Program-made: the position numbers and the translations under genes
The notes under the pieces: generated by a model
Told to the model about the DNA's origin: nothing
The model's database searches: none
What the model saw: only the letters and a program-made list of their open reading frames with translations
NCBI GenBank assembly: GCA_015523545.1
Contig: WAKB01000015.1
Coordinates: forward strand, 1 to 40,717
DNA from: Candidatus Geothermarchaeota archaeon
Lineage (GTDB): Archaea; Thermoproteota; Nitrososphaeria; Geothermarchaeales; JDFR-13
Reading direction: 5' to 3'
Length of the DNA: 40,717 nt
Shown: positions 1 through 40,717 of the stretch, one piece after another
Layout of the letters: every line of letters starts with the position of its first letter
How positions within the stretch are numbered: the stretch's first letter is position 1

Positions 1-614
1 ACGTGGAGGAAGGGTATGCCCAGGACCTCGTAGGTCACCCGGTGGAAGATGTCCTTGTCCTCGATAGTCTGTCTCAGGGCCTCCTCAGCTGTCCTGAAGA
101 CGTCGTGGGTCTCTATCCATAGGAACTCCCTTCCCCTGATCAATGGCCTCGTGGCCTTGGTCTCATATCGGTATACGGCGACTGTTTGGTATGCCTTTAG
201 TGGGAGGTCTTTATAGCTGCTTATCCACAGGCTGTAGAGGGGGTAGATCGCCGTCTCGCTGGTTGGTCTGAGTGCGAGCCTCTCCTCGAGCTTGGTGAGG
301 CCTGCATGGGTGATCCAGAATACCTCTGCCTCGAACCCCTTTATGTGCTCCGCCTCCTTCCTTAGATTGGTCTCTGGTATGACGACTGGGAATAGTATGG
401 GTCTATGCCCGGTCTTCTCGAGCTCCTCCTCGTATAGCTGGATGATCCTCTTCATTATGCTCATTCCGTAGGGCATGTAGACGATGAAGCCCTTAACGCC
501 ATACCTTATATCTACTATCCCGGCCTCCTGGAGGACCCGGCTATACCATTCACTGGTGTTTGTCTTCTTGTCTGGGAGCTTCTCCTCTACGGTCTTGGAG
601 GAGTCTCTACTCAT
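1..614 (-). CDS. proS: Prolyl-tRNA synthetase, N-terminal part (runs off the window)
   Basis: The first 204 codons read from ATG at 614 towards the window edge with no stop. The translation carries the class II synthetase features of archaeal/eukaryotic-type ProRS: YGVKGFIVYMPYG near the start, the motif 2 region (LALRPTSETAIYPLYSLW) and the following RYETKATRPLIRGREFLW stretch. The enzyme charges tRNA-Pro in the cytoplasm. The rest of motif 2/3, the anticodon-binding domain and the stop lie outside the window. The gene diverges from the NnrD-like gene at 664, with only 49 bp between the two starts. An AT-rich stretch at 620-636 could serve as its TATA region. Identification rests on motif recognition; the gene is partial only because of the window edge. 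Confidence 0.93.
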   Translation of the reverse strand, partial: MSRDSSKTVEEKLPDKKTNTSEWYSRVLQEAGIVDIRYGVKGFIVYMPYGMSIMKRIIQLYEEELEKTGHRPILFPVVIPETNLRKEAEHIKGFEAEVFWITHAGLTKLEERLALRPTSETAIYPLYSLWISSYKDLPLKAYQTVAVYRYETKATRPLIRGREFLWIETHDVFRTAEEALRQTIEDKDIFHRVTYEVLGIPFLH

Positions 615-663
615 GTTTACCAAAAATATTTAGATAGGCTGGAGCCACTATATTTTAATATCA

Positions 664-1497
664 ATGAGTAGTCCTCCCGATGACCGTGCCCTTGAGATCC
701 TCCGGAGGAGTGATTATAACGATTTTGGTGATAGGGGTAGGTTAGCGGTTATAGGTGGTGGCTATCTAAATGTTAACCCTCCATTAATAGCTGCCTATAC
801 GGCGTCGGCGCTTGGGATAGACTCTCTATATCTCCTCATGCCTGAGCGGCTCCTTAGGCTTAGGTGTTTCGGCTCCCTCACAATAAGCCTGATCCCCCTG
901 CCTGATCATAAGGTTACCCATGGGGTTGTTAAGTGGGTTGAGCGGCTCATAGATCGGCGTAGGCTTAGGGCTGATGTGGTACATGTTGGCCCGGGCTTCA
1001 CTGGGCATAGGGGGTATATTGTGGAGCTGGTTAAGCTCCTCGATAGTAGGGGTATGAACCTGGTGATCGACTCTGGAGCACTATATCCAGAGGTCTTGAG
1101 CCTAGACCTGGACTGGTCATCCGCAATAATCGCTCCCCATGAGGGGGAGTATAAGATGCTCTTTGAGGGTGATGACCCTCTCTTCAAGCTGGAGGAGTAT
1201 AACGTGTTCCTCAAGAGGCTTGGCGGGGCTAGATACATCTCTATGGGTCGTGTGGTTTATGATGTCTCCGATCCCTGTTGGCCGACGAGGTATGGCTCTG
1301 GCTATGTGGCCACCGGTCTTTTGAGCGGGTCATATGCACTGACTGGTGGGGCTATGGACGCCGCTATGCTCGCCGGGTCGTTACTCGTGAAAATGATGGG
1401 TAAACTACGTGAAAATGGCTGTTTTCACGTATCTGTGGAGCGGCTTGTGGAGCTTGCCTCTGAGGTTGTGAGGGAGATCTCACTGGGATCCGATTAG
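664..1497 (+). CDS. NAD(P)H-hydrate dehydratase-like ribokinase-fold protein with an altered GTGD motif
   Basis: A 277-residue protein resembling the C-terminal (carbohydrate kinase-like) domain of the YjeF/Nnr family, which in an ATP- or ADP-dependent reaction repairs hydrated NAD(P)H. Recognisable blocks are GRLAVIGGG (residues 25-33), HVGPGF (107-112), LVIDSGALYPEVL (about 133-145) and the typical IIAPHEGEYKMLF (about 155-167). The family's GTGD loop, which carries the catalytic Asp, reads GSGY at 211-214, followed by VATGLLSG in the normal context, so the Asp is replaced by Tyr. The N-terminal epimerase domain found in fused archaeal versions is absent. The last 18 bp overlap the convergent DUF72 gene. 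It may be an inactive or re-purposed paralogue; the fold assignment is firm and the function is not. Confidence 0.75.
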   Translation: MSSPPDDRALEILRRSDYNDFGDRGRLAVIGGGYLNVNPPLIAAYTASALGIDSLYLLMPERLLRLRCFGSLTISLIPLPDHKVTHGVVKWVERLIDRRRLRADVVHVGPGFTGHRGYIVELVKLLDSRGMNLVIDSGALYPEVLSLDLDWSSAIIAPHEGEYKMLFEGDDPLFKLEEYNVFLKRLGGARYISMGRVVYDVSDPCWPTRYGSGYVATGLLSGSYALTGGAMDAAMLAGSLLVKMMGKLRENGCFHVSVERLVELASEVVREISLGSD

Positions 1498-2199
1498 CCT
1501 CCTAAGCTCGGTGGCGTTCCTATACATCTGGATGTTGTTGAACATGATGTAGATCGTCTTCTCCCTGTAGGGAGCCAGCTTGGCTAGGAGCCTCTCCATG
1601 TCTCCATGGGTGTATACGTAGCCGAGCCCACTTATCCCGTGGAGCCTTAGGTATAGGACCTCGGGATGGGTATCGACTACCCCGTCCTTGAAGGGGTCTG
1701 TCGTGAATATGTATCCAAGCCTGGAGAGTGTCTTCACTACGTGTGGCTGGAACCAGGACTCGTGCCTAGGCTCTATAGCTAGTAGGCGGCTGGTCATCTC
1801 CCTCAGCCTCGAGAGGGTCTCCTTCATATAGCCCTCCCAGGCTAGGCTGGGTGGTAGCTGTATTAGGAGTAGCTTTGCCTCCAGGGCCTCCCCCAGCTCC
1901 TCACTTATCCTGAAGGCGTTGTATACCTCCTCTGTGGGCTGTAGGGCTCCGTACTTCTTGGGGTCTCCCTCTAGCCTGCCCTTGAACCTCCTCCATGTGG
2001 GGCTGGTGGTCTTATGGCTGACTCCCTGCCAGACCTTGAGGGTATACTCAACGGTGGGTGGGGTCTCCTCCCTGAGCCTCCTATACTTCTCGACCGTCTC
2101 GGGCTGGTAGAACGTCCTCTGAACCTCTATAGCATCGACGTTTAGGAATAGCTCCTGCCTACGCACCGGGAAGCCGCAGACACCGACCTTGAAGGGCAT
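1480..2199 (-). CDS. DUF72 (YecE-like) protein
   Basis: A 239-residue protein with the DUF72 pattern: an N-terminal KVGVCGFPV strand, the EVQRTFYQ block, the FKGRLEGDPKKYG region, LLLIQLPPSL, and a C-terminal segment ending in YIMFNNIQMYRNATEL. DUF72 proteins adopt a TIM-barrel fold and are widespread, but no biochemical role is established. The gene is convergent with and overlaps the 3' end of the NnrD-like gene by 18 bp. Upstream on the minus strand, an AT-rich stretch with a run of A (2225-2233) lies about 30 bp from the ATG and is a plausible TATA box for a nearly leaderless transcript. Confidence 0.85.
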   Translation of the reverse strand: MPFKVGVCGFPVRRQELFLNVDAIEVQRTFYQPETVEKYRRLREETPPTVEYTLKVWQGVSHKTTSPTWRRFKGRLEGDPKKYGALQPTEEVYNAFRISEELGEALEAKLLLIQLPPSLAWEGYMKETLSRLREMTSRLLAIEPRHESWFQPHVVKTLSRLGYIFTTDPFKDGVVDTHPEVLYLRLHGISGLGYVYTHGDMERLLAKLAPYREKTIYIMFNNIQMYRNATELRRLIGSQ

Positions 2200-2240
2200 C
2201 TCAAGAAACTATGATGGGGATATTGTTTTTTAACCCCTCC

Positions 2241-2251
2241 TTTATATTTAG
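2241..2251 (+). promoter_or_regulatory. Probable TATA box for the ECF S-component operon
   Basis: The sequence ctttatattta lies 28-38 bp upstream of the ATG at 2279. That predicts a start of transcription around 2271 and a leader of only a few bases, the usual archaeal arrangement. It is called by sequence and spacing only. Confidence 0.4.
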
Positions 2252-2278
2252 GATATCATCTCCTAGATATAATCAAGG

Positions 2279-2821
2279 ATGCCTAGGAAGTCGCTAGTAA
2301 TTGGATATGTCTCGGTCTTCACGGCCCTAGCAGTGGTTGGGAGGCTTGGCTTCACTGTACTGCCCAATGTGGCCCCGGTAGCCCCTCTAAGCATGGTGGC
2401 TGGCTATCTAGGTGGGCCTATAGCCGGCTTCGCGGTGGGGGCTATGTCCATGATCGTCAGCGACGTCTTCATCGGGATGGGTCCATGGACGCTCTTCACC
2501 TCCTTCTTCATGGGTGTTGTTGGGTTGTTTGGCTGGCTGATTAGGAGGCTCCGTTGCGACGGCTATCTAGGCTTCTTCATTGCATACCTGGCCGTCCTCC
2601 TATACGATGTTGGTACCAGTGTGGGGACCGTGATACTCTTCGGCGTCGATCCGCTGATCAGTATTCTAAACCTGTTCGTGCCCATATTCTTCCTAGGCAT
2701 CCCCTACCCGATGGGGCCTGTCCACGAGTTCTCCTCTAGCCTCATGTTCGTCTTCTTGGTTGAGAGTCTCAGGAGGTTTGGGTTTGTGGAGGTGTATAGC
2801 TATGGATGGGAAGGTCTTTAA
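2279..2821 (+). CDS. ECF-type transporter substrate-binding S component
   Basis: A 180-residue, very hydrophobic protein with about five or six membrane segments and the ECF S-component look: an N-terminal VSVFTALAVVGR helix, PVAPLSMVAGYLGGPIAGFAVGAMSMIVSD, and a second membrane half ending in VHEFSSSLMFVFLVESL. S components bind a vitamin or similar small molecule and dock onto a shared EcfA-EcfA'-EcfT module, which is not in this window. The next gene overlaps it by 20 bp and encodes a DUF4430 protein. DUF4430 is related to the C-terminal domain of cobalamin carrier proteins, so a corrinoid substrate is a reasonable guess, but the sequence does not prove it. Confidence 0.75.
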   Translation: MPRKSLVIGYVSVFTALAVVGRLGFTVLPNVAPVAPLSMVAGYLGGPIAGFAVGAMSMIVSDVFIGMGPWTLFTSFFMGVVGLFGWLIRRLRCDGYLGFFIAYLAVLLYDVGTSVGTVILFGVDPLISILNLFVPIFFLGIPYPMGPVHEFSSSLMFVFLVESLRRFGFVEVYSYGWEGL

Positions 2822-3398
2822 GGCTGTGATAGCTGTCTTCTTCATCTGGTCGATACTTGCCTCTGTGGCTGCCGGCTACTTCTACAACCTGGCTGTCCAG
2901 CTTGAGGAGGAGAATGCCAGGATTTCTGAGGAGCTCTCCGCTGCACAGGACAGTCTCAGCCAGCTCCAGGAGGCTGTGAATAGTCTTAGAGAGTCTATAG
3001 GGAGTCTCAACACTACTTATCAGGAGCTGCTCCAGAACTATTCAGAGGTTATTGATAAGCTGGCCAGGGATCTGAATAGCGGATATGTAAGCCTGATCAT
3101 CGACTTCGGTAATGGGACTGTCAAGTATTACAAGTTCCTCGTCGTCTATGGAGAGAACGACACTGTCTTCGACCTATTGATGGCTACTGGCCTTGAGATC
3201 GACTATACCGAGTATCCGGAGTTCAACGACGTCTTCATCAACTGTATAGCCGGTGTCTGCGGTATGCAGACGAGTGAGAATAGTGGTATGTACTGGCTAT
3301 TCTATGTCAACGCGGAGGCGAGTCCTAAGGGGGCTAAGCAGACCACTGTTACAGAGGGTGACGTGGTTGAGTGGGTCTATAAGGAGGTTTCCTGGTAG
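2802..3398 (+). CDS. DUF4430 (transcobalamin-like) membrane-anchored protein
   Basis: The start is taken at ATG 2802, preceded by a GGAGGTG ribosome binding site at 2788-2794; a reading 14 codons longer (TTG 2760) has no such support. The 198-residue product has one N-terminal membrane segment (about residues 6-26), a coiled coil (about 32-90, rich in EE, L and Q) and a C-terminal domain of about 100 residues with the DUF4430 pattern: VYGENDTVFDLLMATGLEI, then GMYWLFYVNAEASPKGA and a closing VTEGDVVEWVYKE. It is likely displayed on the outer face of the membrane and hands a ligand to the S component encoded just upstream. Two Cys at NCIAGVCGM could form a disulfide. The coiled-coil stalk between anchor and domain is a feature to note. 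Confidence 0.75.
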   Translation: MDGKVFKAVIAVFFIWSILASVAAGYFYNLAVQLEEENARISEELSAAQDSLSQLQEAVNSLRESIGSLNTTYQELLQNYSEVIDKLARDLNSGYVSLIIDFGNGTVKYYKFLVVYGENDTVFDLLMATGLEIDYTEYPEFNDVFINCIAGVCGMQTSENSGMYWLFYVNAEASPKGAKQTTVTEGDVVEWVYKEVSW

Positions 3399-3431
3399 CC
3401 CTCCATAACCCCTATTTTTTATAGTATCTCA

Positions 3432-3439
3432 GCCATATT
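3432..3439 (+). promoter_or_regulatory. Probable TATA box for eS26
   Basis: The sequence catattta is centred about 22 bp upstream of the ATG at 3458, which would give a leaderless transcript. A run of six T at 3414-3420 just before it may end the upstream ECF/DUF4430 transcript. Both calls rest on pattern and spacing. Confidence 0.35.
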
Positions 3440-3457
3440 TAGAGTGGTGCTCCTAGG

Positions 3458-3748
3458 ATGCCTGTTAAGCGTAAGAATCGAGGTAGGAGGAAGGGTAAGG
3501 GTAGGAAGGGTAGGGAGGAGTATGTATACTGCTCCAACTGTGGTAAGCGTATACCTAGGGATAAGGCTATCAAGGTTGAGAGGCGTCTCACACCAGTAGA
3601 TCCACAGCTGGCGAAGGAGCTTAGGAAGCAGGGCGCCGTCATAATGTCGACACCTATACTGAAGTACTACTGTGTCTCCTGTGCCGTTCACTACGGCATT
3701 GTCAGGATAGGTGGCTATAGCGAGAGGATGGCTAGGGAGGAGTATTAG
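3458..3748 (+). CDS. rps26e: Small ribosomal subunit protein eS26
   Basis: A 96-residue protein matching eS26: a strongly basic N-terminus (PVKRKNRGRRKGKGRKGR), a zinc-binding pair CSNCGKRIPRDKAIK and a second pair YYCVSCAVHYGIVR. It belongs to the small ribosomal subunit, near the mRNA exit site. The family occurs in Thermoproteota and eukaryotes but not in most Euryarchaeota, so it also helps place the organism. The gene stands alone with its own promoter; a T-rich stretch at 3775-3783 follows it and may be a terminator or part of the next promoter. Confidence 0.95.
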   Translation: MPVKRKNRGRRKGKGRKGREEYVYCSNCGKRIPRDKAIKVERRLTPVDPQLAKELRKQGAVIMSTPILKYYCVSCAVHYGIVRIGGYSERMAREEY

Positions 3749-3821
3749 TCCACGACTATAGGCAATAAGCTAACCCTTTTTTAAGCCCCTCCAACCTCCT
3801 AATACTTATTAGTGATCGGGG

Positions 3822-4550
3822 ATGTCTGAGGAGTCGATCATAGAGATTAGGAAGAGGATATTCGGGGATATCCTCTCCGCCGACGATATCGGCGGCGCGA
3901 TGAGAAGGTGGAGGATGTTCTTCAAGATCTCCCAGGTGGATCTGGCGAGGTTCATGAACATATCCTCCTCGGTACTCTCGGAATATGAGAATGATCCTAA
4001 GAAGTCTCCGGGCGCCAGGTTCATCAAGAGGTATGTCGACGCCCTCCTGGAGATCGATATGAATAGGGGCGGGAAGATCATCAGTGTACTGGCCAATAGC
4101 GACGTCTCTCTACAGGTTGGTAAGGAGATCCTGAAGATGCGTGACTATAAGAAGCCATTCCCTGCTGAGAAGCTTGTGGAGCTCCTCGACATCGAGATCC
4201 TCTATGGGGAAGAGGCTGTTAGGGATACCCAGCTCTATGGCTATACCGTGCTGGATAGCGTAGCAGCTATACTCTCGATGAGTGGCCATGTCTACTATAG
4301 GATCTTCGGGAGGTCTACGGAGAGGGCGTTGATATTCACCAATGTATCGACGGGGCGTTCACCCATGGTTGCTGTCAGGGTCTATCCACTCAAGCCTAGG
4401 ATGGTCGTCCTCCACGGGCCCAAGAAGGTGGATAGCCTGGCCGTGAAGATCGCTGAGAAGGAGTCGATAATCCTGGGTAGGAGTAGGCTTAGGTTCCAGC
4501 CAGACCTCCTCCAGACCCTTGATGAGATTGACCAGTTGGTAGAGGCTTAA
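3822..4550 (+). CDS. HTH (Xre/Cro type) transcriptional regulator, archaeal COG1709-like
   Basis: A 242-residue protein whose residues about 25-75 form a lambda-repressor-type helix-turn-helix: MRRWRMFFKISQVDLARFM followed by NISSSVLSEYENDPKKSPG. The C-terminal two thirds (IEILYGEEAVRDTQLYGYTVLDSV, then GHVYYRIFGRSTERALIFTNVS) have no motif I can assign, but the layout matches the predicted archaeal regulators of COG1709. It probably binds DNA and senses an unknown ligand. A TATA-like ctaatacttattag (3797-3810) lies just upstream. It sits between eS26 and a DUF92 gene with no obvious target. Confidence 0.75.
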   Translation: MSEESIIEIRKRIFGDILSADDIGGAMRRWRMFFKISQVDLARFMNISSSVLSEYENDPKKSPGARFIKRYVDALLEIDMNRGGKIISVLANSDVSLQVGKEILKMRDYKKPFPAEKLVELLDIEILYGEEAVRDTQLYGYTVLDSVAAILSMSGHVYYRIFGRSTERALIFTNVSTGRSPMVAVRVYPLKPRMVVLHGPKKVDSLAVKIAEKESIILGRSRLRFQPDLLQTLDEIDQLVEA

Positions 4551-4578
4551 TTTACCTCTCCATACTTTATATAGTAAA

Positions 4579-5367
4579 ATGAGTATTCCCGGTGACCCGG
4601 CCGTAGACACGGCGCTTAAGCTCATCGTACTGGCCGTGGTCTCCATAGTATCCTATAGGCTCCGCTTCCTCGATGGGAGGGGCTTCATAGCCTCACTCGC
4701 CATCGGCTCGGCCGTTCTCTTCATTGGTGGGTGGCGCCTCTTCGCCCTCCTCCTACTCTTCCTCCTGGTGGGTAGTCTACTGACCAAGGTTTTGAATGGA
4801 GGCGGAGCCATAAGGGGTTGGCGCAACGTCTTGGCCAATGGTGCATGGGCAGCTGCCTCTGCATCTGCCTACGGGTTGTCTGGTAGCCAGGCAGCCCTCC
4901 TATTCTTCCTGGGCACTTTGAACGCTATGTTTAGTGATACCGTCTCTACAGAGGTCGGTATGTACCTGGGTGGGAGGCCTAGGCTCATAACCAAGCCCTG
5001 GCTGGAGACTAGGAGGGGCCTCTCCGGCGGCGTTACTGTCCCTGGCCTGCTTGGAGGATTCTCGGGGGCTATACTCTTCTCATACCTATCGCTCTACATG
5101 TTTAATGGTGAGCTGGATAGCCCTGCTATGGTCTCCGTCGCCTGTGCGGGTATACTGGCCAATGTCCTCGACAGCTTCCTAGGCGCTACTCTACAGGCCA
5201 AGTATAGATGCGTCTCCTGTGGAGAGGTGGTTGAGGAGGATGTGCACTGTGGCTCTAGGGCGGTCTTGATCTCTGGCTATAGGGGTGTGGATAACCATGT
5301 GGTGAATATGGTCTCTAGCCTGGCGGGAGGCCTACTGGCTATGGGGCTGTACTACCTCGTCTTCTAG
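4579..5367 (+). CDS. DUF92 family integral membrane protein
   Basis: A 262-residue protein with about six to eight membrane segments and the DUF92 (TMEM19/VTE6) signature: DGRGFIASLAIGSAVLFIGG near the start, LNAMFSDTVSTEVGM, RRGLSGGVTVPGLLGG, and a C-terminal DSFLGATLQAKYRC with NHVVNMVSSLAGG. Plant VTE6 of this family is a phytyl-phosphate kinase, so a prenyl-phosphate kinase role is possible in archaea, where prenyl lipids are central, but this is inference. A short cytosolic insert (CVSCGEVVEEDVHC) with three Cys could bind metal. The gene overlaps the end of the convergent OPRT-like gene by 4 bp. Confidence 0.8.
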   Translation: MSIPGDPAVDTALKLIVLAVVSIVSYRLRFLDGRGFIASLAIGSAVLFIGGWRLFALLLLFLLVGSLLTKVLNGGGAIRGWRNVLANGAWAAASASAYGLSGSQAALLFFLGTLNAMFSDTVSTEVGMYLGGRPRLITKPWLETRRGLSGGVTVPGLLGGFSGAILFSYLSLYMFNGELDSPAMVSVACAGILANVLDSFLGATLQAKYRCVSCGEVVEEDVHCGSRAVLISGYRGVDNHVVNMVSSLAGGLLAMGLYYLVF

Positions 5368-5990
5368 CCTTTAACGGTCCTTAGATGCTCCATAACCGTG
5401 TTGTACTCCTCCTCTGTTATGGCCTCGACCCTCCAGAGGGCCTCGATGACCTCTGATATAGTAACCACCCTGTAGACGTTCAGCCCCTTCTCAACCAGTT
5501 TCTCGTAGCCTCCCTCCTCCCTATCCAGTATTACTAGGATGTTCTCCACCTCCACTCCATACTTCTCCCTCAATGTGTTGACCACTTTTAGGATCGTCTC
5601 TCCGGTGCTTATCATGTCGTCTATTAGTAATGGGGTCTCGAAGGTGTTTAGAACCCCGATCCTTATCTCGACCTGATCTGGATCCACCAGTGAGAATGGT
5701 GTCTTCCGTGCCAGGGCTAGGGGTATGGTTATCACGGCCCCCTTATCCATTATCCCGATGAACTTGTCTATCTTCTCGAGCTCGGGGCTGACGAGGATCT
5801 TCCTATTTATATGGTCTATCAATGTGTTTAGGAGGTCTATCCTCGAGGATAGGAGGGTGAAGTCGAGGAAGTATGGCGTCTCTATACCGTTTGAGAGCTT
5901 GAACCTACCGAATCTGAGTAGCTTCCCCTTAGTTACGAGCTTGGCTATTAGGTGGGTCTCAGGGTCTATCATCCCTATTCTCCCAGACAT
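5364..5990 (-). CDS. pyrE: Orotate phosphoribosyltransferase-like protein
   Basis: A 208-residue type I phosphoribosyltransferase. The N-terminal GKLLRFGRFKLSNGIETPYFLDF matches the OPRT hood, and the PRPP-binding loop TPLLIDDMISTGET is clear. OPRT makes orotidine monophosphate from orotate and PRPP in pyrimidine synthesis. One oddity: the flexible-loop lysines of classical OPRT (RKxxK followed by HG) are not found. The equivalent stretch reads FSLVDPDQVEIRIG and is short. The enzyme may be a divergent OPRT or a related transferase with another base. No other pyrimidine genes are nearby. It starts at ATG 5990 and diverges from GAPDH with about 40 bp between the starts. Confidence 0.7.
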   Translation of the reverse strand: MSGRIGMIDPETHLIAKLVTKGKLLRFGRFKLSNGIETPYFLDFTLLSSRIDLLNTLIDHINRKILVSPELEKIDKFIGIMDKGAVITIPLALARKTPFSLVDPDQVEIRIGVLNTFETPLLIDDMISTGETILKVVNTLREKYGVEVENILVILDREEGGYEKLVEKGLNVYRVVTISEVIEALWRVEAITEEEYNTVMEHLRTVKG

Positions 5991-5998
5991 AATATTAT
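5991..5998 (+). promoter_or_regulatory. Probable TATA box for the GAPDH gene in the pyrE-gap divergent promoter
   Basis: The sequence aatattat is centred about 25 bp upstream of position 6020. A transcript starting there would carry the GGTGGT ribosome binding site at 6021-6026 in front of GTG 6032. The region is shared with the divergent OPRT-like gene, whose ATG lies at 5990. Confidence 0.4.
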
Positions 5999-6031
5999 GT
6001 GGCTATAGGGATTAATGATGTGGTGGTCTAT

Positions 6032-7021
6032 GTGGTTAGGGTTGGTATAAATGGCTTCGGCAGGATAGGTAGGATGGTCTTCCGACACTCCCTGAGTATC
6101 GATGGGGTCGAGGTGGTGGCTGTTAACGACCTATCCGATGTCAAGATGCTGGCCCATCTCCTGAAGTATGACAGTATTCATGGTAGGCTTGATGCTGATA
6201 TAGGGTATGGTGATGGATATATAACCGTCGACGGATCCGAGGTCAGGGTCTTCAATAGTAAGAGCCCCTCCGAGATACCTTGGGACTCTGTGGATGTTGA
6301 TATCGTCGTCGAGTCCACCGGCCTGTTTAGGGAGAGGGATGCGGCTGCCCTACACCTTGAGAGGGGTGTGGATACCGTGGTTATCTCGGCTCCGGGCAAG
6401 GGTGTCGACCTCACGGTGATACCATATATCAATGAGCATCTCTACAGGAGGGGTGAGCATAGGGTCATATCTATGGCATCATGCACAACCAATGCGTTGG
6501 CCCCTCTGATCAAGGTTCTCCACGACAACCTTGGTATTGTGAAGGGTGGAATGACGACTGTACATGCCTATACCAATGACCAGAGGATCCTCGATGCTAT
6601 ACATAGGGATCCACGGAGGGCCCGTGCAGCTGCGGTCAACCTCATACCCACCTCTACCGGTGCTGCTAAGGCGATCTTCGAGATCTACCCCGAGCTTAAG
6701 GGTAGGCTCGACGCCTATGCGATCAGGGCTCCTGTGGCTGACGGCTCGTTGATAGACCTTAAGGTCGTGGTCTCTAGGGAGACTAGTGTGGAGGAGGTTA
6801 ATAGGCTGTTTAGGGAGGCCTCTGAGGGTGAGCTATCCAAGATCCTCCAGTATGTGGAGGAGCCTATAGTCTCCTCAGACATAATCAACAATACCTACCT
6901 ATCGATCTTCGACAGCCTGTTGACCGAGGTTGTTGACGGCGACTTTGTGAGGGTTGTCAGTTGGTACGACAATGAGTATGGATATTCCTACCACCTGGCG
7001 AGCCTCCTGGCTAGGCTGTAG
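6032..7021 (+). CDS. gap: Glyceraldehyde-3-phosphate dehydrogenase, bacterial (class I) type
   Basis: GTG 6032 is chosen because it yields the family start VRVGINGFGRIGR and has GGTGGT five bases upstream; GTG codons at 5999, 6020 and 6023 are alternatives. The 329-residue product has the Rossmann start GINGFGRIGR, the NAD-contact VNDLSD, the catalytic-Cys motif SCTTNALAP, the TVHAYTNDQ and TSTGAAKA blocks, and the C-terminal SWYDNEYGYSYH. It oxidises and phosphorylates glyceraldehyde-3-phosphate in glycolysis. This is the class I enzyme of bacteria and eukaryotes. Most Thermoproteota use an unrelated-in-sequence class II enzyme, so horizontal acquisition is likely, although base usage now resembles the neighbours. 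PGK lies far away at 25.2 kb. Confidence 0.95.
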   Translation: MVRVGINGFGRIGRMVFRHSLSIDGVEVVAVNDLSDVKMLAHLLKYDSIHGRLDADIGYGDGYITVDGSEVRVFNSKSPSEIPWDSVDVDIVVESTGLFRERDAAALHLERGVDTVVISAPGKGVDLTVIPYINEHLYRRGEHRVISMASCTTNALAPLIKVLHDNLGIVKGGMTTVHAYTNDQRILDAIHRDPRRARAAAVNLIPTSTGAAKAIFEIYPELKGRLDAYAIRAPVADGSLIDLKVVVSRETSVEEVNRLFREASEGELSKILQYVEEPIVSSDIINNTYLSIFDSLLTEVVDGDFVRVVSWYDNEYGYSYHLASLLARL

Positions 7022-7023
7022 AG

Positions 7024-7698
7024 ATGGATAGGTTTATCGAGCTTCTCTGGGAGAGGGGGGAGGAGCTGGCCCGGCTGATAGGGCCTCCCAGGCATGGCCA
7101 GCCTATGGAGATGTATATCGAGGATGTGGAGTGGCACTTCTCAGATGGTTCCCCCATCTCCCCCCTCGACGTGTATGAGTATATGCTTAGGGGTGTGAAG
7201 TCTCTATCCGCGGGTAGGAGGCCCTATATAGGCCTGGCTGTGGAGGATGGGGTGGAGATTCTTAGGCCACTCAAGATGTATGCCTCCCTCCTGGGTATGG
7301 AGGCCCTGGTCATGGGGCGTCTGGAGCGTGAGAGGGCCGGGGTATTGATGCCGAGGGCGTCGGAGATACCTGTATACATCGTGTCTGAGAGCCTTATAAA
7401 GGGGTATGACTGGGAGCCCGTGGCTAGGGAGGGGCTTATACTGGTGGATAGGGAGCATTCCCTCCCGCTCCTCATGCATTTTATAAGGCCCTATATCCAC
7501 CTGGGGCTGGGCACGCCTATGCCTGTCCTCACCCCTATTAAGCGTATAGTCGGTCTTCCACGGGGCTCGATGCTCCTCAACAGGTTCCTGGAGCCGGTGG
7601 ATAGTCTTAGGGAGGCCTATTACGCGGCTCTCTCCGATGGTAGGGTGGGGTTTGCAGAGCCGTTAAGGTTTGTAGCTGTCCCTAGGTATGAGTCCTAG
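7024..7698 (+). CDS. Uncharacterised protein, co-directional with GAPDH
   Basis: A 224-residue soluble protein that I do not recognise. It starts two bases after the GAPDH stop, so it is almost certainly co-transcribed. It has no membrane segment, no Cys cluster and no nucleotide-binding loop. Notable stretches are GPPRHGQPMEMYIEDVEWHF near the start, an RRPYIGLAVEDGVEILRP strand-rich middle, and HFIRPYIHLGLGTPMPVLTP. The GC-rich codon pattern and length support a real gene. The last 36 bp overlap the convergent winged-helix gene. Confidence 0.65.
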   Translation: MDRFIELLWERGEELARLIGPPRHGQPMEMYIEDVEWHFSDGSPISPLDVYEYMLRGVKSLSAGRRPYIGLAVEDGVEILRPLKMYASLLGMEALVMGRLERERAGVLMPRASEIPVYIVSESLIKGYDWEPVAREGLILVDREHSLPLLMHFIRPYIHLGLGTPMPVLTPIKRIVGLPRGSMLLNRFLEPVDSLREAYYAALSDGRVGFAEPLRFVAVPRYES

Positions 7699-7956
7699 CT
7701 GTCTAAGCATGAAGACCGTCTCCCTAAGCTTCTCCCTAGTCTCTATACCCTTCTCGGTGAGTTTGTATAGCTTCCTCCCCTGCTTCTCATCGACCTCCTC
7801 CACGATTAGTCCATTCTCAATCATTATCTCTAGCTTCTCCCTTAGGCGTGGGATAGGCATGTTTGCGTAGGAGGCTATCCTACTTATTATCGCCCCATCC
7901 TCCCCAATCGCCTCTAGTATGTCCAGTATTATGACGACGTCGGGGCGATACTTCAC
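7663..7956 (-). CDS. Winged-helix transcriptional regulator
   Basis: A 97-residue protein with a winged-helix layout: VIILDILEAIGEDGAIISRIASYANMP (helix-turn region), RLREKLEIMIENGLIVEE (recognition helix and start of the wing), GRKLYKLTEKGIETREKL (wing and last helix). It resembles the small archaeal predicted regulators of the COG3432 kind. It starts with GTG at 7956, directly after the stop of the upstream membrane protein gene (7957-7959), so the two form a pair. Such pairs suggest that the regulator acts on the pair's own promoter or is signalled by the membrane partner; this is inference. The 3' end overlaps the opposing gene by 36 bp. Confidence 0.75.
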   Translation of the reverse strand: MKYRPDVVIILDILEAIGEDGAIISRIASYANMPIPRLREKLEIMIENGLIVEEVDEKQGRKLYKLTEKGIETREKLRETVFMLRQLGLIPRDSYKP

Positions 7957-8631
7957 CTATCCCTTCACCCTTATCTCGGCCTCCTTCTTCATGAGGTATA
8001 GGAGTAGGAAGGCGACCGCGTCGGTGAGGAATATCAGTAGTTCTGAGAAGGGTTTCTCAGGGAGTATGTCGACACCCCTCGAGAAGATGATTAGTACTAG
8101 GCCTAGGGTCCATAGCTTACCCGTTATCACGCCCTTCTCGGAGTAGAGTATGTATTGTGAGAGGAGGAATGTCCCCTGTAGTAGGATCACTATGTTCGTG
8201 ATCAGTATCCCGGTGTCTAGTAGATCCCTTGAGAGGACTCCTAGGCCTGTCTGTAGTATGGGTATGAGGAGCATCTCTGCTTGGAGGGTCTCGAGCCTCT
8301 CCTCGACTAGCCTCTCACTCGTGGAGAGTAGGAGTATGAAGAGGCCTAGTGAGAATAGGCTGTTGTAGACCAATACGGAGAGCCTCCTGTAGTAGTCCAG
8401 CTCCTGTATCGGTATGTCGGGGTTTATTATGGATACCCATATGTTGATCCCTAGCATCGAGATCGTGGCTGTGATGAATAGTAGGAATGACAGTGTTATC
8501 AGCCTGAGCTGTTTAGACCTTGTTATCTCGTATCCAGTCCTGAAGAGCTGGAAGACGCTGTACTGGACGATGAGTAGGATGGCCCCCGTGACTAGGTATG
8601 TGGAGGCCATCCATAGGTTGATGTTTATCAA
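7957..8631 (-). CDS. Integral membrane protein (about seven TM segments) paired with a winged-helix regulator
   Basis: A 224-residue protein of unknown family with about seven hydrophobic segments, the first at residues 7-30 and the last ending in FLLLYLMKK. A longer loop between segments 3 and 4 (STSERLVEERLETLQAE) is probably cytosolic. There is no transporter or enzyme motif that I can name. The seven-TM topology with an adjoining regulator recalls archaeal membrane sensors, but no sensor motif is visible. Its start at 8631 diverges from the prenyl synthase at 8696. Confidence 0.65.
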   Translation of the reverse strand: MININLWMASTYLVTGAILLIVQYSVFQLFRTGYEITRSKQLRLITLSFLLFITATISMLGINIWVSIINPDIPIQELDYYRRLSVLVYNSLFSLGLFILLLSTSERLVEERLETLQAEMLLIPILQTGLGVLSRDLLDTGILITNIVILLQGTFLLSQYILYSEKGVITGKLWTLGLVLIIFSRGVDILPEKPFSELLIFLTDAVAFLLLYLMKKEAEIRVKG

Positions 8632-8695
8632 TATTTATCACCCTTTGGGAGGGTTTCGAGACCTACATTAATATAGTCTATTAAGATATCTTATA

Positions 8696-9652
8696 ATGAA
8701 CCTCGGAACCCCCCTTGGTGGACGCGGCATGGATGACTCCCTCGAGTCTCTAGAGACTATGCTTACTAATGGGTATGTCTCCCCCGATATCCGGGAGGAA
8801 ATCCTACGTATAGGCTACCGTGTGAAGGAGGAGTTCCTCAGGTATCTATATGAGGTCCCTATATCCTCCTCTAGGCTTAGGAAGGCTGTTCTACACCTGG
8901 CTGGGAGGGGTAAGTTCGTCAGGGGGATATTTACATATGTCTTTGCGAGGGCCCTTGGTGTTGATGAGGATAGGGCTGTCATCCTAGCGGTCTCGACCGA
9001 GCTCTACCACCTCGCCAGCCTGATCCACGACGATATTATAGATGGGGCTGGGTATAGGAGGGGGGTGGAGACTGTACATAGGAGGTTTGGCTTGGAGTAT
9101 GCCATCATCGCGGGCGACCTCCTGATAGTCTATAGCAACCTCCTCCTATCAAGGCTTGGGTGTAGGGTGATAAGTATCTATGCCTATGAGGGGGTTAGGC
9201 TGGCCGATGGGGAGGCCCTGGAGTTGGATATAGGGGGAGTAGGGGATCTCGAGTCTTACTACCGTGTGATCGACCTTAAGACCTCCAGTGTCTTCGTAGC
9301 TATGCTGGAATCTTGTGCCGTACTGGCGGGGATGGATGATATGCTTGATAGGGTGAGGGACCTGGCTAGGGAGGTTGGCTATGCCTTCCAGATAGGTGAT
9401 GACATTCTCGACGTGGTGGGTAACTCATCGGTAACGGGTAAGGATACTGGTATGGATGTGGATGGGATCAATATAGTCAACATATTTTTGAGGCGGGGTC
9501 TCCGGCCTGAGGAGGCTGTGGCTAGGGCTAGGGAGCTGCTCAGGAGGCATGTTGAGAGGGCTCTCTCGATGCTCAGGCTTTTTAGGCTTGAGGAGGGTTA
9601 TACCCGTATATTGACCGCCCTGATCAGGAGCCTGGAGGTTAGGAGGCTATGA
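8696..9652 (+). CDS. Polyprenyl (probably geranylgeranyl) diphosphate synthase
   Basis: A 318-residue trans-prenyltransferase with both aspartate-rich motifs: LIHDDIIDGAGYRRG and FQIGDDILDVVGN, plus the GKFVRG entry and GDLLIVYSN region. It condenses isopentenyl diphosphate with allylic diphosphates, and in archaea supplies C20 or C25 chains for ether lipids and quinones. Product length cannot be read safely here. The second motif is DDILD. ATG 8696 lies about 25 bp downstream of a TATA-like ttaatatag (8669-8677), giving a leaderless start; ATG 8729 (MDDSLESLE) is an alternative. The next gene starts on the ATGA overlap, so the two are translationally coupled. Confidence 0.9.
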   Translation: MNLGTPLGGRGMDDSLESLETMLTNGYVSPDIREEILRIGYRVKEEFLRYLYEVPISSSRLRKAVLHLAGRGKFVRGIFTYVFARALGVDEDRAVILAVSTELYHLASLIHDDIIDGAGYRRGVETVHRRFGLEYAIIAGDLLIVYSNLLLSRLGCRVISIYAYEGVRLADGEALELDIGGVGDLESYYRVIDLKTSSVFVAMLESCAVLAGMDDMLDRVRDLAREVGYAFQIGDDILDVVGNSSVTGKDTGMDVDGINIVNIFLRRGLRPEEAVARARELLRRHVERALSMLRLFRLEEGYTRILTALIRSLEVRRL

Positions 9653-11478
9653 TCCCCCGGGCAGACATAGAGTCTATCCCCTATGTAGTGGGTCTCGCCG
9701 CCCTTATGCTCTACATCTATCTGCTACAGGTCTATGATGTTAGGAAGCGGTTTGTAGAGTATCTGGGCCTCGTCCTACTGGTGGTCGGTTCGCTGATCCC
9801 GTTGGGCTTCACGCTGTATAACCTGTGGAGCTTCAACCTGGAGTATAGCTATGTATTTGGCTATACCTACTCGGGTATGGAGCCGCTTGATAGGGCTGTT
9901 ACCTCCCTGTTCTCCATGCCTTGGGACGTGGCTATGCTGGCCGGGGTATCGCTCTACATCGTGCTGAGGATACTCCTATCGGGCTCCATGTATAGATCCG
10001 CCGTAAGGTCTGCATTGTCGGCATACCTCTTCTCCCTTATGCCCCTCCTGCTAGTCCCCATATTCTATCCCCCCTATGAGATCTATGAGGATCTCGTTGC
10101 CCTGGATGGTATGGGGCTCCACCCTGTGGGTATAGATGGAGTATTTCTCGTCGAGGCAGTATTGACATATGTTGTTGTCGCTATACTACTGGGGGCGGGG
10201 GGTCTAGGCCTATACTTATGGAGGAACCCTGTGGATAGGGTCTATAGGGTCTCGAACACCCTTCTATACTTAGGGATATTCCTGGTGGCCCTACTATACT
10301 TTCTGAGGATCTGGTTCAACCTGGTTTTTGGGGGTAGGGACAACTTCCTCAACTATACGAGTGTGGATGTAGCTATACTTACTGTCCTGGCCTCCTCACT
10401 CCTCGCCTACCAGGTTAGGAGGATTGCCGGTACCCGTGTCATTGGGGCCTCGGCAGTAGCGTCCTACCTGGTGGTTCTCTCTGCTACACTGCTTGTGGCA
10501 ACTATCCATCCCGACGCATTCTTCCCATATAATAGCGTCTTGAACACAGGTGTCTACCTGGCTGTCCTCCTCTCCACACTCTTCGTGGCGTCTTTCCCCG
10601 TTGGTAGGGAGATCTTTAGGAGGAGTTTCCTCCCATGGTTCAGTGAGAAGATGGAGGTTATGGTTAGGAGTGGGTCCGCCCTCCTCCTACTAGTCATCTC
10701 GGGAGCCTTCCTAATAGTCCTCTTCAACCTCAGTATCTACTCAACCTTTGGTGAGGGTCTTGTAAGGATCTCTGAGGACTTCCTAGTCTCATCGGTCTTC
10801 CTACTCTCGATCTACCCAATGATCTCGATGATCGGTGAGTTGATAGCCCGTAGGTTCAACTCTATCAACGGTGTCATATTCGGAGTCTTCGGGATATACG
10901 CCGTCTTCGCCGGGGGCTTCAACAATAATATCTGGATAATCAGGGACTATGCCCCATACTTCTTCATAGCCTCGATCCCCATAGGGATATTCCTGGGGTG
11001 GAGGTATAGGCACTACCCCGTGGCTAGGATAGTCTTCTCCCTCCTCTTCGGCCTACTACTCATTACGCAGGCCTTCTTCGTGAAGGGGCCCGCCACCGAT
11101 GTTACGCAGGAGGAGCCCTACACCGTGGATGGGTTGACCCTAAGTAATCCCCGTCACAACACGACTATTGTTAACGATACTGTCTATTTAGAGCCTGGGT
11201 CTAACGAGACTACGGAGATGCTTAGTATAGAGGAGGCCCGGTTCGACGGGGGGATCGTGCTACGGAGATACTCGTTCAACGCTAGGGAGATTAGGTTTAG
11301 CCAGAATATACTGGTAGACTCACCCCCATACATGTATGTCCTCGGCCTGATAACTGGGAGTGAGGATAGGGTCTCGATATATGCTTCTCAGGCTACATGG
11401 ATGAGGCTCCTCTACCTGGCTATGCCGCTGCTCCTAGTTGGCTATCTATATCTAGCCAGGCGGTTCGATAGGTACTAG
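9649..11478 (+). CDS. Large polytopic membrane protein, divergent CcmF-like (cytochrome c assembly) candidate
   Basis: A 609-residue protein with about fifteen membrane segments and one extracytoplasmic domain (about 485-585) before the last segment, which is the layout of the haem lyase subunit CcmF. Local matches include EYSYVFGYTYSGMEP followed by an MPWDVAML stretch (65-97), where CcmF has its YV..YSS..LP..Y and EGSLLLW block, and ALDGMGLHPV (151-160), where CcmF has DGxGLNPLLQ. The C-terminal domain also fits in length and position. However, the WGGWWFWD haem-handling motif and the HPP histidine are not present; the corresponding region reads VFGGRDNFLNYTSVD. It overlaps the prenyl synthase by 4 bp. 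Membership in the family is my inference; a different polytopic family remains possible. Confidence 0.5.
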   Translation: MIPRADIESIPYVVGLAALMLYIYLLQVYDVRKRFVEYLGLVLLVVGSLIPLGFTLYNLWSFNLEYSYVFGYTYSGMEPLDRAVTSLFSMPWDVAMLAGVSLYIVLRILLSGSMYRSAVRSALSAYLFSLMPLLLVPIFYPPYEIYEDLVALDGMGLHPVGIDGVFLVEAVLTYVVVAILLGAGGLGLYLWRNPVDRVYRVSNTLLYLGIFLVALLYFLRIWFNLVFGGRDNFLNYTSVDVAILTVLASSLLAYQVRRIAGTRVIGASAVASYLVVLSATLLVATIHPDAFFPYNSVLNTGVYLAVLLSTLFVASFPVGREIFRRSFLPWFSEKMEVMVRSGSALLLLVISGAFLIVLFNLSIYSTFGEGLVRISEDFLVSSVFLLSIYPMISMIGELIARRFNSINGVIFGVFGIYAVFAGGFNNNIWIIRDYAPYFFIASIPIGIFLGWRYRHYPVARIVFSLLFGLLLITQAFFVKGPATDVTQEEPYTVDGLTLSNPRHNTTIVNDTVYLEPGSNETTEMLSIEEARFDGGIVLRRYSFNAREIRFSQNILVDSPPYMYVLGLITGSEDRVSIYASQATWMRLLYLAMPLLLVGYLYLARRFDRY

Positions 11479-12572
11479 GATATGCTGCATATGGTTATGG
11501 CCATGTATTCATGGTATCCCACCACCACCCTGACTATCCGTGGAAACCTGGTTATCAGGCCTGGGTCGTCGAGGTCTATATAGAGGCATCTGAGACCTCT
11601 TAGCTTCGTCCTTGTAGATACCACCAGTATGTCTTCTGCGGGGTCTATCATGTAGAGTACTCTGCCAGTCACCACCTGGTTGCCCCTCCCTAGGAGGAAT
11701 CCGGTTCCGCCTACTGGTGAGACTATTATCTTGATGGTGCCCCTCCCAGCGTATCTTAGTATGGTCTCCTCGTCTACGTCTCTAGCCACTAATCTATGAT
11801 TCCGTATTATGTCGAAGCCTAGGGGTGTATGTGGGATCCCAAGTAGCTCATGGATCCTCTTAACTGTCCTACCTGGCCCGGTGACGTAGTAGATATCAGG
11901 CTCCATCTCCTCCACCACTGTCTGGGCTATGCCTATAAGCTCCTCCTCAGGCGTCTCGGTGAAGGTCTTACCTCCCTGGATATATCCCTCAAGCCTTGGG
12001 CATCTTACCTCGCAGTATCTCCTTATCTCTAGTATCCCCCTCCTATAGAGCTCCTCGTCAAGGTCTAGTACCTCGCATATACCTAGCTCGGTTTCCCCCC
12101 TCTCCATATACGCCACTATAGTGGCTGCAGCCTCGGGGGATACGGCGAAGCATGGGCTGTACATCTTCACTCCTGAGGGGACTCCTAGTACTGGTGTTTC
12201 TCCCCTGAGGCCTCTGCATACGTCTCTAGCCGTCCCGTCTCCGCCTACGAATACTATTAGATCCACGTTGCCGGATAGTATCCTGGCCATCTCAACAGTA
12301 TCGCCTGGGCTTGTCGGCTCGTCGGGGTCATATACTATCCTGTGGATCAGGCCTGTCCCCTTGAGATAGTCTCCACCCATTACCCCACGGGCTGTGTATA
12401 TCTCCACATCTAGACCTAGCCTAGCCAGCCTATCTATGAATCTCCTAGCCCTAAGCGGTGATACAGGCTTTGCACCCCTCCTAAGAGCTTCGTGGTAGAG
12501 GCTGTCCGTGCCTTTTAGACCTACCCGTCCACCCATGCCGGCTATGGGGTTTACTATGAAGCCTATCCTCAT
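11475..12572 (-). CDS. ATP-NAD kinase-like protein (COG3199 type)
   Basis: A 365-residue protein opening with IGFIVNPIAGMGGRVGLKGTD, the start typical of COG3199, and containing the NAD kinase/diacylglycerol kinase motif FVGGDGTARDV (about 111-121) followed by VLGVPSGVKMYSPCFAVSPE. A C-terminal SPVGGTGFLLGRGNQ is the second family block. These proteins are predicted to phosphorylate NAD or a related substrate; the archaeal substrate is not settled. The 3' end overlaps the CcmF-like gene by 4 bp (convergent). The start at 12572 lies 80 bp from the tRNA gene, on the opposite strand. Confidence 0.8.
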   Translation of the reverse strand: MRIGFIVNPIAGMGGRVGLKGTDSLYHEALRRGAKPVSPLRARRFIDRLARLGLDVEIYTARGVMGGDYLKGTGLIHRIVYDPDEPTSPGDTVEMARILSGNVDLIVFVGGDGTARDVCRGLRGETPVLGVPSGVKMYSPCFAVSPEAAATIVAYMERGETELGICEVLDLDEELYRRGILEIRRYCEVRCPRLEGYIQGGKTFTETPEEELIGIAQTVVEEMEPDIYYVTGPGRTVKRIHELLGIPHTPLGFDIIRNHRLVARDVDEETILRYAGRGTIKIIVSPVGGTGFLLGRGNQVVTGRVLYMIDPAEDILVVSTRTKLRGLRCLYIDLDDPGLITRFPRIVRVVVGYHEYMAITICSIS

Positions 12573-12611
12573 ACCTATCTAACCATGTCTAGTGCCTCGT
12601 TCTCCGGGCCA

Positions 12612-12622
12612 ATATTTAAATT
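12612..12622 (+). promoter_or_regulatory. TATA box of the tRNA-Gln gene
   Basis: The sequence aatatttaaat lies 30-40 bp upstream of the first base of the mature tRNA. It is the only such stretch between the NAD kinase-like gene and the tRNA, and it fits a start a few bases before the mature 5' end. Confidence 0.5.
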
Positions 12623-12681
12623 CGGGGCTCCGCCGTAAATTATGATTGGTAGCCCCGTGGTGTAGCGGCCAAGCATGCCGA

Positions 12682-12703
12682 CCCCCTGTGTGGGGGGCAT
12701 AGG
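12682..12703 (+). other. tRNA intron 1 (22 nt, non-canonical position 29/30)
   Basis: The BHB motif can be drawn base by base. The central 4-bp helix is atgc (12676-12679) with gcat (12698-12701). The 5' bulge is 12680-12682 and is cut after 12681. The 3' bulge is 12702-12704 and is cut after 12703. The outer helix is agc (12673-12675) with gct (12705-12707). The inner intron stem is ccccc (12683-12687) with ggggg (12693-12697). Splicing joins tRNA positions 29 and 30 inside the anticodon stem. Confidence 0.85.
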
Positions 12704-12711
12704 GCTCTGGA

Positions 12712-12727
12712 TCACGGGGAGGAGATC
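12712..12727 (+). other. tRNA intron 2 (16 nt, canonical position 37/38)
   Basis: The central helix is ctct (12706-12709) with ggag (12722-12725), including one U-G pair. The 5' bulge is 12710-12712 and the 3' bulge is 12726-12728, with cuts after 12711 and 12727. The outer helix is the anticodon stem. The intron's own hairpin is minimal (two pairs). Confidence 0.8.
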
Positions 12728-12769
12728 CCCGGTGACCCCGGTTCGAATCCGGGCGGGGCTACCAGACAC

Positions 12770-13639
12770 CTATCTCCTCCTTAGTAGGTGGGAGGCGTCG
12801 CAGTAGACATCTTTATCGTCCAGGTGTTCCAACCCCTCTCTACAGGTTATGAAGGTCATGCCGTATCTATGGGCTAGGCTCCTCACGGTCCTGAGTATCT
12901 CCTCCCTATAGGTCGTTGAGGCGTATCTATATCCACTTATCCTCGGGCCTCTATAGAGCTCTCTATACACCTCTTGGAACCAGGGTATTGTCTTGATGAT
13001 CCTCCTTAGGTTGTCTGGCTTGGCCTTATAGACAGAGGAGACTATGTGTCCAGCCCCCTTCTCAGAGGCACTCCTTACCAGCTCCTCCAAGTCTCTTGCC
13101 CTATCCGTGACCCCCGGTATTATTGGGTCTATCCTCACAGCGACCGGTATACCTGCATCTGCTAGTCTGGACACTGTCTCAAGCCTGTCTCTCGGGCTGG
13201 GTGCCCCTGGCTCCACAGCCCTCGCCACCTCCGCCCTGTGGGTCGTTATCGTTATGGATACCGCGGCATCCATCTCTGCGAGTATGTCTATGTCCCTCTC
13301 CACTAGTGTGGACTTGGTGGTTATGAGTACTGGGACTCCATACTCCCTGAGTATCCTTAGGGCCTGTCTTGTATAGCCATATATCTTCTCGAGGGGTTGG
13401 TATGGATCTGTGCTGAAGGATATCGCTACTGGTAGGCTGTCCTCTAGGTTGGCGACCTCCTTCTCAAGCCTCTTGAGGAAGTCTTTCTTGGGCCTTGGGT
13501 TGAAGCCCCTGGGTATGTAGCTTGTTATGTAGCAGTATCTACACCCGTATTGGCATCCGGTGTATGGGTTTAGGCTGTACTTGGGTGGGCATGTGCATAG
13601 GCTGCTCCTCCAGGGGTCGAATGGCTGGATAAGCCTCAT
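12770..13639 (-). CDS. Radical SAM protein, SplB-like (COG1533)
   Basis: A 289-residue radical SAM enzyme. The cluster-binding motif is C-x3-C-x2-C in GCQYGCRYCYIT, preceded by an extra CTCPPKYSLNPYTG block typical of the COG1533 group. Further family blocks are ISFSTDPYQPLE, VLITTKSTLVERD, SITITTHR and VAVRIDPIIPGVTD. It reductively cleaves SAM to start a radical reaction; the substrate of archaeal COG1533 members is unknown, and spore photoproduct lyase is only a distant relative. It overlaps the upstream dehydrogenase gene by 4 bp, so the two are coupled. Additional Cys near the C-terminus (TCREG, YCDASH) could hold a second cofactor. Confidence 0.85.
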   Translation of the reverse strand: MRLIQPFDPWRSSLCTCPPKYSLNPYTGCQYGCRYCYITSYIPRGFNPRPKKDFLKRLEKEVANLEDSLPVAISFSTDPYQPLEKIYGYTRQALRILREYGVPVLITTKSTLVERDIDILAEMDAAVSITITTHRAEVARAVEPGAPSPRDRLETVSRLADAGIPVAVRIDPIIPGVTDRARDLEELVRSASEKGAGHIVSSVYKAKPDNLRRIIKTIPWFQEVYRELYRGPRISGYRYASTTYREEILRTVRSLAHRYGMTFITCREGLEHLDDKDVYCDASHLLRRR

Positions 13640-14604
13640 ATATAGTCCTCCCTCCTCACGATGTTCCTGGGCTGCTCCCCCATTAGGAATCTCCTGAGGT
13701 TCTCCAGCGCGTGTTTCAAGAGCTTCTCCCTATACCCGGGCCATGTACCCGCTACGTGGGGTGTCATAACAATGTTCTCCAGTAGGTGGAAGGGTAGGTC
13801 TTGGAAGGTCTCCTCTCCCCTGCGACTTGGGTATACCCACCAGACGTCTAGGGCTGCCCACAGCCTACCCCTACTCAGCTCGTCGAAGAGGGCCTCCTCG
13901 TCAATCACTGGTCCACGCCCAACATTCACAACTACGGCTCCCTCCCTGAGCCTCCTCAGCACCTCACTATCTATGGCTCCCCTCGTCTCCCTGGTTAGGG
14001 GTAGGGCTATGACTAGATAGTCTGTCTCGGGAAGTATCTCGAGCGCCTCCTCTGGCCTGAGTATCCTATCTACATAGTCGTCATTCCCGCCGCTCCTCCT
14101 GACCCCGTATATCCTCGGCTTGAAGGGCTGTAGTCGCCTGGCTATCTCCCTCCCTATTGAGCCGTAGCCCCATATCACTACTGTCGAGCCTTTGATTAGG
14201 CTGGGGTACTCAACCCTCCAGATGCCCCGCCTCATCTCCCTGTCTAGGAGGACTATCCTCTTCGCCGCTGCTAGTAGGAGGGCCACTGAATACTCCGCCA
14301 CCTCCTCGGCGTTTGCTCCCGAGTTTGAGGCTACCACGACTTGTTCTGGGAGGTCTTGGAAGGGGATGTTATCGACTCCCGCGGCCAGTGTCTGTATGAA
14401 TCTTAGGTTCCTTGCCCTCCTCAGTATCTCCCTGACCACCGGGTTCCGGGCCGTGGCTACGAGGGCTGCCACCGCCTCCCCGGCCTCCTCATCACCTATC
14501 CCATCATCTATATAGATTGGCTCCGCCAGGTCGCCTATGTACTCCTCCACCAGTCTCCTCTCATCCTGGCCTAGCCTCCTAACCAGTATCAGTACCCTTG
14601 GCAT
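13636..14604 (-). CDS. D-isomer-specific 2-hydroxyacid dehydrogenase
   Basis: A 322-residue NAD-dependent dehydrogenase. It shows the dinucleotide fold IWGYGSIGREIARRL, the substrate-binding NSGANAEEVAEYSVALLL block, the catalytic-Arg block VNVGRGPVIDEEAL and the catalytic His in MTPHVAGTWPGY. It reduces a 2-keto acid (glyoxylate, hydroxypyruvate, phosphohydroxypyruvate or similar). There is no ACT-type regulatory domain, so it is not a full-length SerA. The substrate cannot be read from the sequence. It is the first gene of a two-gene minus-strand unit with the radical SAM gene and diverges from the UPF0282 gene. Confidence 0.85.
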   Translation of the reverse strand: MPRVLILVRRLGQDERRLVEEYIGDLAEPIYIDDGIGDEEAGEAVAALVATARNPVVREILRRARNLRFIQTLAAGVDNIPFQDLPEQVVVASNSGANAEEVAEYSVALLLAAAKRIVLLDREMRRGIWRVEYPSLIKGSTVVIWGYGSIGREIARRLQPFKPRIYGVRRSGGNDDYVDRILRPEEALEILPETDYLVIALPLTRETRGAIDSEVLRRLREGAVVVNVGRGPVIDEEALFDELSRGRLWAALDVWWVYPSRRGEETFQDLPFHLLENIVMTPHVAGTWPGYREKLLKHALENLRRFLMGEQPRNIVRREDYI

Positions 14605-14682
14605 CTCGCCACATATTCCTGATTCCCCCGGGGAGATATATCATGTATGCTTTATCCCGTCTCCCGGGGTATTCCTCCTATG

Positions 14683-15558
14683 ATGAGGATAAGTTTCTAC
14701 TCGGGTGAGAGCCTAGGCACCCGTGGGATGGCCACCCTTGTGGAGACCCGTGGACTAAGGATATTCATCGATCCCGGCGTGGCCCTAGGGCCTAGGAGGT
14801 ATGGCCTCCCACCCCATAGGCTTGAGCTGGAGGCGAAGGAGGAGCAGTGGAGACGGATAGTGGAGGCGGCCTCAAAGGCTGATGTGGTGGTGGTTACACA
14901 TTATCATTATGACCATCATAATCCGTGGAGCTCTGTAGCGGAGGTCTATGGGGATAAGGATGTCTATATCAAGGACTATCAGAACAATATCAACCCTAGC
15001 CAGATCAGGAGGAGTAGGTTCTTCCTCCATAGGCTTGAGGAGGAGGGTGTAGATACCTCCCGGGTAAGGGTGGCCGATGACACTACTGTGGAGTATGGAG
15101 GGGTTAGGATAGTCTTCAGCCCACCATTCTACCACGGCGACTCACCCAGGCTGGGCTATGTGGTGATGGTGCTGGTGGATGATGGTGATAGGAGGCTCCT
15201 CTACACCAGTGATGTCGAGGGCCCCATGTATGATGAGCCCCTGAGATACATCCTCTCCACCGAGGCTGATACAGTGGTGCTTGACGGGCCCCCTACATAC
15301 TTGACAAGCTATGACGAGTCAGTGATTGGGGCGGCCCTAAGGAATGTCTCGCTCATCCTCAGGCAGGAGTGGCTCGAGACCCTTATCCTTGAGCACCACT
15401 TCCTTAGGGATAAGAGGTATGGGGAGTATCTCTCGATGATCAATGGGTATGGGGAGTATGGATATAAGATAATGTGCTTCGCCGAGTATATGGGGTGGGA
15501 ACCCAGGTTTTTAGAGATGTATCGTGACGAGTTATATAGTGGGGAGGGTGGAGAGTAA
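14683..15558 (+). CDS. UPF0282 metallo-beta-lactamase-fold hydrolase
   Basis: ATG 14683 is preferred because the family starts with a short strand and then ESLGTRGMATLVET; ATG 14647 and ATG 14680 are in-frame alternatives. A TATA-like gatatatca (14634-14642) fits this start. The 291-residue product has the metal-binding HYHYDHH motif, the GYVVMVLVDD and LLYTSDVEGP strands (Asp metal ligand), and a C-terminal LILEHHFLRDKRY with further His. The fold is that of a zinc-dependent hydrolase; the substrate is unknown. The stop is two bases from the SMC-like GTG, so this is the first gene of the SMC operon, which raises the chance of a nucleic-acid-related role. Confidence 0.85.
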   Translation: MRISFYSGESLGTRGMATLVETRGLRIFIDPGVALGPRRYGLPPHRLELEAKEEQWRRIVEAASKADVVVVTHYHYDHHNPWSSVAEVYGDKDVYIKDYQNNINPSQIRRSRFFLHRLEEEGVDTSRVRVADDTTVEYGGVRIVFSPPFYHGDSPRLGYVVMVLVDDGDRRLLYTSDVEGPMYDEPLRYILSTEADTVVLDGPPTYLTSYDESVIGAALRNVSLILRQEWLETLILEHHFLRDKRYGEYLSMINGYGEYGYKIMCFAEYMGWEPRFLEMYRDELYSGEGGE

Positions 15559-15560
15559 CT

Positions 15561-17294
15561 GTGACCTATGTCAAGGAGGTCATCCTAGAGAACTTCATGT
15601 CCTATGAATATGCCCGTATACCCCTCTCCAGGGGGCTGAACATAATAACGGGCCCCAACGGGGCGGGTAAGTCGACTATACTCCTAGGCATATCGATTGC
15701 TATGGGCCAGAGCCATACGGAGAGGGGTAGGAGGCTCTCAGACCTGATAAGGATAGGCAGGGATGTGGCCAGGGTCTCGATAGTTCTTGACAATAGGGAG
15801 GTGGATGGGCGCCGCCCATTCCCGGGGATCAGGTCTGACGAGGTGGTCTTCACCAGGATTATCAGGAGCGATGGGAACTATCTCTATGAGGTTAACTATA
15901 GGGCCTCCTCCAAGGCCGAGGTTAGGTATCTCCTCGGCTCTGTAGGTATCAACCCGGACAATATACTCATCATCATGCATCAGAACATGATCGAGAGCTT
16001 CAACTTCATCGATAGTAGGGAGAAGGTTAAGCTGTTTGAGGAGGCCCTCGGCATATCGGGCCTGAGGAACAGGATTGTTGAGGCTAGGGAGAGGCTGGCC
16101 AAGATAGCCAGTGAGGAGGAGGCTGTTAGGAGGCGTTTCAGGGATGTGGAGAGCCTGATGGAGAAGTGGAGGGATATGTATAGGAGGTGGGAGGAGAAGC
16201 AGGGCCTGATCAGTGAGCTGAGCCGTCTAGAGGCTATGTATGCATGGGGCAGGGTCAGGAATATGGAGGCCGAGCTGAACAGCCTGAGGGATCTTGAGAG
16301 TAGGCTTAGGGATGAGAAGGCCGGCCTTGAGGAGGAGGTATCGAGGCTTAGGCTTAGCCTTAGGGAGGTGGAGGAGGATCTGAAGCATCTCTACGCCGTG
16401 GTTAGGGACTCCTTCAGGGAGTCTAGTGATAACCCAGGCCTTATAGACGAGTTGATAAGTAGGATAGACGGTCTCAGGCTTAGGTATGGCGATCTCAGGG
16501 CTTCGGAGGCTGTCAAGACGTATAGGATCGAGGTCTTGGAGAGGGAGCTCCGCGAGCTGGGTGAGAAGATTAGGAGGGCTGAGGGGGAGGTTAGGGTATT
16601 GAGGATGGAGGCATCCCGATACCACGAGATCTATCCGGAGAAGCCCCTCTCAGAGATCCTCGGCGAGATAAGGGCGGTGAAGAAGATGTTGGAGAAGTAT
16701 GGGGATGTGGATGAGACTGCTGCGGCCTCCTACGAGTACTACAGGAGGCTCTATGAGGAGTATAGGGAGCGGCTTGAGGAGATTGTTGAGAATAGGGATC
16801 GGCTATATAAGGAGCTTGAGAAGCGTGTCAGGAGGTGGAGGGAGGAGCTCGAGAGGTATGTATCACGGGTCTCGGACGAGTTTAACAGGATCCTAGCTAG
16901 GTTCGGGGCCACCGGCTATGCCAGGCTTGAGGATCCTGAGGATATTGAGACGGCCCGTCTAGAGATATACGTCGGCTATGGAGGGGCCACGCCGACGCTC
17001 CTCGATGCCTATAGGCAGAGTGGTGGTGAGCGTACGGTGGCTGCGATGGCCTTCCTCCTAGCTATGCAGAGGCTCGTCAAGTCTCCCTTCAGGGCTGTGG
17101 ACGAGTTTGATGTACATATGGATCCTAGGAATAGAGCCAGGGTGATGGAGCTCCTCATGGAGTATATGTCGAGTGTGGGTGGTCAGTACCTGGTCATCAC
17201 TCCCGGCTATATAGGGGACTATGTCCGTGACGCCCACGTTATAGTTGTCCAGAAGGTTGAGGGTAGGTCTGGGGTGGCGCTCTACAGTGAGTAG
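15561..17294 (+). CDS. Short, hinge-less SMC/Smc5-6-like ATPase
   Basis: The start is GTG 15561 with GGGTGGAG just upstream. The 577-residue protein has Walker A GPNGAGKST (31-39), the Q-loop region IIMHQNMIESF, the ABC signature QSGGERTVAAMAFLLAMQ (from 486) and Walker B with D-loop PFRAVDEFDVHMDPRNR (D514, E515). The PFR/DEFDxxMDxxN wording is that of Smc5/Smc6 rather than of bacterial SMC or Rad50. Between the heads lies only about 280 residues of charged coiled coil (about 165-450), with no room for a 150-residue hinge, and there is no CxxC zinc hook; the protein has no Cys at all. It presumably dimerises and acts on DNA with the two downstream partners. An alternative is an orthologue of crenarchaeal coalescin (ClsN). 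Confidence 0.85.
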   Translation: MTYVKEVILENFMSYEYARIPLSRGLNIITGPNGAGKSTILLGISIAMGQSHTERGRRLSDLIRIGRDVARVSIVLDNREVDGRRPFPGIRSDEVVFTRIIRSDGNYLYEVNYRASSKAEVRYLLGSVGINPDNILIIMHQNMIESFNFIDSREKVKLFEEALGISGLRNRIVEARERLAKIASEEEAVRRRFRDVESLMEKWRDMYRRWEEKQGLISELSRLEAMYAWGRVRNMEAELNSLRDLESRLRDEKAGLEEEVSRLRLSLREVEEDLKHLYAVVRDSFRESSDNPGLIDELISRIDGLRLRYGDLRASEAVKTYRIEVLERELRELGEKIRRAEGEVRVLRMEASRYHEIYPEKPLSEILGEIRAVKKMLEKYGDVDETAAASYEYYRRLYEEYRERLEEIVENRDRLYKELEKRVRRWREELERYVSRVSDEFNRILARFGATGYARLEDPEDIETARLEIYVGYGGATPTLLDAYRQSGGERTVAAMAFLLAMQRLVKSPFRAVDEFDVHMDPRNRARVMELLMEYMSSVGGQYLVITPGYIGDYVRDAHVIVVQKVEGRSGVALYSE

Positions 17295-17988
17295 GGAGGA
17301 GATATATGGGAGGATTGTGGACCTAGCCTCTAGGGTGGCCAGGGGCGAGCTTGATCCATTGGAGGTTGAGATATCCACCCTCCTGGAGAGGATTGAGGAG
17401 GTGGATATTGAGAGGCTCCCGATGGAGGTCTTCAGGCAGGATGTAGAGGCTATCCATGGACTAGCCCTTATCCTCGCTATGCAGAAGGATAGGATCAAGG
17501 CGTCGCTTGAGGGGCTGAGCCTCGACGCGCTCCTAGTTAAGACTATTATCCTCTCCCTGGGGGTGGAGGAGCTGGCGGGTCTGTTGAGGGCTATACATAG
17601 GCCTGTAGCCGATGTCTCGGTGATGACTGAGGAGTATCTAGCGGAGGCCCTGGCCTACTTCAGATCGGTGGTGAGGCCTGGTGGGCTGGCTAGTGGGGAG
17701 CCTGTGGAGGTTGAGCCGGAGATCTTCCCCGAGGAAGATATTAGGCGTGACATGGAGGAGATGTGGAGGGATCTCCTGGAGAAGTATGGTGAGGATTGGA
17801 TAGCCTATGGAGAGGTGGTTCGGGGTGATGTCTATAGGGCCTACCTTGTGAGCCACCTGGTTACCGAGGGATATATGGATATGAGGATGGATCGCGTGGC
17901 TGGCGAGGCATATATCCGACCCCTTAGGAGGCGTCGGGAGCTCCGTAACCCGGCCTCTCTACCGGTGGTGGTTAGGCGTGGAGGGTGA
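17287..17988 (+). CDS. Kleisin-like (ScpA-like) SMC partner
   Basis: The start is GTG 17287 (MSREEIYGRIVDLASRV), preceded by GGGGTGG and overlapping the SMC stop by 8 bp; a longer reading from 17245 merely shadows the SMC 3' end. The 233-residue product opens like ScpA: a first helix EIYGRIVDLASRVARGELDPLEVEIS, then LPMEVFRQDVEAIHGLALILAMQKDRI, which matches the kleisin N-terminal helices that bind the SMC neck. The middle is acidic (EPVEVEPEIFPEEDIRRDMEEM), as in kleisin linkers. The C-terminal about 60 residues (VYRAYLVSHLVTEGYMDMRMD) could be the winged helix that caps the SMC head. Assignment rests on pattern plus position. Confidence 0.6.
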   Translation: MSREEIYGRIVDLASRVARGELDPLEVEISTLLERIEEVDIERLPMEVFRQDVEAIHGLALILAMQKDRIKASLEGLSLDALLVKTIILSLGVEELAGLLRAIHRPVADVSVMTEEYLAEALAYFRSVVRPGGLASGEPVEVEPEIFPEEDIRRDMEEMWRDLLEKYGEDWIAYGEVVRGDVYRAYLVSHLVTEGYMDMRMDRVAGEAYIRPLRRRRELRNPASLPVVVRRGG

Positions 17989-18544
17989 TAGGAAGCTTCT
18001 TAGGGCTGCATATCTACTCCTCGTGAGGCGTAGGAGGTATCCAGGGGTTAGGGAGTGGGAGCTTGAGAAGTATCTAGGTAGGAATTATAGGGAGATCCTC
18101 GATAGGCTGGGGGAGGAGCTGTCTAGGCTTGGACTCGAGATCAGGGAGGTCGTCCTGAAGGAGGGTGGTAGGGAGGTTAGGCACTTCGTCGTGGTACCCG
18201 CTAGGACGGCTGTACATATGGAGCTGGGTGTACCTCCCTTCAGGGTTAATGAGGCGGCCGTACTTGCACTGGCTATATCCATGATACTAGCGAGTAGTGG
18301 TGGCCGGGTCAAGAGATCCGAGGTTGTGGAGCTGGCGAAGACCAAGCTCCCCGAGTATAGGGTTGAGCGTGCCCTGAACAAGTTTGTCAGGCTGGGGTAT
18401 CTGAAGGAGGAGGATGACGACCTCCTGCTTGGTCTGAGGACGTATCTAGAGATGGATCTCGATAGGTTGGCGGCTATCCTCGCCGGGAGGGCCGAAGCCT
18501 CTCGGCTAGGCGGCGACGCCTCAGCTCGAGAAGGATCTGGGTGA
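17978..18544 (+). CDS. Kite-type tandem winged-helix protein, MAGE/Nse3- or ScpB-like
   Basis: The start is GTG 17978, overlapping the kleisin-like gene by 11 bp. The 188-residue product reads as two winged helices. The first is RKLLRAAYLLLVRRRRYPGVREWELEKYL with a following ILDRLGEELSRLGLEIREVV and a strand pair ending in HFVVV. The second is NEAAVLALAISMILASSGG with RVKRSEVVELAKTKL and NKFVRLGYLKEEDDDLLLG. The order (A/E-rich helix, FGLEL-like strand, then a second domain beginning with a hydrophobic helix and SGGxV) is that of MAGE/Nse3, also shared by ScpB. Kite dimers bind the kleisin middle and DNA. Its last 71 bp are antisense to the Lhr 3' end. Confidence 0.55.
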   Translation: MEGDRKLLRAAYLLLVRRRRYPGVREWELEKYLGRNYREILDRLGEELSRLGLEIREVVLKEGGREVRHFVVVPARTAVHMELGVPPFRVNEAAVLALAISMILASSGGRVKRSEVVELAKTKLPEYRVERALNKFVRLGYLKEEDDDLLLGLRTYLEMDLDRLAAILAGRAEASRLGGDASAREGSG

Positions 18545-21287
18545 GCCTGTCCCCTATCCTGGGCTCCTTCCTCAGGGCCTCCTCTATATCGCTGAGGGTT
18601 AGGCCCCCCACCACATAGGCGTATATGCCTGGCTTGCCATACCTCCTATATAGCCTGGAGGTCCTCCTAAGCTCCCTCAGTATCCTCCCACCTGTCCTCC
18701 CCATCCTAGCCATCTCAAGCTCCCTCATCGTCTCGGAGGGCCTCTCCCTGGTTATGCCTACCTCGTCTGAGCCGCAGACTGGGCAGTGGGGCCGCTCAGG
18801 GAGCTCCAACACCCTTGTCTCAACTATGTATTCGCCACAGGTGAGGCATGCCATCGTTACATATGTAGCTAGTGCCCTGGCCCTGGTGGCTATAACCTCT
18901 AGGAGCTGGTACCTCGGCTTTCTAGGCCCCTCCATGGGGATGTCGCTATATCTGACATACTCCGTAGTCATCCTGGAGAGGTGGCCGGGATAGGCCACTA
19001 GCCTTATCCCCCCACTGGCTATCCCGCCGAGTATCTTTCTCGCCCCTGTCAGGTCGTGGTCCCTCTTCAGACTCTCCCTCAAGGCCTCTAGGTATGGTGG
19101 CCTACCCCTGTTATGCTCGATCATCGTGTCTATAAGCTTCTGGGTTATCTCGGCCTCACGTGTTATTAGGCCCATCCTCTTAGCGACGTTTAGGAATCTC
19201 CACCTATATATACTGGTTCTAGGGGCGGCCTCCCTCAGAGCTCTCTCAATGTCTCCCGGGTTACTGAGTATATCTATCACGTGCTCCGGCTCTATGAAGG
19301 GGCTCTCAAGTATTATCCTGTACTGGTCTGAGGAGTGTCTAGCCTGTATCGAGTATCTCTCCTCAAGCTCATGTACTAGGTAGGTCTCCAGCGTCCTGTT
19401 GGTGTTTGTCCCTCCCAGTATGTTGACGACTAGCCTTGGCCCGTCGGACTCGATGGTTATAACGTCGTCGCTGGGTATCTCGTAGCCGCTGCCCAGCTCC
19501 TCGGCGAATATCTCCAGTGCATAGTCCACCGTCTCAGGGTCTATCGAGTATTCCCTAGATATCCTGTTGACCGCCTCCCTATAGCCCGCCTCTCTATAAA
19601 CTTCTCTGAAGAGTCTTAGTAGCCTCCCCACCTCCTGGGCTATCTCATAGGGCACTGGTATCTCCTCCCCTATCCAGTCTGGCACCGCTCCTATTGGGTC
19701 GTCCTCCGGCTTGACGAAGACCTTCTCCCCATATATCTGTAGTATCCGCCACGGCCTCCCGGCGAGGATTATCTTTGTACCTTCCTCCCCCGCTACGGCT
19801 AGGAACTCGTCGTCCAGGACGCCGACGATCTTGCCCGATGTGTCGTCGACCACAGGGTACTGCTTGATATCGGGTATCATGGATAGGTTCTCGAAGTAGT
19901 ATCGGTAGAGTCTTTTATGGTCCCCTATCCTGAGGGCGTCTCCATCGACCCTCCATATCCTCGTCGCCTCGCCTATATACTCCAGGGTCTCCACCAGCTC
20001 CTCTATGGATAGGTCTCTATAGTAGACTATGTTTCTTAGGAGTTGGTGTAGCATGGCTATGCTCAGCCTCTTCTCACTTATGAGGATCCCCGCCACCTCG
20101 TGGATAAGGACGTCTAGGGGCTTGTCTAGGAAGTATATGTCCTCCACCCTCCTGGCATAGGCGTGGCTCCTTATAGAGAATGATTCTAGGGCGTCGTAGG
20201 GATCTATGGCTACAATCTCGCCCCTACTCACCTCCTCTATCCAGTGTCCCGCCCTGCCTATCCTCTGTATGAGCTTCGATACCTGCCGGGGTGAGCCGTA
20301 CTGGATCACGTACTTGATGTCGCCTATGTCTATCCCAAGCTCCAGTGAGGATGTCGCTACTATCGCCTCCAGGACCCCCTTCTTGTAGAGCTCCTCCACC
20401 CTTATCCTGTACTCGGTCCCTATGGAGCTGTGGTGCACGGCTGTCTTCATCTCCTGGGAGTATAGGAGTAGCCTGTTCCCCAGTATCTCGGCCATGGGCC
20501 TGGTGTTGGTGAATATGAGGGTCTTACCCACCTCCCTTATCCTCTCGACTATGTGTCTAACCCTGGCCGCCACTGCCGGGTATGTATAGAGCCTCTCCGC
20601 CAACTCTACATCCCTCCTGGTGGGCTGTGGATATGATATCCCTACCTCGATCCTCTTCTCCAGGTCGGCCCTTACATAGACCCCCTCGCCATCCAGGCCT
20701 GTTATGTACTTCAGGGCCTCCTCGGGATTGCCTATGGTTGCTGATAGGCCTATGACCTGTAGATCACCCCTCCTGAGCCTCCGTAGCCTCTCGAGGGCTA
20801 TGGATAGCTGTACACCACGCTTACTGGGTATGAGCTCATGTAGCTCGTCCACGACTACCCATCTAGCCCTGGCTAGGTATTGGGAGAAGGTCTTCGTGTT
20901 TAGAAGGTATGTGAAGGTCTCCGGCGTGGTGACGAGTATGTCCGGCGGATTTAGGCCCTGCCTCCTCCTCTCCCTCTGGGGTGTGTCGCTATGCCTAACC
21001 GATATTGATAGGTCTAGACGTGAGGCCCACCATATCAGCCTATCGATGATGTCTCTATTCAGACTTTTCAGAGGTGTTATGTAGACTACTTGTATAGGCT
21101 CTCCAGGTCTCCTAACCAGCATGTCGAGTATCGGTATGAATGCGGCCTCGGTCTTCCCACTCCCGGTTGGGGCTAGTATTAATGTGTCTCTACCGCTTAG
21201 GATGTGGGGGAGCGCCAGTCTCTGGGGCTCGGTAAGCCTCTCGAAACCCCTCTCCCTTATCAGCCTCTCTATCCTAGGATCTAGCAT
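18474..21287 (-). CDS. lhr: Lhr-type superfamily 2 helicase
   Basis: A 937-residue helicase with Walker A APTGSGKTEAAF (39-50), TPLKSLNRD, DELHEL (147-152), the SAT motif GLSATIGNPEE, and motif VI QRIGRAGH. The core is followed by the winged helix and the long Lhr-specific domain. A C-terminal zinc-binding pair (CLTCGEY, CPVCGSDE) marks it as one of the archaeal aLhr groups that carry a C-terminal metal site. Lhr proteins unwind RNA-DNA and branched DNA and are linked to repair and RNA metabolism. The start overlaps the DUF211 gene by 14 bp. The 3' end runs 71 bp into the opposing kite-like gene. Confidence 0.93.
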   Translation of the reverse strand: MLDPRIERLIRERGFERLTEPQRLALPHILSGRDTLILAPTGSGKTEAAFIPILDMLVRRPGEPIQVVYITPLKSLNRDIIDRLIWWASRLDLSISVRHSDTPQRERRRQGLNPPDILVTTPETFTYLLNTKTFSQYLARARWVVVDELHELIPSKRGVQLSIALERLRRLRRGDLQVIGLSATIGNPEEALKYITGLDGEGVYVRADLEKRIEVGISYPQPTRRDVELAERLYTYPAVAARVRHIVERIREVGKTLIFTNTRPMAEILGNRLLLYSQEMKTAVHHSSIGTEYRIRVEELYKKGVLEAIVATSSLELGIDIGDIKYVIQYGSPRQVSKLIQRIGRAGHWIEEVSRGEIVAIDPYDALESFSIRSHAYARRVEDIYFLDKPLDVLIHEVAGILISEKRLSIAMLHQLLRNIVYYRDLSIEELVETLEYIGEATRIWRVDGDALRIGDHKRLYRYYFENLSMIPDIKQYPVVDDTSGKIVGVLDDEFLAVAGEEGTKIILAGRPWRILQIYGEKVFVKPEDDPIGAVPDWIGEEIPVPYEIAQEVGRLLRLFREVYREAGYREAVNRISREYSIDPETVDYALEIFAEELGSGYEIPSDDVITIESDGPRLVVNILGGTNTNRTLETYLVHELEERYSIQARHSSDQYRIILESPFIEPEHVIDILSNPGDIERALREAAPRTSIYRWRFLNVAKRMGLITREAEITQKLIDTMIEHNRGRPPYLEALRESLKRDHDLTGARKILGGIASGGIRLVAYPGHLSRMTTEYVRYSDIPMEGPRKPRYQLLEVIATRARALATYVTMACLTCGEYIVETRVLELPERPHCPVCGSDEVGITRERPSETMRELEMARMGRTGGRILRELRRTSRLYRRYGKPGIYAYVVGGLTLSDIEEALRKEPRIGDRLTQILLELRRRRLAERLRPSRRG

Positions 21288-21567
21288 TCCCCCTCTCTAC
21301 CTTGACCACGTCGACGCTGTGTATGGTGGCTCCATACTCCCTGAGGACCCTCTTGATAACTGTTAGGTCGAGATCCTTTCCATACACCTCTACCTTTACG
21401 CTCTCGGTGTCCTGGTCTATCTCGACTATCTCGGTCTGTACAGCCTCTATCCCGTCGACGTTCTCGGCTAGGTATCTACTCAGCTCTACTATGCTGGGTG
21501 TATGGGGCTTCAGGACGTCTAGGACGAGGTATCTTATCTTTACACGTTGGTCGGGTGATTCCGCCAC
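21274..21567 (-). CDS. DUF211 protein
   Basis: A 97-residue protein with the compact ferredoxin-like pattern of DUF211: KIRYLVLDVLKPHTPSIVELSRYL, then VDGIEAVQTEIVEIDQDTESVKVEVYG and DLTVIKRVLREYGATIHSVDVV. DUF211 proteins form small oligomers and may bind a ligand or metal; no function is established. It starts at GTG 21567 and its last 14 bp overlap the Lhr start, so the two are translationally coupled. Confidence 0.85.
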   Translation of the reverse strand: MAESPDQRVKIRYLVLDVLKPHTPSIVELSRYLAENVDGIEAVQTEIVEIDQDTESVKVEVYGKDLDLTVIKRVLREYGATIHSVDVVKVERGNARS

Positions 21568-21620
21568 CCTGTAGTCTCACCTAATATCTCAATACTTGTC
21601 GGCATAGGTTAAAAGGCTTG

Positions 21621-22217
21621 CTACGTGGGGACTAGGAATATTGAGACTACTAGGGTGGTCAGTATGCCTATACCCACGAGTTTGAGGGATTCTAGGAGGA
21701 TGTTCTTCTTCGCATAGCTCCCTAGGAATAGCCCTAGTATCCCGAGGTAGGCTAGGCATACCGCTATGGATGTGAAGAGAGCCGTTGTAAGTTCTAGGAG
21801 GCCCATCGTGGATAGGAAGACGGGTATGAGGGCAATTAATACGGAGAGGAAGCTTGATACCCCGTCTACCAGGCCTACGTAGAAGATTGCGAATCTCTGT
21901 GCCTTCTCATAGATCGTGTTCTTCATATCGGTCAGCATAGAGGCCTCCAGCTCCTGTATGATCCTCTCCCTCTCCGCCTCCTCCGCTATGCTGGTCCCGG
22001 TTATTCCTGATATTAACAGGGCGAGCCCAGTGGCTATCCCCACGTCGATCACTTGGGACGCCAGTTTTATGTCGGCTAGTAGGGCACCCATTACTATGCC
22101 TAGGGCGGTCACCGTCCCGTCAAAGCTGTTTATCACGAAGTAGCGTCTAGCCACCTCGTTGGCATTCGATATCCTTATGTACTCCAGGTATCTCCTGATA
22201 AATTTGACGAGGGGCAA
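21621..22217 (-). CDS. VIT1/CCC1-like membrane protein (TIGR00267 type), probable metal transporter
   Basis: A protein of about 198 residues from TTG 22217, chosen because GGAGGTG lies about 11 bases upstream and the conserved part starts with VKFIRRYLEYIRISNANEVARRYFVIN. An ATG at 22325 would add 36 non-conserved residues through the promoter region. The signature is SFDGTVTALGIVMGALLADI (first membrane helix), then LALLISGITGTSIAEEAERERIIQELE and the second half GLVDGVSSFLSVLIALIPVFL. Plant VIT1 and yeast CCC1 move iron or manganese, so divalent metal transport is likely. A palindrome next to its TATA region may be an operator. Confidence 0.7.
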   Translation of the reverse strand: MPLVKFIRRYLEYIRISNANEVARRYFVINSFDGTVTALGIVMGALLADIKLASQVIDVGIATGLALLISGITGTSIAEEAERERIIQELEASMLTDMKNTIYEKAQRFAIFYVGLVDGVSSFLSVLIALIPVFLSTMGLLELTTALFTSIAVCLAYLGILGLFLGSYAKKNILLESLKLVGIGILTTLVVSIFLVPT

Positions 22218-22279
22218 ACCCCCATCCACACCTCCTACGACTCCATAATAATGGCTAGGCCTCCTTTGATAAACCCCCA

Positions 22280-22293
22280 CACACCACGGTGTG
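22280..22293. promoter_or_regulatory. Inverted repeat cacacc-N2-ggtgtg beside the VIT-like TATA region
   Basis: Two perfect 6-bp half-sites separated by two bases lie directly downstream (on the minus strand) of an aataatatatg stretch at 22294-22304 that can serve as the TATA box. The position over or near the transcription start is where archaeal repressors bind. The regulator is unknown. Confidence 0.4.
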
Positions 22294-22369
22294 AATAATA
22301 TATGTTGTTCCCTATAATTCATCATTAACTAATCAAGCATATACAGTTGGATTGCGAGGTGGTCACTGC

Positions 22370-23629
22370 TTGGCGGGTATAGACCCATTTGAAGTTGTCG
22401 TGGCCCAGCTCGAGAGAGCTGCGGAGTATATGGAGATATCGGATGAGGCGCTGGAGTTCCTTAAGAGGCCGATGAGGATCCTGGAGGTCACGGTGCCGGT
22501 AAAGATGGATGATGGGAGCGTCAAGGTCTTCCCCGGCTTCAGGGTACAGTATAACTGGGCCCTCGGCCCCACCAAGGGAGGTATAAGGTTCCACCCGGAG
22601 GAGACTCTCAGCACCGTCAAGGCCCTGGCGGCCTGGATGACGTGGAAGACCTCTGTGATGGGCCTCCCATACGGAGGTGGTAAGGGAGGTGTTGTGGTCA
22701 ACCCTAAGAAGCTTAGTAGGAGGGAGCTTGAGAACCTTAGTAGAAGCTATATAAGGGCTATCTACGAGGTTATCAGCCCCTACACCGACATACCTGCTCC
22801 GGATGTCTATACTAATCCCCAGATAATGGCGTGGATGCTGGATGAGTATGAATGGATCTCGCGCCGTAGGGATCCCAGCTTTGGAGTAATCACTGGTAAG
22901 CCCCTCTCCATAGGGGGTAGTGTAGGCAGGATAGACGCTACGAGTAGGGGTGCTGTATACACGATCAGGGAGGCCGCCAAGAGGCTTGGGATGGAGCTCA
23001 AGAGTGCTACGATAGCTATACAGGGATATGGGAACGCTGGCTACTACCTGGCTAAACTGGCTCCGGAGATACTGGGTATGAAGGTAGTCGCCGTTAGCGA
23101 CTCTAAGGGCGGAATATACATGCCCGAGGGGATAGATGCAGATAAGGTCCTGGAGTGGAAGCGTGAGACGGGGAGTGTGAAGGACTTCCCAGGGGCCACC
23201 AACATAACGAATGAGGAGCTACTTGAGTTGGAGGTCGATGTACTAGCACCAGCAGCGATTGAGAACGTGATAACCGGTGAGAACGCTGATAAGGTTAAGG
23301 CAAAGCTAGTTGCAGAGGTTGCGAATGGCCCTGTCACCCCTGAGGCTGACAAGATCCTCTTCGAGAAGGGGGTCTTCCAGATCCCCGACTTCCTATGTAA
23401 CGCTGGTGGCGTGACGGTCTCCTACTTCGAGTGGGTCCAGAACATTAATGGCTTCTACTGGGATGAGGAGACTGTGTATAGTAGGCTGGACATGATGATG
23501 ACGAGGGCCTTCAACAAGGTCTATGAGAAGCACCAGGAGAAGAAGATCCACATGAGGGACGCTGCCTATGTGGTGGCTGTGGAGCGGGTCTACAGGGCTA
23601 TGCTTGACAGGGGCTGGGTAAGTAAGTAG
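22370..23629 (+). CDS. gdhA: Glutamate dehydrogenase
   Basis: The start is TTG 22370, giving (M)[20 protein letters not shown], the exact form of other archaeal GDH N-termini; GAGGTGG sits seven bases upstream. TTG 22352 is in frame but would place that ribosome binding site inside the gene. The 419-residue enzyme has the substrate block [14 protein letters not shown], the catalytic-Lys region [29 protein letters not shown] and the dinucleotide fold [14 protein letters not shown]. It interconverts glutamate and 2-oxoglutarate in the cytoplasm as a hexamer. It stands alone, divergent from the VIT-like gene and followed by a TrmB-type regulator with its own AT-rich promoter. Confidence 0.96.
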
Positions 23630-23682
23630 CTCCTCGGCCCCGTAATCCTTAAATTATTCACCTTTTTAATACTATTAATGGT

Positions 23683-24450
23683 ATGAATGTCAAGCTGCCT
23701 AAGGAGCTTGTGGAGAAGTTTAGGAGTCTCGGGCTAAGCCCCAATGAGATAAAGGTGTATCTACTCCTCATTAGCCAGGGCCCGCTCACCGCTAAGGAGA
23801 TCTCGGACTATGCGATGGTTCCGTTCAGCAAGATCTACATGATCCTGAATAGCCTGGAGAAGAAGGGGTGGATAACCTCCTCTGTGGGTAGACCGATAAA
23901 GTATAGTGCCCGTGCACCGCAGGAGGCTGTGGAGATTGTTAGGAAGAATCTCGAGAGGAGTATGAATGAGGCTGCTGAGTATATTGCTAAGGAGCTCCAG
24001 CCGATATATGAGAGAATGAGCGTGTCTGTACAGCCCAACATCCTACTCTTCTACGGTGAGCCCAACATCTCTATGAAGATGGTCGACGTGATACTCAACA
24101 GTAGGAAGGAGCTCATGCTGGCTATCCATCATAGGCTCGAGACTCTGTTCGAGTATTCTTCCCGCCTATCCAGCATGGCTAATGTCTTGAAGAGTAGGCC
24201 TAGGATAAGGGTTCTTGTCTCGAAGAACCTCGTCGACGAGGTTATGCCCCTCACCACTATAGGTGCAGAGGTTAGGTATAGGGAGGAGATGTATGGCGGC
24301 GGCGCCATAGCCGATGATAGGGAGGCTATAATTATTCTTGACAAGGGCGATGTATACTCCACCGCCATATGGTCGACACACCACAGCCTGATAGAGCTGG
24401 CGAAGGCATATTTCGATAAGCTCTGGGAGAAGTCTAAAGTGGTTTCGTGA
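23683..24450 (+). CDS. TrmB-family transcriptional regulator
   Basis: A 255-residue protein with the TrmB winged helix at residues about 8-70: SLGLSPNEIKVYLLLISQGPLTAKEIS, then VPFSKIYMILNSLEKKGWI with a basic wing SSVGRPIKYSARAP. A short coiled helix (RKNLERSMNEAAEYIAKEL) follows, and then a phospholipase-D-like regulatory domain (ILLFYGEPNISMKMVDVIL, then IRVLVSKN, IIILDKGDVYSTAIW). Characterised TrmB proteins control sugar transport and glycolysis genes. With GDH upstream and PGK 0.7 kb downstream, control of central metabolism is a natural guess. It overlaps the next gene by 4 bp (GTGA). Confidence 0.88.
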   Translation: MNVKLPKELVEKFRSLGLSPNEIKVYLLLISQGPLTAKEISDYAMVPFSKIYMILNSLEKKGWITSSVGRPIKYSARAPQEAVEIVRKNLERSMNEAAEYIAKELQPIYERMSVSVQPNILLFYGEPNISMKMVDVILNSRKELMLAIHHRLETLFEYSSRLSSMANVLKSRPRIRVLVSKNLVDEVMPLTTIGAEVRYREEMYGGGAIADDREAIIILDKGDVYSTAIWSTHHSLIELAKAYFDKLWEKSKVVS

Positions 24451-25121
24451 TGGCGCTCTCAGCCAAGGTTTTTAGACTGGCGGAGCCCCTCCCCCAGGAC
24501 ATTATATATGATAAGCTTGTCCACCACAGGGTTGTTGATGAGGTTGAGGGGCTCAGACTGGAGAGGTTCTTCAGGAACGTGGCTAGGGTTGGGGATAGCC
24601 TGAGGGCTGAATATGTCTTTGACGAGCCTATTGAGATGGATGTGGCTGGTGAGACTAGGCTTCTCCCACGTAGGAGGTATGCTCCCATAGCCTTCGTCGA
24701 GTATCAGGGTGTTATGTACCTCATAGTCCTGGAGAAGAGGTTCCGCGCTAACAGGATCGCCCTAGAGATTAGTGAGATACTCTTCATATCCCGGGACAAG
24801 GTCTTGGAGGCCTATACCACCCATGAGATCCTTAAGAGCCTCCATGAGTCTAGCCCTGAGAGTACCCGTGTAATCTACTTCGACAACGTGGATATACCCA
24901 ATGTTAAGAAGCTTGCCCTATATGGCGAGGCCTTGGCGGATACTGATCTCTATAGCCAGTATCTTAGGCATGGCTTGATATGGTATGTAGTGTTCCAACA
25001 TAGGGAGACCGGGTATATAGTCGGTATAACTAGGAATATGATCGTGGTAATGTTCACCAAGGCCACCTCGGACGAGTTTATAGACTTTATCGTTGACCAT
25101 GTAATCCCGCTGGTTAGGTAG
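24447..25121 (+). CDS. Uncharacterised protein coupled to the TrmB regulator
   Basis: A 224-residue soluble protein that I do not recognise. Its GTG 24447 overlaps the TrmB stop (ATG 24450 is the next choice), so it is translated with the regulator. A hydrophobic strand pattern RYAPIAFVEYQGVMYLIVLEKRF and a closing NMIVVMFTKATSDEFIDFIVDHVIPL suggest an alpha/beta domain that might bind a ligand. There is no catalytic signature and no Cys. Confidence 0.65.
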   Translation: MMALSAKVFRLAEPLPQDIIYDKLVHHRVVDEVEGLRLERFFRNVARVGDSLRAEYVFDEPIEMDVAGETRLLPRRRYAPIAFVEYQGVMYLIVLEKRFRANRIALEISEILFISRDKVLEAYTTHEILKSLHESSPESTRVIYFDNVDIPNVKKLALYGEALADTDLYSQYLRHGLIWYVVFQHRETGYIVGITRNMIVVMFTKATSDEFIDFIVDHVIPLVR

Positions 25122-25123
25122 GT

Positions 25124-25132
25124 GGCTTATAT
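25124..25132 (+). promoter_or_regulatory. Possible TATA box for pgk
   Basis: The sequence gcttatata lies in the 71-bp gap before pgk; a second candidate, attagtatatc, is at 25142-25152. Either could drive pgk. The choice cannot be made from sequence. Confidence 0.3.
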
Positions 25133-25192
25133 AGGTACGTATTAGTATATCCATAGTGTTTTCCCCACTCCCCGCCGTGAAGGGTGTAGTAG

Positions 25193-26413
25193 ATGGTTAC
25201 CCCACCCTCCTCTAGATATAGGTCTTATAGGGATGTGCTGGATGACCTCGCGGGTAGGAAGGTTCTATGTAGGATTGATATCAACCTGCCCGTTGGTAGG
25301 GATGGGAGGGTCGAGAGTTTCTATAAGGCTAGGAGGCATCTAGAGACTACTGTGGAGGTCTTGGGTGACTCGGCCCTTGTCCTCATGTCCCACCAGGGGA
25401 GGGTGGGTGATGACAACTTCATATCTATGGATCAGCATGCGGAGTGGTTCTCGGAGAGGCTTGGGGATAGGTTCAAATATGTGGCTGATGTTATCGGGGA
25501 GAAGGCTTTGGAGATGATAAGGGGGTTGAGGCCTGGTGAGGTTCTCCTCCTCGATAATGTGAGGCTGTTGGCTGAGGAGACTTTGAAGGCTGATGTGGAT
25601 AAGCTTGGGGAGACTATCTTCGTATCCCGCCTCGCACCACTGTTCGACTACTTCATCAACGATGCGTTTGGGGCCCTGCATAGGGCTCATACATCACTGG
25701 TGGGCTTCGTCCCTAGGCTCCCATCCTATATGGGCCCATTGGTGGAGGAGGAGCTGGGGGTTCTTGAGACCGTCCTCTCGGGGGAGGAGAGCTGTGCCTT
25801 CATCCTTGGCGGGGCTAAGCCGGAGACTAAGATCCGGGTTATGAGGAATATCCTAGCCTCAAACCCCAACTCCGTCTTCCTACTAGGAGGGGCCATCGCC
25901 AACCTATTCCTCACTGTGTATGGGAGTATACCTAAGAATGTGGCCAATGAGATGATGAGGGGTGTTAACAGGGACATCATTAGGGAGTGTATGGAGATTG
26001 TGGAGGCCTATGGCGATAGGATCTACCTACCGAGGGACTTTAGGATGGTTGTTGATGGGGAGGTGGTTGAGAAGCCTGTCTCTAGGATGAGGCCTGGTGA
26101 TAGGCCTGAGGACATAGGCTCCGAGACTGTTGAGAGGTATATAGAAGTGTTGAAGGGTTTTGACAAGGTCATGGTTAATGGGCCGCTGGGTATTATTGAG
26201 AATCCTCTTACCAGGTGGGGGACTGAGCAGATACTCCTATTCCTCGCTGGGGAGTCTGGTATGTATAGGGTGGCTGGCGGGGGCCATATAGTCCTAGCCC
26301 TTGAGAGGCTTGGGGTGATTGATAGCTTCAACTACGTCAGTACTGGTGGGGGTAGCCTCTTGACACTCCTATCTGGCGAGGAGCCCCTCGCCCTCAGGCT
26401 ACTCTCTAGATAG
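25193..26413 (+). CDS. pgk: Phosphoglycerate kinase
   Basis: A 406-residue archaeal-type PGK: the substrate-binding start GRKVLCRIDINLPV, VLMSHQGR, LLLDNVRLLAEET, NDAFGALHRAHTSLVGF, ILGGAKPETKIRV and the C-terminal GGGHIVLALE and STGGGSLL blocks. It transfers the acyl phosphate of 1,3-bisphosphoglycerate to ADP in glycolysis. In many Thermoproteota pgk sits beside a class II gap gene; here it is alone and the only GAPDH in the window is the bacterial-type one at 6 kb. Its last 15 bp overlap the convergent Trm112-like gene. Confidence 0.95.
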   Translation: MVTPPSSRYRSYRDVLDDLAGRKVLCRIDINLPVGRDGRVESFYKARRHLETTVEVLGDSALVLMSHQGRVGDDNFISMDQHAEWFSERLGDRFKYVADVIGEKALEMIRGLRPGEVLLLDNVRLLAEETLKADVDKLGETIFVSRLAPLFDYFINDAFGALHRAHTSLVGFVPRLPSYMGPLVEEELGVLETVLSGEESCAFILGGAKPETKIRVMRNILASNPNSVFLLGGAIANLFLTVYGSIPKNVANEMMRGVNRDIIRECMEIVEAYGDRIYLPRDFRMVVDGEVVEKPVSRMRPGDRPEDIGSETVERYIEVLKGFDKVMVNGPLGIIENPLTRWGTEQILLFLAGESGMYRVAGGGHIVLALERLGVIDSFNYVSTGGGSLLTLLSGEEPLALRLLSR

Positions 26414-26773
26414 CTCCCTGGCCACTATCTCATCTGGGAGCCTATCCCTATATTTCTCGATGAATTTCTCAATGACCTTCCTAGGCCTATACCTACCCCT
26501 ATGCATGATGGCTATCATATCTATTATTGGGTACCACTCGCCACACTCTGGGCATGTGTAGTATCCGTCGATGATCTCTATCTTCATACACTCGTCGCAT
26601 GGTGGGTCTACTATCTCGCCATTCCTCTTGTCTAGATAGGCGCAGTATGAGTCGCACGGCTCCACCTTGATAGCCCTGTCTGGGTATATCCTCTTCTCGA
26701 GGATGGTTAGTCTTAATGGATGTGCCTTACAGGCGGGGCATATCAGGTAGTTGCTCAGCCTGTGCTTCACCAA
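26399..26773 (-). CDS. Trm112-like zinc protein
   Basis: A 124-residue protein beginning at TTG 26773 (or GTG 26770) with HRLSNYLICPACKAHPLRLTI, the usual Trm112 opening, and ending its domain with GYYTCPECGEWYPIIDMIAIM. An insert between the two CxxC pairs has further Cys (EPCDSYCAYLD, PPCDECMKIEI) and may bind a second zinc; this extended form is longer than the 60-70 residue bacterial Trm112. Trm112 activates several methyltransferases acting on tRNA, rRNA and release factor. Its 5' end overlaps the CPBP protease gene by 47 bp and its 3' end overlaps pgk by 15 bp. Confidence 0.8.
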   Translation of the reverse strand: MVKHRLSNYLICPACKAHPLRLTILEKRIYPDRAIKVEPCDSYCAYLDKRNGEIVDPPCDECMKIEIIDGYYTCPECGEWYPIIDMIAIMHRGRYRPRKVIEKFIEKYRDRLPDEIVARELSRE

Positions 26774-27668
26774 CCCTATTCACCACCGTCTTATATGCAA
26801 GGTAGATGAGGTATATCCCTCCTATCGCGAGGGTGGCTATGAAGATTAGGAGTGTATATAGCGTTATGGCTGGGTTTACATTTATCCCAGGCTCAGTAGC
26901 GAAGCCTATCGATAGGAGGTATACGTTGAAGAAGGCGTGTCCAAGCACAGCGCTGGAGAATCCATACCTTATGTATAGGTGGCCGAGGTAGATGCCTGCA
27001 AGTGTGGCTGTGGATATCTTCCCCACGTCCCATCCGCTACCTGCCAGTGGGTGGGCCAGGCCGAATAGGAATGCCTGTATAGCGACTACTATGTAGAGGA
27101 TCCGTATCTTGCTGGGGTCTCCATGGGCGTTGTATGGATGTAGGAGGGCCTTCACTAGGTTATGCCCGCCCCCCTGCTCCAGGAGTAGGGCTGATATGAC
27201 TCCTATAACCATTACCCTGAAGCCTATCTCCTCGGCTATCGTGGCCTGCATGGCTGAGAGCATGAATGTATAGTTGCTCTCTATCTCGAGCATCCCTGTC
27301 TCTATGCCTACGCTTGACTGGAGCCACTCTATAAGGAGAACAGCCACCAGTGTGGCTGAGCCTAGTAGGAATACCTTTGTTATAGGCCTGTCCCCATCTA
27401 CCTCCCTGACCGTGTCGTATATCGTCATAGCTGCGAAGATGCCTATTAGTATCAATGCTAGGCTCGTCCCACTCATCGGTATGGGTATCACTATTGGTAG
27501 GATGCCTATATAGACTGGGAAGCCCCTTATGAAGATGTCTGTCATCCCCTCGCTTATCCTGAGTAGGCTGAGTATGTAGGGTGGTAGTATAGCCACGCCT
27601 ATGAAATATATCGTCCCGAATATGTATGCAAGTATATCCCTATCCCTCATCCTCCAACTCCTCCTCAT
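26727..27668 (-). CDS. CPBP-family intramembrane metalloprotease
   Basis: A 313-residue, multi-spanning protein with the CPBP (CAAX protease/Abi) motifs: the EExxxR-type pair in TIAEEIGFRVMVIG, FGLAHPLAG with its His, and LGHAFFNVYLL with the third metal-site His and Asn. Eukaryotic Rce1 of this family trims prenylated proteins; in prokaryotes substrates are mostly unknown and some members give self-immunity to peptides. ATG 27668 is used; ATG 27650 (MRDRDILAYIFG) is equally possible and overlaps the small zinc-ribbon gene less. Confidence 0.85.
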   Translation of the reverse strand: MRRSWRMRDRDILAYIFGTIYFIGVAILPPYILSLLRISEGMTDIFIRGFPVYIGILPIVIPIPMSGTSLALILIGIFAAMTIYDTVREVDGDRPITKVFLLGSATLVAVLLIEWLQSSVGIETGMLEIESNYTFMLSAMQATIAEEIGFRVMVIGVISALLLEQGGGHNLVKALLHPYNAHGDPSKIRILYIVVAIQAFLFGLAHPLAGSGWDVGKISTATLAGIYLGHLYIRYGFSSAVLGHAFFNVYLLSIGFATEPGINVNPAITLYTLLIFIATLAIGGIYLIYLAYKTVVNRVGEAQAEQLPDMPRL

Positions 27669-27813
27669 CTATCTGTAGCTCCATATAAACTGGACCCTGG
27701 TATCCACAGTCTTCACAGAAATAGTTCTCTGGGAGTAGCCACCCGTCGAAGCTGGAGGATCTCCTGATATTTGTGGATCCACATATTGGGCAGGCCTTTA
27801 CCCTAATAACCAT
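27640..27813 (-). CDS. Small zinc-ribbon protein (57 residues)
   Basis: A short gene between the CPBP protease and aIF1. The 57-residue product has a two-pair zinc ribbon, CPICGSTNIRR and CEDCGYQG, and an acidic tail (QIDEEELEDEG). The ATG overlaps the aIF1 stop by one base (TGATG), and the end overlaps the next gene, so it is part of a continuous translational chain. The domain is like those in small archaeal RNA- or ribosome-associated proteins; no exact family is recognised. Confidence 0.75.
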   Translation of the reverse strand: MVIRVKACPICGSTNIRRSSSFDGWLLPENYFCEDCGYQGPVYMELQIDEEELEDEG

Positions 27814-28118
27814 CAGAGCACCTCTATCTGGTCTTTCGAGAAACCTAGCTTAACCAGTATATCAGGAACCGTGTCTCTATGGTCCCCAAGGAGGATTATC
27901 TTCCCATCCTTGACCGAGCCTCCACAGGCCAGGGTCTTCTTCAGCTTCTTCGCTATCTCGTTGAGGTTGTGGTGCTTACCGTCTATACCCTCGATTATGG
28001 TGGCTGGCTTGTTGTAGCGCCTCCTCTCAACCCTGATCTTTATCTTCTCCAGCTCGGTGTCTAGCGTTGTGCATACGCATAGATCCTTGGGGAGTCCGCA
28101 TACCGGGCAGTTCTCCAT
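27813..28118 (-). CDS. Translation initiation factor aIF1 (SUI1)
   Basis: The start is ATG 28118, giving MENCPVCGLPKDLCVC, the family's archaeal N-terminus with four Cys; the ATG at 28133 adds five residues of no known role. The SUI1 domain follows: KIKIRVERRRYNKPATIIEGI, then LNEIAKKLKKTLACGGSVKDGKIILLGDHRD and the closing LVKLGFSKDQIEVL. It promotes mRNA scanning and start-codon fidelity on the small subunit. It is the head of a minus-strand unit with the small zinc ribbon, the CPBP protease and Trm112. Confidence 0.95.
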   Translation of the reverse strand: MENCPVCGLPKDLCVCTTLDTELEKIKIRVERRRYNKPATIIEGIDGKHHNLNEIAKKLKKTLACGGSVKDGKIILLGDHRDTVPDILVKLGFSKDQIEVL

Positions 28119-28175
28119 AGTCCCCCTTATCACCTTTTGTCAATTATAAATTCGGGATACAGATGATATAAATAC

Positions 28176-29024
28176 TTAGCACGGCTTGGATACACGTATA
28201 TCCACCACTACCTGGGCGGTTCTGGGGGCGACCTCCCTGACCTCCCTGGCTCTCGCCTCTAGGATCATGTAGCCATTCTCCTCCGCTCTAGTCCTAACCT
28301 TCTCAACCGCCTTGTCCAGCGCCTCCTCCTCATCGCTGGTATAGGCTATATGGAGGTATACGTGTATCCATCCACCCTCCCCAGTAATCTCTAGGGCAGT
28401 TGGTAGATAGTCGAGGGCGAGCTCTGGGAGTGGCATCACCACCCTGTCCACATCCCTGAAGCCCTGCTCCCGACATATCTCTCCCGCATCGCCTAGGTAG
28501 GTGTAGACCCTGTCCCCCACCTTGTTCAGCCCATTGTTTATTACGTGGAGATCCACGGCATAGGGGTTGATATCTATACTGTGTATCTTGGCACCAGCCC
28601 TAGCCATCTGTATCGTGAATGTCCCGACCCCTGCGAACATGTTTACAGTGGTCTCCCCAGGCCTGACAAGCTCTGATATCCTCCTCCTCTCGTAGGAGAG
28701 ACGGGGGCTGAAGTAGACCCGGGCCACATCGACGAGGAATCTGCATCCATACTCCTTGTATAGGGTAAGCGTCCTCTCCTCACCCGCTAGGTGTTCTAGC
28801 CTCCGGACGCGGAAGAGACCCTCTACTGGGCTGGCCTGTCTATAGACGGCCTTGATGTAGCTATGCCTCCTAATCATCTCCTCCCCGAGGATATACCTCC
28901 TCTCGTCGAGGAGGTCCTCGGGTATCTTTATGATAGCGATGTCTCCTATCAGGTCGTAGCTCCTGACTATCCTCTGATAGTCCTCCCCGTAGATCTCCCG
29001 GGCTATCTCCTCTAAGCCGGGCAC
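28176..29024 (-). CDS. trm5: tRNA (guanine37-N1)-methyltransferase, Trm5 family
   Basis: A 282-residue class I methyltransferase with an N-terminal substrate domain (IARE IYGEDY, then SYDLIGDIAIIKIPEDL), RFLVDVARVYFSPRLSYERRRI, SAM-binding VNMFAGVGTFTIQMARAG, the acidic strand IHSIDINPYAVDLH, and VMPLPELALDYL at the catalytic site (NPPY-like position). It methylates G37 next to the anticodon, or acts in wyosine formation in the Trm5a/Taw22 branch; the branch is not resolved here. It directly abuts the stop of the disulfide oxidoreductase gene. Confidence 0.85.
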   Translation of the reverse strand: MPGLEEIAREIYGEDYQRIVRSYDLIGDIAIIKIPEDLLDERRYILGEEMIRRHSYIKAVYRQASPVEGLFRVRRLEHLAGEERTLTLYKEYGCRFLVDVARVYFSPRLSYERRRISELVRPGETTVNMFAGVGTFTIQMARAGAKIHSIDINPYAVDLHVINNGLNKVGDRVYTYLGDAGEICREQGFRDVDRVVMPLPELALDYLPTALEITGEGGWIHVYLHIAYTSDEEEALDKAVEKVRTRAEENGYMILEARAREVREVAPRTAQVVVDIRVSKPC

Positions 29025-29690
29025 CTATCCAAGGGCCTCCTTTATCCTCCTGAGGAGGTAGTCTGGGGGTACCGCTCCTTCCCACTCGACCTTCTCGTTG
29101 ACCACTACCTTTGGAACGGCGTATACGCCGTACTCTGATGCTATGTCTGGGAAGCCGGATACCTCCCAGCCCTCGGCCTCGATATTCCTGTTTATCATGG
29201 CGAACATGTATGAGGTGTGGAGCATCTTGGGGCAGTAGGGACAGGAGGTCGTCACGAAGACCTTTATATTGACCTTGTCCTCTAGGGCCTCCACCTCCTC
29301 AGCCACGTTGCTTGGTAGGTGTACGTCACCGGTGGAGACGTGTAGGATCGTCTCTAGGAAGGTGGGGAACTCGGTACCCGCTGGTACTCCATAGTACTTT
29401 ATCAGGCCCTTGTTGACACCCTGTATGATCACTGCAGGAGCCTTTATCACGCCGAGCCTCTTCCTGAGCTCTAGGTCGTTGTCGAAGTCGTACTCCACTA
29501 CCTCGATCTTGTCGGTGAGCTCGGGGTCGCTTATCTCCATCAGTATCTGCTTCACCAGGTCACAGTATTGGCATGAGGGATCCTTACTGTTGAAGAAGAC
29601 TAGCTTGACAGGGTTCTCCAGCTTACTCCAATACTCCTCCTTCAGTATCCTCCTATTCTCGTCGTCCAGTAGCCTATGCTGGTGTGACAT
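29025..29690 (-). CDS. pdo: Protein disulfide oxidoreductase (glutaredoxin-like PDO)
   Basis: A 221-residue protein made of two thioredoxin folds, each with its own active site: CQYC in SKDPSCQYCDLV and CPYC in TTSCPYCPKML. This is the PDO of hyperthermophiles, which makes and shuffles disulfides in cytoplasmic proteins, a trait of thermophilic Thermoproteota. In many relatives the first site is also CxxC, as here. It is co-oriented with and abuts trm5, and diverges from polB across a palindromic promoter region. Confidence 0.93.
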   Translation of the reverse strand: MSHQHRLLDDENRRILKEEYWSKLENPVKLVFFNSKDPSCQYCDLVKQILMEISDPELTDKIEVVEYDFDNDLELRKRLGVIKAPAVIIQGVNKGLIKYYGVPAGTEFPTFLETILHVSTGDVHLPSNVAEEVEALEDKVNIKVFVTTSCPYCPKMLHTSYMFAMINRNIEAEGWEVSGFPDIASEYGVYAVPKVVVNEKVEWEGAVPPDYLLRRIKEALG

Positions 29691-29729
29691 CTATATACAC
29701 CCTTGGTCCAAACCTGTTTGAGCCATAAA

Positions 29730-29751
29730 ATAAGGGGGTCGGCCCCCTTAT
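29730..29751. promoter_or_regulatory. Palindrome in the pdo-polB divergent promoter
   Basis: Perfect 9-bp arms ataaggggg and cccccttat flank a 4-base centre. The right arm runs into ttatatag, a plausible TATA box for polB, and the left arm lies beside taaaataag, a plausible TATA box for pdo on the other strand. It may be an operator shared by both promoters, or a hairpin. Confidence 0.4.
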
Positions 29752-29798
29752 ATAGGGATGTTTATCCAGAGGGGTCGTAATAATATTGTTGTGGGGGG

Positions 29799-32102
29799 AT
29801 GAGTAGGGCCTCTATATGGATATTCGACGTCACGACTGAGCGTCTAGGCGGTGGCGACTCGATAGTCCTCTGGGGTCTGAGGAGCGATGGCGTTGTGACC
29901 CCCTTGGTAGACACGTCCTTCGAGGATCATATCTATGTGGCTGGATTGGATGTTGAGGAGGTTAGGGAGCGGGCCTCTGTAGCGGCTGCTGGGAGGGGGA
30001 GGATAAGGGTAGAGCCTGTGAGACGTAGGTATAGGGGTGTGGAGCTCGAGGTAGCCAGGGTCTCCGGTGAGCAGGAGGCTGTTAAGGCTGTTGCCAAGGC
30101 CCTTGATAACGTGGCTGATGTATTCGAGGCTGATGTTAGGCTGTCCCAGAAGTATATCCTCTACAGGGGGGTGAAGCCCTCCAGGTGGTACGAGGCTGTA
30201 TATGAGGATTTGGAGAGGCCCTTCTACCCAGGTGCTGCTAGGCTGGTAGAGTTGAATGAAGGTGCGGACGCGCCTCCACCCAGCCTAAAGACCTTGGCAC
30301 TCGAGTTTATAACGCTTTCACGTCTAGGGTCTCCCGATCCGGATAGGGATCCCCTAGTGGCAGTCGCCCTGTACTGGGGTGAGGAGGTTGAGTGGATATC
30401 TGGTGATGAGAGGAGTCTATTTGAGAGGCTCTCGGAGATTGTTTCGGAGCTTGACCCCGACGTGATACTCAGCTTCGGCGGTAATAGAGTCTTCTACCCA
30501 TACCTTGTCGAGAGGGCTGGTAACCTAGGTGTCTCTCTGAGGCTGGGTAGGTATCCAGGGGAGATATACCAAAGCGTTCTCGGCCATTTCAGCATCGGGG
30601 GTAGGATAAATGTGGATCTATACGAGTATGTGGATGACTCGCCCATATTCCAGATGAAGACTCTTGAGGAGCTCACGGCCTATCTAGGCCTCTCCCAGCC
30701 TCGTGTGAGGCTTGACCCCCACCTATATGCCCATTACTGGGAGTCCGACCGTGAGGCTTTGAGGGAGTATGTGGGATGGAGGGTAGTATCTATATACAAC
30801 TCCTTCGAGGTGGTTAGGGAGGAGGTGGTCTCACTATCCGCTATCACGGGTATCCCCATGGATTATGTACTGACGAGTAGCTCTGGGAGGAGGATAGAGT
30901 TCTACGTGATGGGTGAGGCTGTTAAGAGGGGTGAGCTCATCCCTCCGCAGGTGGAGAGGAGGGTTAGGAGCTATCAGGGAGGCCTGGTTCTACAGCCTAG
31001 GCCTGGACTCCACAGGGATATAGCGGTTATTGACTTCAAGTCCATGTATCCAAGCATCATGATGAGGTTCAACATAAGCCCTGAGACTGTGGTGGAGGGG
31101 AGGGTTGAGAATGGGGAGTATTTCGAGGAGCTCGGCCTAAGTGTGCGTAGGGATATTGAGGGCCTCTTCCCAAGCGTCCTCGGCCTCCTACTCAGTAAGC
31201 GGGATGAGACGAGGAGGATGATGGAGGGCCTCAGTAGGAGCGACCCTATGTACCGTGTCCTCGACGCTAGGCAGAGGACCCTGAAGATACTGGCTAATAC
31301 TGTATATGGATACATGGGCTGGGGAGCCGCTAGGTGGTATAGCGCCGAGGCGGCCTCCCTGGTAACCTTCATTGGTAGGAGGATGATTAGTAGGAGTATG
31401 GATAGGGCTAGGGAGATGGGGCTCGAGGTTATATATGGCGATACGGACAGCCTCTTCATCCGGCATGACCCGGCCAAGGTTGATCGGCTCCTGGGATGGA
31501 TCTCTGAGTACTTGGGTATGGAGGCTAAGGTTGAGAAGGTGTATAGACGCCTCCTATTCACCTCTGCTAAGAAGAGGTATGCCGGTGTCTATGACGGGGT
31601 TATAGACATAGTTGGCCTAGAGTATAACCGTAGGGACTGGTGTGGCTATGCTAGGGAGCTCCAGGGTGAGGTTGTTGCCGAGGTTCTTAGGGCTGGGGGT
31701 GTGGGTAGGAGTCTCGATATACTTAGGGAGTATGTGTCTAGGCTTAGGAGGGGTGAGGTCCCCCTGGAGAAGCTCGTGATATGGGAGCAGATCACGAGGC
31801 CCCTGGACGAGTACCGTGTGAACGCTCCCCATGTGGAGGTGGCTAGGGAGCTGGCTAGGAGGGGCTGGAGGATAGGTAGGGGGGTCTTCATAGGCTATGT
31901 AGTTACTAGGGGGGAGGGCCCCATCTATAAAAGGGCTGTCCACTACCTTGAAGCTGACCCGAGCATGGTTGATGTGAACTACTATATTGAGCATCAGCTC
32001 ATACCAGTGGTGCATAGGGTGTTGGAGCCTCTGGGCGTGCCTAGGAAGAGAGTTGAGGCCGCGGCTAGACATACTGGGCGTGGCCTCGACGCCTTCATGT
32101 GA
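29799..32102 (+). CDS. polB: Family B DNA polymerase with degenerate exonuclease motifs
   Basis: A 767-residue family B polymerase, the length of crenarchaeal PolB3. Polymerase motifs are intact: motif A DFKSMYPSIMMRFN, motif B KILANTVYGYMGWG, motif C YGDTDSLF and the SAKKRYAGV block. The 3'-5' exonuclease domain is recognisable in order but its acidic residues are gone. Exo I (normally DxE) reads LALEF, Exo II (N-x3-F-D) reads GGNRVFYPYL, and Exo III (Y-x3-D) reads YVGWR. The enzyme should therefore polymerise without proofreading. It heads an operon with a DHH protein and DNA ligase, which suggests a replication or repair module. A reading-error explanation is unlikely because the frame is open throughout. 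Confidence 0.93.
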   Translation: MSRASIWIFDVTTERLGGGDSIVLWGLRSDGVVTPLVDTSFEDHIYVAGLDVEEVRERASVAAAGRGRIRVEPVRRRYRGVELEVARVSGEQEAVKAVAKALDNVADVFEADVRLSQKYILYRGVKPSRWYEAVYEDLERPFYPGAARLVELNEGADAPPPSLKTLALEFITLSRLGSPDPDRDPLVAVALYWGEEVEWISGDERSLFERLSEIVSELDPDVILSFGGNRVFYPYLVERAGNLGVSLRLGRYPGEIYQSVLGHFSIGGRINVDLYEYVDDSPIFQMKTLEELTAYLGLSQPRVRLDPHLYAHYWESDREALREYVGWRVVSIYNSFEVVREEVVSLSAITGIPMDYVLTSSSGRRIEFYVMGEAVKRGELIPPQVERRVRSYQGGLVLQPRPGLHRDIAVIDFKSMYPSIMMRFNISPETVVEGRVENGEYFEELGLSVRRDIEGLFPSVLGLLLSKRDETRRMMEGLSRSDPMYRVLDARQRTLKILANTVYGYMGWGAARWYSAEAASLVTFIGRRMISRSMDRAREMGLEVIYGDTDSLFIRHDPAKVDRLLGWISEYLGMEAKVEKVYRRLLFTSAKKRYAGVYDGVIDIVGLEYNRRDWCGYARELQGEVVAEVLRAGGVGRSLDILREYVSRLRRGEVPLEKLVIWEQITRPLDEYRVNAPHVEVARELARRGWRIGRGVFIGYVVTRGEGPIYKRAVHYLEADPSMVDVNYYIEHQLIPVVHRVLEPLGVPRKRVEAAARHTGRGLDAFM

Positions 32103-32111
32103 GGTGTGGGG

Positions 32112-33293
32112 ATGTCGGACACGGTTAGGAGGTTTGTAGGCCTGGCTAGGGAGATGGGTGGGCATCTACTGGGCCTTGAGGAGCCTGTAGCAATAGTCTC
32201 GAGCGATGATGCCGATGGCTTATCCGCGGCCTTCCTCACCACCCTCCTTATGGAGGAGGGGGGTAGGGAGTACGGCGTGGTAGTTGTGGATAAGGCTTAT
32301 CCCGAGCTTGTCAAGAGTATTGGGAAGCTATACTCATCAGCCGTATTCCTAGACTTGGGAGGCCCCTTCTACAAGTACTGGGGTGAGGAGGAGCTGGAGA
32401 GGTATGTAGTGGTGGACGACCATATGGAGGCTATCAAGCCGCCCCAGGGACTGGCGTATCTAAATCCTCATCGGGAGGGTGTGAGGGAGCCTACCCCCAG
32501 CAGTGTCATGGCATACCTCATGGCACTGGATCACGTAAAGAATATTAGGAGGTATGCATGGGCCGCCCTGCTGGGGCTGGGTGAGTCCGGGGCTATTCCT
32601 ACTGGCTACCTAGGACTAGTCCTCACCCATGCAGTCTCTGCAGGTGTTGTTGAGAAGAGGGGGAAGAGCCTACGCCTCAGGATACATGACGTGGTGAGGG
32701 AGTACAAGTCTCTGTATAAGGATCTAACCCTAGTATCGACGATGGGATACTTCGACGAGGCTGGACTAGACATTATAGCCTCGATGAAGTTCGGGGGTAT
32801 GAGGGATGTCCTCAGCAGGGTTGAGGGATACCGGGAGAGGCGTAAGAAGCTCTTCGACGAGATGTTTAGCCTTATGGATACCGGTGAAATGGTGTTCCAC
32901 GGTAGGAGTGTCCAGTGGGTTGAGGATTATAAGGGGCTATTCTACAACTATAGTCCCCGGGTCTTCGACACGTATATGTCCACCTTATCCATGTATGCCC
33001 GCTACTTCGACCCCCGGAAGTATATCTTGGGGATAACCAATAGGAATCCATATATCCCAGGCTATGGAATGCTGAGTAGTGACTGGGCCTCGATACCCAT
33101 AAGGACTTCTAGGAAGCTGGCGTTCAGGATCAGGGTCGGTTCGGCCCAGCCAGTGTTTGCCCTGGCAGAGGCGTCGGCCTTCCCACTAGGCGGTCTTGGC
33201 TATGGCTACGACGTGATAGGCTCCGTGGTGGTGGAGGCTAGTAGGGTTAGGGAGTTTATAAGGCTCTTCGACGACCTAGCGGGGGCTAGGTGA
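32112..33293 (+). CDS. DHH-family phosphoesterase, RecJ/Cdc45-like
   Basis: ATG 32112 is chosen over GTG 32106 because GAGGTG (32101-32106) lies five bases before it. The 393-residue product has DHH motif I SSDDADGLSAA, motif II AVFLDLGG and motif III YVVVDDHMEA, followed by LAYLNPHREG. Motif III reads DDH where the family has DHH, and the motif IV region LGLGESGAIPTG lacks the usual Asp. The C-terminal half shows a DHHA1-like RTSRKLAFRIRVG. Archaeal RecJ-like proteins are either GINS-associated nucleases or inactive Cdc45 counterparts in the CMG helicase; the altered motifs point to reduced or absent nuclease activity. It overlaps the ligase start by one base. Confidence 0.82.
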   Translation: MSDTVRRFVGLAREMGGHLLGLEEPVAIVSSDDADGLSAAFLTTLLMEEGGREYGVVVVDKAYPELVKSIGKLYSSAVFLDLGGPFYKYWGEEELERYVVVDDHMEAIKPPQGLAYLNPHREGVREPTPSSVMAYLMALDHVKNIRRYAWAALLGLGESGAIPTGYLGLVLTHAVSAGVVEKRGKSLRLRIHDVVREYKSLYKDLTLVSTMGYFDEAGLDIIASMKFGGMRDVLSRVEGYRERRKKLFDEMFSLMDTGEMVFHGRSVQWVEDYKGLFYNYSPRVFDTYMSTLSMYARYFDPRKYILGITNRNPYIPGYGMLSSDWASIPIRTSRKLAFRIRVGSAQPVFALAEASAFPLGGLGYGYDVIGSVVVEASRVREFIRLFDDLAGAR

Positions 33294-34867
33294 TGCTCTT
33301 CAGGGAGTTTGTAGAGGTGTGTAAGAGGATAAGAGCAGCTAAGGGTATAAATGAGAAGATCGGGCTTATAGCGAGCTATCTCAAGAGGCTGGATAGGGAG
33401 GAGTGGGTACCCTATATCCTCTTCCTCACCGGGAACCCTGTCCCCGACACTCTGGAGGGCGGCCTGGGGGTGGGGCATAGGACCCTTGTAAAGGCTATGA
33501 AGAACCCGGTGAGGCCCTTGATAGGTGGTGGGCCTCCCAGCCTCCTCGAGGTGTATAGAACACTCCTAGAGATAGCTGGTATGAGGGGGAGGGATAGCCA
33601 GGCTAGGAGGGAGGGGCTCCTGAGGAGCCTTATGGGTAGGCTTAGCAGGGAGGAGAGGGAGTGGCTAGCCAGTATAATCATGGGGGAGCCTAGGATAGGG
33701 GTTATGACGGGGCATGTGCTGAGGGCCCTGGCACATGCACTACACATCTCTGAGGATAAGGTGCGTAGGCTCTACATGCTGAGGGGGAGTATCCATGAGG
33801 TGGCGGAGCTCCTGGCGAGAGGCGTTGATCCAGCTAGTGTGGGGCCGCGTCTATACAAGCCGTTGAGGCCTATGCTAGGCACCCCGGCAAGAACCGTTAC
33901 CGAGGCCTTCAACATACTGGGCGTATCTAGGGCCGCGGCGGAGGAGAAGTACGACGGCTTCCGGATACAGATCCATATAGGGGATAGGGGTGTAAGGATC
34001 TTCAGCAGGAACCTCCTAGACGTGACGCAGAGCTTTCCAGAGCTGGTGGAGTACTCATCCAGCATCGAGGCTAGGGAGGCGATACTGGATGGTGAGGCTG
34101 TGGCCCTGGGTAGGGATGGTAGGCCGCTACCCTTCCAGTACCTCATGAGGCGTTTCAAGAGGGTTGAGGATGTTGAGGGCTATATGGACTCTATACCCGT
34201 GACTATGAGGCTCTTTGACGTGATCTACCTGGATGGGGAGCTCCTCATCGATAGGCCATACATATATAGGAGGGAGAGGCTGGAGAGGATCGTCCCCAGC
34301 GAGTATCTAGCCAGGGTGGTGCTGGATGCATCGTTGTCTGAGGCCGAGGCCATGTATAGGGAGGCGGTCGAGTCTGGCCATGAGGGGATCATGCTGAAGA
34401 GGATGGACTCGCCCTATACCCTCGGGAGCAGGGGGAGGTACTGGGCCAAGGTGAAGGAGAAGGAGACCCTCGACCTGGTGATAGTTGGGGCGGAGTGGGG
34501 GCATGGGAGGCGTAGGGGATGGCTTAGCGACTACTACCTCGCGGCCTATAACCCCAGGACCGGTGGCTACGAGATAGTGGGTAAGACGTTCAAGGGCCTT
34601 ACTGACGAGGAGTTCCAATACATGACGAGGAGGCTTAAGGAGCTCGTGGTTAGGGATGAGGGGTACAGGGTCTTCGTCAAGCCTGAGATAGTGGTCGAGG
34701 TCGACTTCAACGAGGTTCAGAAGAGCCCAAAATATAGGAGTGGCTACGCATTGAGGCTGGCTAGGATTAAACGGATCAGGGAGGATAAGAGCCCCGAGGA
34801 GGCCGCCACGATAGACGATATAAGGAGGATATATGAGGAGCAGTTCCGGAGGAAGGCCCGCCTGTGA
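33293..34867 (+). CDS. lig: ATP-dependent DNA ligase
   Basis: The start is ATG 33293, overlapping the DHH stop in TGATG (GTG 33290 is an alternative). The 524-residue protein has an N-terminal DNA-binding domain of about 200 residues, the adenylated Lys in EEKYDGFRIQIH (K219), motif III AILDGEAVA, motif IV HEGIMLKRMD, motif V RYWAKVKEKE and the OB-fold C-terminus KSPKYRSGYALRLARIKRIREDK. It seals nicks in replication and repair. Most crenarchaeal ligases are about 600 residues, so this one is on the short side. It ends a three-gene unit and is followed by the GC-rich palindromic element. Confidence 0.95.
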   Translation: MLFREFVEVCKRIRAAKGINEKIGLIASYLKRLDREEWVPYILFLTGNPVPDTLEGGLGVGHRTLVKAMKNPVRPLIGGGPPSLLEVYRTLLEIAGMRGRDSQARREGLLRSLMGRLSREEREWLASIIMGEPRIGVMTGHVLRALAHALHISEDKVRRLYMLRGSIHEVAELLARGVDPASVGPRLYKPLRPMLGTPARTVTEAFNILGVSRAAAEEKYDGFRIQIHIGDRGVRIFSRNLLDVTQSFPELVEYSSSIEAREAILDGEAVALGRDGRPLPFQYLMRRFKRVEDVEGYMDSIPVTMRLFDVIYLDGELLIDRPYIYRRERLERIVPSEYLARVVLDASLSEAEAMYREAVESGHEGIMLKRMDSPYTLGSRGRYWAKVKEKETLDLVIVGAEWGHGRRRGWLSDYYLAAYNPRTGGYEIVGKTFKGLTDEEFQYMTRRLKELVVRDEGYRVFVKPEIVVEVDFNEVQKSPKYRSGYALRLARIKRIREDKSPEEAATIDDIRRIYEEQFRRKARL

Positions 34868-34943
34868 CTATATAGGTGTGACCACCGTCCCATCCACGAT
34901 AATCACAGCATCTATAAAGGGTTTAGACACTCCCAGTAGAGTG

Positions 34944-35433
34944 GCATCGGCCAGCCCGAGGGGCTGGCCCGGGAGGCCTAGGAAGGGCCCCTGGATGAAG
35001 GGGTCCAGCCTATAAGGAGGTCTCCAAGGGGGTTCCCCATAGCCCCCTGGAGAACCCTCCGACCCACCCCGCTCCATAGGGGATTTGGACCCCAAAGGGG
35101 GAGGGGGAGCACCCTGATTCCCCCGGAGGGGTATCACGCATTGGGCCGACCCCTATGGATCGGGGTCAGGGCCACTCCGGGTTGGAGGGTCCTCCAAGGA
35201 GGGTTATGGGGAGTCCTCTGAGGAGGCCTCCGAAGTGGTTGGACCCTCTCATCCAAGGGCTCATATATAGGCTTGGTGTGCCTCCTAGGCCTCCAAGCCT
35301 CTGGGAACCCCCCTGGGGATGGGCAGGGGGGTGGCTGGCCACCACTTACCCCGGCAAGCCCTGAACCAGGAGGGTTCCCTACGGGCCCGAGAGGCTTGGG
35401 GGTCGTGGGCCGGCCCCTCGGGCTGGCCGATGC
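34944..35433. repeat. GC-rich, non-coding element: large imperfect inverted repeat with nested hairpins
   Basis: This fills most of the 591-bp gap after the ligase. The outer repeats 34944-34970 and 35407-35433 are inverted copies (26 of 27 bases). Each is itself a hairpin with arms ggccagccc/gggctggcc and loop gag. Inward, 34986-35007 matches 35240-35261 inverted (18 of 22), a longer imperfect block pairs about 35033-35066 with 35175-35214, and ccatagggg (35074-35082) pairs with cccctatgg (35150-35158). The right arm has an extra hairpin (35293-35318 with 35367-35400). The direct repeat tagagt flanks both sides (34937-34942, 35442-35447). No convincing ORF, and no SRP RNA or RNase P RNA core motif, is seen. 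It may be a non-autonomous mobile element or a structured RNA. Confidence 0.7.
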
Positions 35434-35458
35434 ACCCCCGCTAGAGTCCTATCGATTT

Positions 35459-36538
35459 CTACTCCTTGACAGCCCTACTTATCCTCTGTATAGCTAGGTG
35501 TAGGATGATCTCCGTCTCCCTCTGGTGTGGGTTCCTAATCCTCAAGGTCTTTCCATCTGTATAGGCCTCTATATACCCGGTCCTACCCGCGACGCTGGAC
35601 AGTATGGTTAGGGACTCGTTAAACATCTCTGTCTTGGCTAGGCTATATGCAAGTAGGGCGGCCTGTAGCGGGTCGTATACCGGGTGGTTATCCCTGTCGG
35701 GCGGGTATCGGCATAGTGTCCTACCCTCTATGTGTAGCGCCCTATACATGTGCCCCATGTGGCTCCTGACCCTCTCGTCCCCCCTGTAGGCTAGTGGTAG
35801 GATGATGGCCCAGCCGTCTATATGTGTGGCGAGGCTCCTGGCAGAGGTTGTGAGTATATGTGTTATGAATCTCCTCCCGTCCCAGAAGCTGTCCTCTATC
35901 CTGCTTATCAGGTTGGTTAGTACCTTCTCATATCTCTCGGAGTCTCCACCCTCTAGTGCAGCGTTGTAGGCCTTCTCTAGGGCGGCTAGGTAGGCGAGGT
36001 TGGTGGATAGGAGGTTTCCACCCCTGCCCATGCCTAGCCAGTCCTCGTCGGCCTCCTGCTCGACGAGCCAGTTCCTATTGATGTCCCTCCTCCTCAGATA
36101 TTCAAGCCCCTCCAGAGCCGTGGGTAGTAGGTCTTCGAAGCCTCCTGTGAAGAGTGCGTGTTCGAGTATGGATGCAGTGGCGAGGGCCGTGGCTAGGGGT
36201 GATGGATACCTGGAGTAGGTGGTCTTCCTGCTCTGGTGGAGTATGTCTGGGAAGCCCCCCGCCGTATACTCGTCAACCACATCTACGCCCCGGGGGGATC
36301 TATACTCCTCGCCCCTCCTGAGCTGGGCCTTCTCAAGCCTGGGTATCGCCTCGGAGGCTAGTGTATAGTAGGCCACCTCATCCTCCTCCCTCAGTAGGAG
36401 TAGTATTAGGCTGTGTATCCTGGTGTCAAGGGTCTTGTCTAGGCTCCTCTCCAGGCTTGTTATGTTGTGTTTATACCTCTTGGATATCTCGGCGGTGGCT
36501 TCTAGACCCTTCCTGTAGAGGTCGACCCTTATCTCCAT
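35459..36538 (-). CDS. Uncharacterised protein, possibly an alpha/alpha six-hairpin fold
   Basis: A 359-residue soluble, helix-rich protein. The pattern EADEDWLGMGRGGNLLSTNLAYLAALEKAY, then YEKVLTNLISRIEDSFWDGRRFI, and repeated helix-loop-helix units (for example HIDGWAIILPLAYRGDERV) recall six-hairpin glycosidase-type proteins such as amylo-1,6-glucosidases, but the catalytic acids cannot be placed. There is no signal peptide. It stands alone, divergent from TyrRS, next to the palindromic element. Function unknown. Confidence 0.6.
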   Translation of the reverse strand: MEIRVDLYRKGLEATAEISKRYKHNITSLERSLDKTLDTRIHSLILLLLREEDEVAYYTLASEAIPRLEKAQLRRGEEYRSPRGVDVVDEYTAGGFPDILHQSRKTTYSRYPSPLATALATASILEHALFTGGFEDLLPTALEGLEYLRRRDINRNWLVEQEADEDWLGMGRGGNLLSTNLAYLAALEKAYNAALEGGDSERYEKVLTNLISRIEDSFWDGRRFITHILTTSARSLATHIDGWAIILPLAYRGDERVRSHMGHMYRALHIEGRTLCRYPPDRDNHPVYDPLQAALLAYSLAKTEMFNESLTILSSVAGRTGYIEAYTDGKTLRIRNPHQRETEIILHLAIQRISRAVKE

Positions 36539-36615
36539 GGCTACGCTCCTCCCGGGGCTTGAATATATTTTCTACGTGTCCCCCAATATCTATATGCCAC
36601 TTGGAGGGTGGGGAT

Positions 36616-37755
36616 ATGGATAGGGAGAGGGTTGTCGAGCTATTTATGAGGCCCCCTACGGCGGAGCTATTGACGCCGGGTAGGCTGAGGGAGTATCTAG
36701 AGACGGGGGTTAGGCTTAGACACTATATTGGATATGAGATCTCCGGCTATATGCATCTAGGCACGGGTGTAGTGCCTATACATAAGGTTGTTGATCTCCA
36801 GATGGCTGGTGTGGAGACAACCATATTCCTGGCCGACTATCATAGCTGGGTGAATAAGAAGCTGGGGGGCGACCTAGACGTTATTAAGAGGGTGGCCGCC
36901 GGCTACTACATGGATGTCTTTAAGAGGATGATCGAGGCTCTAGGCGGAGACCCCGGGAAGACTAGGTTTATACTCGCATCGGACTTCTACGAGGAGCTTG
37001 GGAGGGACTACTTCGAGAACTTCCTAAAGGTAAGTCTAAACGTCACGCTCTCACGTGTGAGGAGGAGCATATCGATACTCGGTAGGAGGATGGGTGAGTC
37101 CGTAACCTTTGGGCAGCTCGTATATGTGCCTATGCAGGTGGCCGATATATTTAGCCTAGGTGTGAACGTGGCACATGGGGGTATGGATCAGAGGAAGGCC
37201 CACGTCATAGCTATAGATCTGGGGGAGGAGTTTGGGTATAAGCCGCTAGCCCTCCACCACAGTCTCGTCCTAGGCGTGGGTATTGGTGAGAAGGAGGCTG
37301 AAGCCCTTAGGAGGGCTAGGATGAGTGGGGATCGTGACGCCTTCGTCGATACGGTGCTGGGTATGAAGATGTCCAAGTCCCTCCCCGAGACGGCTATCTT
37401 CCTCCATGATGATGAGGAGACTGTTATTAGGAAGGTTAGGAAGGCCTACTGCCCGAGGGATGATGTGGATATAAACCCTGTCTTCTCGATGCTTGAGGGG
37501 GTTGTGTATCCATACCTCCTCAGGATGGGTGAGGATATTAGGATTGTGAATGAGAAGACAGGGGAGGAGCTGGTCTATAGCGATGTGGAGAGTATTAAGA
37601 GGGACTACCTAGATGGTAGGATACACCCCCTCGACCTCAAGATGGCGGTGGCTAGATATATATGGAGGATGATCTCGCCGGTCTCCAAGTATCTCAATGA
37701 GGGGCCGGGTCGGAGGTATATGGAGGAGATGGCTGGCCTGGGGATAACGAGGTAG
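36616..37755 (+). CDS. tyrS: Tyrosyl-tRNA synthetase
   Basis: ATG 36616 is used, with GGAGGGTGGGG immediately upstream; the open frame extends 255 bp further 5' but that part is the antisense of the neighbouring gene and has no family similarity. The 379-residue class I synthetase has the HIGH-type motif GYMHLGTG (44-51), the tyrosine pocket IFLADYHSWVN and VPMQVADIF, and the KMSKS loop GMKMSKSLPETAIFLHD, followed by the archaeal-type short C-terminus. It charges tRNA-Tyr. SurE follows after six bases, so the two are co-transcribed. Confidence 0.95.
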   Translation: MDRERVVELFMRPPTAELLTPGRLREYLETGVRLRHYIGYEISGYMHLGTGVVPIHKVVDLQMAGVETTIFLADYHSWVNKKLGGDLDVIKRVAAGYYMDVFKRMIEALGGDPGKTRFILASDFYEELGRDYFENFLKVSLNVTLSRVRRSISILGRRMGESVTFGQLVYVPMQVADIFSLGVNVAHGGMDQRKAHVIAIDLGEEFGYKPLALHHSLVLGVGIGEKEAEALRRARMSGDRDAFVDTVLGMKMSKSLPETAIFLHDDEETVIRKVRKAYCPRDDVDINPVFSMLEGVVYPYLLRMGEDIRIVNEKTGEELVYSDVESIKRDYLDGRIHPLDLKMAVARYIWRMISPVSKYLNEGPGRRYMEEMAGLGITR

Positions 37756-37761
37756 GTCTGG

Positions 37762-38583
37762 ATGGCTAGGGTACTACTAACTAATGACGATGGATACTTC
37801 TCACCTGGGATAAGGAGGATGATAGATGTCCTCTCCCAGTTCACAGACCTAGTGGTTGTGTGCCCAGATCAGCAGAGGAGTGCTGCCGGGCTCAGCGTGA
37901 CCCTACACAAGCCCCTAAGGATCAGGGTGGCGAACTATAGGAACCAGACCTGCTACCTCGTCAACGGGACTACTGGTGACTGTGTCAGCCTAGGCCTGTT
38001 CCACATACTGGAGAAGCCGCCAGACATGGTCGTCTCAGGCATAAACATAGGTGAGAATATAAGCCTGGTCGAGTTCTTCATGAGCGGCACCGTGGCGGGC
38101 GCCCTACTAGCGGCTATCCACAACATCCCCAGCATATCCTTCTCGAAGAGTGTGGAGAGCGCCGACGTTATCGGTGGGCGTGTAAGGAGCGGGGGTTTCG
38201 AGGAGGCCGCTAGGATAGCCGGTGAGATAGTGAAGTATGTGCTTGACGAGGGCCTACCAGAGGGCGTCGACATGTTCAACGTGAACTTCCCCAAGAAGAT
38301 TACCCGTGAGACTAGGGTAGTAGTCACCCGCCTCGCCAGGCTGAGCCTAGTGACCAAGGTATATGTGAGGCACGACCCGAGGGGGAGGGAGTACTACTGG
38401 ATATGGGGGGAGAAGTTCAAGAACTTCCCCAAGGGTACCGATGGATACGAAGTATTCATAAACGGGAACATATCCCTGACACCAGTATCACTATCCAGCC
38501 TATCAACAACCCCAGACCTGAAGAAGGTGCAGAGAGTAGCAGACGCCGTTAACGAGACATTGGAAAGCTATTTCAGAAGCTAA
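37762..38583 (+). CDS. surE: SurE 5'/3'-nucleotidase
   Basis: A 273-residue SurE phosphatase: the metal-binding start VLLTNDDGYFSPGIRRM, VVVCPDQQRSAAGLSVTL, VNGTTGDCVSLGL, VVSGINIGENI and MSGTVAGALLAA. It dephosphorylates nucleoside monophosphates in a metal-dependent manner. The last quarter of the gene uses more A than its beginning, and composition shifts strongly right after its stop. A short T-rich stretch (38614-38620) may end transcription. Confidence 0.93.
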   Translation: MARVLLTNDDGYFSPGIRRMIDVLSQFTDLVVVCPDQQRSAAGLSVTLHKPLRIRVANYRNQTCYLVNGTTGDCVSLGLFHILEKPPDMVVSGINIGENISLVEFFMSGTVAGALLAAIHNIPSISFSKSVESADVIGGRVRSGGFEEAARIAGEIVKYVLDEGLPEGVDMFNVNFPKKITRETRVVVTRLARLSLVTKVYVRHDPRGREYYWIWGEKFKNFPKGTDGYEVFINGNISLTPVSLSSLSTTPDLKKVQRVADAVNETLESYFRS

Positions 38584-38653
38584 TGTTACTTAAAGCAATC
38601 ATAATTATTTGGGATTTTTATCCTCCGCGTTTTAATATTAAACGATAACCTGA

Positions 38654-38671
38654 AACTAATTATAATTAGTT
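38654..38671. promoter_or_regulatory. Perfect 18-bp palindrome, candidate operator
   Basis: The half-site aactaatta is followed directly by its reverse complement. A TATA-like 12-bp palindrome tttaatattaaa (38631-38642) lies about 25 bp upstream of its centre, so the palindrome would sit over a transcription start. It precedes the small-peptide/ABC locus by about 100 bp. Confidence 0.5.
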
Positions 38672-38743
38672 GAGTACTATTTTGTGATACCCATGTCAAA
38701 ATACAGCCTTTCAATATATACATCTCTGACTAAAGTAAATGTC

Positions 38744-38752
38744 ACATATTAT
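38744..38752 (+). promoter_or_regulatory. Possible TATA box for the Cys-rich peptide gene
   Basis: The sequence acatattat is centred 29-32 bp upstream of the GTG codons at 38777 and 38780, the spacing of a leaderless archaeal gene. No ribosome binding site is present there, which fits a leaderless start. Confidence 0.35.
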
Positions 38753-38779
38753 GTTGGTAAAAGATATTGATTTTAAGTG

Positions 38780-38908
38780 GTGATTACCACGAAGTATAAT
38801 CCACCCGAAATAACACCAATGGACTTACTTTTAGCGCCATTATGCCTCTGTAATTGCAACTGTGGACTGCTGTCAGGTTCGGGAGCTGGAGGAGGGAGTG
38901 CTAAGTAG
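38780..38908 (+). CDS. Candidate Cys-rich precursor peptide (42 residues), RiPP-like
   Basis: A short ORF bounded on the 5' side by an in-frame TAA (38774-38776) and starting with GTG 38777, GTG 38780 or, later, ATG 38819. The 42-residue reading has an N-terminal leader-like part (ITTKYNPPEITPMDLLLAP), a core CLCNCNCG with four alternate Cys (residues 22-28), and a Gly/Ser/Ala-rich tail ending in a Lys (GSGAGGGSAK). Leader, Cys core and small-residue tail are the layout of precursors for modified peptides. The ABC exporter ATPase starts 16 bases after its stop and a truncated third gene follows. No database comparison is possible here. It could be a chance ORF, but the sequence is far from random. 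Confidence 0.6.
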   Translation: MITTKYNPPEITPMDLLLAPLCLCNCNCGLLSGSGAGGGSAK

Positions 38909-38924
38909 CCGCTGGTGGCTAAGC

Positions 38925-39833
38925 GTGCACATAAGAGTCATCAGCATCACAAAGACATACGGTGCTAGTGTCAGAGCCGTAGAATCCCTATCCTTTTTTA
39001 TAAACTCAGGAGAATCTGTAGCGCTAATAGGACCCAATGGGGCAGGAAAAACGACAACTATACATATCATTCTTGGGCTATTGAAGCCTGATGAAGGAGA
39101 AGTTTATATAGACGGAGTCAACATGACGGATGAAAAGGAATCATCGGAAATACGTTCTAGAATAGGTTTTGCACCACAGAACATCGCGTTGGATTTTTTC
39201 CTTACTGTTGAGGATAACATCGAACTGTACCTGAAGTTAAATGGACTATCAAGAGCGAAGAGGAGAGAAAGAACAAAAAGGATACTTGAGTTAATGGGTT
39301 TATATGAATATAGGAATAGGAGGGTGGAGACGCTTTCAGGAGGATTAGCCAGACGTGTTCACATAGCGAGGGCACTGGCTCTCGACCCTGAATTGATTAT
39401 TTTGGATGAGCCTACTGTTGGATTGGACCCTGTTTCAAGGAGACTTTTCTGGGAAGCTCTCAAGGGATACATTAAGGAGTCGGGTGCAACACTCCTGTGG
39501 AGTAGCCATTATTTGGAGGAGATCGAAAGAAATGCCGATCGAGTGATTCTACTAAATAGAGGTAGAAAGTTGATGGACGCTCCTCCTGGAGAGATTGTAT
39601 CCAAGTTTTCGAGACCTGTACTCGAGCTAGAAATACCTAATGAAGAGGTTTTAAAGTCACTTACATCGAGATTCGGCGGTAACTATGTAAATGGAAGGCT
39701 CATCATTGACGATGTCGACTGGGATGATCTGCCCAAGGTTATAGCAAGCCTGAGTAAGCTTGGTGCTGAGGTACGGCTGTTGAGGTGGGGTAGTAAGTCA
39801 CTTGAGGAGGTGTATCTCGAGGTGATGTCATGA
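38925..39833 (+). CDS. ABC transporter ATP-binding protein (ABC-2 export type)
   Basis: GTG 38925 (MHIRVISITKTYG) is used because the family starts with such a strand; the open frame further upstream (to 38862) is antiphase to the small peptide gene and not conserved. The 302-residue product has Walker A GPNGAGKTTTIH, the Q loop FAPQN, the signature LSGGLARRVHIARALA, Walker B LIILDEPTVGLDP, the switch His in WSSHYLEE, and a C-terminal domain of about 80 residues (PVLELEIPNEEV). It would power export of a peptide, lipid or drug with the permease encoded downstream. Codon use is clearly more AT-rich than in the rest of the window. Confidence 0.9.
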   Translation: MHIRVISITKTYGASVRAVESLSFFINSGESVALIGPNGAGKTTTIHIILGLLKPDEGEVYIDGVNMTDEKESSEIRSRIGFAPQNIALDFFLTVEDNIELYLKLNGLSRAKRRERTKRILELMGLYEYRNRRVETLSGGLARRVHIARALALDPELIILDEPTVGLDPVSRRLFWEALKGYIKESGATLLWSSHYLEEIERNADRVILLNRGRKLMDAPPGEIVSKFSRPVLELEIPNEEVLKSLTSRFGGNYVNGRLIIDDVDWDDLPKVIASLSKLGAEVRLLRWGSKSLEEVYLEVMS

Positions 39834-40582
39834 GTATTGTTATAACCCTTATCGAGAGGGAGTTCAAAATAATGTTTAGGAGTAAGTTACTTATGCTTCT
39901 CATGATAGCTCAGCCAGTAATTTTGATATTCTTGTTCGTCCTGTCTATGGGTAATGTAGTCGGTGAGATAACTTATCGAGGTATTACTGTTAGTTATGTG
40001 GAGTTTATGGTTCCTAGCGTGGTTATTCTTACCCTTATATTTGTTACTATGATGGTGAGCCAATCCGTTTTCAACGAGAAGTTTTCCAACATGCTGATAA
40101 TCCTGTTATCCACGAGGATGACAGCTAGGGACTACATCGTAAGTAAACTGATAACCAACACTTTTATATCATTGACACAGGCGATGCTTATGCTAACATC
40201 TTATCTATTGATTATAGGAAGAACCAACATAATATCAATTGTATATGCTCTTCCACCAATAATAATTGCATCACTGACACTTTCGGGGATATATCTCTCT
40301 CTTCTAGGGTATCTCAAAACAATTTCAGCTTTCTCGAGTGCCGTAAACATACTTACATTGATAATGATATATTCTGCACCTCTTTTCTACCCTTTGGAGG
40401 CGATGCCTTTCCCTCTAAATTTTGCTAGTAATGTTAATCCTTTAACATATATTGTTGAATCAACAAGGATAAGTTATTTATTAAAGAGTTTTGATGTATC
40501 AATATGGGTATCCTCGATAATTTGTATAATCTTCATATTACTATCTATTCATACAATGAAAAATATGCTTAAGGAGGTTTGA
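39830..40582 (+). CDS. ABC-2 type permease
   Basis: A 250-residue protein with six membrane segments and the ABC-2 layout: an amphipathic start LIEREFKIMFRSKLLMLLMIAQP, then FMVPSVVILTLIFVTMMVSQSVFNEK, the coupling region LIILLSTRMTARDYIVSKLI, and a last pair around PLFYPLEAMPFPLNFASNVNPLTYIVE. It overlaps the ATPase gene by 4 bp (ATGA) and pairs with it as a half exporter. Its codons use many A/T-ending triplets, unlike genes before 38.5 kb. Confidence 0.9.
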   Translation: MSIVITLIEREFKIMFRSKLLMLLMIAQPVILIFLFVLSMGNVVGEITYRGITVSYVEFMVPSVVILTLIFVTMMVSQSVFNEKFSNMLIILLSTRMTARDYIVSKLITNTFISLTQAMLMLTSYLLIIGRTNIISIVYALPPIIIASLTLSGIYLSLLGYLKTISAFSSAVNILTLIMIYSAPLFYPLEAMPFPLNFASNVNPLTYIVESTRISYLLKSFDVSIWVSSIICIIFILLSIHTMKNMLKEV

Positions 40583-40584
40583 AA

Positions 40585-40717
40585 ATGATAGAAAGAAGAA
40601 TGATAATTCAGGATACTCCACTTGAAAAATTAAGGGAAAACTTGAAAAGATTAATATGCATCAAATTTAAAAATCTCTATGTGCTTTTTGATCCAGAGAC
40701 AGTCAGTTGGATCCCTA
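40585..40717 (+). CDS. N-terminal fragment of a further gene in the ABC/peptide locus
   Basis: ATG 40585 has a strong GGAGGT six bases upstream and starts three bases after the permease stop. The 44 codons inside the window read MIERRMIIQDTPLEKLRENL followed by a segment ending in YVLFDPETVSWIP. The YVLFDPETVSWIP part looks like the strand pair of a PqqD/RRE-type leader-binding domain that often starts radical SAM peptide maturases, but 44 residues are too few for a firm call. The rest lies beyond the window. Confidence 0.6.
   Translation, partial: MIERRMIIQDTPLEKLRENLKRLICIKFKNLYVLFDPETVSWIP

Follow-up and report, generated by a model that had tools for sequence, protein, structure and literature searches.

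A probable StsABC-like sactipeptide gene island in archaea of the class Nitrososphaeria

The locus at the right end of the DNA analysed here (the window, which is the entire contig G000:C15 of 40,717 bases) is probably a laterally acquired RiPP island of five genes of the StsA/StsB/StsC sactipeptide kind, the product of which would contain thioether bonds. A RiPP-like locus had been proposed in the initial annotation of this DNA. This reading holds, as the precursor is conserved in a sister genome together with a radical SAM/SPASM maturase and a PqqD-type RRE protein. The reference system is StsABC of Streptomyces sparsogenes (Actinomycetota), with the NCBIfam families NF045558 for StsA and NF045574 for StsB; StsC is a discrete RRE.

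Gene layout at the end of the contig

At the right end of the window, surE is followed by an ORF of 43 codons, an ABC ATPase, an ABC-2 permease and 44 codons of a gene that is cut by the contig end. The window thus ends within the third gene of the locus, counting from the exporter. The features are:

38584 to 40717, no strand: low-GC gene island; its left edge lies just past surE and its right side is cut by the contig end
38777 to 38908, plus strand: precursor peptide ORF of 43 codons, conserved in the sister genome and of the same plan as the Streptantibioticus cattleyicolor peptide beside an StsB-family gene
38789 to 38791, plus strand: codon 5 of the precursor, ACG here and ATG in the sister genome, four bases 3' of a GGTGAT Shine-Dalgarno-like site
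38925 to 39833, plus strand: ABC exporter ATPase (PF00005, E 1.9e-35)
39830 to 40582, plus strand: ABC-2 type exporter permease of 250 aa (PF01061, E 1.3e-17), overlapping the ATPase gene
40585 to 40717, plus strand: first 44 codons of the radical SAM/SPASM maturase, with 100% identity over 44 aa to the N-terminus in the sister genome

All elements that had been noted before are present: the small cysteine-rich ORF, its in-frame stop, the two-gene ABC-2 exporter and a third gene behind a ribosome binding site. The ATPase frame is open from position 38862, inside the small ORF, and the likelier start is GTG 38925 behind GGTGG. With this start a gap of 16 bases follows the precursor stop, in agreement with the spacing given earlier. 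The ATPase is DrrA-like in the NCBIfam comparison, yet scores under the DrrA cut-off. The last ORF begins at ATG 40585 behind GGAGG and its frame is cut at 40717, so the adjoining gene is indeed truncated.

A second radical SAM domain (PF04055) is found in the window at 13091-13570 on the minus strand, in an open frame of 319 aa. It is apparently unrelated to the RiPP locus.

The complete locus in a sister genome

The sister MAG G003 (JALWXN010000004.1, Nitrososphaeria archaeon isolate T2_maxbin2_scaf2bin.399) belongs to the same genus as the window genome. Its locus is complete and comprises the precursor, the ATPase, the permease, a radical SAM/SPASM protein of 464 aa and a PqqD protein of 90 aa. 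The 44 residues of the truncated ORF in the window are 100% identical to the N-terminus of this radical SAM protein. A look for a maturase beyond position 40717 had been suggested. In the sister genome the radical SAM/SPASM protein is found there, followed by the PqqD/RRE protein; therefore, the maturase exists. Reading further on the window's own contig is ruled out, since the contig stops at this position. Another contig of the window genome (C6) carries at its end the final portion of the radical SAM gene together with the PqqD frame. Accordingly, the contig break corresponds to about 1.15 kb of missing sequence within the radical SAM gene.

The radical SAM protein of G003 contains the domains PF04055 and PF13186 (SPASM), both above the cut-off. 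In the alignment, the CX3CX2C cluster motif (C105-C109-C112) is conserved and the set of SPASM cysteines is complete, with C323, C341, C383, C386, C392, C396 and C415 all conserved, which identifies the protein as a member of the radical SAM/SPASM group. The PqqD protein scores 38.4 bits with PF05402 (cut-off 23.4). This score and the fold match to the TbiB1-leader complex place it among the RRE proteins as a predicted leader binder. Furthermore, a small precursor with leader and core is conserved beside the maturase, the arrangement that defines RiPP loci in general.

Among the genomes of the class (400) and the phylum (398) that were searched, two sets drawn separately and partly overlapping, the orthologous maturase is confined to the window genome and G003. 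No match was found in viral contigs scanned with the radical SAM sequence as a single protein. A later, alignment-based scan served solely as an alignment source for folding.

The precursor peptide

The small ORF encodes MVITTKYNPPEITPMDLLLAPLCLCNCNCGLLSGSGAGGGSAK. It consists of 43 codons from GTG 38777 or 42 codons from GTG 38780, and a TAA is located in frame directly upstream. The leader carries the motif YNPP (YxxP type) at residues 7-10. Cysteines are found at residues 23, 25, 27 and 29 and form the sequence CLCNCNCG, followed by the Gly/Ser-type tail LLSGSGAGGGSAK. The best-placed start is codon 5 (GGTGAT, four bases, codon), which is ATG in G003. In the window this codon is ACG, which makes the start used by the window strain uncertain. 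The ORF of 42 residues described earlier stands when counted from GTG 38780; the refined frame has 43 codons from GTG 38777, with codon 5 as the best-placed start.

The small ORF is more than a chance occurrence. It is 95% identical in G003, at the same genomic place and beside homologous ABC genes, and in a simulation of 27,644 small ORFs with matched composition the pattern CxCxCxC did not occur once. If the numbering of StsA is applied (W at -15), the start of the core would lie near L22 and its sequence would be LCLCNCNCGLLSGSGAGGGSAK; for this putative core in its unmodified form, a monoisotopic mass of 1983.86 was computed.

With the StsA and sacti_RiPP_CxC HMMs the precursor reaches 13-15 bits, which is noise level, since unrelated genomes reach 21 bits on the StsA profile. 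This is below the curated cut-off of 42 bits for the StsA family (NF045558), to which the peptide is thus not assigned. The match to NF045559 (sacti_RiPP_CxC) is weak, covers the C-terminal part (E 0.04-0.08) and is far from the cut-off of 75 bits. The initial annotation had stated that the core matches no class that can be named. A closest known kind can now be given, namely the StsA/StsB/StsC sactipeptide type.

Precursor matches in other members of the class (E 0.03-0.24) were rejected for their noise-level scores. The StsA-profile matches in the phylum were likewise rejected as noise, and the inspected loci have no precursor beside a maturase. A scan of the genome contigs with the precursor returned the sister MAG and one chance match, a leucyl-tRNA synthetase, and nothing more. 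A short ORF with TSCSCSC is present in G473 (L187:1504-1566) with a noise-level StsA-profile score (neighbourhood viewed to 1.5 kb), and a comparable match is present in G564, which belongs to that genus as well.

Family assignment of the radical SAM protein

The top NCBIfam family of the archaeal radical SAM protein is StsB with 173.8 bits; the runner-up (112 bits) is 61 bits behind. The score is far under the curated cut-off of NF045574 (625 bits), which precludes a formal assignment of the protein to StsB. On the StsB model, no other radical SAM protein in the 400 genomes of the class scores above 137 bits. For two peptide-type radical SAM proteins of the phylum, StsB comes sixth in one case and fifteenth in the other among the families. 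In a tree containing MftC, PqqE, NirJ, archaeal radical SAM proteins and the StsB of S. cattleyicolor, the protein forms a clade with this StsB (support 94/94, with a long-branch warning). The structure model has a mean pLDDT of 75 and is weak in the N-terminal domain. Its top fold match is CteB, and the fold alignment spans nearly the whole chain, N-terminal region included.

Loci with a radical SAM protein and ABC genes in four other Thermoproteota genomes (G412, G447, G656 and G679) were rejected as relatives. They belong to another RiPP type, their peptides differ and they contain no orthologues. Two of these genomes, G412 and G447, are related and share a conserved small peptide (L056:8411-8563, minus strand, and L062:6311-6469, plus strand, respectively) that contains YEAPKV close to its N-terminus and finishes with GHAHLKYVADADYDTSP. 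It has no Pfam or NCBIfam match. Next to it are an ABC ATPase, a permease and a radical SAM protein that is extended at its N-terminus by a PqqD-like part, and together they form a different, unnamed archaeal RiPP-like cluster. In G656, a peptide of 39 aa, MNANRREWVAPKIMSGTPEPSKKCELCFSCYSKFGPVPT (L059:6662-6781, plus strand), is located directly 5' of a radical SAM protein of 465 aa, and an ABC ATPase and permease follow further downstream. This is possibly another archaeal RiPP locus.

Leader recognition

The model of the PqqD protein has a pLDDT of 91. Its top fold match is TbiB1 bound to a lasso leader, and TbiB1 is also its sole sequence match in the PDB. Discrete PqqD-type RREs, StsC included, recognise leaders with W/Y/LxxP/L/I motifs (mSystems 2025; PMC12710340). 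YxxP is the motif of lasso RREs, and altering the WxxP of StsA abolishes binding by StsC, which is assigned to a sactipeptide pathway of Actinomycetota (PMC12710340).

A bacterial counterpart

The top-scoring bacterial match of the radical SAM protein among plasmids is located on pSCAT of Streptantibioticus cattleyicolor. The S. cattleyicolor protein passes the StsB cut-off (738 versus 625 bits) and is 27% identical to the archaeal one. It is accompanied by an ORF of 36 residues, MVSSWIKPDITSAEPQMLPPACSCGCGSGGGGGAGS, as well as by a PqqD-like frame, an ABC ATPase and a permease, so that each of the five archaeal genes has a counterpart within a single S. cattleyicolor cluster. The archaeal ATPase and permease are 31% and 28% identical to this pair, respectively, and the two PqqD sequences show weak pairwise similarity (E 0.001). 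A CxCxC precursor, an StsB-like radical SAM protein, a discrete PqqD-type RRE and an ABC exporter, the components of an StsABC-type locus, are thus found together both in G003 and in S. cattleyicolor.

The small S. cattleyicolor peptide contains WIKPDIT and, further on, CSCGCGSGGGGGAGS. In the alignment, the archaeal PEITS..P.C.C.CG..GS.G corresponds to PDITS..P.C.C.CG..GS.G. The score of the precursor pair was reached by 3 of 5000 half-wise shuffles, and that of the leader alone, suggestive at most, in 112 of 5000. The link to the StsA type rests on the gene set and not on the peptide profile. The cluster on pSCAT (L072:4726-8428) is itself a complete StsABC-type cluster with an ABC pair, in a database record without gene annotation.

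Island status and the copy in the window strain

The part of the island in the window has a GC content of 0.386, versus 0.535 in the remaining window. The whole island of G003 (L015:5319-8949) spans 3.6 kb, starts where surE ends and closes with the PqqD gene; its GC content is 0.373, versus 0.54-0.56 in both flanks. In two congeners (G001 and G002) and several members of the family the site is empty, and surE directly adjoins a geranylgeranyl-reductase-like gene. Where the cassette sequence is available from both the window genome and G003, it is 96-100% identical, compared with mostly 86-95% for the flanks. For the cassette genes that were compared, synonymous divergence amounts to about 0.01-0.09; for surE it is 0.33. 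This pattern fits an insertion of the cassette in this lineage and an exchange between both species after their split; the cassette has apparently moved recently between archaeal species. A search for terminal repeats of the island revealed none that is convincing and none that names a mobile element. The window contains no tRNA, and the vicinity of the locus contains no Rfam family.

Barring assembly errors, the cluster copy of the window strain may be damaged. The best-placed start at codon 5 of the precursor is ACG instead of ATG. At the end of contig C6 (L076, first 350 bases of the reverse complement), an A-run in the PqqD gene is one base longer than in the sister genome, which shifts the frame. 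It is unlikely, albeit compatible with the preferred explanation of the cluster, that the island was functional once and is now inactive and decaying in this strain. Both defects are found in a metagenome assembly, one of them at a contig end, where errors are possible. Furthermore, GTG starts remain in the precursor, and the ATPase, the permease and the start of the radical SAM gene are intact. Thus, the copy is either decaying, or it is started at GTG 38777/38780 and the PqqD shift is an assembly error.

Proposed mechanism and alternative explanations

In the preferred explanation, the PqqD protein would hold the precursor via the YNPP motif of the leader and present it to the maturase. The maturase would use SAM to abstract alpha-hydrogens from acceptor residues in the C-terminal tail. 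The cysteines of CLCNCNCG could then be joined to these acceptors by up to four sulfur-to-alpha-carbon thioethers. StsB is said, in work of Precord et al. from 2023, to form sactionine bonds. The ABC pair probably exports the product and perhaps also provides self-protection. The island encodes no protease, and the leader would be removed by one encoded elsewhere. The product may act in microbial competition or signalling. It is conceivable, though doubtful, that the archaeal maturase, about 27% identical to StsB, threads C-x-C-x-C-x-C into a heat-stable peptide with four thioethers in a new ring pattern, which would then be an archaeal bacteriocin from a mobile island.

Sequence similarity of a SPASM maturase does not fix its chemistry. 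The island could therefore encode another kind of radical SAM-modified RiPP: a ranthipeptide, with cysteine linked to a beta or gamma carbon, or a peptide with epimerisation or carbon-carbon links. PapB, a ranthipeptide family, is among the next-best families (105 bits; the SCIFF maturase model gives 77 bits), and CteB, the best match of the structure model, forms thioethers in a peptide of SCIFF type. Against this, StsB is ahead by 61 bits, both the plan of the precursor and the complete set of genes agree with the StsA type, and the Gly/Ala/Ser tail offers few gamma-carbon side chains as acceptors. Such other chemistry is thus rather unlikely.

Thioether formation and methanobactin-like metal binding had both been considered conceivable for this core. 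The present data favour the former and provide no supporting gene for the latter. CxCxCxC is a plausible soft-metal ligand, but the operon in the sister genome contains no multinuclear iron oxygenase, YcaO or importer, its maturase is a radical SAM/SPASM protein with an RRE and its transporter is of the ABC-2 exporter type. In particular, no MbnB/MbnC or other MNIO maturase is found beside the precursor in the sister-genome island. A methanobactin-like peptide or other metallophore is therefore very improbable. The peptide could also be the precursor of a redox cofactor, as the set of a peptide, PqqD and a SPASM radical SAM protein is common to the PQQ and mycofactocin pathways. The PqqE and mycofactocin models, however, give 105 and 88 bits versus 174 bits for StsB, and MftC and PqqE are placed elsewhere in the tree. 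The peptide has no Glu/Tyr or Val-Tyr core, there are no further enzymes of cofactor type and an exporter is present, which leaves a cofactor pathway with scarcely any likelihood.

Comparison with known systems

Thousands of archaeal RiPP clusters have been predicted, sactipeptide and ranthipeptide types included, and antiSMASH surveys already list archaeal clusters of both types; lanthipeptides alone are reported as validated (PMC12144867). No tested archaeal example of radical SAM chemistry forming sulfur bridges in peptides was found. Archaeal sactipeptide predictions as such are already known. New here is a divergent archaeal StsABC-like cluster with an alternating core of four cysteines.

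The CxC sactipeptides of NF045559 have a similar Cys-x-Cys core, but the profile covers 87 positions versus 43 residues in the archaeal peptide. The CteB-type maturases (SCIFF, ranthipeptides) provide the best fold match, although the archaeal precursor is unlike SCIFF and the RRE is also a separate protein. TbiB1 and other lasso RRE proteins share the YxxP leader motif and the fold, whereas the archaeal island contains neither a lasso cyclase nor a leader peptidase.

With StsABC the cluster shares the short precursor with a W/YxxP leader, Cys-x-Cys core and Gly/Ser tail, the SPASM radical SAM protein with a homologous N-terminal domain and the free-standing PqqD-type RRE; in the S. cattleyicolor case, an ABC ATPase and permease are present as well. 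It differs in its archaeal host and in its radical SAM protein, which is 27% identical and under the family cut-off. The archaeal peptide has four alternating cysteines and a longer tail, compared with three cysteines in the bacterial one. The gene order is A-ABC-ABC-B-C in the archaeal cluster and A-B-C-ABC-ABC in the bacterial one. As the cluster is compact, complete in the sister genome, equipped with a clear precursor and matched part for part by a bacterial cluster, archaeal radical SAM peptide chemistry becomes directly testable with three small genes.
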